Assembly (NCBI RefSeq): GCF_025961575.1
Contig: NZ_JAOQNX010000002.1
Location: 124,001 to 188,000, forward strand
Source: Rhodoblastus acidophilus
Lineage (GTDB): Bacteria > Pseudomonadota > Alphaproteobacteria > Rhizobiales > Beijerinckiaceae
Reading direction: 5' to 3'
Length of the DNA stretch: 64,000 nt
The notes below the pieces were generated by a model, which saw only the letters and a list, made by a program, of their open reading frames with translations, was not told the DNA's origin and searched no databases. The translations under genes and the position numbers were made by a program. Below are positions 1-64,000 of the stretch, one piece after another (the stretch's first letter is position 1; each line of letters starts with the position of its first letter).

Positions 1-1223
1 CCGTGATACCGGCCATCGCCGCCGCAAAGCGGACAATTCACGTCTTCGTAAGCGGTTGCATCGAACAATTGCGCGAAGCGTCCTTCCATCTGGCCCTGCC
101 CCCCGCACTCGGGGCAATCGCGTCCTTTGAACTTGCCGGAACCGCCGCAAAGAGGGCATCTTACGTCTTCGTAGTCACGCGGATCGATCTCCTCGAAATA
201 ATAGCGCCGTATCGTTTTCTCGCCACCGCAGACAGGACAAAAATCTCCCTTTCGGGTGCCATTGCCATGGCAGACCGGGCAAGTGACGGGCTCGAAGTCG
301 CGAGTATTGACCCGGCATGCGACGCTTTCGGGAACCTCTCTGTCGCCATCACATACCGGACATTCGCTGCCCTCATAGTAACCTTTGCCTTCGCACAGAG
401 GGCAGCGCACGTAACCTAGGGCGGCGGCGTAGCGTGCGCGGATGCCTGCCGCCGTTTTCAGCCTGGTTGGGAGCCTTGAAATGCTTTCGTTTCCGAGCGC
501 GGCGACATCTTTTTGAACTGATACGAAAGCCAGGATGTGCGGATCGGCAGATGGCGGAGGACCAAGCTTAGGCAGCGCTGCAAGGGTCTTCTCCGCCAAG
601 TCCTCAACAGCCTTGACCTGAGAAGGAGTTGTCGCCGCCGCGAGCTGCTTCTCAAGGCTGTCACAGTTTTCCAAGAGGAGGAACGCCCTGCGGCAAGCCT
701 CAGCCTGCTTAGTCCAGAGCACTCGATTGAAGCGTTGCAGAGCGAGCTTGAAACCGTGGATGAAACCCTCGTCTTCTTTTCGCGGCCCATACACCCCCTT
801 GAGCAGCCCCTTATCAAAGCAGGTGTGGTGGTTTGCGCAGAGCCAAATCAGGTTGTGGGGGTGGTTATTGTTACTCTTGGCCACAGGGTCGATATGAGCG
901 GCTTCACAACTGTCCTTGTGGGAATGACAAATGGCACAGGAACCGCCGGCCTCGTCGATGATCTCGTCTTTAATGCCTTTTGGAACGGGCGGGCGCGCGT
1001 CGCCTTTCCGCGGCCACGGAGCTCGCAGCCAAGCGTCAAAGTCGCGGATTTCCTTATCTTCGAAGAAAAGCTCCTCACCTACCTTATCAGCGACCTTCAG
1101 CTTCCGCTTTTCTCCAGACTTGGGGGCGTACGATGTCAACCACTCCAAGAGCTTCGGCGAAAGCCCAACAGCGGCGGCAGCTTGATACTGGTTGAGCAGT
1201 TCACTTTTTTTGGCGTGCGACAT
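1..1223 (-). CDS. HNH endonuclease with DnaJ-like CxxCxG zinc repeats (3' end beyond window)
   Basis: This frame is open from an ATG at 1223 to the left edge, so the C-terminus is missing. About 407 codons are visible. Near residues 105-150 lies an HNH/McrA-type core: CAIC, then AAHIDP, then NLIWLCANHH, giving the Cys pairs and His residues of a zinc-bound beta-beta-alpha nuclease. The C-terminal half (from about residue 268) repeats DnaJ-type zinc knuckles: CPLCEGKG, CPVCDGD, CPVCHGNG, CPVCGGE, CPLCGGSG, CPECGGQG and CPLCGGDG. HNH proteins usually cut or nick DNA; the zinc repeats could bind nucleic acid or protein. An in-frame ATG at 1283 is an alternative start and neither has a strong ribosome site. 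The reading is mine from codon-by-codon translation. A role in defence or a mobile element is inferred only from the neighbourhood. Confidence 0.8.
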   Translation of the reverse strand, partial: MSHAKKSELLNQYQAAAAVGLSPKLLEWLTSYAPKSGEKRKLKVADKVGEELFFEDKEIRDFDAWLRAPWPRKGDARPPVPKGIKDEIIDEAGGSCAICHSHKDSCEAAHIDPVAKSNNNHPHNLIWLCANHHTCFDKGLLKGVYGPRKEDEGFIHGFKLALQRFNRVLWTKQAEACRRAFLLLENCDSLEKQLAAATTPSQVKAVEDLAEKTLAALPKLGPPPSADPHILAFVSVQKDVAALGNESISRLPTRLKTAAGIRARYAAALGYVRCPLCEGKGYYEGSECPVCDGDREVPESVACRVNTRDFEPVTCPVCHGNGTRKGDFCPVCGGEKTIRRYYFEEIDPRDYEDVRCPLCGGSGKFKGRDCPECGGQGQMEGRFAQLFDATAYEDVNCPLCGGDGRYH

Positions 1224-1441
1224 GAGAGGCTTCAACGCTACCGAATCTCGGGTTAATATAGCTGGATCGGCGGCGGGATCCATCTCGACAGTAAAAAGCT
1301 AGAGTCAGTCATCGTTAATTTCGATTTGTCACACTCCGCGCTCCGCTGACCGTGTAGGTTCTCGCTCCGACAACGTCTTGGAGATCAGGGGATCACTGGA
1401 AGCGCCCGATCGCGAGCAAGCCGACCGGGCTAAAGCCAGCG

Positions 1442-2491
1442 TTAGTGCCGCTCCTCGCAGGCTTGGTCCGGAGCTACCTCATAATCCAACTCGGTCTTCG
1501 TACCCGGCTGAATCATTTGTACGTACCGCAATGATGGAATGTATTTAAAGCGTTGTCCATTTGGCTGAGGAGGGGCAACACCCCGAGCCTCAAGTGTTAT
1601 TGTGAATTTGAGATCTGGCTTGTCCATTGGTAACGTGTAATATTCACGAATAAAGCTCCCTTCAGGGGAGTTCCAAATCAACATCAATGGATCAATGGTG
1701 TCACAGGGTAATTCTGCCTGTGGGCTTGGGACGTTCATGCTTGTTACAGGACCATCTTGATGTTCAATGGCGCCCCCCGAAGAGTTTTCTTGAGCGGGCG
1801 GCGTACCGTTCAACGCCGGCTTTATCCCTGCTTCACAAATTAGGTCATGCAACCGCCTTGCGGCGGAAACCTTTCTTGCCAGAAACGGGATTGAACACCT
1901 AACAACCGCTTCGTACGAACCTGCGGCTTTTTCGATTTCCTGATATTTTTTCCATTTTTCGCCGTTTTCGTTCCAATGGTAGAGCATTCCATAGAGGAAT
2001 AGATCGTCGTACAGCTCCTCGGTCAGCCACATGTTGCCACCGAAAATAACTTGCCAGCGGTTAATCGTCAGTTCTTGATCACTAACCTGCTTCCAAGCGA
2101 CCAGAGATGTTACCTCCTTCTTTATATCCGTCGCATCGAAATGTGCTACAATGCGCCGCAATTCCTGCTTCAGCGTATCGGTATGGAGAATTTTTTCAGC
2201 AATAGGCACAATCTTTTTCACGAAAGATGCGGCATCCCTGTCATAAAGCAGAGGTCTAATTCTAACACACAGCGACTCAAAATCTTCTATTCGAAAAACC
2301 GGGTGGGAAAACCAAGTTCTTCTCTGAACTCCGGCAGCAGTGCGCACATGCTCTACGATAAGAGTGTACCGCATTTGCGGGATGATTTTGTAGAACGAAG
2401 AATCAGAAATCCTCTCGACCACAGAAAGAAAAGCCGACAGGCGTTCCATTTCTGTTGCGGTCAGTGCTGCCAAGCCACCTGCGCCAGCCAA
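1442..2491 (-). CDS. Hypothetical protein, low-GC accessory gene
   Basis: A 349-aa soluble protein that I do not recognise. It has no signal peptide or membrane segment. The N-terminal 200 residues look helical and contain many aromatic residues (EELYDDLFLYGMLYHW). Residues 220-265 are a Pro/Ser-rich linker and the last 80 residues look beta-rich. The start is a TTG at 2491 with a very good GGGAGG six bases upstream; the next in-frame ATG lies about 14 codons in. It lies 218 bp upstream of, and in the same orientation as, the HNH gene, so both may be co-transcribed. Its base composition is visibly more AT-rich than the chromosome to the right, which suggests transfer. The function is unknown. 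Confidence 0.65.
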   Translation of the reverse strand: MAGAGGLAALTATEMERLSAFLSVVERISDSSFYKIIPQMRYTLIVEHVRTAAGVQRRTWFSHPVFRIEDFESLCVRIRPLLYDRDAASFVKKIVPIAEKILHTDTLKQELRRIVAHFDATDIKKEVTSLVAWKQVSDQELTINRWQVIFGGNMWLTEELYDDLFLYGMLYHWNENGEKWKKYQEIEKAAGSYEAVVRCSIPFLARKVSAARRLHDLICEAGIKPALNGTPPAQENSSGGAIEHQDGPVTSMNVPSPQAELPCDTIDPLMLIWNSPEGSFIREYYTLPMDKPDLKFTITLEARGVAPPQPNGQRFKYIPSLRYVQMIQPGTKTELDYEVAPDQACEERH

Positions 2492-2837
2492 AAAAACCTC
2501 CCATCATCGAAACACCAAACAGATTCAGTGAGTCGTGCGGTTGATGTCAACGGGAGGGATGGAGACCGAAGCCTCCAAACCGTAGAACCTCCACCGTGGT
2601 CAAAACCGCCAAGCAAACCTGTTCGCCAGCGCGGCAGCCGTGGACCTTGATCCCGTTGTAATGGCGCAAGCACACTGGCGGGCAGGTCCAATCCGCCCGA
2701 GCCCTTCTTCTGGGTGCGGCAACCGCACAAGCCCAAGGTGGCACCGGGCAGGATTTCACCCACCAGAGCGCCTGATGCTCCCCATGCTCTCCCACGCCCT
2801 CGGAGACTTTGCGCGGACTCTGTTTCGCCGCCGAGAA
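2492..2837. other. Gene-poor stretch left of the repeat cluster
   Basis: Open frames on the minus strand here (for example 2547-2795) have Pro/Arg/Cys-rich translations with no recognisable domain, and I do not accept them as genes. The stretch may be decayed mobile DNA, since it ends at the first copy of the 23-bp repeat. Confidence 0.4.
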
Positions 2838-2997
2838 GTTCTCGATTAGCTTGACTCGTCAGCCCGCCGCCGCGCGATTTGATCAAAGCTGATCGAGAAA
2901 ACGACGTTGTCGCAATGCCTTGAGAGGAGTCAACGCAATCGAGAACTTGGACGAGTCATTCTAATCGAGAACGGAGGAGTCAAACGGAATTGAGAAC
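2838..2997. repeat. Repeat cluster 1 of a 23-bp motif (one inverted, three direct copies)
   Basis: The consensus is GACGAGTCA, about four variable bases, then AATCGAGAAC. Copies lie at 2838-2860 (inverted), 2924-2946, 2950-2972 and 2974-2997 (direct, 24-26 bp apart). The same layout recurs at 6708-6866. Closely spaced copies of a 20-odd-bp site are typical of transposase-binding ends (Tn7, Tn5053, IS21 and Mu types) and also of replication iterons. No transposase or Rep gene is visible, so the assignment is open. Confidence 0.8.
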
Positions 2998-3160
2998 CCA
3001 AGGCTGTCGCGAAGGTGCCGGTGAAAGCAGCGTTCGCTTGCCGGGACATGAACGAAAGACGCTTGGCATCTTCGTTGACTACGCAGTCAGCAATCACGTT
3101 CCCGACGCTGCGCGACACCGGCGCGGAACACCGCCCGCCCCAAGCACATGGAAAATGGCT
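2998..3160. other. Intergenic, nothing recognised
   Basis: Between repeat cluster 1 and the end of the beta-flower gene I see no credible coding frame, RNA or hairpin. Confidence 0.4.
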
Positions 3161-3436
3161 TTAGTCGGGGATGTCGGGTTCGTCGCCCCAAACTGCCGAT
3201 GACACACTGCTTGCTGCCGCTGACCCACAACGGCTCGACGACGCAAACGATGAGCCAATGCCCGCGCTTTCGGTGGAGCGGTAAACGAGCCGGTTGCCGA
3301 CGATGCTGCCAACGTAGCGACCATTTTGACCATAGACTTTGCTGCCACTGATCCGACCGACGACAGCGCCAGACCGACTGTAAATTGTGTTGCCGGATTG
3401 TTGCAGCGGTCGCCCATTCTTGGTGTAGAGCGTCAT
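3161..3436 (-). CDS. 4-fold beta-flower domain protein
   Basis: A 91-aa protein. The first 55 residues consist of short Gly-turn beta repeats (SRSGAVVGRISGSKVYGQ, then NGRYVGSIVGNRLVYRS), the pattern of the small 4-fold beta-flower domain found in many accessory bacterial proteins. The Ser/Ala-rich tail of about 36 residues looks disordered. The start at 3436 has GGGATTCCTC-type sequence upstream, and a plausible AGAGGGA lies about 9 bases before the ATG. It lies 24 bp downstream of the short Argonaute gene in the same direction and may belong to that transcript. The family has no well-established biochemical role. The domain call is from pattern memory. Confidence 0.6.
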   Translation of the reverse strand: MTLYTKNGRPLQQSGNTIYSRSGAVVGRISGSKVYGQNGRYVGSIVGNRLVYRSTESAGIGSSFASSSRCGSAAASSVSSAVWGDEPDIPD

Positions 3437-3460
3437 GAGGAATCCCTCTCTATATCATCG

Positions 3461-4906
3461 TCAAATGTACTGCCGATAGGAAATCGCTTCCGCCGTTCCC
3501 GATGAGACGTATCGCAGAACCTTCGATACTTCGCGGGCGGCGCGCAGGGTGATTGGCAATGACCCGTCGAACTGAGTCGTGTTCCAGTTCATCTTCGTCA
3601 ACGCCAGCGTCTCAGCGGCAATGTCGCCAATCGACGAGTCGCGAGTGAAAGGGCGAAGTTCAAGCGGGCGCGGAATATAAAGCCCCGGGTATGTGCGATA
3701 ATATGCAACGCTCCCGCGCGTGTAGAGAACCGCTCCACGGTCAAGTTCGAGCAACGATCCGCGGAAAGGGGGATAGCCGCCGTCGCGGAACATCCGGAAT
3801 GGCGTGTTCTCATAAACCCACACGAAATCCGAATTTGGGACGCCGGCCTCGTTCAGAGCCTCGTCGAAACCCTCGACCTCCTCGTCGCGAAACCGGGAAG
3901 TCTTGTAGACAATGACCCGCGCTGGAAAGTGCTGATGATGGCTGCGGTAAGCCATGAGCGCCCGCCGCATCAGTTCGTAGGCATCGATGCGCGCGAGATA
4001 GGGATTGCGGTCGCTCTTTCCGGTCCGGGCGCGTCCGCCTCGAAGGATGAGACCCTGACCACGCTCATCAAACATTTGCGCGGTGCTGGTCTCAAGGTTT
4101 TTGTTGAGGGGATCCCTGTAAAAGCTGATCCCGATAAACGAGGTGGCCAGCGCTGACGGGTCTCGCGGCAGCCGCCATGGCACGTAGCCTGCCTTGTAGT
4201 AGAGCGCGTTGAAGAAGTTCCAAGCGCGCGTCGCCGGGTCCTGAACCTTCCGGCCCGACAGTTTCGAAAGCTTCTTGGCGACTTTGGCGCTATCGTCCCA
4301 AGTGGTCGGCCAAATCAGCTGAATTGGCAGCTTCAGGTGGATGGTCCGCGCCTTGAGAAGGTCGCGGAAGTTGAGGACGTCGTAGGGGTCGTCTTCGTCT
4401 TCATCCTCGTCTTCGGTAGAGCGTCCGTTGACGACTCGCTCGATCAGTTGGACCGGCAGGGTGCAGACGATCAGTTGGGGTGGCGCTGGCGCTTCGGCGA
4501 TGTCCTGCGCAAGCGACGCGTACAAATCGACGGCTGCCTCGACGGCGGCGTTTGTGTTTGCGGCGCTGGTAATTTTGCCGAGGTCAGACCTCGGAATGGA
4601 TTTCACTGCCATCGGGTCGATCTCGAAGGCGCAGCGGAACGGGTTCTCGTTGCCGAGTCCAGGAAAGGGCAGGAACAAGTTCGGCTGGCGAGATGCCTTC
4701 GCATCAATGCCGACGCGACATTTATCGACCCACTGCTGAAAGGCGTCGTTGGTCTCACCTGTGCCAATGACGCCGAGCCTGACTTTCGAAGCCCTCTCCG
4801 GCTCCAATGGGCCATGGCGCATTAGGCCGAGGCGAATGTCGATCTCTCGTCCGCCGTTGCCGAATTCGAGTGGCGGCTCCGAAAGGAGCGTGAGAACTCT
4901 CTTCAC
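3461..4906 (-). CDS. Short prokaryotic Argonaute (MID-PIWI), SPARDA-type
   Basis: A 481-aa short pAgo. The open frame extends further upstream, but I place the start at GTG 4906 because it overlaps the preceding gene's stop (GTGA) and has GAGGAG eight bases before it. The C-terminal half shows PIWI features: FIGISFYRD where the first catalytic Asp would sit, RVIVYKTSRF, and the end motif LTKMNWNTTQFDGSLPIT, which is very typical of short pAgos. The catalytic DEDX tetrad appears degenerate (GIS instead of GID), as expected for short pAgos that bind guide and target without cutting. In known systems the short pAgo pairs with an APAZ effector and triggers it on recognising invader nucleic acid. 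The gene is translationally coupled to the DREN-APAZ gene. An acidic run (EDEDEDEDD) near residues 192-200 is unusual. Confidence 0.9.
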   Translation of the reverse strand: MKRVLTLLSEPPLEFGNGGREIDIRLGLMRHGPLEPERASKVRLGVIGTGETNDAFQQWVDKCRVGIDAKASRQPNLFLPFPGLGNENPFRCAFEIDPMAVKSIPRSDLGKITSAANTNAAVEAAVDLYASLAQDIAEAPAPPQLIVCTLPVQLIERVVNGRSTEDEDEDEDDPYDVLNFRDLLKARTIHLKLPIQLIWPTTWDDSAKVAKKLSKLSGRKVQDPATRAWNFFNALYYKAGYVPWRLPRDPSALATSFIGISFYRDPLNKNLETSTAQMFDERGQGLILRGGRARTGKSDRNPYLARIDAYELMRRALMAYRSHHQHFPARVIVYKTSRFRDEEVEGFDEALNEAGVPNSDFVWVYENTPFRMFRDGGYPPFRGSLLELDRGAVLYTRGSVAYYRTYPGLYIPRPLELRPFTRDSSIGDIAAETLALTKMNWNTTQFDGSLPITLRAAREVSKVLRYVSSGTAEAISYRQYI

Positions 4907-6231
4907 AGCGGCAACTCCTCTTCCGCGGATTGCGGCGTCTCGTCGCGCTGCATCCAGAGGTCGTCCTTGAGGGAGACAGGCGAAACAAGCGCCTCCAACG
5001 CCTCGAACCGCAATATCGGAACCCTCGCCGGCGCTGCGGTTTGCAGAAGATCCATCTGCGGCTCCTCGCCGAGACTGGTGAGCAGCCGCTGCCACATCAC
5101 GAATTGTCCCCGAACCGTGGCGTTGGTTTCCAAGCGTTTGAGCTTGGATATGCGCTCCCCGGCGAACCCGTCCGGTCGAAAGCCGTCGCGTGTGAACACA
5201 TAGGCGGGTTCGATGGCGATCAACCATTCGTCGTCATTGCGCCAGAACCGATGTCGAAAACCGCTATGGCGCACGTATGCAATGTCGCCATTGGCTTTCC
5301 TCTTCGACTGAACGACTGCCCTCTTTGTTTCCTTCTTTGTCGAGAAGTAGGAGAAGTGCCGGTCTAAGCGCCCGGGTTCTGGCGGAAAGTAGAGAGCCTG
5401 CGCCGCCCTGCTCCAGTGCAGCGTATCGTCAAGCTGGCGGCTCAGCGTCCGGTTCAACAGCTCGATGAACTGATATTCGTCGTCCTGATCGTCAGTAAGC
5501 GCAAACTCAGCGGTGTCGAAGTCCTCAATTGATCCCGCGTCAACGACATGTCGCAGTGGAGAGGAATCGATATTGAGAAAGGTGATCAGCCGCCCATTGC
5601 GCGCCACCCATTCCGCTGGCGGAAAGTCGCAAATTTCCAAAAGCGCTTTGCGAACGGCGCGTCCATGAACGTGCTGGGTTTCCGCGATGTATATTTTCCG
5701 CGGGAGGACCACGCGCAGGGCGTTGAAGAGGACCGGCTCTTCGATCTGAGCTGGCGGAATCCAAATTCCGGGTCTCGTTTCATCGACCGCTATCTGCGCC
5801 AGTTTGTCCGCAGCCGGGGGCGACAGATCGTCATCCACTTTGTTGAAGCGAAGCCGCCGGTCAGTGGCGGAGATTTCTCTCGGTATCTGTTTCCAGAAGA
5901 CGGTGCGGTCGCAAATGCGCACAAGGACGACGATGACGGGAACGTTGGCGTCCCGCCAATAATTGAAGTCCTCCTCGCGGCAAAGGTATTCGAATTCCGT
6001 GTCCGTCTCAGCGGTGTATCGTGCCGAATCCGTGGTCTTGATCTGGATGGCGATGATCTTCGCCATAGGCGTTCCCGTCGCCGCGTTGCGGATTTCGGCG
6101 AAGGCGTCGATCCCGGCCTCCGTTCGACAATATTCGCCGAACAGATAACCCATCGCGTTGATGCGATCCTTGACGAGCGCGACCCCGTGCTCGCCCGTGA
6201 TCTGCGACTGAGTGATCGTCTTTCCGTTCAT
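4903..6231 (-). CDS. DUF4365 (DREN) nuclease-APAZ effector of the short-Argonaute system
   Basis: A 442-aa protein. Residues about 10-160 resemble DUF4365, a PD-(D/E)XK-like nuclease: GEHGVALVKDRI, then AGIDAFAEI with the metal-binding Asp, then IAIQIKT as the QxK motif. The remaining residues fit the APAZ region, which mimics the N and L1/L2 parts of long Argonautes and docks onto the short pAgo. Together with the next gene this is the SPARDA layout (short pAgo, DNase-associated), in which target recognition unleashes unspecific DNA/RNA degradation and stops the infected cell. The start is ATG 6231, 26 bp after the small upstream ORF. The stop overlaps the pAgo GTG by 4 bp. The domain calls rest on motif recognition; the system function is inferred from the family. 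Confidence 0.88.
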   Translation of the reverse strand: MNGKTITQSQITGEHGVALVKDRINAMGYLFGEYCRTEAGIDAFAEIRNAATGTPMAKIIAIQIKTTDSARYTAETDTEFEYLCREEDFNYWRDANVPVIVVLVRICDRTVFWKQIPREISATDRRLRFNKVDDDLSPPAADKLAQIAVDETRPGIWIPPAQIEEPVLFNALRVVLPRKIYIAETQHVHGRAVRKALLEICDFPPAEWVARNGRLITFLNIDSSPLRHVVDAGSIEDFDTAEFALTDDQDDEYQFIELLNRTLSRQLDDTLHWSRAAQALYFPPEPGRLDRHFSYFSTKKETKRAVVQSKRKANGDIAYVRHSGFRHRFWRNDDEWLIAIEPAYVFTRDGFRPDGFAGERISKLKRLETNATVRGQFVMWQRLLTSLGEEPQMDLLQTAAPARVPILRFEALEALVSPVSLKDDLWMQRDETPQSAEEELPL

Positions 6232-6257
6232 CGCAACGCCTTCGCTTAGAGGACGCT

Positions 6258-6461
6258 TCAGGGCTTCCGCTTCAGGAGTTCGCTGAGCGAGTCGGCGCCC
6301 TCCTGCTCAAGCAACGTCCCCAAGTGCATGTCGGACCTGCGACCCTTGGCGAAGTCTTCGCCGTATTCCTCGCGGAGGGTTCCGACCTTCGTGTTGCTGT
6401 TCTTGCGGCGAATTTCGCCGTCCAGATTCCGATGGCGACCATCGAGTCCAGGCTGTTTCAT
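6258..6461 (-). CDS. Small conserved-looking protein heading the SPARDA operon
   Basis: A 67-aa hydrophilic protein with a recognisable pattern, DGEIRRKNSNTKVGTLREEY followed by GEDFAKGRRSD and SLSELLKR. I have seen such small proteins (NTxVxTLR...Y...FA.G) next to accessory genes, but none with a proven function. The ATG at 6461 has AGGA about eight bases upstream. It ends 26 bp before the DREN-APAZ start and shares its strand, so it is probably the first gene of the operon and a candidate regulator or antitoxin-like partner. A mini-ORF MCAPPTTYSA with GGAGG in front of it precedes the gene (6472-6504 region) and might be a leader peptide. Confidence 0.65.
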   Translation of the reverse strand: MKQPGLDGRHRNLDGEIRRKNSNTKVGTLREEYGEDFAKGRRSDMHLGTLLEQEGADSLSELLKRKP

Positions 6462-6707
6462 GACAATTCCTATGCGCTATATGTTGTGGGTGGAGCGCAC
6501 ATAATGCCTCCATTTTGTATAGATAGGACGGAAATCGGATACCGCAACGCTTGAACTTGCCAAGTGTAATCGATTTCCGCACGGAAATGATTCACTTTCT
6601 GTTCCCGTTTTGGTGTTTCCACAGGAAAGAGCGACGCCTGGGTAGTATTCTCAAGCGGAAACGAAGGGCGAGCCATACCCGACGCGCCGGGCCGTCGCGC
6701 CTCAAGA
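6462..6707. promoter_or_regulatory. Upstream region of the SPARDA operon
   Basis: It contains the mini-ORF noted with the small protein and an AT-rich stretch (TATCTATACAAAATGGAGG on the minus strand) that may hold the operon promoter. No clear -35/-10 pair can be fixed, and no gene is accepted here. Confidence 0.3.
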
Positions 6708-6866
6708 ATTCTCAATAAGTTTGACTCGTCTGAGTTCTCGGCCTCGATTTCAAGGCAAACGGGGCCGAAAAACGTCGCCAAGGCAATACTTTATGAGGAG
6801 TCAATCTTATTGAGAATCTGGACGAGTCAAAATTATCGAGAACGACGAGTCATTGTAATTGAGAAT
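6708..6866. repeat. Repeat cluster 2 of the 23-bp motif (one inverted, three direct copies)
   Basis: Copies are at 6708-6730 (inverted), 6795-6817, 6821-6843 and 6844-6866; the last two abut exactly. The spacing between the inverted and first direct copy (87 bp) equals that of cluster 1 (86 bp), so the whole module, not just the 23-mer, is repeated on both sides of the SPARDA operon. Confidence 0.8.
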
Positions 6867-7045
6867 TTCTCCGTTTTTGACGGGTCGATCAGGGCCGCCG
6901 CGTTCACACGGGCACATGATGGTCCGTTGTGGGGAGCGCAAGATGGATGAACTTCTCGTCACCGCGGGTGCGGGCATCAGATTTTCGATGATCTGACGGC
7001 AACGGCAGGGCAGTCTCGCCATGGCCCGGCTGCGGTGAAGCCAAT
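6867..7045. other. Intergenic between repeat clusters, nothing recognised
   Basis: No credible gene. A few short frames lack ribosome sites. Confidence 0.4.
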
Positions 7046-7271
7046 TTTCTCGATTAGATCGACTCTTCGGAGGAGCCAGTCACGAATGGCAACGACATGG
7101 AGGTGTACAGGGCAAAGAAACCGCCCCAGCGAATTCAATAGCTTAGATAGGGCGAGTCATCCCAATTGAGAAACCCCGCCTTTTGAGTCATTGTAATCGA
7201 GAACGGGGAGTCATTTATCGGCGAAAAAGCCAACTGATTCAAAGGCTGCGGGAGTCAGTTGGAGTGAGAAC
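7046..7271. repeat. Repeat cluster 3 of the 23-bp motif (degenerate)
   Basis: An inverted copy lies at 7046-7068 and direct copies at 7151-7173, 7182-7204, 7205-7227 (degenerate) and 7249-7271. The order (inverted copy, gap of about 80 bp, direct array) is as in clusters 1 and 2, but matches are weaker toward the right, as if this is an older end. Confidence 0.75.
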
Positions 7272-7328
7272 CGACATTTTTCGCCCGTCGCTCTCGCGTC
7301 ATGAGAGGCGCTCCAGAGGCCAAAGCGA

Positions 7329-7508
7329 ATGTCGAACGTCTTTAAATTCGATCCCAACGCCATTCGCGAACGCAAGCGTTTGAACGGGATGTCGGCCCAG
7401 GACGCTGAAAAGGCCAGGGCGCGCAAGGATGGTCGCCGCGCCTGGCTGCTGTTCGGCGGCGCCGTGATCGTCCTGACGATCCTCCAGGCCGTGTTTCATT
7501 TCGGCTGA
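7329..7508 (+). CDS. Small single-pass membrane protein
   Basis: A 59-aa protein. It has a hydrophilic, Arg/Lys-rich N-terminus (AIRERKRLNGMSAQDAEKAR) and one C-terminal hydrophobic helix (AWLLFGGAVIVLTILQAVF) that would be a tail anchor. It starts at ATG 7329 and ends at TGA 7508, inside the first unit of a 15-bp tandem repeat. It is the first plausible chromosomal gene after the repeat clusters. The function is unknown; the even codon use and clean transmembrane pattern support it as real. Confidence 0.55.
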   Translation: MSNVFKFDPNAIRERKRLNGMSAQDAEKARARKDGRRAWLLFGGAVIVLTILQAVFHFG

Positions 7509-7546
7509 CCAGATTGCGGCTGACTAGATTGCGGCTGACTAGATTG
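7502..7546. repeat. Tandem repeat, 3 x 15 bp
   Basis: Three consecutive copies of CGGCTGACTAGATTG (the first with one change) begin at the stop codon of the small membrane protein. Each copy carries an in-frame TGA and TAG, so slippage would not extend the protein. Confidence 0.9.
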
Positions 7547-7652
7547 CGCCCGCCCAAAATGAGCGCTCGCCCCCTTGTCTCGGGCGCAGGGGCCGGTCAA
7601 CACTGACAAATCCGCGTCGACGTTTTGCGACGCGCACCTGCCCTGGACGGCG

Positions 7653-8972
7653 ATGGAAACAAACCGTGGCGCTCTTCTGTCGATCGTCGTCGCAAGCCTC
7701 CTGACGGGATTGTCCGTCGGCGTGCTCGGCAGCCTGTTCCGGGCGGTGCTCGAGCTCGCCAATCAATGGCGCGGCATTCTGATCCAGATGGCGCACGCCA
7801 CCCCGCTCCAGGGTTTTGCCGCCACCGCCGTCGTCGTGGTCGCGGCCGCCATGATCGCGCGCTGGCTTGTCGCGCGTTTCGCGCCGATCGCGGCCGGCAG
7901 CGGCGTGCAGCATGTCGAGGCGGTGATGCGCGGCGAGGCCAAGCCCGCCGGTCTCGCCGTGATCCCCGTGAAATTCATCGGCGGCCTGCTGGCGATCGGC
8001 GCGGGTCTGCCGCTCGGGCGCGAAGGGCCGACGGTGCAGATGGGCGCCACCATCGGGGGGCTGGTCGCGAGCCGGGTGGTGGGCGACCGGGAAAGCCGCC
8101 CGGCGATCGCCGCCGCCGGCGCGGGCGCCGGACTGGCTGTCGCCTTCAACGCCCCCGTCGCCGGCGCCGTCTTCGTGTTCGAGGAGCTGACGCGCGCCTT
8201 TACCGAGCGGCAGATGCTCGCCGCCCTGGCCGCGGCGGCGGTCGCGGTGGCGATCATGCGCGTCGGGCTCGGCGACGCCCAGATGTTTCTGGCCGGCGCC
8301 TCCGTCGATCAGCCGCTCGCCGAACTGCCCTTCCATTTCGCTCTCGGCGCGGCCTTCGGTCTGCTCGGCGCCTTCTACGCGGCCTTGACCACGGCCTTCC
8401 TCGACGCGGTCGAATGGATGCGGGTGATCCCCTCCGTGGTGCGGGCTGGCGCCATCGGGCTGGTGATCGCCGCCGCGGGCTGGTTCTCGCCCGATCTGAT
8501 CGGCGGCGGCGAGGCCCTGGCGCAGTCCATCTTGTTGGCGCCGCCTGCCGTCGAGACGCTGCTGCTGATTCTCGGCGTGCGCCTGGCGCTGGGGCCGCTC
8601 GCCTATGCCGCCGGCGTTCCCGGCGGAGTGTTCGCGCCCTTGCTGGCGATCGGCGCCGCCTTCGGGGCGCTGATCGCCGCGGTCGCGGGTCCGATCTGGC
8701 CGGGCGGCGCGCCCTCGTCGCTGATCTGCGGCGTGGTCGGCATGGCGGCGATGTTTTCGGCCGTCGTGCGCGCCCCCCTGACCGGGATCGTCATGACCAT
8801 CGAGATGACCGGACGCTCCGACTGCGCGCTGCCCATGCTCACCGCCTGCATGGCGGCCATTCTGTTCGCCAGCCTGGCCGGCGCCCGGCCGGTCTATGAC
8901 GTGCTGCGCGAGCGCATGCTGGCGCAGCAGCGCCGGACGCCGCGCGGGCTCCAGGCCCATGGCGAAAAATAG
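7653..8972 (+). CDS. clcA: ClC-family chloride channel/antiporter
   Basis: A 439-aa polytopic membrane protein with all ClC signature loops: AGSGVQHVE (GSGIP-like), GREGPTVQMG containing the gating glutamate, and GVPGGVFAPL (GxFxP). The glutamate needed for proton coupling in exchangers is present in FNAPVAGAVFVFEELT, so this is more likely a 2Cl-/H+ exchanger than a channel. In enteric bacteria ClcA supports extreme acid resistance, which fits the HdeA-like chaperone 2 kb downstream. I chose ATG 7653; the frame also allows a TTG at 7575, which adds 26 unlikely residues. No C-terminal CBS domains are present. Confidence 0.93.
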   Translation: METNRGALLSIVVASLLTGLSVGVLGSLFRAVLELANQWRGILIQMAHATPLQGFAATAVVVVAAAMIARWLVARFAPIAAGSGVQHVEAVMRGEAKPAGLAVIPVKFIGGLLAIGAGLPLGREGPTVQMGATIGGLVASRVVGDRESRPAIAAAGAGAGLAVAFNAPVAGAVFVFEELTRAFTERQMLAALAAAAVAVAIMRVGLGDAQMFLAGASVDQPLAELPFHFALGAAFGLLGAFYAALTTAFLDAVEWMRVIPSVVRAGAIGLVIAAAGWFSPDLIGGGEALAQSILLAPPAVETLLLILGVRLALGPLAYAAGVPGGVFAPLLAIGAAFGALIAAVAGPIWPGGAPSSLICGVVGMAAMFSAVVRAPLTGIVMTIEMTGRSDCALPMLTACMAAILFASLAGARPVYDVLRERMLAQQRRTPRGLQAHGEK

Positions 8973-8999
8973 ACGGCCCCGGGCCGAAAGGAGAAGTCC

Positions 9000-9485
9000 A
9001 TGCTCAAACCCCTCGCCATCGCCATGGCCTTGCTGACGGCAAGCGCCAATCTCGGCGCGCCCGCCCTGGCGCTGCCGATCGCCGATCCCCACGCGTCCGC
9101 GACGGCGCCTCTCGAATTCGTCCGCCATGGCCGGCCGGGTCCTCGGCCGGGAGCGCACCGCCCCGTCAACAGGCCTGGAGCGCACAGACCCGTCCACCGG
9201 CCCCCGGCGGTCCACAGGCCCGGCTATCGTCGGCCCGTCACCCTGCCCGCGCATCGCCCCCGCCCCGTCGTGGTGCATCGACCGCGTCCCGTGGTCGTCT
9301 ATCCGCGCTGGCATGGCAGCTATTGGCGCCCCGGCGTCGGCTGGGCCGTGGGCAGCGTGGTGGCGATCGGCATGCTGACGGCCGCGGCCGCCGCCGCCTA
9401 TGCGCCGCCTCCCCCGTCTCCGGGCCTGTGCTGGTACTATACGGATTCCACGCGCCGGGCCGGCTATTGGGATCGCTGCCCGTAA
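9000..9485 (+). CDS. Secreted His/Pro/Arg-rich protein
   Basis: A 161-aa protein with a clear signal peptide (LAIAMALLTASANLGAPALA). Residues 40-105 are low-complexity Pro-Arg-His-Val repeats (RPGAHRPV, HRPRPVVV). A hydrophobic segment (VGSVVAIGMLTAAAAAAYA) and a conserved-looking C-terminus (GLCWYYTDSTRRAGYWDRCP) with two Cys follow. Similar envelope proteins are common in Rhizobiales and have no assigned function. Histidine richness could allow metal binding, but this is speculative. The ribosome site AAAGGAGAAGTCC before ATG 9000 is strong. It lies 27 bp after clcA in the same direction. Confidence 0.7.
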   Translation: MLKPLAIAMALLTASANLGAPALALPIADPHASATAPLEFVRHGRPGPRPGAHRPVNRPGAHRPVHRPPAVHRPGYRRPVTLPAHRPRPVVVHRPRPVVVYPRWHGSYWRPGVGWAVGSVVAIGMLTAAAAAAYAPPPPSPGLCWYYTDSTRRAGYWDRCP

Positions 9486-9502
9486 GCGCGCCTGAACGCA
9501 AA

Positions 9503-9528
9503 GCGGCGGGCGCTCGCGCGCCCGCCGC
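9503..9528. terminator. Strong hairpin between convergent genes
   Basis: A perfect 11-bp stem, GCGGCGGGCGC with its complement around a TCGC loop, lies between the convergent genes ending at 9485 and 9550. There is a short T-run only on the minus-strand side. Confidence 0.6.
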
Positions 9529-9549
9529 TCAAAATGCGTTTCGCGTCGC

Positions 9550-9822
9550 TTATTGCGCGAAATGTTCGGGACGCAACTGGGTCTTGCGGCTGGGCTTGAA
9601 TTCCGCCTGACAGGCCGGCGACAATTGCGACAATCTGCTTTCCAGGCAGGCCTCGATCATCGGGACATTGGGGATTTCGGGGCCGCAAAACGTCGTCGCA
9701 TCGCCTTCGCAGGCCGAACGCTGCTCCGGCGTGCCCTGGGCAAGAACGATCTGGGGCGACGTGGCGGCGGCGAGCGTCAACATGGCCAGGCCCGTCCAGC
9801 GCGCAAGTTTCGTTCTCTTCAT
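9550..9822 (-). CDS. Secreted small cysteine-rich protein
   Basis: A 90-aa protein. The signal peptide (LARWTGLAMLTLAAATSPQIVLAQ) is followed by a short domain with four regularly placed Cys: SACEGDATTFCGPEIP and EACLESRLSQLSPACQAEF. This resembles the small cysteine-rich repeat family of alphaproteobacterial periplasmic proteins. ATG 9822 is preceded by GAGAGGGA at a proper distance; the frame extends upstream but that part is not supported. The function is unknown. A copy of a 51-bp dispersed repeat lies just upstream (9858-9908). Confidence 0.72.
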   Translation of the reverse strand: MKRTKLARWTGLAMLTLAAATSPQIVLAQGTPEQRSACEGDATTFCGPEIPNVPMIEACLESRLSQLSPACQAEFKPSRKTQLRPEHFAQ

Positions 9823-9857
9823 GTGTGTTTCCCTCTCAGCCTGCTTGACGCGCGCAA

Positions 9858-9908
9858 CTTCGCAGAGGGCCGCCCCGTTGAGAAGATCGCGGGCGCCCAT
9901 TTTGAGCG
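9858..9908. repeat. Dispersed 51-bp repeat, copy A
   Basis: It begins CTTCGCAGAGGGC and ends GCGGGCGCCCATTTTGAGCG. The same ends with the same 51-bp length occur at 17924-17974, with a more variable middle. On the minus strand both copies sit just upstream of or at a gene start region. Confidence 0.75.
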
Positions 9909-9932
9909 CTTTATGGTCGCCGAACGCCAGCT

Positions 9933-10442
9933 CTAACGCGCCGAACATTTGCGCGGCGCCGCATCCTCGGGGCGCCGCACCAACCGCTCCAGGGTCGCAT
10001 GCATCCGTGCGAGCCGGGCCGCCGCGCGCTGGTCGAGTTGCAACAGGTCCCTGCGCGCCGTCGCGACCCCTTCGTCGATGACCATGGTCCAGGATTGGTC
10101 GCCGTTGCTGCTGATCCAGTTCTTCTGTTCGAGCCGCTTGAGCTTGCGGCGAACGGTCTCGCGCGGAATGCCGCAGACGTCGGCAAGCCGCGATGCGGTG
10201 ATGCCCAAGGGCTGGCGTTCGCCTGAAGCCGCGGACCTCATCCGCTCGGACATGAACACCTGGCCGATGACGCACAGAATCAGCGCCTGTTGGAGATCGC
10301 CGTTAAATTCCCGCGACAGCTCCGCGAGATGTTCTGAAAGGAACTGATTATACGCATATTGAAAGGCGGGATAATTGTCCGTGTCGGTGAAATCGTCTTC
10401 GATCTCGGCGGCTCGGGTCCGAGGCCGATGGAAATCCATCAT
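9933..10442 (-). CDS. Winged-helix transcriptional regulator
   Basis: A 169-aa DNA-binding protein. Residues about 95-135 form a Crp/GntR-like winged helix: ITASRLADVCGIPRETVRRK with the recognition helix, then LEQKNWISSN for the wing. The N-terminal 90 residues are helical and do not form a cyclic-nucleotide fold, so this is not a full Crp. The paired ATGs at 10439 and 10442 have AGGAGG seven bases before the first, so I start at 10442 rather than at the longer 10508. It is transcribed divergently from the HdeA-like gene 337 bp away and could regulate it. The ligand is unknown. Confidence 0.75.
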   Translation of the reverse strand: MMDFHRPRTRAAEIEDDFTDTDNYPAFQYAYNQFLSEHLAELSREFNGDLQQALILCVIGQVFMSERMRSAASGERQPLGITASRLADVCGIPRETVRRKLKRLEQKNWISSNGDQSWTMVIDEGVATARRDLLQLDQRAAARLARMHATLERLVRRPEDAAPRKCSAR

Positions 10443-10779
10443 AAATCGCCCTCCTGTGCGCCCAAGTCCGCTTTCCCAAAAAGCGCCTAGGGGTCTTGGC
10501 TCCGTCATCGCGCAAATCGAATCGAGCCAAGCTCTACTCTTTTAATCAAACCAACGTCACAGACTGGTGGCGGGCGCGCCGCTCGGGCGCGTCCGCGCCT
10601 CGCATGTTGGCATGATTGCGCGGCACTGCATAGCCGACGCCTGGTCATCCCTTTCGACGGCCGCTCGACGCGCCGCCGGGCGCGCCGCCCCTGCTCAGAA
10701 TGGGCGCGGGGGCCTTGACCTGCGCGCGCTGATCGGCACTCTTCAAAGCTTGGCGATGCAAGGGAAGAGAGGCCCCGCA
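10443..10779. promoter_or_regulatory. Divergent intergenic region
   Basis: 337 bp between the winged-helix regulator and the hdeA-like gene. No accepted ORF. A TTTTAATCAAACCAACG-type AT-rich patch at about 10540-10556 is the likeliest promoter zone. No operator repeat was identified. Confidence 0.35.
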
Positions 10780-11109
10780 ATGACCCGTATTTTCCTGATG
10801 GCGGCCGTCGCGCTGCTGCCGCTGTCCGCCCATGCGGATACGAAAAAGGGCCTGGCGCATTGGACCTGCGAAGATTTCACCGGGTCGGAGGACGTTTTCA
10901 AGCCGAAGATCGTCTATTGGGCGACGGGCGCCGCCAAGGCCGGCAAGCCCAAGACCTCCACGATCGACGTCGTCGAGACCGAGAAGATCGTGCCGATCAT
11001 CATCGACGTCTGCCAGAAGGACCCAAAGGCCTCGTTCTTCCACACGCTCAAGTCGGAATGGCGCAAGCTCGAAAAGAGCGCCGAGAAGCTCGAGCACAAG
11101 GCCCTTTGA
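10780..11109 (+). CDS. hdeA: HdeA/HdeB-family periplasmic acid-stress chaperone
   Basis: A 109-aa precursor. The signal peptide (IFLMAAVALLPLSAHA) is followed by the HdeA core LAHWTCEDFTG, then PKIVYWATGAAKAG, VVETEKIVPIIIDVCQKDP and a Lys-rich tail. Two Cys (in WTCEDF and DVCQKD) would form the family disulfide. HdeA-type proteins unfold at low pH and bind denatured periplasmic proteins. The ATG at 10780 has GAGAGG seven bases upstream; the longer frame from 10567 is not supported. With ClcA nearby this suggests adaptation to acidic water, in keeping with an acidophilus-like host. Confidence 0.85.
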   Translation: MTRIFLMAAVALLPLSAHADTKKGLAHWTCEDFTGSEDVFKPKIVYWATGAAKAGKPKTSTIDVVETEKIVPIIIDVCQKDPKASFFHTLKSEWRKLEKSAEKLEHKAL

Positions 11110-11173
11110 CGCGGGCTCTTTTCGCGCGGCCAGGCGGTCGGGAATTTAGGCGCAGCACCAGGCGGTCGGGCGA

Positions 11174-12433
11174 TTGACCAACGATTTTCAAAATATCCTT
11201 CTCATCGCCCTCATCGCGGTGCTGGCGCCGCTGGCGAGCCGGATACCGGGGCTGACGAATGTCCCCGTCGTCGCCATTGAGCTGGCCATGGGCGTGCTGG
11301 TCGGCCCGAGCGTCGCCGGACTGGTCGCCAGCGACGGCATCATCGATTTCCTCAGCCGGCTGGGGCTCGCCTTCCTGTTCTTCCGCGCAGGATTCGAATT
11401 CAGGCTGAAGAGCGTCGGCGCCGATGCGCTGCGCCTCGGCCTGATCGCGTGGTCGGCGTCGCTCGGCCTGGCGGCGGTCGCCGTCACGCTGCTGTATCTG
11501 ATCGGATTCATAACCGCGCCGGTGCTGATCGCCATCGCGCTGTCGACCACCGCTTTCGGCATCCTGCTGCCGGTGCTGCGGCAGACCAACGCCGTGGGCG
11601 AAGATCTGAAGCGCTATGTCCTGGGCGCAGCCGCCGTGGGCGAAATCGGCCCGTTGCTGCTGCTCTCGGTGGCGCTCGCCAAGGACCATCGTCTCGATCA
11701 GGTTCTGATCACCCTGCTGTTCGTCGCCCTTTCCGTCGGCTGCATCTTTCTTGTCGCGCGTTTCCGCTCGGAGCAGACCTCGTCGCTGATCCTGCGGCGG
11801 CTCGCCGACGACGAAATCCTGCCGGTGCGGGCGTCGCTGGTGCTGCTGCTCGGCTTTGTCTATCTGGCCAATCGCTTCGGCATCGAGATCGTCATCGGCG
11901 CCTATGCGGCGGGACTGGCGGTGGCCATGCTCGTCCACGGCACCGAAGCCGAGGTTCTGGAAGAGCGCCTGACCATGATCGGCTCGGGCTTTTTCGTGCC
12001 GGTGTTCTTCATCGCCAGCGGCGCCGAACTCGACCTGTCGACGCTGGTCTCCAGTCCAGGGAGCATGGCGCGCCTCGCCGTGTTCTGCCTGCTGTTCCTG
12101 TGCATTCGCGCAATCCCGCTGCACCTTTACGGGAAAGCGCTGGACAAGCGGGACATGCCGGCTTTCGCGCTGCTCACCTCGGTGACGCTGTCCCTGGTGG
12201 TCGCCATCGCCTATCTCGGCGTGCGCAAGGGGCAATTGTCCACAGAGAACGCCTCAGCCCTGGTCGGCGCCGCCGTCCTCACCGTCACGGTCTTCCCCGC
12301 CCTCGCCCAATCGATTTGCGCGGCCAAGCTGGAGTCCCGGCCGCCCGGCGCGGTCGAAACTTTTGTGATGCGCTGCGCCGACTGGGGCCTGAAGCGATAC
12401 GAAGCCGTGTTCGGCCCGGTGCGGCGGAGCTGA
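11174..12433 (+). CDS. CPA2-family monovalent cation/proton antiporter
   Basis: A 419-aa membrane protein with about 12-13 helices, Na+/H+ exchanger domain, KefB/CPA2 type. Seen: ELAMGVLVGPSVAGL, LFFRAGFEF near helix 3, and GIEIVIGAYAAGLAVA. There is no C-terminal TrkA-N nucleotide-binding domain, so it is shorter than KefB/KefC. The start is a TTG at 11174 with GGTCGGG upstream. It probably exchanges Na+ or K+ for H+; the ion cannot be told from sequence. A 14-bp direct duplication straddles the stop codon (12420-12447). Confidence 0.85.
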   Translation: MTNDFQNILLIALIAVLAPLASRIPGLTNVPVVAIELAMGVLVGPSVAGLVASDGIIDFLSRLGLAFLFFRAGFEFRLKSVGADALRLGLIAWSASLGLAAVAVTLLYLIGFITAPVLIAIALSTTAFGILLPVLRQTNAVGEDLKRYVLGAAAVGEIGPLLLLSVALAKDHRLDQVLITLLFVALSVGCIFLVARFRSEQTSSLILRRLADDEILPVRASLVLLLGFVYLANRFGIEIVIGAYAAGLAVAMLVHGTEAEVLEERLTMIGSGFFVPVFFIASGAELDLSTLVSSPGSMARLAVFCLLFLCIRAIPLHLYGKALDKRDMPAFALLTSVTLSLVVAIAYLGVRKGQLSTENASALVGAAVLTVTVFPALAQSICAAKLESRPPGAVETFVMRCADWGLKRYEAVFGPVRRS

Positions 12434-12447
12434 TGCGGCGGAGCTGA

Positions 12448-13137
12448 TCAGGCGTCGACGCTTTCCCGGGACGCCTTCTTCGCCAGCCTTTTCTTTTCGG
12501 CATCGGCCTTGAGCGCCGCCCGGTTCGGCTTGGCCTTGGCGATCAGCTTGAGGCGGTTGTGATCGCGGTGTTCGAACAGCGCGTCCTGACCCAACACCTT
12601 GAGAAAGGTCGTCTGGTCGTAGGACCAGGAGCCGTCGTCGTGTTTGGTGATGTCGATGCGGAATTCCTCGGTGCGGAACGCATGTTCGAGGAAGGGATTC
12701 GAGCAGACGCCGTTCACCGTTTCGCCGCGCCTGGCGGTCAATTGAAAGGTTTTGGCGTCGGGCTTCGCCTTGCCAATGGCCATGGCCGTCTGTCCGCGCG
12801 GGATCGACAGGGTCATGATCACGGTGTCCGTCGCCGGCTCCCATAGCCAATAGCCGATCTGGTCGTGGAAGAGACCGTTCTCGCCGCGCTTGAGAACCTG
12901 CTGGTGGTAGCGCAGTCCGTAAAAGAGTTGCGGACCGTTCGACTGGGGATCGATCGGCTGCAACTCGAAACGTTCACTGAAAATGCTCTTGTCCGGGCCG
13001 TCCGCCTTGGGGGCGATGTCCTCGCCGCCGAAGGCGCGCCAGACGCCGGCCATGCCGCTCAGCGGCCCGAGATTGTCGAGCGTATAGGGATCGATATCGT
13101 CGTTCTCGGTGAAAATGTCTTTGGGATATTGGTCCAT
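12448..13137 (-). CDS. Nitrobindin-like heme-binding beta-barrel protein
   Basis: A 229-aa protein of the FABP-like/DUF1794 family. Seen: LGPLSGMAGVWRAFGGEDIA at the start of the barrel, FSERFELQPIDPQSNGPQLF, LRYHQQVLKRGENGLFHDQI, and GYWLWEPATDTVIMTLSIPR. The family includes nitrobindins and THAP4 barrels that bind ferric heme. The heme-ligating His cannot be fixed from sequence alone. The C-terminal 40 residues are Lys/Ala-rich and likely helical. It converges with the antiporter, with 14 bp between stops. Confidence 0.75.
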   Translation of the reverse strand: MDQYPKDIFTENDDIDPYTLDNLGPLSGMAGVWRAFGGEDIAPKADGPDKSIFSERFELQPIDPQSNGPQLFYGLRYHQQVLKRGENGLFHDQIGYWLWEPATDTVIMTLSIPRGQTAMAIGKAKPDAKTFQLTARRGETVNGVCSNPFLEHAFRTEEFRIDITKHDDGSWSYDQTTFLKVLGQDALFEHRDHNRLKLIAKAKPNRAALKADAEKKRLAKKASRESVDA

Positions 13138-13232
13138 GGCGTGGGCTCCGCAACGTCGGAGCTCAAGCTAACAAAGTCGATCGGCCGCGCCAACAGGCGG
13201 CGCGGCCGACCGAACGCTCGGGGTGCTGAACC

Positions 13233-13291
13233 GTGGCCCGCCCCCGCCCTTCGAGACGCCCGCCAAGGCGGGCTCCTCAGGACAAGGGCTA
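13233..13291. repeat. REP-like palindromic element
   Basis: Contains TTCGAGACGCCCGCCAAGG, CGGGCTCCTCAGGA and AAGGGCTA. The central arms (GCCCGCC/GGCGGGC) pair. It belongs to the same family as elements at 14970, 38445, 43390, 47946, 48023 and 55808. Confidence 0.85.
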
Positions 13292-13325
13292 ATTTATTCT
13301 CCTATATGGAGGAATCCTCTCGGGA

Positions 13326-14807
13326 TCAGGACACCGCGCTGGTGGCGATGGCGAGGAAGCGGGTGGCGTCGCCCGACTGGATGCGCAGCAGCACAGCCTT
13401 CTGTCCCTCCTTCCGGGCGTTGCTCAAGGCGGCGGCGACATCGGCCGGCGTGGCGACCGGCTTGCCCGAGGCTTCGAGGATCACGTCGCCGGCGCGCAGG
13501 CCCTTTTCGGCAGCCAAACCGTTCGGATCGAGATCGGCGATGACGACGCCGGTCTTGCCCGCGCCCGCCACCGCCGAAGCGGGGGCAAGTTCGACGCCGA
13601 GCGCGGCGAGCGCGGCATGTTCGCTCTTCGGCTCCACCGCCGCGCGCGCTTCCTTTTCGCCAGGAAGCGCCGCGAGTTTCACGTCAGCCTTTTTCTCGGC
13701 GCCGTCGCGCAAAAAGGTCAGCTTCACCTCCTTGCCCGGACCATAGGCGGCGATTTTCCGCGCGAGTTCGCGCGGGTCCTCGATCCTTTGGCCGTCGACC
13801 GCGATGATGACGTCGCCCGACTTGATGCCCGCCTCGGCGGCCGGGCCGGATTTGGCTTCGGCGACCAGCGCGCCCTTCGGGGTCTTCAGGCCGAGGCTGT
13901 CGGCGATGTCCTGGCTCACCGGCTGAATCTGCACGCCGATGAAGCCGCGCGCCACCACGCCCTTGTCCTTCAGCGACGCAATCACGTTTTTGGCCACTTC
14001 GGAGGGAATGGCGAAACCGATGCCGACCGAGCCGCCCGAAGGTGAAAAAATCGCCGTGTTGACGCCGACCACTTCGCCATTGGCGTCAAAGGTCGGGCCA
14101 CCGGAATTGCCGCGATTCACCGGCGCGTCGATCTGCAGGAAGTCGTCATAGGGGCCGGCGCCAATGTCGCGCCCCCGCGCGGAGACAATGCCGGCGGTCA
14201 CCGTGCCGCCGAGCCCGAACGGATTGCCGACCGCGACCACCCAGTCGCCGACGCGCGGCGGCTTGTCGCCGAACTGGACGAAGGCATAATCGCCGGGCTC
14301 CTTGATCTTCAGCAAGGCGAGATCTGTCTTCTTGTCCTTGCCGACAATTTTTGCGCCGACCGTTTTGCCGTCATCGAGGACGATTTCGACATCGCCCGCG
14401 GCGTTTTCGACGACATGGTTGTTGGTGACGACATAGCCGTCTTTGGAAATGATGAAGCCCGAGCCCTGCGCCATGCCGACTTCCGGCTTCTGGCGGCGTC
14501 CCTGGTCGCCGAAACGGCGGAAGAATTTTTCCATGCCCTCGCCGTCGCCGAATTGCGGCGGCAGGGCGTTGCGGGCGTCTTCGTCGGCGACGGCGGCAAT
14601 CTTCACGCGCACCGAGACCACGGCGCCTTTCACGCGATCGACGAGCGGGGCGAAGGACGGCGCGCCGATGGTTTGCGGCGCCGTTTCGGCGTGGACAACG
14701 GTGGCGGCGGGGTAAACGGCGGCGCCGAGCGCCAGCGCAGCGACCGCGCCGAGCAGGACCGCGCGCGAGCCGGTACGACGAAACGAACGATTGTGCAAAG
14801 GTGTCAT
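13326..14807 (-). CDS. degP: Do-like periplasmic serine protease (DegP/DegQ/MucD)
   Basis: A 493-aa precursor. The signal peptide (VLLGAVAALALGAAVYPAAT) is followed by the trypsin-like domain with triad His in VTNNHVVE, Asp in KKTDLALLKI and Ser in NRGNSGGPTF. Two PDZ domains follow, at about residues 280-370 and 400-490 (ARGFIGVQIQPVSQDIADSL, GVVIADLDPNGLAAEKGLRAG). It degrades or refolds damaged envelope proteins. ATG 14807 has AGGAGAACCTGAG upstream, typical for this family. The envelope-stress context is reinforced by the acid-stress genes nearby. Confidence 0.95.
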   Translation of the reverse strand: MTPLHNRSFRRTGSRAVLLGAVAALALGAAVYPAATVVHAETAPQTIGAPSFAPLVDRVKGAVVSVRVKIAAVADEDARNALPPQFGDGEGMEKFFRRFGDQGRRQKPEVGMAQGSGFIISKDGYVVTNNHVVENAAGDVEIVLDDGKTVGAKIVGKDKKTDLALLKIKEPGDYAFVQFGDKPPRVGDWVVAVGNPFGLGGTVTAGIVSARGRDIGAGPYDDFLQIDAPVNRGNSGGPTFDANGEVVGVNTAIFSPSGGSVGIGFAIPSEVAKNVIASLKDKGVVARGFIGVQIQPVSQDIADSLGLKTPKGALVAEAKSGPAAEAGIKSGDVIIAVDGQRIEDPRELARKIAAYGPGKEVKLTFLRDGAEKKADVKLAALPGEKEARAAVEPKSEHAALAALGVELAPASAVAGAGKTGVVIADLDPNGLAAEKGLRAGDVILEASGKPVATPADVAAALSNARKEGQKAVLLRIQSGDATRFLAIATSAVS

Positions 14808-15051
14808 CTCAGGTTCTCCTGTTGGAGCAACCAGCGGCGCTCCCAGAAAACCTGAGATGGGTGGGCCGCATTACCTTTGCATGATGCGCAGATTAAGCTT
14901 TCGTCATGGCGCAGGTCGCGATGAAAATGCGCGCCGCGCGGCCCGATGACAAACTGTCGTTTCGATGGCCATGGTTCGAGACGGCCCCTTCGGGGCCTCC
15001 TCACCATGAGGGGTTTTCTCTATTCGGACGAGAAAGTGGCCCAGCCGAAGC
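14808..15051. other. Intergenic with REP-like element
   Basis: Upstream region of degP. Apart from the REP-like element at 14970-15016 I see nothing that can be assigned. Confidence 0.4.
14970..15016. repeat. REP-like palindromic element
   Basis: CATGGTTCGAGACGGCCCC, then the loop and complementary GGGGCCTCCTCACCATG. This is a compact, nearly perfect palindrome of the dispersed family. Confidence 0.85.
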
Positions 15052-15315
15052 TCAATAATTCACTGCGCTGCCGTCTTCGCGGACCACGTCGTTTTCGTTC
15101 AGATATTTGAGCGTGTCGTCGGGCGTGCAGGAGGTGACCGCGGGGTCCTTCCACGGCGACGTCCCGCCCGAGGCCGGATCGAAGCCGGAGCGCGCCGCGA
15201 CCAGGTCGCGCGCCGCGTCCGCCGACGGCGCGGACGCCCAGACCCTTTCCTGTTCCTTCGAATATTTCCAGGAGGGATGATCGGAATCGATCGGCTCAAG
15301 ACGATAGACGCTCAT
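15052..15315 (-). CDS. Hypothetical small soluble protein
   Basis: An 87-aa acidic protein beginning MSVYRLEPIDSDHPSWKYSK. A helical middle (ERVWASAPSADAARDLVAAR) precedes SPWKDPAVTSCTPD and a charged C-terminus. Similar short proteins of unknown function are common in Rhizobiales. ATG 15315 has AAGGAGCCTGCGC upstream. No domain is recognised. Confidence 0.6.
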   Translation of the reverse strand: MSVYRLEPIDSDHPSWKYSKEQERVWASAPSADAARDLVAARSGFDPASGGTSPWKDPAVTSCTPDDTLKYLNENDVVREDGSAVNY

Positions 15316-15507
15316 GCGCAGGCTCCTTCACGGCGGGCGTGGCCAACGGGAAGTGCGACCCAGATTTGCAGCGCGCGCAAGGGGGCGAGCGCTCAAAATG
15401 AGCAACCGGCCCGGAGCGACCTTCCGTGTGACAATCCTTGAACTTGCCAATGCCGGCGGACCGGATGATAGTGCGCGCACGAGCAAACCAAACCACGAGA
15501 AGCAGCG

Positions 15508-16056
15508 ATGTTCGAGGACTCGGGCGTCAGCCCAACCACCGCCCACAAGTCCGGCTTTGGCGCCGTCGTTTTCAGGGAGGCGCCCTATCTTCTCGTCGTC
15601 GCCATGGCCCTGTTCGGCGTGGCCTATACCAGCCTCACCGGAACGCCGATTACCTTTTACTGGATCACGCTGGCGCCGCTGATCGGCGTCATCTGCGTGG
15701 TCTCGCGCTGGCGCGTCGCCACCACCAAGCAGGAACGCCTCGAACTCATCTGGCGGCAGGTGCTGCATTGGCTGGCGGTGCTCGCCACCATCGAACTTCT
15801 GTTCGTCGGCGACGTCAGCCGCATGGCCGATACGGACGCCACCGCCATGGCCGTTCTCGCCGTGCTGGCGCTGGGCACGTTCATCGCCGGCGTGCACACG
15901 TCGTCCTGGCGCATCTCGCTGGTCGGCGTGTTTCTCGCGCTCGCCATTCCCGCGATCTCCTGGCTGGAACAATCCGTGCTGCTGATCGTGCTGGGCGGCG
16001 CCGTGATCGTGGCGATCGTCGCGCCGATCGTGTTTCGCGAGAAGCGCGCCGCCTGA
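15508..16056 (+). CDS. Hypothetical five-helix inner-membrane protein
   Basis: A 182-aa protein. It has a soluble 25-residue N-terminus and then about five hydrophobic segments (LLVVAMALFGVAY, FYWITLAPLIGVICVV, VLHWLAVLATIELLFVG, MAVLAVLALGTFIAGV, LLIVLGGAVIVAIVAPIVF). I do not recognise the family. ATG 15508 has AGAAGCAGCG upstream. It lies 114 bp before an AI-2E family permease on the same strand and could be co-transcribed with it. Confidence 0.65.
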   Translation: MFEDSGVSPTTAHKSGFGAVVFREAPYLLVVAMALFGVAYTSLTGTPITFYWITLAPLIGVICVVSRWRVATTKQERLELIWRQVLHWLAVLATIELLFVGDVSRMADTDATAMAVLAVLALGTFIAGVHTSSWRISLVGVFLALAIPAISWLEQSVLLIVLGGAVIVAIVAPIVFREKRAA

Positions 16057-16169
16057 TCGGCGGAAGGAGGCCGGCGACTTTCCCCTTTGGGTGAAGAGCC
16101 GGCCTGAAGCGACTGAGGGACGTCAACGCGCCGTGCGCTTCGCGTTCGGCCCCTGCAACGGTCGGAACG

Positions 16170-17243
16170 ATGAAGCCCGCGCGTCCCGCTCTGTTCTGGA
16201 TTGTCGCGATCGCCGCGATCGCCTGCACGGTCGCGCTGCTGCGCGAGGCGCTTCTGCCGTTCCTCGCCGGCCTGATCCTCGCCTATCTGGTTCTGCCCCT
16301 GGTGGCGCGGCTCGAGCGCATCGGCGTGCCGCGCGCGGTGTCGTCGCTCGCGCTGATCCTGCTGTTCGGCGCCGCCATCGTCTCCGTGCTCGTGTTGGCC
16401 ACGCCCATTCTGCTGAGCGAACTGACTTATTTTTTGGAAAAGCTTCCCGGCTATTTCGAATCGCTCAGGACCATCGCGACCCGGGGCGATCACGCTTGGC
16501 TGAACAAGATTCTCGGTGACGGGTTCGCCAACGCCCAGCGCTCCGTGAACCAGATCATGCAACTCGCCGGCGAGTCGTTCGGCGAGTTCCTGACCTCGCT
16601 CTGGTCGGGCGGCCGGGCGTTCTTTGCATTGTTTTCGCTGGCGATCGTCAGCCCCGTGATCGCCTTTTATCTCGTGCGCGACTGGCGCAAGATCATCCAT
16701 GTGATCAAGAAATGGGTGCCGGCGCAGCACCAAAAAGTGTTTCTGACGCTCGCCGTCGATATCGACCGGACCATTAGCGGCTTCATCCAGGGGCAGGCGC
16801 TGCTGTGCCTCGCGCTGGCTCTATACTATGCCGCCGCGCTCTCCGCGATCGGGCTGAACCACGCCATTCTCATCGGGGTGTTCGCCGGCCTGATCAGTTT
16901 CGTGCCCTATCTCGGGTCGATGGCCGGGATCGTCATCGCCACCTGCGTCGCCATCGCGCAATTCTGGCCGAGCCTCACCCCGATCCTCTCGGCGCCCGCG
17001 ATCTTCATCGTCGGGCAGACCGTCGGCGATTACGTGCTGTCGCCCTACCTGATCGGGCAGCGCATCCATCTCAGCCCGGTCTGGGTTTTGTTCGCGCTGT
17101 TCGCCTTCGGCTATCTGTTCGGGTTTCTCGGGCTGCTGGTCGCCGTGCCGCTCGCCGCCGCGATCGGCGTCGTGGTGCGCTTCGCCGCCGAGCAATATTT
17201 TCGCGATACGCCGGAGGCGGCGCGGGTCAATGAAGCGCCTTGA
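16170..17243 (+). CDS. AI-2E family transporter (PerM-like)
   Basis: A 357-aa polytopic protein with the family layout. Two N-terminal hairpin helices (PFLAGLILAYLVLPLVARLE) are followed by a long periplasmic or peripheral stretch and a C-terminal group of five helices with SFVPYLGSMAG, VGDYVLSPYLIGQRIHLSPV and FGFLGLLVAVPLAAAIGVVV. Members are predicted permeases of diverse or unknown substrates; the AI-2 link applies only to E. coli TqsA. It overlaps the convergent marC gene by 17 bp at the 3' end. A second paralogue lies at 30753-31859. Confidence 0.88.
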   Translation: MKPARPALFWIVAIAAIACTVALLREALLPFLAGLILAYLVLPLVARLERIGVPRAVSSLALILLFGAAIVSVLVLATPILLSELTYFLEKLPGYFESLRTIATRGDHAWLNKILGDGFANAQRSVNQIMQLAGESFGEFLTSLWSGGRAFFALFSLAIVSPVIAFYLVRDWRKIIHVIKKWVPAQHQKVFLTLAVDIDRTISGFIQGQALLCLALALYYAAALSAIGLNHAILIGVFAGLISFVPYLGSMAGIVIATCVAIAQFWPSLTPILSAPAIFIVGQTVGDYVLSPYLIGQRIHLSPVWVLFALFAFGYLFGFLGLLVAVPLAAAIGVVVRFAAEQYFRDTPEAARVNEAP

Positions 17244-17892
17244 GGCCGTGCTGCTCCAGGGCTTCGATGACGCCGTTGAAAATCAGGCCGACGCCCATGG
17301 CGGAGACAAAGAAGCCGACGATGCGCGTGGTGGCGTCTATGCCCATCGGACCGATTTTTGCGGTGAGCTTCGAGGCATAGGCCAGCGCTATGAACGTCAC
17401 GAACATGGTCAGGACGATGGCCGCGGAGACGGCGGCGAACGCATAAAGTTCGAATCCGGCGTGTTTGACCGTCGCCGTCATGCCCAAAATGGTCGCGATC
17501 GCGCCGGGGCCGCACATCAGCGGCAGGGCGAGCGGCACGAAGGCCACATTCGACTCGGCGCTGGCGCCCTCCTGAGCTTGCGCGCCGGACGGGGCGGCGG
17601 GCGGTGAGAACAGATCGAACCCGATCTTCATCAGGATGATGCCCCCGACAATGCGCACCATGCTCAGCGGCACGTCGAACAGCCGCAGGATGAGATTGCC
17701 GAAGATCAAGAAGAAGAAGCACAAGACCAAAGCGTAAAAGCAGGCCTTCCACGCCACCGCGCGCTTGCGGGATTCGGTCTCGCCCGAAACCAGTTTCAAA
17801 TAGACCGGAAGCACCTCAAGCGGGTTGATGATCGCCAGGAGGGTGACGAACGTGCTGATGAACAGGGTGATTTCGGCCTTCACCAATGACAA
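17227..17892 (-). CDS. marC: MarC family integral membrane protein
   Basis: A 221-aa protein with six helices: LFISTFVTLLAIINPLEVLP at the N-terminus, LILRLFDVPLSMVRIVGGII, FVPLALPLMCGPGAIATILG, and RIVGFFVSAMGVGLIFNGV. MarC/SNARE-associated transporters have no firm substrate. The start is not an ATG: GGAGG is followed by TTG 17892 (5 bases), TTG 17886 and GTG 17883. I take the first, which gives a family-typical length; the frame extending to 18219 is spurious. It converges on and overlaps the AI-2E gene. Confidence 0.85.
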   Translation of the reverse strand: MSLVKAEITLFISTFVTLLAIINPLEVLPVYLKLVSGETESRKRAVAWKACFYALVLCFFFLIFGNLILRLFDVPLSMVRIVGGIILMKIGFDLFSPPAAPSGAQAQEGASAESNVAFVPLALPLMCGPGAIATILGMTATVKHAGFELYAFAAVSAAIVLTMFVTFIALAYASKLTAKIGPMGIDATTRIVGFFVSAMGVGLIFNGVIEALEQHGLKALH

Positions 17893-17923
17893 GGGCGCCT
17901 CCGTTCGCTTGCTTGCGCGGCAG

Positions 17924-17974
17924 CTTCGCAGAGGGCGGCGGGTTCCAGAAGCCTGCGGGCGCCCATTTTGAGCG
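17924..17974. repeat. Dispersed 51-bp repeat, copy B
   Basis: Ends and length match 9858-9908 (CTTCGCAGAGGGC ... GCGGGCGCCCATTTTGAGCG). It lies immediately upstream of the marC start, as copy A lies just upstream of another minus-strand gene. Confidence 0.75.
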
Positions 17975-18069
17975 GATGCGCCCGCCCGAAATGAGCAGCA
18001 TGGCGCTTCGCGAGGGCCCGGGTTTGTGCTGAGTTGGCGTCCGCCTTCGACGGGCGGACGGAGACCATC

Positions 18070-18579
18070 ATGAGCGATCTCGTTGCCATTGTTTATCCCA
18101 GCGAGGCGCAGGCCGAGGCCATGCGCAACAAGCTTTTGGAATTGCAGCAGGAATATCTGATCGAATTGAACGATGCGGTCGTGGTCGAGAAGACCGCGGA
18201 CGGCAAGGTCAAGCTGCATCAGCTGTTCAACACCACCGCCGCCGGCGCGGCTTCAGGCAGCTTTTGGGGCTTGCTGATCGGCATCCTGTTCTTCATGCCG
18301 GTGGTCGGCGTCGCCGTCGGCGCGGCGACCGGGGCGCTGAGCGGCGCGCTGAGCGATTTCGGCATCAACGACAAATTCATGAAGGAGCTCGCCGAGGGCA
18401 TGCAGCCCGGCAATGCGGCTTTGTTCGTGCTGATCAAGAAGATGACGGCCGACAAGGTTTTGGACGCGGTGAAGGGGACGGGCGGAACCGTGCTCAAAAC
18501 CTCGCTCGATCACACCAGGGAGCAGGCGCTGCGCGACGCCTTGGCCGCGACGCCGGCCTCGGAGAGCGCGCCCGCCTGA
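18070..18579 (+). CDS. DUF1269 domain membrane-associated protein
   Basis: A 169-aa protein. The N-terminal alpha/beta region begins MSDLVAIVYPSEAQAEAMRN. A Gly/Ala-rich double hydrophobic hairpin (SFWGLLIGILFFMPVVGVAV) and a C-terminal domain with FMKELAEGMQPGNAALFVLI follow, which is the characteristic DUF1269 pattern. Such proteins are often stress-linked, but no mechanism is known. ATG 18070 is preceded by GGACGGAGACC. It converges with the patatin gene, with a hairpin at about 18591-18622 between them. Confidence 0.82.
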   Translation: MSDLVAIVYPSEAQAEAMRNKLLELQQEYLIELNDAVVVEKTADGKVKLHQLFNTTAAGAASGSFWGLLIGILFFMPVVGVAVGAATGALSGALSDFGINDKFMKELAEGMQPGNAALFVLIKKMTADKVLDAVKGTGGTVLKTSLDHTREQALRDALAATPASESAPA

Positions 18580-18590
18580 GAAAGGGGACA

Positions 18591-18622
18591 GCCGCCCGAA
18601 GGCGTTTGCCGGAGGGCGGCTC
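18591..18622. terminator. Hairpin between convergent genes
   Basis: AGCCGCCC and its complement GGGCGGCT flank a 16-base loop between the DUF1269 gene and the patatin gene. No T-run, so termination is only probable. Confidence 0.4.
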
Positions 18623-19838
18623 AGTCTCGCGCGCTGGCGTCGAGGCCGGGCGGGGTGTGGCGCCAGGGAAAACCATGCGCCGCCTTGTCGAACCCATAGG
18701 CGTAGAGCGCGCGCATATAGGTCTGATCAAAATCCTCCTTGTGCGGGGCCTGAAAATCCTCGTCGATATAGGCGAGGTTGAAGCCGACATTGGCGACTTT
18801 GGTCAGCGTGTACATGCGGTAGAGGTCGCCGCGCCCGTTGTAATTGATCAGCGTGCTCACCGCCTTTTGCGCGATCGGCAGGGTGCGGCGGTCGACGTCG
18901 CTATAGGCCACGGTCAGGCGCGAATTGCGGATGATATAGGCTGTGGCGCTCCTTCTCTTATAGCCGGCCTCGCGCCGCGCCTCGCGCAGGCTGACGCCGG
19001 GCGGCAACAGAAACGACTGGCTGACCGCGCCGCCGTCGACATGAAGCTCCTGATGCGGCTGACCCTCGATCTCGACATCGAACATCACCGGCGGAAAGGC
19101 GGCGGGGATAGAGGCCGAGGCCAGCAGGATGCGGCGGATGAGGGTGAGCGCGCCGGGCGCGCCGCTTTCGGCAATGGCGCCAATGTTCCAGCGCACGGCG
19201 AGCCCGGCGTCGAGATCGGTGGTCTGGATGAACAGCAGCCGGCCTTTGCGGTATTCGGCGGCGATTTTCGCCATCAGCGCGTCGTCGACGTGGCGCGAAA
19301 TCGTTTCGTAAAGCGGCGTGGTGTCGGCGAGCGCGTCGTCGGTCAATGCGGCGGTGACGATGAAGCGCGGCGCGTAAATGCTGTCCGGCGTGGAATTGGT
19401 GTAGACGTCCTTCAGGACGGAATCGTAGTCGCGGCCGAGGAAGGCGAAGGGCGCGATCAGCGCGCCGGTGCTGACGCCGGTGACCATCTTGAATTCAGGC
19501 CGGTCGCCACGGGCGGTCCAGCCGGCGAGCAGGCCCGCGCCATAGGCGCCGTCGTCGCCGCCGCCGGACAAGGCCAGGAACGAGGCGGGCGGCAGGACCG
19601 AACCTTTCGGCAGGCCCAGATGCCGGCCCTCGCGGACCAAGGCCCTTTCCAGCTCCTGCTCCATCACCTCGGGTTGGTCGGAGAACGAGCGGGCGTCGGG
19701 AATGCCCGGGATCGCGGCGTGGGTTTTCGCCGGCAGGGCCGCGAGCTTGGGCCGGTCGCTCGGCGAACAGCCGGACAATGCGACGCCGACGGCCAAAGCC
19801 GCCAGGGACAAAATGCCTGCTGTCTGTCGTCGTCGCAT
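18621..19838 (-). CDS. Patatin-like phospholipase lipoprotein
   Basis: A 405-aa precursor. The lipoprotein signal (LSLAALAVGVALSGC, lipobox LSGC) predicts membrane anchoring. The patatin core carries the oxyanion loop GGGDDGAYGAG, the nucleophile elbow GVSTGAL (GxSxG) and the dyad motif DGG in LHVDGGAVSQSF, so the Ser-Asp catalytic dyad is intact. It is likely a phospholipase A or acyl hydrolase acting on envelope lipids. ATG 19838 gives a clean signal peptide; the frame upstream to 20003 overlaps the next gene and is rejected. The genes upstream to 20642 share its strand. Confidence 0.88.
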   Translation of the reverse strand: MRRRQTAGILSLAALAVGVALSGCSPSDRPKLAALPAKTHAAIPGIPDARSFSDQPEVMEQELERALVREGRHLGLPKGSVLPPASFLALSGGGDDGAYGAGLLAGWTARGDRPEFKMVTGVSTGALIAPFAFLGRDYDSVLKDVYTNSTPDSIYAPRFIVTAALTDDALADTTPLYETISRHVDDALMAKIAAEYRKGRLLFIQTTDLDAGLAVRWNIGAIAESGAPGALTLIRRILLASASIPAAFPPVMFDVEIEGQPHQELHVDGGAVSQSFLLPPGVSLREARREAGYKRRSATAYIIRNSRLTVAYSDVDRRTLPIAQKAVSTLINYNGRGDLYRMYTLTKVANVGFNLAYIDEDFQAPHKEDFDQTYMRALYAYGFDKAAHGFPWRHTPPGLDASARD

Positions 19839-19896
19839 TCCGTCGTTCCAATATTTGGCGGCGCCGCACGCGAAGTCTCGCGGCGCCGCGAAAATA

Positions 19897-20142
19897 TTAC
19901 CAGTTCTGATCGAGGTCCGCGCCGACCTGGACGTCGGCCGGCGCCTCGACGGCCCGGACGTAATTCTCGCCATAGCCTTCGGGAACGACATTTCCGTCAT
20001 CAAGCCAGTCGTCGCTGGTCATGAGATTGGCGGGCAGTTGAATCCTGCCGTGACGCGGCGGCGGCGTCTGAGCCCAGGCCGTCGCCAAAGCCGCAAGAAT
20101 GCAGACACCGGCTGCGCCGGCTCCAAGCAAACGCTTACGCAT
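19897..20142 (-). CDS. Small secreted hypothetical protein
   Basis: An 81-aa protein. The signal peptide (LLGAGAAGVCILAALATAWA) is followed by a mature part of about 56 residues rich in Asp/Asn: RIQLPANLMTSDDWLDDG and YGENYVRAVEAPADVQVGA. No domain is recognised. I start at ATG 20142, which has AAGGGG six bases upstream, rather than 20148. It lies between the Spy-like gene (32 bp upstream) and the patatin gene, probably in one transcript. Confidence 0.6.
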   Translation of the reverse strand: MRKRLLGAGAAGVCILAALATAWAQTPPPRHGRIQLPANLMTSDDWLDDGNVVPEGYGENYVRAVEAPADVQVGADLDQNW

Positions 20143-20174
20143 GCTCATCCCCTTTTCTCTCTGGAGCGCGCGCG

Positions 20175-20642
20175 TCACTTTTGGCCGGCTTGCGCGATGA
20201 AGCTGCGCACCAGCAGGGTGAAACGATGTTTTTGCGCGGCGTCGAGCGTATCGAACAGCGGCGCGGTGGCGTCGGCGACCTTCTGCAAGTCCTCGCCGCG
20301 GGCGATCAGGTTCTTGGCGCCGAGCTTCATCGCCTGGACGACTTCATCCTTTTCGGCAAATTCCGTCGCCCGCTCGCGGAACGCGGCGCGCCGCGCGGCG
20401 CGCGCGCTCGCCACTTCGCGCAAAACCTTCTCCAGGCTGTCCCAATGTTTTTCCTGGGCGGGGGTCAATTTCAGACCGGCCTTGAGGGCGGCGATCCGCG
20501 CGTCGGTCAAGGCCGCGCGATCCTCCTCCGTCAGTTGCGCGGCGGGCGCCGCATGTTCCGCCATTGCGGGGCCGACCACAGGAAGAGCCACGGGAAGAGC
20601 CAATATGGCGGCCAGCGCGCCCACACGAAAATGCCTGTTCAT
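20175..20642 (-). CDS. Spy/CpxP-like (LTxxQ) periplasmic protein
   Basis: A 155-aa precursor. The signal peptide (LAAILALPVALPVVGPAMA) is followed by a helical domain holding the signature LTPAQEKHWDSLEKVLRE. This is the LTxxQ motif of the Spy/CpxP family; alphaproteobacterial members are often annotated as LTXXQ motif proteins. Spy is an ATP-independent periplasmic chaperone and CpxP a stress-sensor inhibitor; the role here is unproven. GAGGGGTTCG lies upstream of ATG 20642. Confidence 0.8.
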   Translation of the reverse strand: MNRHFRVGALAAILALPVALPVVGPAMAEHAAPAAQLTEEDRAALTDARIAALKAGLKLTPAQEKHWDSLEKVLREVASARAARRAAFRERATEFAEKDEVVQAMKLGAKNLIARGEDLQKVADATAPLFDTLDAAQKHRFTLLVRSFIAQAGQK

Positions 20643-20968
20643 CGAACCCCTCTGTGTTTTTACCGATCATCGGAAACCGCAATTCGGCGTCGAAAATGCA
20701 TTCATTTGCCTTGTTCCACAAGCCTTGCGGCCGAGGCGCGCGACGCCGGGCGCGATCTTTGCGAAAAAAGCTTTGAGAGCAAACGACTAGCGCGCCGGCG
20801 GCCGGCGGCTATTTGGCCGTGTGACGAGGCGGCGGATGGACGCGGATCGGAGGGCGGCGCGACACCGGCGATTCCGCGCGGCAGCCGCCGCGCGCGCTTG
20901 CGTAGAAATTCTTATTGCCGAGCTTACCATCCTTACTTAGGACTCGGAGACATCGCAGGAATTTGGAA
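20643..20968. other. Divergent intergenic region
   Basis: 326 bp between the Spy-like gene and the BLUF gene. Short frames are present on both strands but have no support. It must hold both promoters; a TTGTTCC...  AAAAAAGC AT-rich patch near 20710-20770 is a possible site. Confidence 0.3.
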
Positions 20969-21415
20969 TTGTCCGTGCCTCCCGCGCCCGAAAACTTCGG
21001 CGAGCTCGTCCAGATCATCTACAGCAGCCGAAGCCTGCTCGGCGGCGAGGGGCTTTCCGCAGGAATCTCGGACATTTTGCGCATTTCGCGCCAAAACAAT
21101 GCGCGCGACGACATCACCGGCGCGCTGTTCTTCAACGGGCGCGCCTTCGCCCAGGTGCTGGAGGGGCCGCAGCTCGCGGTCTCCAACCTTTACGCCAGTC
21201 TGCTCAAGGACAAGCGACACACCGACGTGTGCCTGCTGCAACACGAATATATCACCAGGCGCTGTTTCGAGGGCTGGGCCATGGCCTATGTCGAGGGCGC
21301 GGGCGGCCAGGGGTTCACCATCACCCCCGGCTTTCTCCACGACGCGCTGCATCGCTCCAACGGCAGCTCCGGGCCGGTGCTGCAATTGATGAAATATGTG
21401 ATGGCGGAACGCTGA
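20969..21415 (+). CDS. BLUF-domain blue-light photosensor
   Basis: A protein of about 148 aa, almost entirely a BLUF domain. Seen: LVQIIYSSRS with the flavin-proximal Tyr, ISRQNNARDDITGALFF with the Asn, FAQVLEGP with the key Gln, and the C-terminal cap ITRRCFEGWAMAYVEG with a Trp near the flavin. BLUF proteins bind FAD and change hydrogen bonding on blue light. Stand-alone BLUF proteins act through partners, for example PapB-PapA in Rhodopseudomonas. The start is uncertain: TTG 20969 has AGGA eight bases upstream, GTG 20975 is also possible, and the frame runs up to 20915. It converges with an SDR gene without a gap. Confidence 0.9.
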   Translation: MSVPPAPENFGELVQIIYSSRSLLGGEGLSAGISDILRISRQNNARDDITGALFFNGRAFAQVLEGPQLAVSNLYASLLKDKRHTDVCLLQHEYITRRCFEGWAMAYVEGAGGQGFTITPGFLHDALHRSNGSSGPVLQLMKYVMAER

Positions 21416-22183
21416 CTACTCGCCCGCCGGCTCCATCATCGTGTTGAACTGCTTGAAAAATTCCTCGTAGCCGCCGCGCCGCTCCGCCTCGCGCAGCGGC
21501 AGGACGCGCTCGACCAAAATTTCGGGGGCGTCGGGATTGCGCGCGATGAGGTCGAGGGTTTCGGCGAGATAATCTTCGAGCGGCATGGCCCTGGGATCGC
21601 TGGCCTGGCGCGCGCCGGTGAGACCGGTTTGGACATAGGGCGGAACGATCTCGTGGACTTTGACGGAAGTTTTGCGAAGCTGCCAGCGTAAGGACTCGGT
21701 CCAGGCGTGCAGCGCCGCCTTGGTCGCGCAATAAGTGGGCGTGGTCGCCAGCGGCAGGAAGGCCAGTCCCGAGGTGACGTTGAGCACCGCGGCTTCGGGC
21801 TGGGCGGCGAGATGCGGCAGCAAAGCGAGCGTCAGCCTGATGGGCCCCAGAAAATTGGTGGCGATGGTCGCCTCGGCCTGGGCGAGACTGGCGGGGTCGC
21901 GCAGGTTTTCGCTCTGCATCATCCCGGCATTGTTGATGAGCACGTTGAGATCGGGGAATTTTTGCCGCGCCTCATCGGCCAGCCGGGCGATGGATTGGGG
22001 GTCGGCCATGTCGACGGTGAGCGTCTGCATGCCCGGATTTTTCGCGGCGACCGCCTCGAGTTTTTCCCGGTTGCGGCCTGAGATCAGGACGCGATTGCCC
22101 CTCTGCAAAAAGGCTTCGGCGAGGCCCCGGCCGATCCCCGAGCCTCCGCCGGTGATCAGAATGGCGTTTCCGGACATGTTCAT
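21416..22183 (-). CDS. SDR family oxidoreductase (DltE-like)
   Basis: A 255-aa short-chain dehydrogenase. Seen: ILITGGGSGIGRGLAEAF (TGxxxGxG nucleotide loop), VLINNAGMMQSENL (NNAG), Ser in NVTSGLAF, and catalytic YCATK (YxxxK). The C-terminal YEEFFKQFNTMMEPAGE is seen in the DltE-like subset. It probably reduces a small carbonyl using NAD(P)H; the substrate is unknown. ATG 22183 has AGGAG six bases upstream. Confidence 0.87.
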   Translation of the reverse strand: MNMSGNAILITGGGSGIGRGLAEAFLQRGNRVLISGRNREKLEAVAAKNPGMQTLTVDMADPQSIARLADEARQKFPDLNVLINNAGMMQSENLRDPASLAQAEATIATNFLGPIRLTLALLPHLAAQPEAAVLNVTSGLAFLPLATTPTYCATKAALHAWTESLRWQLRKTSVKVHEIVPPYVQTGLTGARQASDPRAMPLEDYLAETLDLIARNPDAPEILVERVLPLREAERRGGYEEFFKQFNTMMEPAGE

Positions 22184-22327
22184 GGCGCGCTCCTGTCGGG
22201 GATTTACGTCCGGAGCCCGCAAAGGTTCATCGCGGGCGCCAACACACGTTAGGTATTCGTCAAATTACCTAGACGCGGCGGCTTTCGAGACTGGCGGCGA
22301 CGATTGTGCTGGATTATGAAGGGCTCC

Positions 22328-23488
22328 ATGAGCCTTGTGACCGATTCCAGCGAACTGGCGGGCTTGTGCCGCGAATTCGCGAAATTTGACTTCGTGACTG
22401 TCGATACGGAGTTCCTGCGAGAGACGACTTTCTGGCCGAAGGTCTGCGTCATCCAGATGGCCTGCGAGAGCAAGGCGGTGGCGATCGACGCGCTGGCCGA
22501 AGGTCTGGATCTCACGCCCTTCTTCGAGCTGATGGCCGATGAGAAGGTCGTGAAGGTTTTTCACGCCGCGCGGCAGGATCTGGAAATCGTCTGGAACCTC
22601 GCAAAGCTCATTCCGGCGCCTTTGTTCGACACCCAGGTCGCCGCCATGGTCTGCGGCTATGGCGACCAGATCGCCTATGGCGAACTCGCGCAAAGCCTGT
22701 GCAAGGTGACGCTCGACAAGAGTTCGCGCTTCACCGACTGGTCGCGGCGGCCGCTGTCGGAGGCGCAGATCGATTACGCCATCGCCGACGTCACCCATTT
22801 GCGCGACATCTACAAGGCGCTGAAGGCCAAGCTGGAAAAGACCGGGCGGCTGCATTGGCTCGCCGACGAAATGGCGGCGCTGACGAATAGGGATTCCTAC
22901 GAGATGCGGCCGGACCGCGCCTGGGAGCGCTACGCCCATCGCGCGCGCAAGCCGCGCGACCTCGCTGTTTTGATGGAACTCGCCGCCTGGCGCGAGCAGG
23001 AGGCGCAGACCCGCGACGTGCCGCGCTCGCGCGTGCTCAAGGACGATATTTTGATGGAAATCGCGCTGGCCGCGCCGCGCACCGCGGAGGCGCTCGGCAA
23101 TTTGCGCGCGTTTCCGCGCGGCATGGAGCGCTCACGCTCCGGCGCGGATATTTTGGCGGCGATCGAGCGGGGGCTGGAGCGAGACCCGAAAACTTTGCCG
23201 AAGATTGAGCGCGAGCGGCGCGGCAATGGCGCGGGCGCGACGGTTGAGCTTTTGAAGGTTTTGTTGCGGCAGGTGGCCGAGGCGCAGGGCGTGGCGGCGA
23301 AGATGATCGCCACCACCGACGAACTCGAAGCGCTGGCCAATGACGACAAGGCGGATATTGGCGCGTTGCGGGGCTGGCGACGCGAGCTGTTCGGCGAAAA
23401 GGCCTTGCAGCTCAAGCATGGCAAGCTGGCGCTCACCGTTGAGAACAATCGCGTCGTGACCTTGGAATATCACGAGGGCGAAGCCTGA
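22328..23488 (+). CDS. rnd: Ribonuclease D
   Basis: A 386-aa protein. The DEDDy exonuclease domain has Asp/Glu in [15 protein letters not shown], Asp in [12 protein letters not shown] and the final Tyr/Asp in [12 protein letters not shown]-terminal HRDC-type helical region follows ([20 protein letters not shown]). RNase D trims the 3' ends of tRNA and other small RNAs. I start at ATG 22328 (AAGGG in front); TTG 22304 and ATG 22316 are alternatives. Length is normal for alphaproteobacterial Rnd. Confidence 0.93.
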
Positions 23489-23514
23489 CCCGCGCGGGCG
23501 CTGGCGATTTTTGA

Positions 23515-24278
23515 TCAATCGCCTTTATTGACCACGCAAGCCCCGCGGGCGTTGAACCAAACGGCGCCGTCGGCGACCATGGCTTCGCCGTTGTGAACGA
23601 ACATTTCGTGAGGGATCGCATCGCGCAATTGCGCCGTCAGCGCGGGCGTAAAAATCCGGTCCCAGCGGGCCATGAGATCGGCCTTGGTGCGAATAACCAA
23701 CGATTTTTGGCCGTTCACCCTTAGCGGATAGGACACACCAGACGCGCGGCGCTGGCCTTGTCGCCTGCGATCACCGCCTGCAAGAATTTTTTGGCCCGAT
23801 CCTCAAAGGCGGCGTCGGGTTCGTCGGTGACGTCCGAATACCACGGGGTTCGGGCAGACCCCTCATAACTGGCGGTGAATTGAAGCGCGACCGGAAGCGT
23901 CTTGTCCCCTTTCGTCCAGACGCCTTGAAGCCCGGTGGAATTGTAGAAATTGAGATTTTGTCCCTTGGCCGAGTCATTGCTCACCAGATGAAGCGCGAAG
24001 ACGCCCCCGCCCTGCTCTTGCAGGGTGAGGTTTTCACCGTCGACGCGACCATCAAGCTGAATATCCGCAAGTTTGTTGGCGTAATAATAATGACCGCCCG
24101 CGAATTCGACGTGATCGCGCACAAGAAGGCTCATGCCGACTTTATAGGGGCCGACCTTCCCCTCCATCTGATAAGTCGTCAGCCCTTTTGGGGCTTCGGC
24201 GGCGGACGCCAACGAAAATGTCAACGAGGCGGCCGCCGCCATGACAATGAGCCACTGAGCAATCGGTCGCGACATCAT
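23515..24278 (-). pseudogene. Secreted protein gene broken by a frameshift
   Basis: Two overlapping frames together make one protein. The 5' part (ATG 24278, signal peptide IAQWLIVMAAAASLTFSLAS) ends ...AGDKASAARLVCPIR at a stop at 23721. The 3' part, in another frame, reads VSYPLRVNGQKSLVIRTKA to a stop at 23515. Around 23733 the sequence GGTGTGTCCTATCC would read through as LVSYPLRVN if two bases (a TG duplication) were absent. The C-terminal piece, with RWDRIFTPALTAQLRDA, is typical of a periplasmic protein family in this group. Either a real inactivating mutation, an assembly error at a GTGTG repeat, or, less likely, two overlapping genes. Confidence 0.65.
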
Positions 24279-24365
24279 GTTCTCCCCGCCATTCCTTCGA
24301 GGCTGACACCCGCATGTCTCGCCCGAAACGGGCCCGCCATTCGCCATCCGGACAGGACAGGCGGG

Positions 24366-25373
24366 TCACATCTCCAGGCAGATTTTTCCAAAATGCTTGT
24401 TGCTCTCCTGGTGGCGGAAGGCGGCGACGATCTCTTCTAACGGAAAAATCTTGTCGATCACCGGCTTCAGGCCGGTGGCGTCGATGGCGCGGATCATGTC
24501 CTGCTGCTGGCGGCGGCTGCCGACCAGCACCGCCTTGAGCTGCTGTTGTTTCAGCAGCGCGTTGACCAATGGGAAATCGCCGGCGAGGCCGGTCAAAATG
24601 CCGATCACCGAAATATGGCCATGCACCCGCGCAGCGATCATGCTTTGCGCCAGCGTCGCGGGGCCGCCGACCTCAATGACGTGATCGACGCCGCGGCCGT
24701 CGGTGATGTTTCGCACGGTCTCGCCCCATTCCGGCGTTGACCGATAATTGATCAGGTGGTCGGCGCCGAGCGCCGCGAGTTTTTCCAGCTTTTCATCGCT
24801 CGACGAGGTCGCGATCACCGTCGCGCCCGCCTGTTTGGCGAATTGCAGGGCGAAAATCGACACGCCGCCCGTGCCCTGCACCAAAACGGTGTCGCCGGCC
24901 TTGATGCGGCCTTCCTCGTGCAGCGCGCGCCAGGCGGTGAGGCCGGCCGTGGTGAGCGTGGCGCTTTCCGCCGCGGTCCAGCCTTTGGGCGCATGGGTAA
25001 AACCTCGGGCGGGGGCGGTGACGGTTTCGCGGGCAAAACCGTCGACGCCGTCGCCGGGCGTGGTGGCGAAGCCGACGACCTCGGGTTCGCCGTCGAGCCA
25101 GGTGGGGAAGAAGGTGCTCACGACCTGATCGCCGGGCTTGAATTCGGTGACGCCGGGGCCGACCGCCAAAACCTCGCCGGCGCCGTCGGCCATGGGAATG
25201 CGCGGCTCCGTCGGCCCCCACATGCCGCTGACCACGGCGTAATCGTGATAGTTGAGCGAGGAACCGCGCAGCCGCACCTGGATTTCGCCGCAGGTCGGCG
25301 CCGGCGCCGCGCGGGTCGTGACCGTCACCTTGTCGAAGCCGCCGCCCGGCTGCACCACGATCGCCTTATCCAT
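24366..25373 (-). CDS. MDR-family NAD(P)-dependent alcohol dehydrogenase/quinone reductase
   Basis: A 335-aa medium-chain dehydrogenase. Seen: the N-terminal GroES-like domain with SSLNYHDYAVVSG, MADGAGEVLAVGPGVTEFKP, and the Rossmann loop VLVQGTGGVSIFALQFAKQA. The structural-zinc Cys cluster of classical ADHs is absent, so it may be zinc-independent and act on quinones or enals. ATG 25373 has GGGAGGAACAC in front. The substrate is unknown. Confidence 0.85.
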   Translation of the reverse strand: MDKAIVVQPGGGFDKVTVTTRAAPAPTCGEIQVRLRGSSLNYHDYAVVSGMWGPTEPRIPMADGAGEVLAVGPGVTEFKPGDQVVSTFFPTWLDGEPEVVGFATTPGDGVDGFARETVTAPARGFTHAPKGWTAAESATLTTAGLTAWRALHEEGRIKAGDTVLVQGTGGVSIFALQFAKQAGATVIATSSSDEKLEKLAALGADHLINYRSTPEWGETVRNITDGRGVDHVIEVGGPATLAQSMIAARVHGHISVIGILTGLAGDFPLVNALLKQQQLKAVLVGSRRQQQDMIRAIDATGLKPVIDKIFPLEEIVAAFRHQESNKHFGKICLEM

Positions 25374-25413
25374 GTGTTCCTCCCGTTTGTTGGCGAGAAT
25401 TTGGCGACAATTT

Positions 25414-26316
25414 TTACGGCGCGCGACTCGACGTTGGTACAGGGCGGCGGGCGAAGACGGTGATCGCCAGCCCGGCGAGCACGACCACAATGCCGACGAG
25501 CGTCGCGGCGCCCAAGCTTTCGCCAAAAACCCAGGCCGCGCCGGACAGGCCGAACACCGGGACCAGCAGCGAAAACGGCGCGACCTGGGCCACGGGATGG
25601 CGGCTGAGCAGCCAGGTCCACAGCCCGAACCCGATCATGGTCGCGCCATAGGCCAAAAAAGCCGCGCCGCCCCAGACCGCCAGATTGGGATGGGTGAAGG
25701 CGTGGATGATCGCCGCATGGTCCTCCGCCAGCCAGGACAAAGCCAGCAACGGCGCCGGCGCGACGAGGCTCGACCAGGCGATGAAGCCGAAGACGTGGAT
25801 TTTTCCGGCGCGGATCGAGAACAGGTTTCCAGACGCCCAGAACATCGCCGCGCCGATCACCGCCAGGAACGGCAGGATCGGGGCGGACAGGCCGCGTGAA
25901 AGCCCGATCAGCGCGACGCCTGACAGCGCCACCCCTGCCCCGATCATTTGCGCGGCGCGCGGTCTTTGGCCGAGTGCGATCCAGGCGAGCAGGATGGTGA
26001 AAATGGATTGGGTCTGGATCACCAGCGACGCCAGACCCGCCGGCATGCCCCAGCGGATCGCCAGAAAAAGCAGGCCGAACTGGCCGACGCCGATGCACAG
26101 GCCATAGCCGATCAGGTCGATCAGGCGCGCTTTCGGGCGCGGAACGAACAGCACGGCGGGAAAGGCGGCGAGGATGAAACGCATCGCCGTAAACGCGAGC
26201 GGCGGCGCCTCCGCGACACCCGCCTTGATGGCGATGAAGCTGAACCCCCACAGCGCCGCAATGAGCACGGCCAACAGCAAATCGCGGACAGGAAGGTTGT
26301 CCTGCGCGCTCCTCAC
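25414..26316 (-). CDS. EamA/DMT-family transporter
   Basis: A 300-aa protein of about ten helices in two EamA repeats: LLAVLIAALWGFSFIAIKAG and FLAVIGAAMFWASGNLFSIR, ending with LVGIVVVLAGLAITVFA. DMT exporters move amino acids or other metabolites. The start GTG 26316 overlaps the ppx stop (GTGA) and has GGAG five bases before it, which indicates translational coupling. This is the third gene of a ppk-ppx-eamA operon. Confidence 0.88.
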   Translation of the reverse strand: MRSAQDNLPVRDLLLAVLIAALWGFSFIAIKAGVAEAPPLAFTAMRFILAAFPAVLFVPRPKARLIDLIGYGLCIGVGQFGLLFLAIRWGMPAGLASLVIQTQSIFTILLAWIALGQRPRAAQMIGAGVALSGVALIGLSRGLSAPILPFLAVIGAAMFWASGNLFSIRAGKIHVFGFIAWSSLVAPAPLLALSWLAEDHAAIIHAFTHPNLAVWGGAAFLAYGATMIGFGLWTWLLSRHPVAQVAPFSLLVPVFGLSGAAWVFGESLGAATLVGIVVVLAGLAITVFARRPVPTSSRAP

Positions 26317-27815
26317 TTGATCTCCAGCGCCGGCTTGCGCCCGAGCAGCCGCGCCAATTGCTTCATGCGGCCGGCGAGCCGCTCGCCCGCAAGGTCGGCG
26401 AGGTCGGGCGGCAGAGTCAATAAAAGTTCGCCGCGCGCGCAGGTGAGTTTGACACGGGCCAGAACCCCGGGGCTGGAGGCCGAAATGATATAGGCGACGC
26501 GTTGCAGCGCGCCCATGATCCGGGCGCGATCCATCAGGCGCGGGGTGGCGAGGCCGCGAATGAGCGGATTGACGTCCTCGTCCATGCCGATGTGGCGATA
26601 GGCCACGGCCATGCCGAGATAGGCGCGGCCTGCATGGTCCACGCCCATGGTGGGCGTGTTGGCGAGCAGGTCCATGGCCAGCAACGCGCGATGGTCCGGG
26701 GAGGTACGCCAGCCGATGTCGCCAAAGAGGCAGGCGGCGTGGCGCAGCCGCTTTTCTTCCGCCGTCTCGTGCAGCTGGCTCGATGCGAAAAAGGCGTCGG
26801 TCCAGTGGATCATGTCCTCGCCATGGCGCGGCGCGCGCGAGCGCAACAGATTGTAAGCGCGCGCCGCCTCCAGCAGCGGGTCCTGCGCCCGCGTCGCCGC
26901 GTCGAGCCGGTCGAACAGCAGGCCCTCGCGCACGCCGCCGATCGAAATCACGATCCGCGACGGTTTGCCGCGGCGGATGATTTCCTCCAGCGCCACCGCG
27001 CCATAGGCGAGCGAGGGGCGGCGCTGCTGCGACACCACGCCGACGGAAACCAGCGCTTCGCTGTCGACGCGCTCGACCAGAGCGGCGAAATCCAGCGCGT
27101 CGCGCGCCGGGATCACATAGCCGTGCATGACATCGAGCGGGTAGTTGCGCTGGTGCATGTGCAGTTTCGCCAGCGCCCGCCAGGTGCCGCCCACCGCATA
27201 AAAGGTGCGCCCGCGCAGGGCCTCGAGCGGCGCCGCTTCGGCGAGCGCCTGACGGGCGATCTTCACCGCCGTCTTGGGCGAGCCGCCGGAGGCGTCCATC
27301 AGCGCGAGCGCGCCGAGTTTGAGCGACACGCCGGAGCCGCAGCGGCCCGCCTTGACGTCGATCAGCTCCAGCGAGCCGCCGCCGAGATCGCCGACCACGC
27401 CATCGGCGTCGTGGAAGGTGGAGATGACGCCGAGCGCCGACAATTCGGCCTCGCGGGTGCCCGAAATCAGTTCGATGGGCCGGCCGATGGCCTCGCCGGC
27501 CGCGGCGAGGAAGGCCGGGCCATTGGCGGCGTCGCGCGCCGCCGCCGTGGCGATCGGCCTGATATCGTCGATCTCCATGATTTCGCAGAGTTTGCGAAAG
27601 CGGCGCAGCGAGGCCAAAGCCCGCTCGACCCCCTCGGCGGCGAGTTCGCCCGTGGTGGTGACGCCACGGCCGAGGCCGCACATGGCCTTTTCGTTGAAAA
27701 TCGGCGCGGGCGAACGCGTCACCCCCTCATAGGCGACGAGGCGCACGGAATTGGAGCCGATGTCGACGATGGCCGTCGGTTTGACCCCGGGCAGCCGGCC
27801 TTGACCCTGATGCAT
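26313..27815 (-). CDS. ppx: Exopolyphosphatase (Ppx/GppA family)
   Basis: A 500-aa protein with the ASKHA-fold Ppx/GppA domain: AIVDIGSNSVRLVAYEG (phosphate 1 loop), IATAAARDAANG, GVVGDLGGGSLEL (phosphate 2), and VGGTWRALAKLHMHQ. The C-terminal part resembles an HD-like helical domain (LFGDIGWRTSPDHRALLAMD). It hydrolyses terminal phosphates of polyphosphate or pppGpp. ATG 27815 lies 1 bp after the ppk stop, so kinase and phosphatase for polyphosphate are co-expressed. Confidence 0.93.
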   Translation of the reverse strand: MHQGQGRLPGVKPTAIVDIGSNSVRLVAYEGVTRSPAPIFNEKAMCGLGRGVTTTGELAAEGVERALASLRRFRKLCEIMEIDDIRPIATAAARDAANGPAFLAAAGEAIGRPIELISGTREAELSALGVISTFHDADGVVGDLGGGSLELIDVKAGRCGSGVSLKLGALALMDASGGSPKTAVKIARQALAEAAPLEALRGRTFYAVGGTWRALAKLHMHQRNYPLDVMHGYVIPARDALDFAALVERVDSEALVSVGVVSQQRRPSLAYGAVALEEIIRRGKPSRIVISIGGVREGLLFDRLDAATRAQDPLLEAARAYNLLRSRAPRHGEDMIHWTDAFFASSQLHETAEEKRLRHAACLFGDIGWRTSPDHRALLAMDLLANTPTMGVDHAGRAYLGMAVAYRHIGMDEDVNPLIRGLATPRLMDRARIMGALQRVAYIISASSPGVLARVKLTCARGELLLTLPPDLADLAGERLAGRMKQLARLLGRKPALEIK

Positions 27816-27816
27816 T

Positions 27817-30042
27817 TCAGTGCCGTTCGCGCTTCTTGAACAGAGGTTTGGGGCTCGACTCGCGCAAGCTCTTGCCGCGCCCGGACAGCGACGGATTGGT
27901 CATGAAATATTTGTGCAGGTTGAATGGTTCCTCGTTCGGCTGGCGCTCCATATGGACGGAGGAGCCGTCGGGCAGGATGCGATAGGACTGCTGGTTGTCG
28001 AGCATGTTGCCGACCAGGATCTGGTCCAGAACCTGTTCGTGCGTGGTCGGATTGGTGACCGGCAGCAGGGATTCGACGCGGCGGTCGAGATTGCGCTGCA
28101 TCAGATCGGCCGAGGAAATGTAGACGCAGGCCTTCTTGTGCGGCAGGCCGTAGCCGCCGCCGAAGGCGTAGATGCGGGTGTGCTCGAGAAAACGCCCGAT
28201 CACCGATTTGACCCGGATGTTTTCGGACAGGCCCGGCACGCCCGGACGCAGGCAGCAGATGCCGCGCACCACGAGATCGATGGAGACGCCGGCCTGGCTG
28301 GCGTCATAGAGCGCGTCGATCATTTCGGGATCGACCAGGGCGTTGCATTTGAGCCAGATCGCCGCCGGGCGTCCCGCCTTGGCGAAAGCGACCTCCTCGG
28401 CGATATGGCCGAGCAGTTTCTTCTTCAGCGAGATCGGCGAGACCGCCATGCGCTCGAGGCCAACGGGCTCGGCATAGCCGGTGATGTAGTTGAAGATGCG
28501 CGAGACGTCGCGCCCCACTGCCGGGTCGGCGGTGAACAGCGAGACGTCGGTGTAAATCTTGGCGGTGATCGGGTGATAATTGCCGGTGCCGATATGGCAA
28601 TAAGTGGCGAGTCCGCCGCTCTCGCGCCGCACGACGATCGACAATTTGGCGTGGGTCTTCAACTCGATGAAGCCGAACACGACTTGCGCGCCGGCGCGTT
28701 CGAGATCGCGCGCCCAGCGAATATTCGCCTCCTCGTCGAAGCGGGCCTTGAGCTCGACCAGAGCGGTGACCGACTTGCCCGCCTCGGCCGCCTCGACCAA
28801 AGCGCGCACGATCGGGCTGTCCGACGAGGTGCGGTAAAGCGTCTGCTTGATGGCGACGACATTGGGGTCGCGCGCCGCCTGCATCAGGAACTGCACCACC
28901 GCGTCAAAGCTTTCATAGGGGTGGTGGACGACGAGGTCCTTCTGCTTGATGGCGAGCAGGATGTCGCCGCCGTTATCGCGCACGCGCTCGGGAAAGCGCG
29001 GGGTGTAGGGGGTGAATTTCAGGTCCTGGCGCGGCAGGGAGACGACTTCCGAAAGGTCTTTCAGCGCCAGCATGCCGTCGAGCGCGATGACCTCGTCGGC
29101 TTCGACATCGAGTTCCTCGGCGACGAAGGCGCGCAGGTCGGCCGGCATTTGCGCGTCGGTTTCGAGGCGGATCACCGAGCCGCGGCGGCGCCGCTTCAGA
29201 GCGGTTTCGAACAGGCGGACGAGGTCTTCCGCCTCCTCTTCGACTTCGAGATCGCTGTCGCGGACGATGCGGAACAGCCCCCTGCCCTTCACCGCATAGC
29301 CCGGGAACAGCTTTTGGATGTGGGTGAGGATCAGCGCCTCCATCGACACCAGGCGGAAGCCGCCGCCCGGCGTCTCCGGCAGGCGGACGAAACGCTCGAT
29401 GTTCTGCGGCACGCGCACCAGCGCCTTCATCCGCTCGTGGCCGCTCGCCTCCTCGAGGTCGAGCGCGAGCGACAGGCCGAGGTTGGGAATGAAGGGGAAG
29501 GGATGAGCGGGATCGACCGCCAGCGGCGTCAGAATCGGAAAAACGTGCTGGAAGAAATAATCGTCCAGCCAGAGCTTTTCTGACTTGGACAACTCATCCG
29601 CATTGACGATGGAGATTCCCTCGCCAAACAGCTCTTCTTGCAGGTCATGCCAGCGCCGGGTCTGCTCGCGCGCCAAAAGGCTGACGCGGGCGTGGATGAG
29701 CGGCAATTGCTCGGCGGGCGACAAGCCGTCGTCGCTAGGCGTTTCGACGCCGCTGCGCAATTGCCCGCGCAGACCGGCGACGCGCACCATGAAGAATTCG
29801 TCGAGATTGTTGGCGGAAATCGAGACGAAACGCACCCGCTCCAGCAGGGGATGGCTGGGATTGGAGGCCTCCAGCAGGACGCGGCGGTTGAACTCGAGCC
29901 AGGACAATTCGCGGTTGATGAAACGTTTGGGCGAGCTCCGCAGGTTTTCGTCGGCGAGCGCGGCGTCGGCCGGCTGGGTCATCGCGCTTACGGGTTGCAT
30001 CACCTCGGTCATCTCGTTTCGCTTTCTGGTTGGCCGCGACAT
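27817..30042 (-). CDS. ppk: Polyphosphate kinase 1
   Basis: A 741-aa protein with the full PPK1 architecture. Seen: N-terminal [16 protein letters not shown], middle [20 protein letters not shown], the autophosphorylated His in [17 protein letters not shown] and the second His in [13 protein letters not shown]. It reversibly polymerises phosphate from ATP. The C-terminus ([20 protein letters not shown]) is basic. ATG 30042 is the first start; an ATG eleven codons in (MTEVMQPV) is possible. It is the promoter-proximal gene of the ppk-ppx-eamA operon. Confidence 0.96.
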
Positions 30043-30066
30043 ATTGTCCCCCCGGCCCGTCGCAGG

Positions 30067-30756
30067 TCAATCGCCGTCGTCTTCGCCGCAGCCGAATCGC
30101 GGATTCGCGCGCAAAAAGGCGCCGGCGAAGGCGCGAGTCACCGCCCGTCCCTGGGCCAAGGCCTCGCGGTCGAGCGCCTCCACCAGTTCCGCGCAGGCGG
30201 CGAGCGAGCGCTCGATGCGCGCGGCGAGATAGGAGATCGTCGTCTCCTCCACGCGAATCTGCCGGTCGTCGAACAGTTTGATCAGGATGGCGGCGATGAA
30301 AATTTCGTCGGGCGCGGCGATCTCTGCCTGAGGCATGCGACGCAAACGTGACAGCAGGTCCGGCGTCCGCACGCCCCAGAAATCCGGCGGGCGGGACGCC
30401 GTCAGCATCAGCGCGCCGCCGCTCTCGGTGAACAGATTGATGAGATGGAACAGCTCCTTTTCCGGCGCCTGTTCCGCGTCCTCCAGCAGCAATGCTTTCT
30501 CTGCCCCCAGGATGGGGGGGATGGCGGCGTCCATGGCGCCGGCTGCAAAAATCTTGGCGCCCGACCGAAAAGCCCAGATCGCGCCCAGATGGCTCTTGCC
30601 CGAGCCCTTGGGGCCGCTGAGCAGCAGCATGTTGCGCGGCCAGTTCGGCCACAGGCGCACCAGCGCAAGCGCCTGCGCGTTGCACGGGTTTTCGAGAAAA
30701 TCCTCTTCGCCGTATCTGGGCGAAAGCCGCAGGTCCAGCGGCAATTGCCCCGTCAT
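30067..30756 (-). CDS. hda: DnaA-related regulatory inactivator Hda (HdaA)
   Basis: A 229-aa AAA+ protein: N-terminal QLPLDLRLSPRYGEEDF with the clamp-binding QLPLDL motif, Walker A GPKGSGKSHLGAIW, Walker B LLLEDAE, and sensor region TASRPPDFWGVRTPDLLSRL with the Arg. It lacks DnaA's DNA-binding domain IV, so it is Hda and not DnaA. With the beta clamp it stimulates DnaA-ATP hydrolysis and limits re-initiation. The AI-2E permease stop overlaps its ATG by 4 bp, a coupling common in alphaproteobacteria. Confidence 0.92.
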   Translation of the reverse strand: MTGQLPLDLRLSPRYGEEDFLENPCNAQALALVRLWPNWPRNMLLLSGPKGSGKSHLGAIWAFRSGAKIFAAGAMDAAIPPILGAEKALLLEDAEQAPEKELFHLINLFTESGGALMLTASRPPDFWGVRTPDLLSRLRRMPQAEIAAPDEIFIAAILIKLFDDRQIRVEETTISYLAARIERSLAACAELVEALDREALAQGRAVTRAFAGAFLRANPRFGCGEDDGD

Positions 30757-31859
30757 GGCGTGTCGAGGTCCATCCCGTGGAACAGCGGGCTCTTCTTATA
30801 GCGGGCGGCGGCGAAGCGGACGAGGACGCCGAAGGCGGCCGCCGCCGGCACGGCCATAATCATGCCGACAAAGCCGAACAGGCTGCCGAAGGCGAGCAAG
30901 GCGAAGATCAGCCAGACCGGATGCAGGCCGACGGAGCCGCCGACCAGTTTGGGGGTCAAGAAATTGCCTTCGAGGAACTGGCCGGCGAAGACCACGCCCA
31001 TGGCCATGCCGAACAGTCCGAGATGCGGCCAGCCCTGGACGATGGCGACCACGGCGGCGAACACCAGCGCCGTGAGCGAGCCGACATAGGGAATGAAGCT
31101 GAGCAGGCCCGCCGAGGTTCCGATCAGGAAGCCGAAATTGAGCCCGATGAGCGACAGGCCGACGCCGTACCAGAGGCCCAGGAAAAGACAGACCAGCGAT
31201 TGGCCGCGCAGAAAACCGCTCAGGGCGCGGTCGATGTCGCCGGCGATTTCGAGGACGGAGGGACGGTGGCGCGGCGGCACCAGGCTGTAGAGCACGGCGA
31301 TCATCTTGTCCCAGTCGAGCAGCAGGTAGAAGGTGACGACCGGGGTGATGACGGTGAGGGTGACGATGCCGACCAGCGCCTGTCCGCCGGACCAGATCCC
31401 TTTCAGGAAATTGCCGAACCATTGCACGCCCTGGCCGACGAAATTGCCCAGGCTCTTTTGAATGGATTCGCTGGCGTTGGCGCCGTCGAGGCCGAAGCGC
31501 TGCAGCCACTCGCCGCCATATTTTTGCAGAAGCTCGGCGGCCTGCTCGGTGGCGAGGGTTTGCAGCTTGGCGGCATAGACCGGCAGGCTTTCGGCGAATC
31601 CCACGACCTGACGGCCCAAAACCGGCGCGAGGACGAAAATGACGATGGTCAGCACGACGACGAAAGCCGCGACGATCACCAGCGTCGCCAGCAGGCGGCT
31701 CAGGCCGAGTTTTTCCAGACGGTCGGCGACGGGGTCGAGGACATAGCCCAGAATCAGCGCGGCGACGAAGGGCGCCAGGACGCTTGCGAACATGTAAAGG
31801 CCCAGGCTGGCGAGCACCAGCATCAGGAGCCAGAACGCGACCTGCCATTCGATGCGCAT
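30753..31859 (-). CDS. AI-2E family transporter
   Basis: A 368-aa membrane permease paralogous to 16170-17243. Seen: VLAPFVAALILGYVLDPVAD, then GLLSFIPYVGSLTALVFAAV, LEGNFLTPKLVGGSVGLHPV and SLFGFVGMIMAVPAAAAFGV. The substrate is unknown. It is translationally coupled (ATGA) to hda and follows the phosphatidyltransferase gene by 21 bp, so the three probably form one operon. Confidence 0.88.
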   Translation of the reverse strand: MRIEWQVAFWLLMLVLASLGLYMFASVLAPFVAALILGYVLDPVADRLEKLGLSRLLATLVIVAAFVVVLTIVIFVLAPVLGRQVVGFAESLPVYAAKLQTLATEQAAELLQKYGGEWLQRFGLDGANASESIQKSLGNFVGQGVQWFGNFLKGIWSGGQALVGIVTLTVITPVVTFYLLLDWDKMIAVLYSLVPPRHRPSVLEIAGDIDRALSGFLRGQSLVCLFLGLWYGVGLSLIGLNFGFLIGTSAGLLSFIPYVGSLTALVFAAVVAIVQGWPHLGLFGMAMGVVFAGQFLEGNFLTPKLVGGSVGLHPVWLIFALLAFGSLFGFVGMIMAVPAAAAFGVLVRFAAARYKKSPLFHGMDLDTP

Positions 31860-31880
31860 CCGCCAGACCTCGACATTCCA

Positions 31881-32426
31881 TCACGCCGTCATATGCGCGA
31901 CCCAACGTCTGCAATAGGCCGCCAGCGAGGCCAAGGTCAATGCCGCCACGATCCAGACCCCAGCGGTGAACCACGGCATCGGGAACGGGAAGGCCAAGGC
32001 GGCAAGCAGCAGCACGACAAAGGCGATCTGCGCCGCCGTATTGGCCTTGGAGAGGAAATGCGGCTGGATGGTCATCGGCTTGTCCATCATCCAGCACAAC
32101 AGCACCGCGCCGACGATCATCAGGTCGCGCGACACCACCAGAGTGGCGAGGTAAAAGGGGATCAGGCCGATCGCCGCCAGGGTCACGTAATTGCAGACCA
32201 GGAGCGCCTTGTCGGCGAGGGCGTCGAGATAGGCGCCGAGTTCCGAGCGCAGATCGAAGCGCCGGGCGATCCAGCCGTCCAGCGCATCCGAGAGGCCAGC
32301 GACCAGGAAAATGGCGAGCGCCTCGGGCCAACGCCGCTCCACGATCATATTGACCGAAAGCGGCGCGAGCATGAGGCGCGCGAGACTGATCAGATTGGGA
32401 ACGAAGGCGAACCAGGTCTTGACCAT
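31881..32426 (-). CDS. CDP-alcohol phosphatidyltransferase
   Basis: A 181-aa membrane enzyme with the complete CDP-OH-P motif, split here as LSDALDGWIARRFDLRSELG and AYLDALADK (D-x2-D-G-x2-A-R-x8-G-x3-D-x3-D). About five helices. PgsA-like members make phosphatidylglycerophosphate or cardiolipin; which alcohol is used cannot be told. ATG 32426 is preceded by CTCCATGG without a strong ribosome site. First gene of the operon with AI-2E and hda. Confidence 0.88.
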   Translation of the reverse strand: MVKTWFAFVPNLISLARLMLAPLSVNMIVERRWPEALAIFLVAGLSDALDGWIARRFDLRSELGAYLDALADKALLVCNYVTLAAIGLIPFYLATLVVSRDLMIVGAVLLCWMMDKPMTIQPHFLSKANTAAQIAFVVLLLAALAFPFPMPWFTAGVWIVAALTLASLAAYCRRWVAHMTA

Positions 32427-32588
32427 GGAGACTCGACGCCGGAGCGATCCGGCGGAGGCCGGCTCGCTCCATGGCTCCAGTTTGCTGTTTGACTCTTGCC
32501 GCTTAACCGGCGTCGCCGGTTGAACGGGCGCGCGCCACTATGGGGGAGGCGTTCCGGCGCGGCAAGGCGCCGGAATCGCCCAGTCCCG

Positions 32589-33998
32589 TCAGGCGGAGGC
32601 TTCGGTGGGCGCCGCCGGCCGGCGACGGCGCAGCAGCGGGATCATGGTGACGATCGCCGCCAGCAGGAACAGGATTTCAATGCTGTAGACGACATTGTAG
32701 GGGGTGGCCGGACCGAAGAAATCGGCGCCCGGCGTGGCCGCGACCGTATCGCGGATCACGCCGCCCAGGGCGATGGCGATACCGGCGGCCGAGGCCTGGA
32801 CCGCGCCCCAGGCGCCCAGCGCCAGACCGGCCTGCTCTTCCGGGGCCAGATTCATCGTCGCCGTCAGCGTGCCATGGCCGAACAGGCCCGCGCCGAAGCC
32901 GATCAAGGCGGTGCCAATGGCGAACAGCGCCATGGAATTGCCCAGCGGCGCCGAGAAAATCACGCAGAGGAAGGCGGGAATGCCGACCAGCGCGCCGTAA
33001 CAAGCCATCAGGAACGGATCCATGCCGCGGCTGAGCACGCGCGAGGCCAGGCCGAAGCCCAGCAGACCGCCGATGGCGAGCGCCGCCGTCAGTTTCGTGG
33101 TCTGAGACACGGCCAAGTGCAGGATCTGGCCGCCATAGGGTTCGAGCAACACGTCTTCCATGCTGAAGGCCATGGTGCCGAGGCCGACGGCGATCAGACG
33201 GCGCTTGGCGCCAAGGCCAGCCGTAAAAGTGGTCCAGGCCTCGCGGAAGGACGGCTGCTTGCGCTCCACCTTCGGCCCCGTATAGGGCGTGCGCGCCTCC
33301 TGCTGCCACATGGCGATAACGTTGAGAACCATGGTGGCGACGGCGGCGCCTTGAATCACCTGGATCAGGCGCGCGGGGCTGAAATCGGCCAATGCGGCGC
33401 CGAACACCTGGGCGCAGATGATCATGCCGAGCAGCAGCATGACATACATCAGGCCCACGACCTTGGGCTGCGATTCGACCGGAGCGAGATCGGTGGCCAG
33501 CGCCAGACCCACCGTCTGGATCATGTGCAGGCCGGCGCCGACCAGCAGGAAGGACAGACCGCCGCAGGCATAGCCGATCCATTCCGGCGTGTTCACGGAT
33601 TCGCCGAATTTGGTCAGAACCAGGATGGCGAAGGGCATGATGGCGAGGCCGCCGAACTGCAGCAGCGTGCCCTGCCAGATATAGGGGACGCGCTTCCAGC
33701 CGAGCGCCGAAACATGGTTGTCAGAGCGGAAGCCGATCAGCGCGCGCAGCGGGGCGAAAACCAGCGGCAGCGAAATCATGATGCCGACCAGCGAGGCCGG
33801 CGCGCCCAGTTCGACGATCATGACGCGGTTGAGCGTGCCGACCAGCAGAACCAGCGCCATGCCGACCGAAACCTGGAACAGGGAAAGGCGCAGAAGCCGG
33901 GACAGCGGCAGGTCCGGCGTGGCGGCATCGGCGAACGGGAGATACTTGCTCCCGAGGTTCACCCATTTCTGCATCAACTTGGCGCTGAGAGGATTCAT
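32589..33998 (-). CDS. pucC: PucC LH2 antenna assembly protein
   Basis: A 469-aa, 12-helix protein of the BCH2/PucC branch of the major facilitator superfamily. Seen: LPLSRLLRLSLFQVSVGMAL, LNRVMIVELGAPASLVG, RSDNHVSALGWKRVPYIWQG and MEDVLLEPYGGQILHL, all typical of PucC/LhaA/BchP-associated proteins. It is needed for LH2 assembly, probably by delivering or shielding bacteriochlorophyll. I start at ATG 33998 (MNPLSAKL, matching PucC of relatives from memory); an in-frame TTG at 34040 lies inside the pucBA1 downstream hairpin and is unlikely. It is downstream of and parallel to the pucBA array, so read-through past the hairpin could express it. Confidence 0.93.
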   Translation of the reverse strand: MNPLSAKLMQKWVNLGSKYLPFADAATPDLPLSRLLRLSLFQVSVGMALVLLVGTLNRVMIVELGAPASLVGIMISLPLVFAPLRALIGFRSDNHVSALGWKRVPYIWQGTLLQFGGLAIMPFAILVLTKFGESVNTPEWIGYACGGLSFLLVGAGLHMIQTVGLALATDLAPVESQPKVVGLMYVMLLLGMIICAQVFGAALADFSPARLIQVIQGAAVATMVLNVIAMWQQEARTPYTGPKVERKQPSFREAWTTFTAGLGAKRRLIAVGLGTMAFSMEDVLLEPYGGQILHLAVSQTTKLTAALAIGGLLGFGLASRVLSRGMDPFLMACYGALVGIPAFLCVIFSAPLGNSMALFAIGTALIGFGAGLFGHGTLTATMNLAPEEQAGLALGAWGAVQASAAGIAIALGGVIRDTVAATPGADFFGPATPYNVVYSIEILFLLAAIVTMIPLLRRRRPAAPTEASA

Positions 33999-34050
33999 GG
34001 ATGCGGCGGCCCGTTTTTGCGGCGGCGTTTGCTCCGCCAAGTATCAGAAA

Positions 34051-34077
34051 GCGGCCGGCGTCATGGACACCGGCCGC
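34051..34077 (-). terminator. Hairpin after pucBA1
   Basis: GCGGCCGG and CCGGCCGC flank an imperfect inner stem with an ATG loop. On the minus strand it is followed by TTTCTGATACTT. It lies between pucA1 and pucC and probably attenuates read-through rather than fully stopping it. Confidence 0.6.
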
Positions 34078-34131
34078 CAGAAAAACTCAGAAGTCGATCT
34101 GGCGTTGCGACACGCCAAATTCAACTTGGGA

Positions 34132-34317
34132 TCAGCCGACGGAGATCGTCTCGGTGATCGCGGCCTTCTTCAGACCACCCTGCCAATAGGCCTTGAACCA
34201 GGTGGTGTTGTTGAGGAGCGCGAGATGCACGAGGATCGCGATGACGGTGACGGAGCCCAGCAGAGCGGGGATGCCAACGGCCGGGTTAACGACGGTCCAG
34301 ATCTTGCCTTGGTTCAT
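34132..34317 (-). CDS. pucA: LH2 alpha apoprotein, copy 1 (divergent)
   Basis: 61 aa. N-terminal [20 protein letters not shown], one transmembrane helix with His31 (B850 ligand), and Tyr44-Trp45 that hydrogen-bond B850 in high-light LH2. It differs from the other copies in [18 protein letters not shown] (NN for SH, K for P) and in the C-terminal tail ITETISVG. Tails beyond KKAA are absent from the known mature alpha chain and are probably trimmed. TAAGGAG from the pucB stop serves as ribosome site. Confidence 0.96.
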
Positions 34318-34329
34318 GATGAGAACTCC

Positions 34330-34458
34330 TTAGTGCAGCCAGGGGGTCAGCGAATAGGCGAGAACATGCGCAAAGAGCGCGATGACGCCAAACACGCGAG
34401 CGCCGTCAATGACGTGCTTGTGAAGTTCTTCGGCTTGCGCCTCGTTGAGTACAGCCAT
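34330..34458 (-). CDS. pucB: LH2 beta apoprotein, copy 1 (divergent)
   Basis: 42 aa, too short for many gene callers; read directly from the minus strand. Begins [20 protein letters not shown] and ends [13 protein letters not shown]. The B850-ligating His31 (30 in the mature chain) is kept. It is the most divergent of the five beta chains (HKHV for [11 protein letters not shown] for FLGLALV). AGGTGG stands close to the ATG at 34458. 12 bp separate it from pucA1. Confidence 0.95.
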
Positions 34459-34489
34459 TGTCCACCTCTCAATAAAAGCCACTGTTTAT

Positions 34490-34614
34490 CGTGCGTTGAC
34501 CGCACGCGATTCTACACCTGTGGCTCGGCGACCGGCGCATCCGACGACAAGATCGTCAGCGGCAAGTGGACGTCACTATAGCTTGACAGACGTTCTTGTC
34601 AACGACGAATTACA
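34490..34614 (-). promoter_or_regulatory. pucBA1 promoter, PpsR-type site and leader hairpin
   Basis: Minus strand: -35 TTGACA (34602-34597), 16-bp spacer, -10 TATAGT (34580-34575). TGT-N12-ACA, the PpsR/CrtJ operator form, spans 34597-34614 over the -35. In the leader, CGTGCG/CGCACG pair around a 5-base loop (34490-34506). The leader is about 110 nt. Confidence 0.75.
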
Positions 34615-34657
34615 AATTTTTAATGTGGCAGACAGAAAAGCCAAGACGCTGAATTAT

Positions 34658-34694
34658 AAAAGAAAACCGGCCAGCGCCCGAGAGCGCTGGCCGG
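34658..34694 (-). terminator. Rho-independent terminator of pucBA2
   Basis: A perfect 11-bp stem (CCGGCCAGCGC and complement), 6-base loop, then TTTTCTTTT on the minus strand. Confidence 0.92.
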
Positions 34695-34739
34695 CGGATT
34701 TCAGCACTTGCGCGACATCGGAGGATGTCGCTGAAGCAC

Positions 34740-34925
34740 TCAGCCGAGAACGGTGGTCTCGATGGCCGCAGCCTTCTTCACACCACCCTGCCAGTAGGCC
34801 GGGAACCAGGTGGTGTTCGACAGGATCGCGAGGTGCACGAGCAGCGCGATAACGGTGACGGAGCCGAGCAGAGCGGGGATGCCGAAAGCCGGGTCAACGA
34901 CGGTCCAGATCTTGCCTTGGTTCAT
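34740..34925 (-). CDS. pucA: LH2 alpha apoprotein, copy 2
   Basis: 61 aa: [20 protein letters not shown], helix with His31, [16 protein letters not shown] and a tail [10 protein letters not shown]. Tyr44-Trp45 is present (B850-type). Asp replaces Asn at position 11, as in copy 4. It has Asn37 where copies 3-5 have His. The ribosome site is TAAGGAG at the pucB2 stop. Confidence 0.96.
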
Positions 34926-34937
34926 GATCAGAACTCC

Positions 34938-35225
<288 letters not shown>

Positions 35226-35281
35226 ATTTTTTAATGTCGCGGAAAGCTGCGCGTCAGCAGGCGGCGGCGCCCCCCGGAATC

Positions 35282-35316
35282 AAAAAGCCGACCAACATCC
35301 GAAGATGCTGGCCGGC
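35282..35316 (-). terminator. Rho-independent terminator of pucBA3
   Basis: A 13-bp stem with two G-T pairs, a TTCG tetraloop (35303-35300), followed by TTTTT on the minus strand. Confidence 0.92.
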
Positions 35317-35357
35317 CCTAAGGCTTAGCCGACGTCAGGCGACGTCAGCGAAGGCGC

Positions 35358-35540
35358 TCAGCCGAGAACGGAGGTCTCGATCGCAGCGACCTTCTTGCCA
35401 CCCTGCCAGTAGGCCGGGAACCAGGTGGTGTGCGACAGGATCGCAACATGCACGAGGATCGCGATCACGGTCACGGAGCCGAGGAGCAGCGGGAGGCCAA
35501 TCGAAGGATTGACGACGGTCCAGATCTTGCCTTGGTTCAT
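35358..35540 (-). CDS. pucA: LH2 alpha apoprotein, copy 3
   Basis: 60 aa: [20 protein letters not shown], His31, [20 protein letters not shown], ending TSVLG. Tyr44-Trp45 is present. The tail lacks one residue relative to the other copies (GGKKVAA for GGVKKAA), a change within the segment probably trimmed after synthesis. Confidence 0.96.
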
Positions 35541-35552
35541 TGTCGGAATTCC

Positions 35553-35827
<275 letters not shown>

Positions 35828-35871
35828 TTTTTTTAATGCGCGCATTGTCGCAACATCTGGACCGATAGGCG

Positions 35872-35908
35872 CAAAAGAAAACCGGCCGGCGCTCAAGGCG
35901 CCGGCCGG
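35872..35908 (-). terminator. Rho-independent terminator of pucBA4
   Basis: A perfect 11-bp stem CCGGCCGGCGC with complement, 5-base loop, then TTTTCTTTT on the minus strand. Confidence 0.92.
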
Positions 35909-35955
35909 CGAATTGCAGCATTCACCCAACGTCAAACGACGCTGCGGAAGAAAAC

Positions 35956-36141
35956 TCAGCCGAGAACGGTGGTCTCGATGGCCGCAGCCTTCTTCACGCC
36001 ACCCTGCCAGTAGGCCGGGAACCAGGTGGTGTGCGACAGGATCGCGAGGTGCACGAGCAGCGCGATAACGGTGACGGAGCCGAGGAGGGCGGGGATGCCG
36101 ACGGCCGGGTCAACGACGGTCCAGATCTTGCCTTGGTTCAT
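35956..36141 (-). CDS. pucA: LH2 alpha apoprotein, copy 4
   Basis: 61 aa: [20 protein letters not shown], His31, [16 protein letters not shown], tail [10 protein letters not shown]. It is nearly identical to copy 2 except F14V and N37H, which suggests a recent duplication or gene conversion. Tyr44-Trp45 is present. Confidence 0.96.
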
Positions 36142-36153
36142 GATCGGAGCTCC

Positions 36154-36545
<392 letters not shown>

Positions 36546-36582
36546 AATTTGAAAGTTCACTTGCCAGACTGAGACAGTCCGA

Positions 36583-36774
36583 TCAGCCGGCGATGAACGA
36601 GGTCTCGATCGCGGCGGCCTTCTTCACGCCGCCCTGCCAGTAAGCCGGGAACCAGGTGGTGTGGGTCAGGATCGCCAGATGCACGAGGATCGCGATCACC
36701 GTCACGGAGCCAAGGAACAGCGGGAGGCCGACGCTCGGGGGGACGACAGTCCAGATTTTCGCCTGATTAGCCAT
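36583..36774 (-). CDS. pucA: LH2 alpha apoprotein, copy 5
   Basis: 63 aa: [20 protein letters not shown], one residue longer at the N-terminus than the other copies, with Pro in place of Asn/Asp before the helix. His, Tyr and Trp ligands are kept ([16 protein letters not shown]). Tail [11 protein letters not shown]. The VVPP start recalls B800-820 alpha chains, but Tyr-Trp argues for B850. Confidence 0.95.
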
Positions 36775-36788
36775 TAGTCAGATCCTTC

Positions 36789-36920
36789 TCAGTGCAGCCA
36801 GGGAGTCAGGGTGAAGGCGAGGAAGTGCGCGAACAGGGCGATGCCCAGGAACACCCGGGTTCCGTCGATCACGTACTTATGCAGCTCTTCGGATTGCTCC
36901 GGGGTCAGCGTAGCAGCCAT
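36789..36920 (-). CDS. pucB: LH2 beta apoprotein, copy 5
   Basis: 43 aa: [20 protein letters not shown], then [20 protein letters not shown] and WLH. One extra Ala at the N-terminus and FTLTP for FSATP. TGA rather than TAA stop. First operon of the array and the most upstream one. Confidence 0.95.
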
Positions 36921-37003
36921 TTTCCACCTCTTATGTCAGCCGCTTTTGATTCACGCGCCAGGCCTGCGCACAGACCCCGGACCCTGCGGCTGTAGGGCCA
37001 GAA

Positions 37004-37084
37004 CTACATCTTTCCTGTCGGTTTAGAATGTAGATGACGAAGCCAATCTACAGCGGCGCCAACGGCTGTCAATCGGCATTTACA
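37004..37084. promoter_or_regulatory. pucBA5 promoter, PpsR-type site and TGTAGAT inverted repeats
   Basis: -35 TTGACA (37072-37067), 16-bp spacer, -10 TAGATT (37050-37045), perfect TGT-N12-ACA at 37067-37084. Unlike the other four promoters, the -10/start region has TGTAGAT (37029-37035) and its complement ATCTACA (37046-37052), plus CTACAT at 37004-37009. This is a likely extra operator. Confidence 0.7.
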
Positions 37085-37349
37085 GGGCTTGTTGTCCATT
37101 TTTGCAGCGTGCGCGGACCGGGAGGTTTTCCTTTCTTTCCTACCGTTTGACTTGGATGATAAGACTATCCGCGGCGCGAGTTGGCGCAGCTTGCGCTTTC
37201 GTGCTAAATCGCAAAACCAGGGCGCGTGGGTGTCCGGAATGGAAGGCGGGTCAGCGGGACGGAATGAGCTAAACGTCTGCGCAGCTTGAATTTTCTCGAC
37301 GCTTTCTCGCCAACGCCCGATGCGAATTCCGAACTGAAGGAACAAGAAC
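37085..37349. promoter_or_regulatory. Upstream region of the 332-aa repeat protein
   Basis: 265 bp with no accepted ORF. It must contain the plus-strand promoter. The PpsR-type site at 37067-37084 lies between the two divergent genes and could serve both. AAGGAACAAGAAC is the ribosome site for ATG 37350. Confidence 0.4.
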
Positions 37350-38348
37350 ATGCCCACGATCATCACGCGACTTTTTGCCGCAGAGGAGCAAGCCCTCGCC
37401 GCCCTCGACGCGGTGAAAACCAAGTTCGCGGATCATGAAATCAGTCTGGTCACGCCCGCCAACGCGGAAGGCGCCGATCTGGAAAGCCTGATCGTCAAGG
37501 GCGGCGTCAAGCCGCAAAACGCGCCCGCCTATGCCGAGGCCGTGCGCCAGGGCAATTCCGTTCTGACGCTGCGGACGTCATGGGGCATCGCCAAGGAGGT
37601 GAGCGCCCGCCTGGAGGCGTATGAGCCGCTGGCGCCGATCGTCGCCGAGACCGAGCACACCTCTTTCGTCACCCCCGGCCTGGACAACCCGGCCCCGTTC
37701 TCGACGCTGCTGGGCCTGCCGGTTCTCGAGGAATTCAAGTCCAACATCCAGCTCGTCGACCACCCGGCGCCGTTCTCGGACCTGCTGAAGCTGCCGGTTC
37801 TGTCCAATATCGGGCCGTTCTCGAGCCTCATCAACATCGGGCCGTTCTCGGGGCTGATCAACGCGCCGACCCCGCTGTCGAGCACGCTGAGGCTGCCGCT
37901 GCTGGTGGACTTTGACGCGTGGGCGCGCAACTCGAAACCCTGGTCGAGCCTGCTCAACATCGGGCCGTTCTCGAGCCTGCTCAACATCGGACCGTTCTCC
38001 GGCCTGATCAACGCGCCGACCCCGCTGTCGAGCGCCCTGCGGCTGCCGCTGCTGGTCGACTTTGGTGCATGGGCCCGCAATTCAAAACCCTGGTCGTCCA
38101 CGCTCCGCATCGGGCCGTTATCGAGCCTGCTCAACGTCGGACCTTTCTCGGGCCTGATCAACAATCCGACCCCGCTGTCGAGCGCGCTGCGGCTGCCGCT
38201 GCTGGTGGAGATCCCGTCGGTGATCCACGACGCCAAGCCCTGGTCGTCCCTGCTCAATGTCGGGCCGTTCTCGGGCCTGATCAACAATCCGACCCCGCTG
38301 TCGAGCGCGTTGAAGCTGCCGGTGCTGCTGAACACCAAGAAAAAGTAA
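37350..38348 (+). CDS. Unusual repeat protein with stress-protein-like N-terminal domain
   Basis: A 332-aa protein. Residues 1-105 resemble the general-stress-protein 17M/YflT fold: MPTIITRLFAAEEQALAALD, GGVKPQNAPAYAEAVRQG and NSVLTLRTSWGIAKEVSARL. Residues 108-332 are built from about 16 short units with P-(F/L/W)-S-x-x-(L/I), such as NIGPFSSLI, NIGPFSGLI, NAPTPLSSALRLPLLV and SKPWSSLL, grouped in larger repeats of about 50 residues that are also visible in the DNA (37800-38330). No signal peptide or clear membrane helix, but the repeats are rich in Leu, Ile and Pro and could bind membrane or pigment protein. It is divergent from pucBA5 and followed by a terminator. I do not recognise the repeat family. 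A role in antenna assembly or protection is inference from position. Confidence 0.85.
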   Translation: MPTIITRLFAAEEQALAALDAVKTKFADHEISLVTPANAEGADLESLIVKGGVKPQNAPAYAEAVRQGNSVLTLRTSWGIAKEVSARLEAYEPLAPIVAETEHTSFVTPGLDNPAPFSTLLGLPVLEEFKSNIQLVDHPAPFSDLLKLPVLSNIGPFSSLINIGPFSGLINAPTPLSSTLRLPLLVDFDAWARNSKPWSSLLNIGPFSSLLNIGPFSGLINAPTPLSSALRLPLLVDFGAWARNSKPWSSTLRIGPLSSLLNVGPFSGLINNPTPLSSALRLPLLVEIPSVIHDAKPWSSLLNVGPFSGLINNPTPLSSALKLPVLLNTKKK

Positions 38349-38370
38349 GGCGGCGCGACCGCTGTTTTCG

Positions 38371-38402
38371 GCTCGCCGGGTCCGTCCCGGCGAGCTTTTT
38401 TG
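38371..38402 (+). terminator. Rho-independent terminator
   Basis: A perfect 10-bp stem GCTCGCCGGG/CCCGGCGAGC with TCCGT loop followed by TTTTTTG, 23 bp after the repeat-protein gene. Confidence 0.93.
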
Positions 38403-38444
38403 TTTTCGAGCGACGCTTTTTGACGGTTGGCGGTGGAAAGAGCC

Positions 38445-38503
38445 GTGGACCGCCCCCGCCCTTCGAGACGCCCGCTGGCGCGGGCTCCTCAGGGTGAGGG
38501 CTA
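38445..38503. repeat. REP-like palindromic element
   Basis: GTGGACCGCCCCCGCCC, TTCGAGACGCCCGCTGGCG, CGGGCTCCTCAGGGTGAGG. It lies between the terminator and the 3' end of bciA and is close in sequence to the 13233 and 55808 copies. Confidence 0.87.
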
Positions 38504-38532
38504 TTTTATTGTTTTATATTTATAATTTCGCC

Positions 38533-39510
38533 TTAAAACACGGCGTGGTCGCCGCGGTCCGGTGCGACGCCGCCCGCGATCACCGCCGCGTAGAAATCGA
38601 ACAGGGTTTCTGTTCCCGCCGACGGGGTGCCCTCGGCGTCGTAGCGGCCGGTTTCCGGGTTCAGCCACAGCATGGATTCGGTGGCGTAATAGCGGCCGAT
38701 GCGCGCCAGTTCCGCCTTGTCCGCCAGACGCGACGACAGCGGCGACAAAAAACGCAGGACGCCAATGATGACGTCCATCATCGCCACCGGCACGCGCGTG
38801 AATTTCGGCTCCAGCCCCAGCAATCTGAACAGCTCCTCGCCCTGCTGGCGCGGGGTGATCGCCTCGCCCGGACCGCCAATCGGCAAAATGCGATTCTGGC
38901 GGGTCTCATCCTCCAGACACTCGGCGAGATAGGCGCCGAGATCGTCGTCACTGATCGGCTTGCAGGCGGTCAGCGCGCCATCGCCCAACAAGAGATAAGG
39001 TTTGCCCGCGCGCAACCGGTCGATCTGGCCGGACAGGGATTTGAAAAAGGCGGTGGGGCGCACGATGGAATAAGTCAGCCCCGACTCGATCAGCGCTTTT
39101 TCGAAGGCCAGTTTTGCGCGCTGGAACTCCAAAAGCGGTTTTTGCACGCAGATCGCGGACAACTGAACAAATTTTTGGACGCCGGCCTGTTTCGCCGCCT
39201 CGAGCAGGTTCACATGGGCCTGGTGGTCGATCGCCCAGGCGTCTTTCGGCGCGCCGGTGCGCGAGGCCATGCAGGAGACGACGGCGTCGAATCGCTCATT
39301 GGCGAAACCGTCTTGAGCCAGCGAGGCGGGGTCGGAAAAATCGACGAAGCGCGCGCCCTCCGGCGCCGCGCGGTCGGGGCGGCGGCGCAGGAAACTGACG
39401 ACCTCATAGCCGCGCGCCGCCAGCGCGCGCGCCGTCGCCTGGCCGATCGTGCCGGTCGCGCCCGCCAGACACACTCTTTTCGCGCTCGCGCCCGCCAAAA
39501 TCTCGCTCAT
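38533..39510 (-). CDS. bciA: Divinyl (proto)chlorophyllide 8-vinyl reductase, BciA type
   Basis: A 325-aa NAD(P)-binding protein: [19 protein letters not shown] (Rossmann loop), [98 protein letters not shown] and [20 protein letters not shown]. This series is specific for BciA/plant DVR and not for generic NmrA proteins. It reduces the C8 vinyl group in bacteriochlorophyll synthesis. I start at ATG 39510; the longer frame to 39585 is not needed. Its place beside the puc array fits. Confidence 0.93.
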
Positions 39511-39667
39511 CGCATCCCCCAATCCCCAGATAACAGCCGCTCTCCCGGCGCGGCAAGGCGCGCTCGCTTGCCAGCCCCGCCCCAAGCCGCTAGAGCAAGG
39601 ACAAAGCGCCGCAGGTTTTTCGCTCGAAACTCGTGAAAATCAAGGGCGGGCGCGCAAGAGGAGTTTT

Positions 39668-40741
39668 ATGACCCAAGCCGGCGACAAGCCCCAAGGATTG
39701 ACCTACGCGCAAGCCGGCGTCGACATCGACGCGGGAACGCGCATGGTCGAGCTGATCAAGCCGCTGGTGCGCGCCACGCGGCGGCGCGGCGCCGACGCCG
39801 AAATCGGCGGGTTCGGCGGGCTGTTCGACCTGAAGGCCGCCGGTTTTTCCGATCCGATCCTGGTCGCCGCCAATGACGGCGTCGGCACCAAGGTCAAGAT
39901 CGCCATTGAATCCGGCATTCACGACACGGTCGGCATCGACCTCGTCGCCATGTGCGTCAACGATCTCGTCGTGCAGGGCGCGGAGCCGCTGTTTTTCCTC
40001 GATTATTACGCCACCGGCCATCTCGAGCCGGAAACCGGCGCGCAGATCGTCAAGGGAATCGCCGCGGGCTGCCTGGAGGCCGGCGCGGCGCTGATCGGCG
40101 GCGAAACCGCTGAAATGCCCGGGCTCTACAGCGGCGGCGATTATGACCTCGCCGGGTTCGCCGTGGGCGCCGCCGAGCGGGGCGACCTTTTGCCGCGGGC
40201 GAATATTTGCGAGGGCGACGTGGTGTTCGGGCTGCGGTCTTCGGGCGTGCATTCCAACGGTTATTCGCTGGTGCGCAAGATCGTGGAGCGCGCGGGTCTT
40301 GGCTGGGACGCCCCCGCCCCGTTCGCGCCGGGCAAGACGCTCGGCCAGGCGCTGCTGGAGCCGACGCGAATCTACGTCAAGCCGCTGCTTCAGGCTTTGC
40401 GCCAGACCTCGGCGATCAAGGCCTTGGCCCATATCACCGGCGGCGGCTATCCCGAAAATCTTCCGCGCGTGCTGCCCAAGGGGCTGGGCGCGAAAATCGA
40501 CCTTTCCGCCATTCCCGTGCTGCCGGTGTTCCGCTGGCTGGCCGAACAGGGCGGCGTGGTCGAGCGCGAAATGCTGCGCACCTTCAATTGCGGGATCGGC
40601 ATGATCGTGATCGGCGCCGCCGCCAAGGCGGACGAGGTCGAGGAGGCCCTGCGGGCTTCCGGCGAGGAGCCGGTGCGGATCGGCCGGTTGATTGCCGCGG
40701 GTGACGAGCGCGTGGTTTACGAGGGAAAGCTCGCCCTGTGA
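39668..40741 (+). CDS. purM: Phosphoribosylformylglycinamidine cyclo-ligase (AIR synthetase)
   Basis: A 357-aa enzyme of step 5 of purine synthesis, forming AIR from FGAM and ATP. Seen: [58 protein letters not shown] and [19 protein letters not shown] 39668 has AGAGGAG five bases upstream; the longer frame from 39449 overlaps the bciA start and is rejected. It overlaps purN by 4 bp (GTGA), as usual in alphaproteobacteria. Confidence 0.97.
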
Positions 40742-41388
40742 GCCGCAAACGCACCGCCATTCTGATTTCCGGGCGCGGCTCCAACATGCGCTCGCTGGTC
40801 TCCGCCGCCAAGGCCGAAGATTTTCCCGCCGAGATCGCGCTGGTCCTGTCCAATGTCGGTGACGCCGCCGGTTTGGAATTCGCCAGCGGCGAGGGCATCG
40901 CCACCAAGGTCGTCGAGCACAAGAGTTTCGCCGGACGCGAGCCGTTCGAGCGCGCCATGCAGGCCGTTCTGGAGTCGCATGGGATCGAACTCGTCTGCCT
41001 CGCCGGATTCATGCGGCTGCTGTCGCCCTGGTTCGTCGAGCACTGGCGCGGCCGGATGCTGAACGTCCACCCTGCCCTGCTGCCCTCCTATCGCGGGCTG
41101 CACACCCATGAGCGCGCCCTGGCCGACGGGGTGAAGATTCACGGGGCGACCGTGCATTTCGTCGTGCCGGAAATGGATGCGGGGCCGATCATCGCCCAGG
41201 CGGCCGTGGCCGTGCGCGGCGATGATACGCCGGAGACCCTGGCCGCCCGCGTGCTCGAGCAGGAGCACCGGATTTATCCGCGCGCCCTGGCGCTGGCGGC
41301 GTCGGGCGCGGCGATTGTGCAGGGCGAGCGCGTAGCGATCGCGGGAGAGCCGGCCGTCGGCGCGGCCCTGGTGTCGCCGGCGATTTAG
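40738..41388 (+). CDS. purN: Phosphoribosylglycinamide formyltransferase
   Basis: A 216-aa folate-dependent GAR transformylase, step 3 of purine synthesis. Seen: [19 protein letters not shown] for the phosphate loop, catalytic Asn-His in [20 protein letters not shown], and the catalytic Asp in [16 protein letters not shown] start overlapping the purM stop. Confidence 0.97.
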
Positions 41389-41428
41389 CCCCTGGCGCAC
41401 TGACCCCGGCGACGCAGGGGCGCCGCCG

Positions 41429-43126
41429 TTAGGCGGCGCGGACGGAGGAGAGGAACGACTCCACCTCTTTGCGCAGCCGATCCGATTGCTGGGACAAGGT
41501 CTGCGCCGAGGCGAGCATTTGCGTCGAGGCCGCGGAGGAATTCTGCGCCGCCGTCAGCACGCCGCCGATGTTTTCCGTCACCGCCTGGGCCCCCTTCGAC
41601 GCCTGCTGCACGTTGCGGGCGATTTCCGAGGTCGCCTCGCCCTGTTGCGACACGGCGGCCGCGATGGTCTGCGCCACGCGATTGGTCTCTTCGGTGGTGC
41701 GCACGATGGCCGAAATGTTCTGCGCCGCGCGCTGCGCCGTGGCCTGGATGTCGCCGATCTGGCCGGCGATCTCGGCCGTCGCCTTTGTCGTCTGCTCGGC
41801 GAGCGACTTCACCTCCTGCGCCACCACATTGAACCCGCGTCCGGCCTCGCCGGCGCGCGCCGCCTCGATGGTGGCGTTGAGGGCCAGCATGTTGGTCTGC
41901 GCGGCAATGTCGGAGATCAGGCTGACGATGCCGCCGATCTTTTCCGCGGCGGCGGAGAGTTCGCGCATCTGCGCGTCGGTCCTTTCCGCTTGATTCGCGG
42001 ATTCGCTGGCGATCTGCCGGGACTGGTCGACCTGGCCGTTGATCTCCTGCACCGAATAGGTGAGCTGTTCGGTCGCGGAGGCCACCGAACCGATATTGGC
42101 CGAGGAATTTTCCGAGGCTTCGGCGACCACCTTGGCCTGGCTGGCGGTTTCCACCGCGGAATCGCTGAGGATGCGCGCCGCGCCCTGGAATTCGGCGGCG
42201 GCCTTGGCGACTTCGGCGACAATCGCGTTGACGCTGCGGTCGAATTCATTGGCCAGGGTCAGCGCTTCGGCGCGCCGCTCGTCGCGGGCGCGGGCCCGGC
42301 TGGCGGCGGCGTCGGCTTCGAGCTTGCGGGTCTGCTCCATATTGGCCTTGAACACGGACAGAGCCTTCATCAAGGCGCCGACCTCGTCCTTGCGGCCGTC
42401 ATCCGCGATTTCGACGTTCATGTCGCCGCGCGCGAGGGTTTCAACCGCTTCCGTCGCCCGGCCGAGGGGGCGCGAGACCCCGGAAATGAGAGCGAAGGCG
42501 GCGAGCGCGCCAAGGCCGGCGCCGAGCAGGAGGACGCCGGAGAGGACGAATTTCGCCGTGTCATAGGCGGCTTCGCCCGCGGCTGTGGCCTTCTTGCCGC
42601 CCTCTTCGTTGAACGCCGTATTCTTGGATAGGAACTCCTGCATTTTCGCGCGCAGCGGCATCAGCTCCTGCCGGTAGGCCTGGATCGCGCCCGTGGCGTC
42701 GCCGGTCCTGGCGTCCTCGATCATGTGCTTCTGCTTGACCACGACGATTTGCCACTTCTCCGCGAACTGCTTCATCAGATTTTCTTCTTCGCTGTTTGGC
42801 GTGATCAGCGGCTTGTATTTTTCGTAGGCCTGCTCAACCTCTGTCGTCGTGGCGTCGAGCGTGGCGAAGGCTTCGGCTTCGCCCTCGTGGAGGGTCGCCG
42901 CGAGCAGCACGTCGGATTGCGCGCGATACAGGCGCGCGATGCCGACGCGCAGGTCCGAAAGTCTGGCGATCGAAGGCAGCCAATCCTCGCGAATATCGGC
43001 GGCGCGGCTGTTCATTTGCCCCATCTGCACGAAAGCGGCGCCGCCGATGACGGCCGCGACCAGCAGGAGCGCGGACAGCGCGGCGGTGATCTTCGCGCCG
43101 ATTTTCAGGTCGCGCCAAACTTTCAT
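41429..43126 (-). CDS. Methyl-accepting chemotaxis protein with periplasmic 4-helix-bundle sensor
   Basis: A 565-aa chemoreceptor. TM1 ([20 protein letters not shown]), a periplasmic helical sensor of about 150 residues resembling the MCP four-helix-bundle type ([40 protein letters not shown]), TM2 ([20 protein letters not shown]), HAMP, and a signalling domain with the hairpin tip [21 protein letters not shown]-terminus [11 protein letters not shown]. Ligand unknown. ATG 43126 has GGGAG seven bases upstream. The neighbouring receptor at 43489 is on the same strand. Confidence 0.93.
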
Positions 43127-43488
43127 GATCAGTCTCCCAACGGGCGGATTTTGGCCGCAGGTTTGCTTCATTTTTTCGCAACACAACTTCTAGATGAAGG
43201 CTTGACCGAAGCTTAAATCGACCGTTGAAACAAATGCGGGAGATACGTAGAAGTTGAATTACCATTTCTGAAAATTGATTTGTTCTGTGATTGCTTGAGG
43301 GGTCAGCGGATGACATTGGCGAGGAGTCCCTCATCCGTCGCGTTACGCGCGACACCTTGTCACGCCATAGGGCGGGCTCGCGGACGGGCGTGGGCCGCCC
43401 TCGTGCTTCGAGACGGCTCCTGCGGAGCCTCCTCAGCATGAGGGCTACTGGAAGGGCTGCTTGAAGGGCTGCTGAAAAAGCTTGCCGC
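43127..43488. other. Intergenic with REP-like element
   Basis: Upstream region of the chemoreceptor. An AT-rich patch (43240-43290) may hold its promoter. The only other recognisable item is the REP-like element at 43390-43448. Confidence 0.4.
43390..43448. repeat. REP-like palindromic element
   Basis: GTGGGCCGCCCTCGTGCTT, CGAGACGGCTCCTGCGGAGC and CTCCTCAGCATGAGGGCTA. Its central arms GGCTCC/GGAGCC pair. It belongs to the GTGCTTCGAGAC subtype, like the 47946 copies. Confidence 0.87.
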
Positions 43489-45426
43489 TCACTCGATGCG
43501 GCGCAGCTTCGAAATATCCTGGTGGATTTCGCTGGCCGCCACACGCTGGCTCGCCACGGCGTCGGCGAGTCCCGCAAGAGTCCGGTCGATCAGGCCGGAT
43601 TGCGAAAACAGGCTTTCGACCTGCTCGATCGTGGCGCGATAGCGCTTCTCCTCGGCCTCGAACCGCTCGCGCGCGCCCTCGATGATGCCGCCGAGCTGGG
43701 TCAGCGACTGCTCCATGCCGACGATCGAGCCTTGAGTCTGCGCCAGCGTCGATTTGGTGTCGGTCGCGAGTTTTTTCACTTCCGAGGCGACCACCGAAAA
43801 GCCCCGCCCCGCCTCGCCCGCGCGCGCCGCCTCGATGGTGGCGTTGAGGGCGAGCAGGTTGGTTTGGCCCGCAATATTGTCGATCACCCTGAGCACGCTA
43901 CGCAGGCCGGACATCGATTCGGCGAGGGATTTGAACTGGGTGGAAAGTTGCGCGGAATTGTTGTCGTCGGAAAAATCCGCCTTCGCCGAGGCGAAAATCG
44001 CGCCGCGCACCCGCTCCATGGCCTCGCGCATTTCCGCGGTTTTTTCGAGCGCGATTTCGATTTCCTTGACGAATTCGAGCTGGCTGGCCATGCGGCCGAT
44101 GATGCCGGAGCGGAACGTGTTGAGCATGCGCGCCTGTTTGAGCGCGCAGGTGGTGAAATAATTGACGAAGCGGGCGTAGTGGATCGGGAAGGCGTCGAGG
44201 AAATCGTCGCTGTGGCCGGGCCGGTCCTCGAAAAAGGCGATGGCGCTCAGGGTTTCGTTGATGTTGATGCCGAACAGCTCGCCAAAGGTGGAAAAGCCGG
44301 CGGCGGGGGCGCGCCAAAGGTTGTCGAGCGCTGAGAGATTGGCGCCATTGTTGAGGCGGCGCAGGATGCAATCGTTGAGGATCAGCCCGAGCGGCGTCGA
44401 TTTGTCGCGCAAAAAAGCTTCGTAGTCGGCGCGGGTCTGGCCGGCGAAATCATTGGCCTTGAGCAACAGCAATTCGTCGCCGGGGTGGACGTCGCAATAG
44501 AAATTGACCGCGCCGGTCTGCTGGTCGAAGCCGGAGACCGAGCGCACGAACAATTCGCCGTCGACTTCGACGCCAAAGGTGTGACCCGCGAGTTTGGCCG
44601 GCACGTCCGCCGGCTTTACCGAAAAATGCGCCGCGAGCACGTCAAGGAAGGGGGCGACGTCGAGGCCGTTGGCGGTGAGCGCGCCGCGCGCCACACGGGC
44701 GTCGGCATCGGCGTCGAGGATGGTGAAACTCTTGCCGGTCCTGGCGAAATTCTGCGTCTTGAACACGCCGTAGCGGCGGCCCGGCGCCATGCGGATGAAG
44801 GCGATCACGGCGTGGCCGTGGAGCGTCTGGCCGCCGTCGAACAGCGAGGTTTCCAAAAAATCGAACTTGCCGCCGGCGGAGCCGCCGACGAACAGGCAGG
44901 GAAAACGCCCGGAGCGGTAGACCGCCTCCATCAAGACGTCCTCGGCGCCGGAAACGCCGTCGACCAGGGTCAGCGCGAACACCCGCTCCGCCTCGATGCG
45001 GAACGGCGGCGCGACGCGGGCGAGATCGGCGGCGATGCGCTCGACGCGCTTTTTGCGCGCCTCGCCCTTGGGCAGGGCGACCTTGTGGATCGAGACGGCC
45101 TCGAACAGGTCGGGCGGGAAAACCTGGACGGTGAGGCTCGACCAGCGCTCGCCCGTCGGCTTGTAGAGCGGGCCAGCGTTCGAGCACAGCTCGCCGGCGG
45201 TGGAGACGGCGATCAGCGGCGCCGAGCCCGCCAAGGCTTTCAGGCGCGCCGCCACATGGGCGAAATCGACATGCGGGGAGATGAAGGCCAGCGCCAGCGC
45301 GGCGGGTCGCCCCGAAAAACTGAAATCGTCGGGCGACAGCCCGGACAGGGACGCGTCGCACGCTTTGACGCGCACCGGATATGCGGTTTCCGCGGCGTCC
45401 GCGACAGACGGAGTCCGAGCAAGCAT
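43489..45426 (-). CDS. FIST-domain cytoplasmic chemoreceptor
   Basis: A 645-aa protein. Residues about 25-230 are a FIST_N domain ([59 protein letters not shown]) and about 235-385 FIST_C ([20 protein letters not shown]). The rest is an MCP-type signalling domain with [20 protein letters not shown] and [13 protein letters not shown]. No transmembrane helix, so it senses cytoplasmic small molecules; FIST has been proposed to bind amino acids. ATG 45426 with GGAGGG upstream; the frame up to 45555 is not needed. Confidence 0.9.
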
Positions 45427-45612
45427 ATTTTTCCCTCCGCGACGGCGCGCGGTCCGGCTGCTGTCAGCCGGCCGCCTTTTTTGGCCGCCATCCCCCAAGC
45501 ATAGGCGCCAAGCTTGCGCTGGGCTTTCGGAGGGCAAACGGCCGCACGCCGTCACGCCTCGTCACGCGGGATGGCGAGCTGCGCTGGTCGCGGTTTGGGG
45601 AGGCTGCCCCTG

Positions 45613-45969
45613 TCAGAGGGTGGAGAGGCGCACGGGGGCGACGCCACGGCCGCGCATGCCCAGGACGCCGGCGGCGCCTGCGGAAACGTCAATGACCCGG
45701 CCGCGCACGAAGGGGCCGCGGTCGTTGATGGTGACGACGGTCGAACGGCCGTTGGCGAGATTGGTCACCATGACCCTGGTGCCGAAGGGAAGGGTGCGAT
45801 GCGCCGCGGTGTGGCCGCCGACGTGACCACCGCTCGCGGTGCGGCCGCGACCGGAATAATAGGACGCCTTGCCTGACCAGGTCTGCGCCTGGGCTTGCGC
45901 CTGCGGCGCGATGGACGCCGCGGTGAAAACAATTCCAAGGGAGAGTGTGCGGGTCAAAATGCTCTTCAA
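45613..45969 (-). CDS. RlpA-like septal/peptidoglycan protein (double-psi beta-barrel)
   Basis: A 118-aa precursor. Signal peptide (TLSLGIVFTAASIAPQAQA) and a single DPBB domain with GKASYYSGRGRTASGG, LPFGTRVMVTNLANGRSTVV and INDRGPFVRGRVIDVS (the NDRGPF motif). RlpA is a lytic transglycosylase acting on stripped glycan at septa. The usual SPOR domain is absent, so localisation must differ. Confidence 0.85.
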   Translation of the reverse strand: MKSILTRTLSLGIVFTAASIAPQAQAQAQTWSGKASYYSGRGRTASGGHVGGHTAAHRTLPFGTRVMVTNLANGRSTVVTINDRGPFVRGRVIDVSAGAAGVLGMRGRGVAPVRLSTL

Positions 45970-46267
45970 TGCATCAGCCTTTCGCTGTTGATGATGAGCG
46001 AATTTATCCCGGCAGAATATGGCCCGAAGAAGACCCGTTTTTTCACGCTATACTGAGGCGGATTGTCACAGAATTTTATTCTTTAGCTTCAAACCTCACA
46101 GGAAGCTTTCGCCAAATAAGCGCAGCCGCGATTTCTTTACTTCGACTTCACAAAAACGTCATCTCGGCCGGAGTCGCCATGTATTCGCGCCTGCGACGAA
46201 TCACCTCAATGCGCGTTTTTGGCCCGCTGAAATGTGGCGGAAATGAGTCAAAAATCGCGGCATTTAC
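45970..46267. other. Intergenic, nothing recognised
   Basis: About 300 bp between the RlpA-like gene start and the ndk terminator. No accepted ORF. AT-rich tracts around 46060-46130 are likely the rlpA-like promoter region. Confidence 0.4.
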
Positions 46268-46301
46268 CAAAAAGAAAGGGGCCGGACTTGCGTCCGGCCC
46301 C
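46268..46301 (-). terminator. Rho-independent terminator of ndk
   Basis: A 10-bp perfect stem GGGGCCGGAC/GTCCGGCCCC with GCAA tetraloop, followed by TTTCTTTTT on the minus strand, 23 bp after the ndk stop. Confidence 0.94.
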
Positions 46302-46324
46302 TCTGTCGCAACCTGGAAGTTGGA

Positions 46325-46747
46325 TCAGCCGACGATCTCGTTGCCGGCGAACCATTGCGCGATTTCCTGCGCGGCGGTTTCCGGGGCGTCCGAGCCGTGA
46401 ACCGAATTCTCGCCCATGTTCAGCGCGAATTCCTTGCGGATCGTGCCGGCGTCGGCCTTCTCCGGATTGGTGGCGCCCATCACTTCGCGATAGCGGGCGA
46501 TGGCGTTCTCGCCCTCGAGCACCTGCACCACCACCGGGGCGGCCGACATCTGCTCGACCAGCTCGCCGAAGAAGGGGCGCTCCTTGTGCACCGCGTAAAA
46601 AGTTTCCGCCTGGGCGCGGGTCATGTGCACGCGCTTCTGGGCGACGATGCGCAGGCCGGCGCCCTCGATCTTGGCGTTGACGGCGCCGGTGAGGTTGCGG
46701 CGGGTCACGTCGGGCTTGAGGATGGAGAACGTGCGTTCGAGAGCCAT
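46325..46747 (-). CDS. ndk: Nucleoside diphosphate kinase
   Basis: A 140-aa enzyme exchanging phosphates between NTPs and NDPs. [60 protein letters not shown], and the phospho-His in [16 protein letters not shown] 46747 has AAGGA about 12 bases upstream. The aapM gene ends 71 bp upstream on the same strand. Full length and intact. Confidence 0.97.
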
Positions 46748-46817
46748 TTGGGGCGCTTCCTTTTGCTGGGAAAATGGGCTGCGGCGCTTATAGACGCGGC
46801 GCCCGGCGAAGCGCAAG

Positions 46818-47927
46818 CTACCGCTTGGCCGCCGCAAGCCGCTTTTCCAGCCCGCCCGCATAGCGCGACATCGCCAGACAGAAGGTCAGATAGAACAAAG
46901 CGGCGAAAACATAGCCGGTGAGCGCGATGGTCGGCCCCGCCCAGACCGGATCGAGCCGCGCCACATCGATGGCGTGCAGGAAATCGAACAGGCCGACAAT
47001 AGCGACCAGCGTCGTATCCTTGAACAGAGCGACGAAATTATTGACGATTCCCGGGACCACCGCGCCCAGGGCCTGGGGCAGTACGATCAGTTTTAAGGAT
47101 TGCCAGCGCGAAAGGCCGAGCGCGGCGGCGGCCTCGCCCTGCCCGCGCGGCACGGCGGCCAGTCCGCCGCGCACGACTTCGGCCATATAGGCGGAAGCGA
47201 ACAAGGCGATGCCGGCCATGGGGCGCAGCAACCGGTCGGGCGCCCAGTCGGGCGGCAGGAACAGCGGCAGCAGCACATTGGCCATGAACAGCACCGCGAT
47301 CAGCGGCGCGCCGCGCACGAATTCGATGGTGGCGATCGAGAGCCAGCGCAAAGCCGGCAACTCGGAGCGGCGCCCCAGCGCCAGCGCCACGCCGCCCGGC
47401 AACGCCACCGCCATGCCGGCCAGCGCCATGATCAGCGACACCAGGGCCCCGCCCCAGAGGTTGGTGCCGACCACGGACAAGCCGAGCGCGGGCGCGCCAT
47501 GCAGCAGGATGAAGCCGACGACGGGAAGGCCGAGGAAGAAGCCGGCGAGCGCCAGCCCTTTTCGGGGGATTTTGGGGTGCAGCAGCCAGACGATCAGCGC
47601 CGCGGCCAGGGCGAAAGTGAGGTTCACGCGCCAATAGAGAGCGGGCGGATAGGCGCCGTAGAAAAAGAATGGGCTTTTCGCGGCGATATAGGCCCAGCAT
47701 GCGCCCGCGCCCGGGGCGCGACAGGCGGCGCCGTCAGGCGCGCTCCAGATGGCGTCGATGAACAGATAACGGATGGCGGGCGGCAGGACCAGGGCGGCCA
47801 AAACCAGCAGGGCCAGGGTGATCGCGGTCGCGCGCGCATCGCCGAACAATTTGGCGCGCCAGCCGGGGGCGCGCATCGGCGGCGGCGGCTGGGGCGGTAA
47901 AAAGTCGGCGCGGAGGAAATCGGTCAT
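46818..47927 (-). CDS. aapM: General L-amino-acid ABC transporter permease AapM
   Basis: A 369-aa permease. About eight helices and the cytoplasmic EAA loop [20 protein letters not shown], plus [20 protein letters not shown] (the HisM-type entry). The long N-terminal extension before the permease core is typical for AapM of rhizobia. It forms the pore with AapQ for broad L-amino-acid uptake. A REP pair separates it from aapQ. No ATPase gene (aapP) follows; ndk comes next. Confidence 0.93.
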
Positions 47928-47945
47928 CGGCGCGCCCGCCGATGC

Positions 47946-48005
47946 GTGGACCGCCCTCGTGCTTCGAGACGCCCGCTGCGCGGGCTCCTCACCATGAGAG
48001 CTACT
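47946..48005. repeat. REP-like element, forward copy of a pair
   Basis: GTGGACCGCCCTCGTGCTTC, GAGACGCCCGCTGCGCGGGC, TCCTCACCATGAGAGCTACT. It pairs with the inverted copy 18 bp away, forming a BIME-like unit between aapQ and aapM. Confidence 0.9.
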
Positions 48006-48022
48006 GGGAGACGCTCAACAAA

Positions 48023-48083
48023 AGTAGCCCTCATGCTGAGGAGCGACCGAAGGTCGCGTCTCGAAGCACGAGGGCGGTCCACG
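48023..48083. repeat. REP-like element, inverted copy of a pair
   Basis: AGTAGCCCTCATGCTGAGGA, GCGACCGAAGGTCGCGTCTC, GAAGCACGAGGGCGGTCCAC. The whole 47946-48083 block can fold into one long hairpin in the aapQ-aapM message. Confidence 0.9.
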
Positions 48084-48096
48084 AGGCTGAAAAATC

Positions 48097-49044
48097 TCAT
48101 TTCGCCCCCCAGTCCGAGTTCTTTTCGATGCGGCGCATCAGGGCCAGCGTCAGCATGGACAGGCCGAGATAGAGCGCCATGTCGATGCCGATCGTCTGCA
48201 AGGCGGCGCCGGTCTGGTTGAGGATCGTGCCCGACACCTGCATCAGATCAGCGAAGCCGATGAAGGCGGCCAGAGACGAATTTTTGGTGAGCGCCAGATA
48301 TTGGCTGACCAGCGGCGGCAGCGCCACGCGCAGGGCTTGCGGCATGATCACCAGGCGCCGCGTCTGCGCCGGCGACAGTCCCAGCGCCTGCGCCGCCTCG
48401 CTCTGCCCGCGCGGCACAGCCTGAACGCCGGCGCGCAAGATTTCGGCGATATAGGCGGCGGTGTAGAAGGTCAGGCCGAAAATCAGCGCCGCCGCTTCCG
48501 GCGACAGCCGCAGGCCGCCCTCGACATTGAAGGCGTTGCGGGCGGGGTCGAACGCTGGCCAGCCGAGGCCGGGAAAAGGAAAATACAGGCCGCGATTGTT
48601 GAGCAGCACGCCGGCGAAGGACAGCGACTGCTCGGGCTGCGGCAAGGGGGTCAACAAGACGATGTACCAGAACAGCAGGTGCAGCAGCAGCGGGATGTTG
48701 CGAAACGTCTCGACATAGAGGGCGGCGAGCCTGGATAAGCCCCAATGCGCGGACAGTCTGGCGAAGCCGATGGCAAAGCCGACAACCGTCGCCAGGACCG
48801 ACGCGAGCGCCGAGACAACAAGCGTGTTGAGCACGCCGGCCAGCAAAGCCCGGGCGTAACTGTCGAGCGGCGAAAACGGAATGACGCTCTGGTTCAAGCC
48901 GAAGCCGGCGGTCTGCCAGAGGAAAGCGAAGGAGGTCGGGATGTGCCGCGCCTCCAGATTTTTCGCGGCGTTGAAGGCCGCCGCCGCGAACAGGGCGGCG
49001 ACAATCGCGAGCAAAAGCGCCTGGAGCGCGATCCGGCGGGTCAT
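48097..49044 (-). CDS. aapQ: General L-amino-acid ABC transporter permease AapQ
   Basis: A 315-aa permease with the His/Glu/Gln/Arg TM domain: YVETFRNIPLLLHLLFWYIV, AVPRGQSEAAQALGLSPAQT (EAA loop), MPQALRVALPPLVSQYLALT. Its ATG shares one base with the aapJ stop (TGATG), so it is coupled to aapJ. It is somewhat shorter at the N-terminus than rhizobial AapQ (about 400 aa). The start at 49044 is preferred over the longer frame to 49191, which lies inside aapJ. Confidence 0.92.
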   Translation of the reverse strand: MTRRIALQALLLAIVAALFAAAAFNAAKNLEARHIPTSFAFLWQTAGFGLNQSVIPFSPLDSYARALLAGVLNTLVVSALASVLATVVGFAIGFARLSAHWGLSRLAALYVETFRNIPLLLHLLFWYIVLLTPLPQPEQSLSFAGVLLNNRGLYFPFPGLGWPAFDPARNAFNVEGGLRLSPEAAALIFGLTFYTAAYIAEILRAGVQAVPRGQSEAAQALGLSPAQTRRLVIMPQALRVALPPLVSQYLALTKNSSLAAFIGFADLMQVSGTILNQTGAALQTIGIDMALYLGLSMLTLALMRRIEKNSDWGAK

Positions 49045-50045
49045 CAGCGCACCGGCGGGGCGTAATGCAAGCCGCCGTCGCGCCATTGGGCGTTGAGCCC
49101 GCGCGGAATTTTGAGCGGCGAGCCCTGGCCCAGATTGCGCTCGAAAATCTCGCCGTAATTGCCGACCGCCCTGACAATGCGCACCACCCAATCCTTGGGC
49201 AGGCCGAGGCCGGCGCCGAAATCATTGTCGGCGCCGAGCAGGCGGCGGATTTCCGGCAGGTTGGATTGGCGCAGGCTTTCGACATTGACGGCGGTCACGC
49301 CGAGCTCCTCGGCGTCGAGCAGAGCGAAATGCGTCCATTTCACCAGATTGAACCAGCGGTCGTCGCCCTGGCGCACCACGGGACCGAACGGCTCCTTCGA
49401 AATGGTCTCGCCAAGGATTTCGTGGTCGCCGGGCGCCGACAGTTTTAAACGCTGCGCATAAAGCGCGGAGCCGTCGGTGGTGTAGGCGTCGCAGCGCCCG
49501 CTCTCATAGGCTTTCAGCGCTTCGTCGCCGCCGGTGAAGACCACCGTTTCCGCCGTAATGCCGAACTTTCGAAAGGCGTCGGCGAGATTGAGTTCGGTGG
49601 TCGTGCCCTGCTGCACGCAAATGCTGGCGCCGTTCAGCTCCCGCACGCTTTTGAGCCCGCGCGCCTTGCGGACCATAAAAGCCTGTCCGTCGAAATAGTT
49701 GACGCCAGCGAAAAGAAGCCCCTGCCCCGCTTCGCGCGATTGCGTCCAGGTGGTGTTGCGCGACAAAAGGTCGATCTCGCCCGATTGCAGAGCCGTAAAA
49801 CGGTCCTTGCCCGACAGCGGGGTGAAACGCACTTTTTTCGGATCGTCGAAAATGGCGGCGGCGACGGCGCGGCAATAATCGATATCGAACCCGCGCCATT
49901 CCCCGCGATTGTCGGGCAGGCCGAAGCCGGCGAGGCCGGTGTTGACCCCGCAGACCAGGGCGCCGCGCGCCAAAATGTCATCGAGCGTGCCGGCCCGGGC
50001 GGACAGGCCGAGACAAAGGAAGATGGCGAGGACGCGAACGAGCAA
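49044..50045 (-). CDS. aapJ: General L-amino-acid ABC transporter binding protein AapJ
   Basis: A 333-aa periplasmic protein. Signal peptide (VLAIFLCLGLSARAG), then TLDDILARGALVCGVNTGLA, GFDIDYCRAVAAAIFDDPKK, DLLSRNTTWTQSREAGQGLL and C-terminal GNYGEIFERNLGQGSPLKIP, all typical AapJ. The start is TTG 50045, with GGAG ten bases upstream. First gene of aapJ-aapQ-aapM. Confidence 0.93.
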   Translation of the reverse strand: MLVRVLAIFLCLGLSARAGTLDDILARGALVCGVNTGLAGFGLPDNRGEWRGFDIDYCRAVAAAIFDDPKKVRFTPLSGKDRFTALQSGEIDLLSRNTTWTQSREAGQGLLFAGVNYFDGQAFMVRKARGLKSVRELNGASICVQQGTTTELNLADAFRKFGITAETVVFTGGDEALKAYESGRCDAYTTDGSALYAQRLKLSAPGDHEILGETISKEPFGPVVRQGDDRWFNLVKWTHFALLDAEELGVTAVNVESLRQSNLPEIRRLLGADNDFGAGLGLPKDWVVRIVRAVGNYGEIFERNLGQGSPLKIPRGLNAQWRDGGLHYAPPVR

Positions 50046-50169
50046 GCGCGCAAATCTCCAGAACCTTTCGTCAGCCTATGCGCTGCGCCGCCTTTTGCAT
50101 AGCCTTGGGGCCTTGCCTGACGGGAGGCGGACGAGGCACATTTGCCAGATTGGCCCGTGGAGGATTTTT

Positions 50170-50499
50170 ATGCGCCTCATTCGCGGAGATTGGTTGGTTT
50201 TGGCCCTGGTTTGCGCCTGGGCCGTCTCCGCCCGCGCGCAAACGGCCGCCGAGGATCGCTGGGGCTGGAGCTATTGTCCGCCGCCCTATCCGCCCTCTTG
50301 CGTCAAAACCGCCGAAGCCGGGCCCGCGAGCGTCGCCTGCGCCAAGGAATTGAAATATTATATCGCAGCGGTTGCCGCCTATCGCGCCTGCCAGGTGCGG
50401 GAAGTGGAACGGGCGATTTCGGAAGCCAACGAGGTGTCCGCCGCATTCCGTTGCCGGACCGAGAAGCGGGATTGCCAGTTGTACAAGAGCGCGCCGTGA
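50170..50499 (+). CDS. Small secreted cysteine-containing protein
   Basis: A 109-aa protein. Signal peptide (WLVLALVCAWAVSARA) and a mature part with five or six Cys: WGWSYCPPPYPPSC, ASVACAKELKYYIAAVAAYR and FRCRTEKRDCQLYKSA. No known domain. ATG 50170 has TGGAGGATTTTT in front, a very good site. Convergent with the acetyltransferase toxin gene. Confidence 0.68.
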   Translation: MRLIRGDWLVLALVCAWAVSARAQTAAEDRWGWSYCPPPYPPSCVKTAEAGPASVACAKELKYYIAAVAAYRACQVREVERAISEANEVSAAFRCRTEKRDCQLYKSAP

Positions 50500-50514
50500 A
50501 GCGGGTTGGCCTTC

Positions 50515-51039
50515 CTAGCTGAGGGCGGCGACAATGGTCTCGATGGGGAGGAACAAGGTGCGGCTGTCCTCCGGGTATTCGATGAACTCGGCGCAGCGCA
50601 AATAAAAACGTTTGGCCTTGTCGTCCTTCGCATGGACCATCACCGCGCCAATCCCGATGCTCTGCGAGGCGAGCGCGATTCGGCGCAGCGCATCGGACAG
50701 AAGATCGGAGCCAAGCCCCCTGCCCGCGTGATCCCTGCTGACGGCGAGTCGCCCGATCACCGACACCGGGATGGCGTCCGGCGCATTGCGGCGCAGCTTG
50801 CCGGGCGCTGCGGCGCGCGCGACCGCTCCGGCCGAGATGCAGAAATAGGCGACAACCTTGCGGCCGTCGCAAACGACATAGGTCCGCGAGAACCGGCTTT
50901 CATTCTTCAACGCCCGTTCCCGCAACCAGTCGTTCAATGCGGGTTCGCCGCAATCGAAGCCGGAAAGGTCGTGCTCGGCGGTGAGAGGGACTGGAGCGGA
51001 GAGCGACGGCGTCCCCGCCTGCGCGCCTAGGTTCGCCAC
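50515..51039 (-). CDS. GNAT acetyltransferase toxin (TacT-like)
   Basis: A 174-aa GNAT protein: AEHDLSGFDCGEPALNDWLR, ERALKNESRFSRTYVVCDGR, the acetyl-CoA loop IGRLAVSRDHAGRGLGSDLL, and FYLRCAEFIEYPEDSRTLFL. The FDCG...LNDWL start is a hallmark of TacT/AtaT-type toxins that acetylate aminoacyl-tRNA. I start at GTG 51039, overlapping the antitoxin stop by 13 bp; the frame further up lies in the antitoxin gene. No strong ribosome site, consistent with coupled translation. Confidence 0.88.
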   Translation of the reverse strand: MANLGAQAGTPSLSAPVPLTAEHDLSGFDCGEPALNDWLRERALKNESRFSRTYVVCDGRKVVAYFCISAGAVARAAAPGKLRRNAPDAIPVSVIGRLAVSRDHAGRGLGSDLLSDALRRIALASQSIGIGAVMVHAKDDKAKRFYLRCAEFIEYPEDSRTLFLPIETIVAALS

Positions 51040-51368
51040 GCCGGCGCCCGGCGCAACAGAGACCGCAATTTCGGGCCCGGCGGGGGCGGCGTGTCGAGCG
51101 CGTTCATGAACGCATCGAAACATTCGCTTTCGAGCCTGAACAGGCGCTGGTCGAGCAAGACGTCGATGGCTTGCCGCCGGGCGCTCTCAATCATGAACTC
51201 CGTGCGCGTCTTGCCAAGCAGCGCCGCCGCATCGTCGATGAGCTGCCGGGTTTCCGCCTCGATCCGAAGATTGATGCTGCCCTTCGCATGACCGGCCGCG
51301 GGCTCCTCGACATTTGTGGTCGCGGCCTCTCCCATTCCAGACGGTGAACGACGGCTCGGCTTGGACAT
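51027..51368 (-). CDS. DUF1778 antitoxin (TacA-like)
   Basis: A 113-aa protein. A Ser/Arg-rich N-terminus, then the ribbon-helix-helix DUF1778 region INLRIEAETRQLIDDAAALL and GKTRTEFMIESARRQAIDVL, and a C-terminal toxin-binding tail (FRLESECFDAFMNALDTPP). It binds DNA at its own promoter and neutralises the GNAT toxin. It starts at ATG 51368 (MSKPSRRSPSG). The operon begins 62 bp downstream of the tRNA-Pro gene on the same strand, so it may have integrated beside it. Confidence 0.87.
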   Translation of the reverse strand: MSKPSRRSPSGMGEAATTNVEEPAAGHAKGSINLRIEAETRQLIDDAAALLGKTRTEFMIESARRQAIDVLLDQRLFRLESECFDAFMNALDTPPPPGPKLRSLLRRAPAWRT

Positions 51369-51429
51369 GAACGAAAAATGGATAGGCGTATGGACATTGT
51401 CAATACGCAGCGCCGAAATGACGTTCGGC

Positions 51430-51506
51430 TGGTCGGGGCAGCAGGATTCGAACCTGCGACCTGTAGTACCCAAAACTACCGCGCTACCAGGCTGCGCTAT
51501 ACCCCG
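51430..51506 (-). tRNA. tRNA-Pro (anticodon UGG)
   Basis: 77 nt including an encoded CCA. Acceptor arms CGGGGTA/TGCCCCG pair, the anticodon arm GTAGT-TTTGGGT-ACTAC shows anticodon TGG, and the T-arm has GGTTCGAATCC. It reads CCA and other CCN codons. Confidence 0.97.
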
Positions 51507-51559
51507 ATGCGCGTTCCGCTAGCACGCGCGGCGATTGGCGGCAAGCCAGGGTCCTCCGC

Positions 51560-52036
51560 TCAGCGCGCAAACATCTTGTGCTTGACCACATCCCCCGGCT
51601 TCAGGCCGAGCTTGCTTGCGACCCCGGCGTTGACCTCCAACACGGCGAAAGCCGGCCCGTTCGACGAAATGATCGCCTGCGACAAAGGCTCGGTGTCCGC
51701 CTCGATATGGGTCACCTTGCCGTCGCGGCTGATGAAAATCATGTCGAGCGGAATATAGGTGTTCTTCATCCACATCAGGACGGTTTCGGAGCGGCCGAAA
51801 TCAAACAGCATGCCCCGGTTTTCCGGCATGTAGCGGCGATACATCAGGCCGCGCTCGCGCGCGGCGGGATCGCGGGCCACCTCGACGTCCAGGGTTTTGG
51901 GACCGCCCGAGGTCTCGAGGATCAGGGGCTCGGTGGCCGTCTCGCCCGCCTCCAGCGCGATGGCCGAGGACGAAAATGGCGAGGGCGCCTGGGCGAGGCC
52001 GAGCAGCGCCAAGACAACGCAGACACCCAAACGCAT
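51560..52036 (-). CDS. DUF192 family secreted protein
   Basis: A 158-aa precursor. Signal peptide (LGVCVVLALLGLAQAPSPF), then the DUF192 domain with LDVEVARDPAARERGLMYRR, ENRGMLFDFGRSETVLMWMK, NTYIPLDMIFISRDGKV and VLEVNAGVASKLGLKPGDVV. The family is widespread and biochemically uncharacterised. It follows the cold-shock gene by 30 bp on the same strand, an arrangement I recall as frequent in Rhizobiales. Confidence 0.88.
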   Translation of the reverse strand: MRLGVCVVLALLGLAQAPSPFSSSAIALEAGETATEPLILETSGGPKTLDVEVARDPAARERGLMYRRYMPENRGMLFDFGRSETVLMWMKNTYIPLDMIFISRDGKVTHIEADTEPLSQAIISSNGPAFAVLEVNAGVASKLGLKPGDVVKHKMFAR

Positions 52037-52066
52037 GTCAAAACTCCTCCCCGGCCTGCAAACGCG

Positions 52067-52687
52067 CTAGTGGGCGCTTGGCAGGCGGGTTTCCAGCGGC
52101 CGCACCTCGGTCGCCATCATGCCCTTGGGACCAGCCCCAAAGCGGGCCAGCAGCGAATCGCCGGGCTTGAGGTCGGCGATGCCGTAGCGGCGCAAGGTTT
52201 CCATATGGACGAAAATGTCCTGGGTGCCGTCGCCGCGCGTCAAGAAACCAAAACCCTTGACGCGATTGAACCATTTGACCACGACAATCTCGTAGCCGCC
52301 GACCGATTCAACGTCCGAATGGGTGCGCGCCATCGGCAATTGCGCGGGATGCACGGCGGTGGACTCGTCCATGGTCAGGACGCGGAACACCTGCAGGCCG
52401 CGCGAGCGGTTCTGCGCGTGGCACACCACCTGCGCCCCTTCGGGCGCGCTCTGAAAACCGTCCCGACGCAATACGGTGACGTGCAGGAGAACATCGGCGA
52501 GGCCGTTGTCCGGCACGACAAAACCAAATCCCTTGGCCATGTCGAACCATTTGATGCGCCCGCGAATCTCAATGATTTCCGCTGCGGCTTCCGAATTAAA
52601 ATCAAGCCCCGCGCCAGACGCGAGTTCCGCCGGTTCTTTGGTCCCCAATGAACCTGCTCCCAAACTAATGCACGACATCATTGGCAT
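52067..52687 (-). CDS. Double cold-shock domain protein
   Basis: A 206-aa protein with two CSDs: IRGRIKWFDMAKGFGFVVPD and VVVKWFNRVKGFGFLTRGDG, each with KGFGF RNP1, and FVHMETLRRYGIADLKPGD in the second; RNP2 of the first reads LLHV rather than FVH. These proteins bind single-stranded RNA. The start is uncertain: ATG 52687 and ATG 52678 lack a clear ribosome site, while a TTG further in (MGTKEPAE) follows GGAGCAGG. Confidence 0.85.
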   Translation of the reverse strand: MPMMSCISLGAGSLGTKEPAELASGAGLDFNSEAAAEIIEIRGRIKWFDMAKGFGFVVPDNGLADVLLHVTVLRRDGFQSAPEGAQVVCHAQNRSRGLQVFRVLTMDESTAVHPAQLPMARTHSDVESVGGYEIVVVKWFNRVKGFGFLTRGDGTQDIFVHMETLRRYGIADLKPGDSLLARFGAGPKGMMATEVRPLETRLPSAH

Positions 52688-52805
52688 CGGGTGGACCCCG
52701 AATCGCCGACTCGTTAACCGAGAATCACATCAAGGAACATAGCATCGGCCAGAATCCGGCAAAGTCGATTTTTCTCGCCGCCCACAGCCACGCACATGAT
52801 TTTGA

Positions 52806-53960
52806 TCAGGCCGGCTGCGGGGCCGGCGTGCCCAAGGTTTGCGCCGTGTTTTGGGCCACGGTCTTGGTCAGGATTCGGGCCTGCCCGATCCAGTCCTCGC
52901 GCTCCGGGGCGCCGGGCGTGGCGAGATAGGCCCCGATCCAGCGCGCGTTCTCCGGCGACCAGCAGGCGATCTGCCGCCAGGTCCAGACGCCGAGCCCGTT
53001 GAGCCGCGCCGCAACCTCGGCGTCCACGCCCGACAAGCGGGTCAGATCGTCGATCTCGCCCAGCGGGGGCTCGGAAAAGCCTGTTGGCCGCGATCCCGCG
53101 TAAAATCCGTCGCCCGCGCCGGGCGCGGCGGGTTGCGGCAGGGTTTCGAGCCAGGCGGCGAGTTCATGCTCGTCGGCGGGCGCCGGCGGTTCGCCGTCGA
53201 GCACGGCGCGGGCATGATCGGTGAGCGCCCCGGCGGCGAGCAGGCGCGCCTGCGCCGGCCAATGTTGCGGCGAAACCGGTTGATCGCCGAGCTTTTCCGC
53301 GACTTGCGCGATCTGCTCCGGCCCCCAGGCGGCGATCTGGTCAAAGCGGTGAACGCCAATCTCCCGCAGTTTTTTCGCCAGCGCGGAATCCACGCCGCGG
53401 ATCAGGCGCAGATCGTCCACTTGATTCGGGTGGGCGCGGCTGGCCCCCGCCTCCTCGGGCGTGTGTTCGGGCTGCGCCGGCGCGGCGACCGCTTCGGCCT
53501 TTTGTTCGGCCTGGGCCGGCGAGGTCTCGGCCAGCTTCAAAAACACCTGCGCGACCGCGCCCGCGGCCGCTGTGACCGCCGAATCGTCGGACGGCTTTTG
53601 CTCCGGCGGCGGCGCGGGCTCGACGGGCGTCGCCAGCAGCTCCTGCAGCCGGCGTTTCGCCGCCGGCGCCGAATTCGCGGAGGCGCCGATCAGGAAGGGG
53701 GCGGCCAAGGCCGCGCCGACCAGGCAGCCGACGCCATAGGCCGCCGCCGCCAGCACGCCGGTGTCCAGCCAGAGGCCGGCGCGGCCCGGAACCAGATGCG
53801 CGAGCGCGGCCATGGCGGCGAGGGCGAACAGCGACAAGCCGCCCACGAGCCAGGCGCGGGCGTTTTTCTCGTCGCCGCGCGGCGCGAAAAACGACGCGGC
53901 GACGCCGAGGCCGAACGCCGCCAGCCACCAGGGATAAAGCGTCTGAGACAGGTAGATCAT
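52806..53960 (-). CDS. Membrane-anchored protein with two helix-hairpin-helix-like repeats
   Basis: A 384-aa protein. Two or three N-terminal hydrophobic helices (WWLAAFGLGVAASFFAPRG, VGGLSLFALAAMAALAHLVP, VGCLVGAALAAPFLIGAS), a Pro/Ala/Gln-rich linker, and two HhH-type repeats: DDLRLIRGVDSALAKKLREI and DDLTRLSGVDAEVAARLNGL, each followed by a W-containing strand (DQIAAWGPEQIAQV, RQIACWSPENARWI). Such repeats occur in small proteins predicted to bind DNA or pack against other proteins. It follows the OmpA-like gene by 9 bp, so the pair is an operon. Function unknown. Confidence 0.75.
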   Translation of the reverse strand: MIYLSQTLYPWWLAAFGLGVAASFFAPRGDEKNARAWLVGGLSLFALAAMAALAHLVPGRAGLWLDTGVLAAAAYGVGCLVGAALAAPFLIGASANSAPAAKRRLQELLATPVEPAPPPEQKPSDDSAVTAAAGAVAQVFLKLAETSPAQAEQKAEAVAAPAQPEHTPEEAGASRAHPNQVDDLRLIRGVDSALAKKLREIGVHRFDQIAAWGPEQIAQVAEKLGDQPVSPQHWPAQARLLAAGALTDHARAVLDGEPPAPADEHELAAWLETLPQPAAPGAGDGFYAGSRPTGFSEPPLGEIDDLTRLSGVDAEVAARLNGLGVWTWRQIACWSPENARWIGAYLATPGAPEREDWIGQARILTKTVAQNTAQTLGTPAPQPA

Positions 53961-53969
53961 GGCGCTCCC

Positions 53970-55100
53970 CTATTTAAGATTGAATTCGATGCGGCGATTG
54001 CGGGCGCGGTTGTCGTCATTGACATTGGCGACCAGCGGCCGCGTCTCGCCATAGCCGACCGCCGTCAGCCGCTGCGGCGCGACGCCGACGGCGACGAGAT
54101 AGACCAGCACCGATTCGGCGCGACGGCGCGACAGCTCCAGATTCTCGCTGATATAGCCGATGTCGTCGGTGTGGCCGGCGATTTCCAGATCGACGTCGGG
54201 GCAGCGCTTCGCCACTTCCGCCACGGCGTCGAGCGTGCGCGCCGATACGGGATCGAGCAGCGCGCTGCCCAGGCGGAAGACGATGGGCGCCTCCTTGACC
54301 AATTCGGCCATCTCCGCCTGGCAGGCGCGCGGGTCCAGGCGCGCCGGTCTCACCACCACGGGCGGCGGCGCGGCGCGCGGCGCGGCGGCGACCCTGAGCG
54401 GCGGCCCCGCGACCTGGACGTTTACGGCATAGCCGGCGAGTTGCACGCTTTCGAGCCGCGCGCGGCTTTCGTCGGCGGCTTCGGCGCTGGCCGCCTCGCC
54501 GTTCAGGCGGAGGGCGCGGTCATGCAGATCGAGCGCGCCCGACCGCAGCCGCGCCAATTGGGCGAGGCCGGCCAGCGCCGCCTCGACGAAGCCGGAGGGC
54601 GCGCCGCCCGCCGGTTTGAGCCGGTCGACCAGTTCGCGTCCAGGAAAAACCTTGGTCGCTTCCGCGAGGATTTTCGCATGGGCGTCCTCGTCCGGGTAAA
54701 AGCCGCTGAGCGCGAGCTTGCCGGCGCTTTTTTCGACGTGGAACAGATAGGGCGCGGCGACCGCGCGAACGGGCGCCTCCTCGGCGGGCGGTTTTTTTTC
54801 AGCAGGCTGCGGAGCAACATTTTTGGCGGGCGGCGGCGCTTCGGGCTCCGCCTTCGCCGTGGGAGCCGGCTTTTCTGGCGCGGGCGCCACGCGCGGCGAT
54901 TCGGCGGTTTCGCTCTTGAGGGTCACGTCGCGGCCCTCCACATGCGGATGCGCGCCAACCGAGCCGAGCACTTCGAGGGCGCGCTGCGCGCGCGCCTTCA
55001 GGTCGGCCTCGATCCGAGGGGTTTCCAGCGTGTTGACGCCAACCCACAAGGCGGCGAGGGGCAGCAGGCCATAGCGCCATTTCCCTGCCTGACCAGCCAT
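53970..55100 (-). CDS. OmpA-family peptidoglycan-binding protein with BON-like region
   Basis: A 376-aa protein. One N-terminal membrane helix, a Pro/Ala/Lys linker, a BON-like middle (AHPHVEGRDVTLKSETAES, KLALSGFYPDEDAHAKILAE), and a C-terminal OmpA domain: LEIAGHTDDIGYISENLELS, RRRAESVLVYLVAVGVAPQR, GYGETRPLVANVNDDNRARN and RRIEF. The conserved Asp and Arg that bind diaminopimelate are present. It probably anchors the membrane to peptidoglycan. Confidence 0.88.
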   Translation of the reverse strand: MAGQAGKWRYGLLPLAALWVGVNTLETPRIEADLKARAQRALEVLGSVGAHPHVEGRDVTLKSETAESPRVAPAPEKPAPTAKAEPEAPPPAKNVAPQPAEKKPPAEEAPVRAVAAPYLFHVEKSAGKLALSGFYPDEDAHAKILAEATKVFPGRELVDRLKPAGGAPSGFVEAALAGLAQLARLRSGALDLHDRALRLNGEAASAEAADESRARLESVQLAGYAVNVQVAGPPLRVAAAPRAAPPPVVVRPARLDPRACQAEMAELVKEAPIVFRLGSALLDPVSARTLDAVAEVAKRCPDVDLEIAGHTDDIGYISENLELSRRRAESVLVYLVAVGVAPQRLTAVGYGETRPLVANVNDDNRARNRRIEFNLK

Positions 55101-55314
55101 GAAACCTCTCCGCGATCGCCGCCGGCGCGGCCCGCGCCCGGCCTGTCCTCATCGGTGTTACTTAAGCACAAGTTAAACGAGTGGACAGCGGCAATCACGC
55201 GCATTGCGAAAAATGGTCAAAGATCGCGGCGCGGCCCGACCTCAATGCTTGCCAAGCGGCGCGGCGTCGGGCATATGTCTGGACATGGCGACGGGATTCC
55301 CGTTCGCCCGCGCT

Positions 55315-55408
55315 GGAGACGTGGCCGAGAGGCTGAAGGCGGCGGTTTGCTAAACCGTTATAGGGTTGTAAAGCCCTATCGAGGGTTCGAATCCCTCCGT
55401 CTCCGCCA
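55315..55408 (+). tRNA. tRNA-Ser (anticodon GCU)
   Basis: 94 nt with encoded CCA. Acceptor arms GGAGACG/CGTCTCC pair, the anticodon region GGTTTGCTAAACC shows GCT, a long variable arm (TATAGGG...CCCTAT) marks a class II tRNA, and the T-arm has GGTTCGAATCC. It reads AGC and AGU. Confidence 0.97.
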
Positions 55409-55445
55409 CCCCTCCTTTGCAACTTGCGCCGAGCGGCAGGGAAGC

Positions 55446-55796
55446 ATGAATCACCGGCCCTTGTCTTGCGCGCTCCTGCTCTCCATCCTCGCCTGCGGAC
55501 TTGCCGCCGCCGCGCCCAGGCCGCCCGCGCGACCGCCGGAAACCGCGCCGGCGCCGGCCCCGACGCCGCAACCTGCGACGCCGCAAACTGGGACGCCGCA
55601 AACTGGGACGCCCGCGGCCCCCGCCGAGCGGCAGCCCGTCGATGTCGATGTGCAGAGCCTGCAGCCCTACAATCTTCCCCCCGCGTCGCGGGCGAAAATG
55701 CGCGCCTGCGGCGAGGAATGGCGGGCGATGAAGCTCGCCGGCCAGGCGGCCGGCCTGACCTGGCGAACTTTTGCCGAGCAGTGCCTGGTGAAATAG
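55446..55796 (+). CDS. Small secreted proline-rich protein
   Basis: A 116-aa protein. Signal peptide (ALLLSILACGLAAA), a Pro/Ala/Thr-rich stretch containing two copies of TPQTG, and a conserved C-terminus MRACGEEWRAMKLAGQAAGL, TWRTFAEQCLVK. That C-terminal motif (two Cys, EEW, TWxxF) recurs in small rhizobial envelope proteins of unknown function. ATG 55446 has GGCAGGGAAGC upstream. The much longer frame that contains it is otherwise spurious. Confidence 0.7.
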   Translation: MNHRPLSCALLLSILACGLAAAAPRPPARPPETAPAPAPTPQPATPQTGTPQTGTPAAPAERQPVDVDVQSLQPYNLPPASRAKMRACGEEWRAMKLAGQAAGLTWRTFAEQCLVK

Positions 55797-55807
55797 ACGA
55801 AACTTTC

Positions 55808-55863
55808 GGGTCCGCCCCCGCCGTTCGAGACGCCCGCTTCGCGCGCCCCTCAGGGTGAGGGCT
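55808..55863. repeat. REP-like palindromic element
   Basis: GGGTCCGCCCCCGCCGTTCG, AGACGCCCGCTTCGCGCGCC and CCTCAGGGTGAGGGCT. It lies between two convergent genes. Confidence 0.85.
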
Positions 55864-55883
55864 GAGCAGCCTTGACGATCGAC

Positions 55884-56726
55884 TCAACCTTCCGGGTTTT
55901 CCGGGGGCTGAGAGGCCGGAGCCGCCGCTTTCGGCTTGCGCGCGGGTTTTGGCTTGGCCGTCGCCCTGGCTTTCGGCGGCGCCTTGGGTTTGGCCGGCGG
56001 CGGCGCGGCTTCCGTCACCTTCTTGCTGACCCGGCGCGACGCGGCGGCGGTGCGCGCGGGGGCTTCCGTCTTCGCTTTCTTCGCTGGCGCCTTGGCGGGC
56101 TTCACGGGCTTGGCCGCCTCCGACGTCGCCGCTTCCGATTTGGCGGGCGCCTTGGGGGACTTTTTCGCCGCCGGTTTTGCCGCCGGCGCCGTGGCCACCG
56201 GCGATTTGGCCGCGGCTTTCGCGGCGGCGGGTTTTGTCTTGGTCGGCTCGGCCGCCTTGGTGCGGGCGTTCTGGCTGGCGCGGCTCTTCGGACTCACAAC
56301 GGTCTTGGGAGTTGCGGCGATGGGCTTGGCCGGCTTCTTCGCCGCGGGCTTGCTGGCGGCGTTGTTCTTTTCCGCTGCTTTCGCCGCGGGTTTTGCTGCG
56401 GCCTTTGTCTTGGCCTCAGTCTTCGTCTTGGCCTCAGCTCTTGCCGGCGCCGATGTCTTCGGAGAGGAAGTCTTCGGGGCGGATGTCTTGGCGGCGGGGG
56501 CCGCGGCCTCGGTCTTCTTCGGCGCAGGCTTTTTCGCGGCCGCGGTCTTTTCCGCAATCTTGGCCGCAGGCTTTTCCGCGCTCTTCTTGGCGGCGGGCGC
56601 GGCGGCGGCCTTTTCCTTCTTCGACTCGACCGGCGCCTCAGGCGCTTTCTTCCCCGAAGCCTTCGCGGATTTGCTCGCCGATGTTTTCGCGGCGGCGGCG
56701 GATTTCGATTTCGGTGCTTGCGCCAT
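55884..56726 (-). CDS. Histone H1-like Lys/Ala/Pro-rich nucleoid protein
   Basis: A 280-aa protein made almost wholly of Lys, Ala, Pro, Ser, Thr (MAQAPKSKSAAAAKTSASKS, KPAAKKSPKAPAKSEAATSE, PKARATAKPKPARKPKAA), matching bacterial H1-like proteins with KPAAKK-type repeats. Predicted disordered and strongly basic; it likely compacts DNA. ATG 56726 has AAAGGGGGACG upstream. The frame runs upstream to 56960 but without support. Low-complexity coding explains several long frames on the opposite strand. Confidence 0.82.
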   Translation of the reverse strand: MAQAPKSKSAAAAKTSASKSAKASGKKAPEAPVESKKEKAAAAPAAKKSAEKPAAKIAEKTAAAKKPAPKKTEAAAPAAKTSAPKTSSPKTSAPARAEAKTKTEAKTKAAAKPAAKAAEKNNAASKPAAKKPAKPIAATPKTVVSPKSRASQNARTKAAEPTKTKPAAAKAAAKSPVATAPAAKPAAKKSPKAPAKSEAATSEAAKPVKPAKAPAKKAKTEAPARTAAASRRVSKKVTEAAPPPAKPKAPPKARATAKPKPARKPKAAAPASQPPENPEG

Positions 56727-57132
56727 TTCACGTCCCCCTTTGCGGCCGGCGCTCTCAAGCCGGAATGGCGAAATTGAGCCTAAACCTGTTCTCGCCGCGC
56801 GCAAGTCTTCCGCGCGGCAAGACTTGCGCAAGACTTGGCTCGCACCCGCAACGTCATCGAGGAAAACTGCACTGTCGCAACTGTCCGCCTCCGCGCCGGC
56901 GCCGATGCGGCGCATCCGCGCGCCGCGCGCGCGGCGACGCCGAAAAACCCATATTTTCATGATATTGAAGCAAAATTGCGCGCGCGGCTCCCGCGCCGGC
57001 GCGCGGATGAGCGGAGGTTTCGCATGTGCGAACGGCCGGCCCCGGCGATGCGTGAAAACTTTTTTGGGATAACGACGAACGCGCGCTGAAATCAGCGCGC
57101 GTCCTGGTCGATGACGGATTTTTCCGCGCGAA
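56727..57132. promoter_or_regulatory. Upstream region of the H1-like gene
   Basis: 406 bp without a gene. Contains the inverted repeat GCGCAAGTCTT/AAGACTTGCGC at 56799-56829 and, beside the gatB stop, a palindrome ACGCGCGCTGA/TCAGCGCGCGT (57079-57102) that may end the gat transcript. Confidence 0.5.
56799..56829. promoter_or_regulatory. Perfect 11-bp inverted repeat
   Basis: GCGCAAGTCTT (56799-56809), 9 bp, AAGACTTGCGC (56819-56829), with a further CAAGACTT right after. It lies 73 bp upstream of the H1-like start codon. Possible operator or leader hairpin. Confidence 0.6.
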
Positions 57133-58599
57133 TCAGATGCCGAGCTTGCTCTTCAGCAGTTCGTTCACCGCTTGCGGATTGGCCTTGCCGCCGGTCGCCT
57201 TCATCACCTGCCCGACGAACCAGCCGAGCATGGTGGGCTTGGCTTTCGCCTGCTCCACCTTGTCCGGATTCTTGGCGATGATCTCGTCGACCGCCGCTTC
57301 GATCGCGCCGGTGTCGGTGACCTGCTTCATGCCGCGTTTTTCGACGATCTCGGCGGGATCGCCGCCCTCGCTCCACACGATTTCGAACAGATCCTTGGCG
57401 ATCTTTCCCGAAATGGTGTTGGCGGAAATCAGGTCGACAATGCCGCCGATCTGCGCCGCCGAAACCGGCGAGGTCTCGATGTCCTTGCCTTCCTTGTTGA
57501 GGCGGCCGAACAATTCGTTGATCACCCAATTGGCGACGAGTTTGGAATCGCGGCCCTTGGCGGCGTCCTCAAAATAATCGCCGAAGGCGCGCTCCAGAAC
57601 CAGCACGCCCGCGTCGTACGGGGTGAGCCCGTATTGCGCGATGAAGCGAGCCTTTTTCTCGTCCGGCAGTTCCGGCAAACCTTCAGCCAGCGCATCGACA
57701 TAGGGCTGGTCGAATTCGAGCGGCAGCAGGTCGGGGTCCGGAAAATAGCGGTAGTCGTGCGCCTCTTCCTTGGAGCGCATCGACCGCGTCTCGCCCTTGG
57801 TCGGATCGTAGAGGCGCGTCTCCTGGTCGATCTTGCCGCCGTCCTCCAGAATGCCGATCTGGCGGCGCGCCTCGACGTCGATGGCCTGGCCGATGAAGCG
57901 GATCGAATTGACGTTCTTGATCTCGCAGCGCGTGCCGAAGGGGTCGCCGGGCTTGCGCACGGACACGTTGACGTCGGCGCGCAAAGACCCCTGCTCCATA
58001 TTGCCGTCGCAGGTGCCGGCGTAACGCAGGATGGTGCGCAGTTTGGAGACGTAAGCCTTGGCTTCGTCGGCGGAGCGCATGTCCGGCTTGGACACGATTT
58101 CCATCAGCGCCACGCCGGAGCGGTTCAGGTCGACGTGCGAATCATTGGCGCTGAGATCGTGCAGCGATTTGCCCGCGTCCTGTTCGAGATGCAGGCGCTC
58201 GATGCCGACCTTGATCTGCTCGGTGGGCGACAAATCGACCAGCACCTCGCCTTCGCCGACGATCGGATGCTTGAACTGGCTGATCTGATAGCCCTGCGGC
58301 AGGTCAGGATAGAAATAGTTCTTGCGGTCGAAGACCGAGCGATGATTGATCTTCGCCTTGAGCGCCAGGCCGGTGCGGATCGCCTGCTTGACGCATTCCT
58401 CGTTGATGACCGGCAGCATGCCCGGCATGGCCGCATCGACGAGCGAAACATGGGTGTTGGGCTCGCCGCCGAATTCGGTCGAGGCGCCGGAAAACAGTTT
58501 GGATTTGCTCGTCACCTGGGCGTGGATTTCCAGACCGATGACGACCTCCCAGTCGCCGGTCGCGCCCGCGATCAATTTGTGTTTGGCTGGCGTGTTCAT
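57133..58599 (-). CDS. gatB: Aspartyl/glutamyl-tRNA amidotransferase subunit B
   Basis: A 488-aa subunit that binds the mischarged tRNA and phosphorylates it before amidation. Seen: [80 protein letters not shown] and the C-terminal YqeY-like tail [23 protein letters not shown] 58599 overlaps the chorismate mutase stop by 4 bp. Confidence 0.97.
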
Positions 58600-58904
58600 G
58601 TGCGATCCTTCTCGGCCGCCTCGTGCATCAGGCGCTCTTCATAGGCGATCGACCAGTCGATGATGGCGGTCCACAGCGACTTCGCCAGAGCGCCATCGAG
58701 ATTGTGCTTTGCCGCATGCGCGGCGACGTTTTGCAAAACTTCGTCCACCCGTTCCGGCACCAGAGCGGGAATGCCGTTGGCGCGTTTTATGCGCGCGGCG
58801 GCCTCGATCTGCCGCTGGCGGCGCGCCAGCAGCGCAACAAGCTCCCTGTCGAGATCGTCAATGCTTTGGCGCACGTCCGCCATGGGTTTTTTGGGCGGGG
58901 CCAT
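58596..58904 (-). CDS. Chorismate mutase (AroQ class) inside the gat operon
   Basis: A 102-aa all-helical protein: [60 protein letters not shown] and [17 protein letters not shown]. Conserved active-site Arg and Lys of the AroQ dimer are in place (R near start, ARIK, ERVDEV, W-I-E-x2). It converts chorismate to prephenate. Its ATG shares one base with the gatA stop (TGATG) and its stop overlaps gatB by 4 bp, so it is made together with the amidotransferase. I start at ATG 58904 rather than the GTG four codons earlier. Confidence 0.88.
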
Positions 58905-60385
58905 CAGCCCCACCACGGTTCGGGCAACACGATTTTGGGCGCCGCCTGCTCGATGGCCTCGCCGAGGGAAAACAGGGTTTCCTCCTCGAAGGGGCGGCCG
59001 ATCAGTTGTAGGCCGAGCGGCAGGCCGTCCGACGACAGGCCGGCGGGCACGACAAGGCCCGGAAGGCCCGCCATGTTCACCGTCACCGTAAAAACGTCGT
59101 TGAGATACATTTCGACCGGATCGGCCGAGCCCTTTTCGCCCTGGGCGAAAGCGGGCGACGGCGTGGCCGGCGTCAAAATGGCGTCGACGCCGGATTCATA
59201 GGCGAGGTCGAAATCGCGCTTGATCAACGTGCGGATTTTTTGCGCCCGCAAGTAATAGGCGTCGTAATAGCCCGCCGACAGCACGTAAGTGCCGATCATG
59301 ATGCGGCGGCGCACTTCCTTGCCAAAACCTTCGGCGCGGGTTTTTTCGTAGAGATCGACAATGTCCTTGCCGGTCTTGCGCAGGCCGTAGCGAATGCCGT
59401 CGTAGCGGGCCAGATTCGACGACGCTTCCGCTGGCGCGACAATGTAATAGGCGGGCAGCGCGTGTTTGGTGTGCGGCAGGGAGATTTCGCGAATCTCCGC
59501 GCCGGCCGCCTTCAGCCAGGCCACGCCCTGGTCCCACAGAGCGGCGATTTCCGGCGACATGCCGTCGAGGCGATATTCGCGCGGGATGCCGATCACCTTG
59601 CCCTTCACCGAGGCGCCGATGGCCTGCTCGTAATCGGGCACGGGAGCGTCGACCGAGGTCGTGTCCTTCACATCATGGCCGGCCATGGAGCGCAGCATGA
59701 TCGCGGCGTCGCGCACGGTGCGGGCGATCGGGCCAGCCTGATCCAGCGACGAGGCGAAGGCGACAATGCCCCAGCGCGAGCAGCGGCCGTAAGTCGGCTT
59801 GATGCCGACGGTGCCGGTGAACGCGGCGGGCTGACGGATCGAGCCGCCGGTGTCGGTCGCCGTGGCGCCCAGGCACAGATGCGCGGCCACCGCGGCGGAG
59901 GAACCGCCGGAGGAGCCGCCGGGAACGATCTTGGCGTCCGAATTTTTCCGGCGCCAGGGCGAGACTACCGGGCCGAAATAAGAGGTCTCGTTCGACGAGC
60001 CCATGGCGAATTCGTCGAGATTGAGCTTTCCGAGCATCACCGCGCCGTCGCGCCACAAATTGCTCGTGACGGTCGATTCGTATTGCGGAATGAAACCCTC
60101 AAGGATGTGGGACGCGGCGGTGGTCTGCACGCCTTCGGTGCAATACAGATCCTTGATGCCGAGCGGCAGGCCTTCGAGCGCGCCGCCCTCGCCCTTCGCC
60201 AGTTTCGCGTCGGAGGCTTTGGCCATGTCGAGCGCCTTTTCCGGCGTCTCCACAATATAGGCGTTGAGGCTCTTGGCGCGGGCCACGGCGTCGACATGGG
60301 CCTGCGTCAGTTCGACGGAGGTGAATTCCTTGGCCTTCAGGCCGTCGCGCGCTTGCGCCAGCGTGAGGCGGGTCAGGTCGGTCAT
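58904..60385 (-). CDS. gatA: Aspartyl/glutamyl-tRNA amidotransferase subunit A
   Basis: A 493-aa amidase. Catalytic Lys in [13 protein letters not shown], cis-Ser in [16 protein letters not shown] and nucleophile Ser in [13 protein letters not shown]. Releases ammonia from Gln or Asn for tRNA amidation; needed when GlnRS or AsnRS is absent. Follows gatC by 11 bp. Confidence 0.97.
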
Positions 60386-60396
60386 AATAACAAAAC

Positions 60397-60684
60397 CTAT
60401 TCGATGACTTTGGGAACGACAAAAAAGCCGTCCTCGCGGGCGGGCGCGTTGGCCAACACTTTTTGCTGGATATAGCCGTCAGTGATCTCGTCCACCCGCT
60501 TCTTCATGCGCATCGGCAGGACGGAGGTCATGGGCTCGACGCCGGTGACGTCGACGCTGTTCAATTCCTCGACGAAGCCGAGAATGGCGTTGAGCTCGTT
60601 TTGCAGATGCGGGGCCTCATCCTCGCTCACACTGATGCGCGAAAGATGGGCGATGCGCCGCACCGTCGCCAGATCGACCGACAT
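60397..60684 (-). CDS. gatC: Aspartyl/glutamyl-tRNA amidotransferase subunit C
   Basis: A 95-aa small stabilising subunit: [60 protein letters not shown] and [22 protein letters not shown] 60684 fits the family; the longer frame to 60744 is not used. First gene of gatC-gatA-CM-gatB. Confidence 0.96.
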
Positions 60685-60744
60685 TTGAGACTCCGTAGCC
60701 AAACAGGACGGATTGGCTATACAGCCGGCTTCCGCGCCGCGCAA

Positions 60745-61344
60745 TCACGGGCGGGCGGGGAAGTTGACCATGATCGACGACACTTTTGCGCCCGCGCCGC
60801 GCAGGCGCTTGTCGGTGGAGGCGATCTTGACGCCGTCGCCGCTCATGCCCTCGGGCAGGTCGCCGTCCACGGCGAAACGGATCGACAGCGTGCAGCCGCC
60901 GGGCAGGTTTGCGAGCTTGCCGCCGTGAAAATCCTCGATATAGCCGCCGTAATCCCAATCGAAGCCGCTCACTTCGAAGGGCGCGCCATTGGCCGCCTCG
61001 ACCGCCGCCACATCGGCGCCCGGGGCGAGACCGGCGACCGTCCATTTGCCGCCCTCCTCCGGCAGCCGATAGCCCGAAGCCTTGGTCAGCTTGTCGTCGG
61101 AGAAAATGACCTCAATGCGCCGCGCCGGGTCCTTGTCGAACAGCACCAGGGCCTTGAGCTTTTCGCCCTCCGCCCCGGGAACGCGGGTGATTCTGGCGTC
61201 GGCGCCGAAGCGCTTTTTCAGGCTCGCGGCGGTGTAGGCGGCGGCCACCGGGCTGGCGCAGGTGGCCTCGCCTTCTCTGGGAACGGCCGGCTCGGCGCGG
61301 GCCGCGCCGGCGAGCATGAGGGCAAGGAACAGAACAACGCGCAT
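60745..61344 (-). CDS. Secreted hypothetical protein
   Basis: A 199-aa precursor. Signal peptide ([15 protein letters not shown]), then [60 protein letters not shown] and [21 protein letters not shown] do not recognise a domain with certainty, though it resembles a short periplasmic protein family of Rhizobiales. Lies 8 bp downstream of the UPF0173 hydrolase, same strand, probably co-transcribed. Confidence 0.65.
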
Positions 61345-61352
61345 GGCCGGCC

Positions 61353-62051
61353 TCAGAACGACAGGGTTTCGCCGATTTTGGGCGTGTGGACGCGGGATTT
61401 GGCGCCCTCCATGGCCGCAACGAATTTGTCCGGGGTCGGGTCGATGATCGGAAACGTGCCGTAATGCATGGGGACGACGTCGCTGAAGTCGAAATAGCGG
61501 CGCGCCGCCAAAGCCGCCGTCGCCCCGTCCATGGTGAAACGGTCGCCGACCGGGATCAGGCCGATCTGCGGCTTATAAAGTTCATGGGTCAGGGCCATGT
61601 CCGAGAAAAGGCCGGTGTCGCCGAAATGATGGACGCGCGGACCGCTGTCGGGGAGAATCACCACGCCATTGGCGTTGCCCATCGCCGTGAGTTTTCCGTC
61701 TATGGTCGCGGCGGCGGAATGCAGGGCCGGCGTCAGCGCCACGGCAAAGCTTTGCGCGGGGATCACGCCGCCGGTGTTGCCGGGATTGACGTTTTCGACG
61801 CCCAGTCCGTTCAGATGCATGCAGATTTCGAAATTGGCGATTACCTGCGCGCCATTTCTTTGCGCAATTTCCGCGGCGTCGCCGATATGGTCGTCATGAC
61901 CATGGGTGATGACGATATGGGTGACGCCGGAGGTCGCCTCGTCGAAATCCAGGCTGAAATTCGGATTGCCCCGGAGAAACGGGTCGATCAGGATTTTCGC
62001 CGCGCCGAGATCGAGGCGAAAGGCGGAATGGCCGAGCCAGGTCAGTTTCAT
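61353..62051 (-). CDS. UPF0173 metal-dependent hydrolase
   Basis: A 232-aa metallo-beta-lactamase-fold protein. [37 protein letters not shown], the metal motif [18 protein letters not shown] (HxHxDH), and [23 protein letters not shown]0173/UlaG-like; substrate unknown. ATG 62051 with GAGAGGACCGCG upstream. Divergent from ruvX. Confidence 0.92.
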
Positions 62052-62111
62052 CGCGGTCCTCTCTGCTATAGAGCAAGTCTATCCCGGCCCAAGTTGCAAG
62101 TGAAACGCCCG

Positions 62112-62600
62112 ATGGAAGAAAATTTTAGTCCCGTCCTCACGCTCGAAGACCTCAGCCTCCGCCTGACCGGCAAGGCGCGGCTGATGGGACTCGATCTGGG
62201 AACCAAAACCATCGGTCTCGCCTTGTCCGATGTCGAGCGGCGGCTGGCCTCGCCGCTGGAGACGATTCGGCGGACGAAATTCACGGCCGACGCCACACGG
62301 ATGATCGAACTGGCGCACAATCATGAGGTTGCAGCTTTCGTCATCGGCCTGCCCCTCAACATGGACGGCAGCGAGGGTCCGCGCGCGCAATCGACCCGCG
62401 CCTTCGTCCGCCAGGCCGCGCCCCTGGCGAAAATTTCCTTTGTTTTCTGGGATGAGCGGCTGTCCACGGCGGCGGTGACCCGCGAACTCATCGCCCAGGA
62501 CGCCAGCCGGGCGAAACGCGCGGAAGTTGTGGACCGCATGGCCGCCGCCTACATTCTGCAGGGGGCGCTCGACCGTCTGGCGCGGCTGAGGAAAGGTTGA
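62112..62600 (+). CDS. ruvX: Putative Holliday junction resolvase RuvX/YqgF
   Basis: A 162-aa RNase-H-fold protein: [60 protein letters not shown] and [17 protein letters not shown]. Members resolve junctions or process pre-16S rRNA; the latter is essential in E. coli. Start at ATG 62112; GTG 62100 is an alternative. No strong ribosome site. Confidence 0.93.
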
Positions 62601-62847
62601 AAAACAGACCGTCGTCCTCCTCGACTCAGCCATATTTACTCTTTATTACTGTTACTCAGGGGAAGAGAGTCGGGTCGTGGAACTTTCCCTATGGGTCGGA
62701 ATTTATCGTTTGTCACATGCGCGCCATTGAGGGTATGGTTAACAACCCTTGGTTGTATATCGCATGAAGACGGCGATTTGTTACGAAAGCATGTGGTTTC
62801 CCCGTGAACCCCTGGTGGAAACGGGCATAAGGCTGGCTTGAGGCGAC

Positions 62848-63153
62848 ATGTTCAAGAAAACCAAAGGCGCGACATCAGCGCAAAATCGCCCCGCTCCCGT
62901 CGGGGATGAGGCCCGCCCCCGAGCCCTGGCCGCCGCGGAGGCGGATCTGCGTTATGACGAGCCCGAGGGCGACGCGGAACTCGTCGGCTCCGCCGAAGAC
63001 ACGGCGCGCTATATTGCCGACATGGTCGGCGCGCTGGCCGCGATGGCCGGCGAAGCGCGGCTCGACCTGCTCACCTATCTGCTGAACATGGCCCGGGTCG
63101 AGGCGGAACTGCAGTCGCGCCAGAGCGAGGACGGCGACAGCGCCGAGGACTGA
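62848..63153 (+). CDS. Small acidic hypothetical protein
   Basis: A 101-aa protein: basic first 15 residues (MFKKTKGATSAQNRP), acidic linker, then a helical region DTARYIADMVGALAAMAGEA, RLDLLTYLLNMARVEAELQ. Such short helical proteins occur near ruvX or dprA in Rhizobiales without known function. ATG 62848 preceded by GGCTTGAGGCGAC. Ends 23 bp before the convergent dprA stop. Confidence 0.65.
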   Translation: MFKKTKGATSAQNRPAPVGDEARPRALAAAEADLRYDEPEGDAELVGSAEDTARYIADMVGALAAMAGEARLDLLTYLLNMARVEAELQSRQSEDGDSAED

Positions 63154-63175
63154 AGTCCAAGACTGAAGCCAAAGA

Positions 63176-64000
63176 CTAAAGCGGACGAAGCGAAACGCGG
63201 TCGCCGCTGTGGCGCTCGAGGCGGCCTTCCAGCTCCAGCTCCTGAAGACGCATGCGAATCGCCGCCGGCGTCCAGCCTGAGACGCGCGCGAGCTCGTCCA
63301 CGGACAGCGGCGTCGGACCCAGAATCTGATCGAGGGGCGCGCGCGCCATCTGTTCCGCGGCCGGCGTCGCCTGCGCCGGCGGGGCGGCTTCGGCCTCCAT
63401 CAGCGGCGCGTCGTCGTCATATTCGTCCCACAGGCGCTCATGAATATAGGCCGCCCCGGGTTCGGCCAGCATGCCAAAGCCCGCCGCGCCCCGGCGCGCC
63501 AGCGGCGCCAGCCTGTCCGCCACATCCGCCGCGCTCCGGCACATGAAGGCGCCCTCCGCGAGCAGGTCGTTGGTCCCCTCCGTGCGCGGGTCGAGCGGCG
63601 AGCCCGGCACGGCGAAGAGGTCGCGGCCCTGTTCGCGGGCGAAGCGCGCGGTGATCAGCGTGCCCGAGCGCCGCTCCGCCTCCACCACCACCACGCCCAG
63701 CGCCAGCCCGGAGACCAGACGGTTGCGGCGCGGAAAATCGCGGCCGCGCGGCTCGCAGCCGAGCGGCATTTCGCTGAGCAGCGCGCCGCGCGTCGCCACC
63801 GCCTCGATCAGGCCCAGGTTTTCCGGAGGATAGGGCCGATCCAGCCCGCCCGCCAGCACGCCGATGGTCCCGCTCGCCAGCGCGTTTCTGTGGGCGCAGG
63901 CGTCGATGCCGCGGGCGAGGCCCGAGACCACGGCGAAACCGGCGGCGGCGAGCCCCAGGGTCAGACGCTCGGTGAAGGCCAGGCCGGCGGCGGAGGCGTT
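63176..64000 (-). CDS. dprA: DNA-processing protein DprA (5' end beyond window)
   Basis: The last 275 or so codons of DprA/Smf; the start lies right of the window. Rossmann-like DprA core: VVSGLARGIDACAHRNALAS, GTIGVLAGGLDRPYPPENLG, GVVVVEAERRSGTLITARFA, REQGRDLFAVPGSPLDPRTE and GTNDLLAEGA. After a Pro/Ala/Glu linker comes a C-terminal winged helix (LGPTPLSVDELARVSGWTPA). DprA loads RecA on incoming single-stranded DNA in transformation. Confidence 0.95.
   Translation of the reverse strand, partial: NASAAGLAFTERLTLGLAAAGFAVVSGLARGIDACAHRNALASGTIGVLAGGLDRPYPPENLGLIEAVATRGALLSEMPLGCEPRGRDFPRRNRLVSGLALGVVVVEAERRSGTLITARFAREQGRDLFAVPGSPLDPRTEGTNDLLAEGAFMCRSAADVADRLAPLARRGAAGFGMLAEPGAAYIHERLWDEYDDDAPLMEAEAAPPAQATPAAEQMARAPLDQILGPTPLSVDELARVSGWTPAAIRMRLQELELEGRLERHSGDRVSLRPL

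Follow-up and report, generated by a model that had tools for sequence, protein, structure and literature searches.

The locus described here raises the question of what a protein with a long tail of short repeats does beside an array of genes for the LH2 antenna of Rhodoblastus acidophilus, from which it is transcribed in the opposite direction. Few membrane pigment complexes have been studied as closely as LH2, and Rhodoblastus is the organism behind the textbook LH2 structure; outside Rhodopseudomonas palustris, LH2 is generally regarded as made of alpha and beta chains alone. It is well supported that the repeat protein is a member of a family, so far undescribed, that goes with the LH2 antenna, a partnership established by genomics with no expression or protein data, and the protein is probably an overlooked partner or subunit of LH2. 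By the window we mean the whole stretch of DNA analysed, 64,000 nucleotides long.

The repeat gene and its surroundings in the window

The gene (37350-38348, +), recognised as an ORF with homologues, encodes 332 amino acids. A plausible ribosome-binding site, AAGGAA, inferred from the sequence, stands 7 nt 5' of the ATG (37337-37342, +), and an intrinsic-terminator-like stem of 11 pairs followed by a run of T's lies past the stop (38370-38396, +), in agreement with a preliminary description of this DNA, which had given the gene a terminator of its own. The ORF is a real gene, judged by its third-position GC (GC3) of 0.88 and by its dN/dS against the 81% identical copy in genome G002 (0.25 in the N-domain, 0.68 in the repeats); the long ORF on the opposite strand (37529-38338, -) we attribute to the repeats.

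Residues 1-95 form the N-terminal domain (37350-37634, +), and the repeat tail, predicted to lack secondary structure, runs from about residue 111 to 327 (37680-38330, +). The preliminary description had put about 16 units of the form P-(F/L/W)-S-x-x-(L/I) in this tail, arranged in 50-residue super-repeats, and both statements held: the motif occurs exactly 16 times, compared with 0.27 per tail on average, and 3 at most, over 2000 shuffled tails, and the units are spaced by 25, 15, 9, 10, 22, 9, 9, 10, 22, 9, 9, 10, 22, 9 and 10 residues, so that 22+9+9+10 makes up a super-repeat of 50. At the DNA level, TRF reports an array of about 3.3 copies (37805-38294, +) with a period of 150 nt, 88% matches and a score of 608.

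The position that had been assigned to the gene beside pucBA5 was confirmed, as both chains of this divergent neighbour (beta and alpha; 36583-36920, -) match PF00556. The pair belongs to an LH2 array of five pucBA pairs and then pucC (32589-36920, -; pucC at 32589-34040, PF03209). On the other side, the convergent gene (38533-39510, -) encodes an NAD(P)H-binding reductase (PF13460, 4e-22), whose relatives adjoin the repeat gene in three other loci (L016-L018) and lie near it in two more (L175, L176); the name bciA given to it before rests on the preliminary description only. Two TGT-N12-ACA sites, a motif of the PpsR type, occur in the gap between pucB5 and the repeat gene (36991-37008 and 37067-37084), the second overlapping a sigma-70-like -35 hexamer directed to pucBA5 and lying some 265 nt ahead of the start codon of the repeat gene. 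As 18 of the 21 other loci checked also have such sites, either upstream of pucB or within the divergent gap, they mark the puc promoter; the operator proposed for the repeat gene is present as a motif, and any action on this gene is putative.

Some observations concern the antenna genes themselves. The window genome has nine LH2 alpha genes at three places (window 34132-36920, and contigs C18 and C24 of the assembly, G000), and a motif scan of this genome placed the repeat gene beside the LH2 cluster of the window only. The pucA5 product (36583-36774, -) begins MANQAKIW and not MNQGKIW, which shifts by one residue the Met1 that, in alpha chains of LH2, is the position of the B800 ligand (PMC9618040); alphas of the MANQ type resembling pucA5 were also seen in loci L091 and L096.

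Occurrence of the family and its place in puc clusters

Across the sampled Alphaproteobacteria, the repeat protein was found in 49 of 54 LH2-positive genomes and in none of 177 LH2-negative controls. The window genome and that of Bradyrhizobium sp. BTAi1 entered the set because they have the repeat gene; without them, the count is 47 of 52. The LH2 alpha profile used (A2) was built only from clusters carrying the repeat gene, and unlike LH2 types may therefore have been missed.

Within the taxonomic family of the window genome, the window protein as the query reached 5 of the 11 genomes of its genus (its own included) and 18 of 298 family genomes, a few of them by the N-domain only. A profile of 20 members (A1) matched 113 of the 298 at E <= 1e-3. 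In 19 of these, the best matches had E <= 1.2e-24 and their translations hold repeats; in the other genomes, among the matches listed, the best were at 1.8e-11 or weaker and fell in or near N-domain positions. Reaction-centre genes (PF00124) are present in 97 of the 298 genomes, among them all 19 with the repeat protein. The search for LH2 alpha covered 80 of these 97, leaving out 17 genomes of genus g9 as well as the 201 without a reaction centre, and found it in 19, exactly the 19 with the repeat protein, so that the protein occurs in 19/19 LH2-alpha-positive genomes and in 0/61 LH2-negative phototrophs. The split falls inside four genera (g21, g28, g29 and g30); in a fifth, g1, the repeat protein is present in the 5 genomes that have a reaction centre and missing from the 6 that do not.

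The pattern extends outside the family. Elsewhere in the order, LH2 alpha was found in 23 of 397 sampled genomes, 24 with BTAi1, and the repeat protein in 20 of these 24 (E <= 1.2e-16), compared with none of 56 LH2-negative controls, four of which gave weaker N-domain matches without repeats (best 7e-14). In the rest of the class, LH2 alpha was found in 11 of 385 sampled genomes, 10 of them with the repeat protein, and none of 60 LH2-negative controls had repeats, with four weak N-domain matches (best 3e-11). The translations of the best control matches (L131, L151) and of weak matches from the family (L055, L056) contained no repeats. The five LH2-positive genomes without the protein are the four from the order, all of genus g73 (G328, G370, G434, G483), and one from the rest of the class (G802); those of g73 have two to four LH2 alpha matches each. 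Four members (in G322, G551, G770 and G116) have only one to three recognisable units. A scan of a contig collection with the window protein alone found no relative, whereas an alignment of seven closer members found that of BTAi1; a plasmid search with the G703 member returned nothing.

The gene neighbourhood points the same way. As reckoned from coordinates, none of the 49 repeat genes is more than 2.3 kb away from an LH2 alpha gene. Of 40 loci annotated with profiles for both LH2 chains, for PucC and for the repeat protein, 35 hold the repeat gene in the puc cluster; the remainder are two LH2 clusters without it (L186, L187), a separate gamma-like locus (L168) and two duplicate places. The gene is found after pucC (pucBA-pucC-gene), between pucBA and pucC (pucBA-gene-pucC) or between two pucBA pairs (pucBA-gene-pucBA-pucC). 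In other clusters, that of the window among them, it is divergent from pucBA, and in one annotated locus it is convergent with pucBA. In BTAi1, only 14 bp separate pucC from the repeat gene, and a bacteriophytochrome-like gene lies upstream; bacteriophytochrome control of the LH2 operon has been reported for this strain (PMC3899966). The homologous start of the repeat gene in a Roseiarcus MAG is about 60 bp past the pucC stop, and the longest ORF overlaps this stop by 4 bp. That the gene has been kept by the puc genes through rearrangement is strong evidence that it functions with LH2.

The preliminary description had suggested an antenna-associated scaffold, a membrane-surface protein or a pigment-binding factor, to be checked by conservation beside puc genes in other genomes and to be refuted by homologues in non-phototrophs away from pigment genes. 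The adjacency in 49/49 cases, in several gene orders, meets the check, and the search for refuting cases found repeat-bearing homologues in none of the 177 LH2-negative genomes, which gave N-domain matches only, of stress type where they were read. The association with LH2 is thereby strongly supported by co-occurrence and neighbourhood, though this support does not extend to the scaffold or pigment role that had been proposed, and one qualification applies to the search, namely that paralogues of one or two units do occur away from pigment genes, in LH2-bearing genomes.

The window genome itself encodes one such paralogue, of 166 aa with two 25-residue units, next to a gene that reads as a der/engA-like GTPase, and this paralogue has a counterpart in G002. 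Still shorter ones, of 116-117 aa, are present in G001 and G002. The short-paralogue loci are L002 (1495-1992, -), L007 (1501-1998, +), L012 and L013, and the roughly 20 kb surrounding each of them (L020-L023) showed no LH2 alpha. A different multiplication is seen in G103, with several repeat-protein loci (L079, L080, L081), two genes in a row on contig C10, one beside puc on C16 and one on C6, which suggests a local expansion.

Predicted structure and repeat period

The stress-protein-like N-domain of the preliminary description was borne out. In an AlphaFold2 model computed from the window protein and 12 relatives, residues 1-100 are confident (block-mean pLDDT 84-95), with a beta-alpha-beta-(alpha-alpha)-beta-alpha arrangement like that of stress proteins of the YflT type. 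The family profile also reaches, at 1.8e-18, the N-domain of a DUF2382 protein from an LH2-negative genome (L131), which carries, besides DUF2382, a weak YflT match (0.002). Direct comparisons gave less: PF11181 (YflT) is absent among the matches of the window protein up to E 5 and was hit by 2 of 28 members, at best with E 0.014. The tail is predicted to be without secondary structure, its pLDDT staying below 50 for nearly all of residues 103-332, and the BTAi1 member (195 aa) is likewise predicted as a folded head and an unstructured tail, except for two short tail helices of low confidence.

No named family was found for the protein in the collections searched. The window protein has two Pfam matches, both far below the cut-off, and none in NCBIfam; among 28 members compared with both at E <= 0.1, no family recurred in more than two (best E 0.0012 in Pfam, 0.017 in NCBIfam). 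PDB chains gave no match to the family profile at E up to 10, Foldseek found no PDB match to the window model at E <= 1e-3, and PHROGs gave nothing for two members. Matches from VIA-align 2 (mostly PII-type, alternative-complex-III and others; Z <= 6.9) were not read for function, since the likeness may only mean a common arrangement. The family is also unnamed in the openly licensed literature searched, which does not prove its absence from print. The earlier statement that no family with this repeat pattern is known thus stands as regards Pfam and NCBIfam families for the tail, but the pattern has a precedent in the LH2 gamma of Rps. palustris (PMC9618040).

This organism has the only LH2 for which we found a third chain of known structure (PDB 7zcu, 7zdi, 7ze3 and 7ze8; PMC9618040). 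In that report, gamma has 97 residues in six units and runs along the outer cytoplasmic side of LH2 as an undulating, extended ribbon, which spans six of the nine alpha/beta pairs and holds one bacteriochlorophyll per unit through a serine ligand, at a spacing of 27.6 A (PMC9618040). By autocorrelation, its unit period is 16 (z 19.9 at lag 16).

We therefore looked at the tails of 26 representatives of the repeat family, about one per taxonomic family or genus. Their combined autocorrelation z is 25.4 at lag 16 and 21.9 at lag 32, the next best lag reaching 3.5, and taken singly 16 of the 26 exceed a z of 3 at lag 16. The other ten, the window protein among them (z 1.5, with peaks at 9 and 25), stay below 3, and several favour 25-27. 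The five representatives whose gene is divergent from pucBA (the window, f13, f18, f49 and f147) are all among these ten, which hints that the divergent members are possibly a second subtype with a spacing of 25-27 residues; besides the window, their loci are L174, L180, L181 and L184.

The unit consensus of the family is (A/T)-P-(L/F)-S-x-x-(L/F)-G-(L/M/I)-P-x-L-(S/T)-(K/R). In several members the N-domain is followed by five 16-residue units. Read by eye, Beijerinckiaceae/Rhizobiales MAGs of g29 and g30 keep the 16-residue register over twelve steps without an indel, two to four of these units being degenerate. Over the family, the number of units varies from about 1-2 to 16 and does not match a nine-membered ring. 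In a set of 55 tails that includes close relatives and paralogues, 38 are net positive, and only one has a 19-residue Kyte-Doolittle window above 1.6, compared with 2.31 for an LH2 alpha of the window.

Sequence likeness to gamma itself is weak. Scored in phase against the unit profile of the family, gamma does better than 19,975 of 20,000 column permutations (25 were as good), and 44-52 of 5000 do as well when any phase is allowed; its absolute score is negative, -22 bits over the six units, and because the motif used to collect the units had its anchor in the Pro/Lys column, that column is favoured. With gamma as the query in the 54 LH2-positive genomes, 10 of 24 among the matches listed, in 9 genomes, lie inside the repeat gene, with E from 7e-4 to 0.76. 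A conserved Ser occupies unit column 4 of the family in 100 of 145 non-redundant units. The ligand Ser of gamma, in the motif (H/Y/F)-S-G-x-P-L, corresponds to column 7, which is Leu/Phe in 96 of the 145, and the ligand is thus not conserved in place.

A clear relative of gamma (E 1.7e-8) was seen outside Rhodopseudomonas, in a genome of the window's genus (G009, contig C8). It is an ORF of three units DPKTG(E/Q)YKSYSGYPLLVNDK with a period of 20 (L160 1177-1674, +; L168 7610-8107, +), and the 8.6 kb examined around it gave no match to LH2 alpha, LH2 beta or pucC.

Possible roles and comparison with known systems

The reading we favour, with moderate confidence, is that the repeat protein lies on LH2 as a gamma-like ribbon and has a head of stress-protein type. 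This small alpha/beta head, presumably on the cytoplasmic side, would bear a long non-helical tail of short hydrophobic units, which would lie as a ribbon on the outer cytoplasmic rim of LH2, as the gamma of Rps. palustris does, each unit, 16 residues long in many members, matching one alpha/beta pair. The tail would steady or shape the ring, and it may hold extra bacteriochlorophyll, possibly through the conserved serine. The restriction to LH2 genomes, the gene adjacency and the period of 16 in much of the family are observed; the folded head and the unstructured tail, as in the extended gamma ribbon (PMC9618040), are predicted; and binding to LH2, the cytoplasmic side, one unit per pair and pigment binding are all inferred. 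Several points speak against a gamma-like ribbon: 10 of 26 representatives lack the period, the similarity to gamma is weak, the conserved serine is not in the ligand column of gamma, gamma has no head, the unit numbers do not fit a ring of nine, 5 of 54 LH2 genomes have no repeat gene, and the family is absent from the PDB although the LH2 of close relatives has been solved. More tentative, and in our judgement somewhat doubtful, is the wider proposal that a third subunit of LH2 has been missed in many Alphaproteobacteria, Rhodoblastus included. It would be a headed ribbon wrapped around the ring, adding or positioning extra pigments, with a unit number proper to each lineage, about 5 x 16 residues in several and 12 x 16 in some Beijerinckiaceae MAGs, and gamma would be a stripped-down relative.

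The main rival of the gamma-like ribbon is a factor for LH2 assembly or delivery, whose tail would transiently bind nascent alpha/beta pairs or bacteriochlorophyll, hand them over with PucC and leave the ring. It would fit two LH2 structures of Rhodoblastus, 1kzu and 1ijd, which lack the repeat protein. One LH2 alpha of the window is identical to that of 1kzu in 50 of 53 residues, and one of G001, a genome carrying the repeat gene, is identical to that of 1ijd in all 53. A factor that leaves the ring would explain this absence; loss during purification, or expression that depends on growth conditions, would explain it equally. Often, too, the repeat gene has pucC for a neighbour, lying past its end or separating it from pucA, and LH2 assembly is the function of PucC itself (PMC4949548). 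However, the 16-residue period in 16/26 representatives suits a fixed periodic surface better than transient binding, and gamma, with the same period, stays in the complex; we regard such a factor as unlikely, without dismissing it.

Less probable still is an organiser of the membrane, whose repeats would bind several LH2 rings and cluster or anchor them at the cytoplasmic face without any pigment. Tails of up to 12-16 units exceed what one ring of nine pairs needs, and the positive charge of 38/55 tails, with a strongly hydrophobic window (>1.6 Kyte-Doolittle) in 1/55, is compatible with it; yet many members have about five units, and some one or two, and still lie beside LH2 genes. PucE of Rhodobacter capsulatus is a non-pigment 'gamma' that stabilises LH2, and the repeat protein could be its counterpart, encoded in a cluster of the same type. 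The place of the repeat gene after pucC does resemble pucBACDE (PMC9231093), but a match in place alone, with no sequence comparison behind it, is weak, and we give this identification very little credence. Almost none is left for a general stress protein that merely lies near puc genes: it could draw on the N-domain shared with the DUF2382/YflT-type protein of an LH2-less genome, but the repeat-bearing forms track LH2 (49/54 vs 0/177) and remain adjacent to it through at least three gene orders, a distribution that already contradicts the plain stress-protein reading.

As an LH2 companion has been kept through rearranged gene orders, with a gamma-like period in many lineages, the LH2 seen in most preparations may be incomplete, or a dedicated factor may have been overlooked. 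The repeat genes, such as the one after pucC in Bradyrhizobium sp. BTAi1, are named and testable candidates for an extra B800-type pigment, for ring shape and for the stability of LH2.

Among known systems, the gamma of Blastochloris LH1 is a single transmembrane helix and not a repeat ribbon. It is an extra small polypeptide of the antenna ring (PMC9788563, PMC10212510) and serves LH1, whereas the repeat family is tied to LH2. PucC (PF03209) shares the cluster with the repeat gene and is often its neighbour, and it is a membrane protein of 12 helices that acts in LH2 assembly (PMC4949548); a relation in sequence to the repeat protein is not expected. The typical LHII cluster is pucBACDE, and in it PucD and PucE of R. 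capsulatus, like the repeat gene, come after pucC (PMC9231093). With the YflT or general stress protein 17M-type domain (PF11181), the link is the N-domain held in common with the DUF2382 stress-type protein; the repeat family has no DUF2382, and a tail of LH2-type units was seen in LH2 genomes only.

The closest comparison remains the gamma of Rps. palustris. Tandem units of 16 residues occur in 16 of the 26 representatives, the family is likewise tied to LH2 genomes (49/54 vs 0/177), and the units share Gly 8, Pro 10, Leu/Ile 12 and Lys 14. Both carry a serine in the unit, in every unit in the case of gamma, and both have an extended chain without secondary structure, which for the family is predicted (PMC9618040). 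On the other hand, gamma has 97 residues and no head, whereas the family has an N-domain of about 95 residues ahead of the tail, and the window copy is spaced by 9, 25 and 50 residues, not 16. Gamma was reported, by BLASTp, in Rhodopseudomonas only (PMC9618040), whereas the repeat family is found across the class. Because the serine column, the head and the period of the window copy differ, we do not call the family a gamma, only one that would work like it; not met in the open literature searched, it is placed here as a putative third LH2 chain of inferred mechanism.
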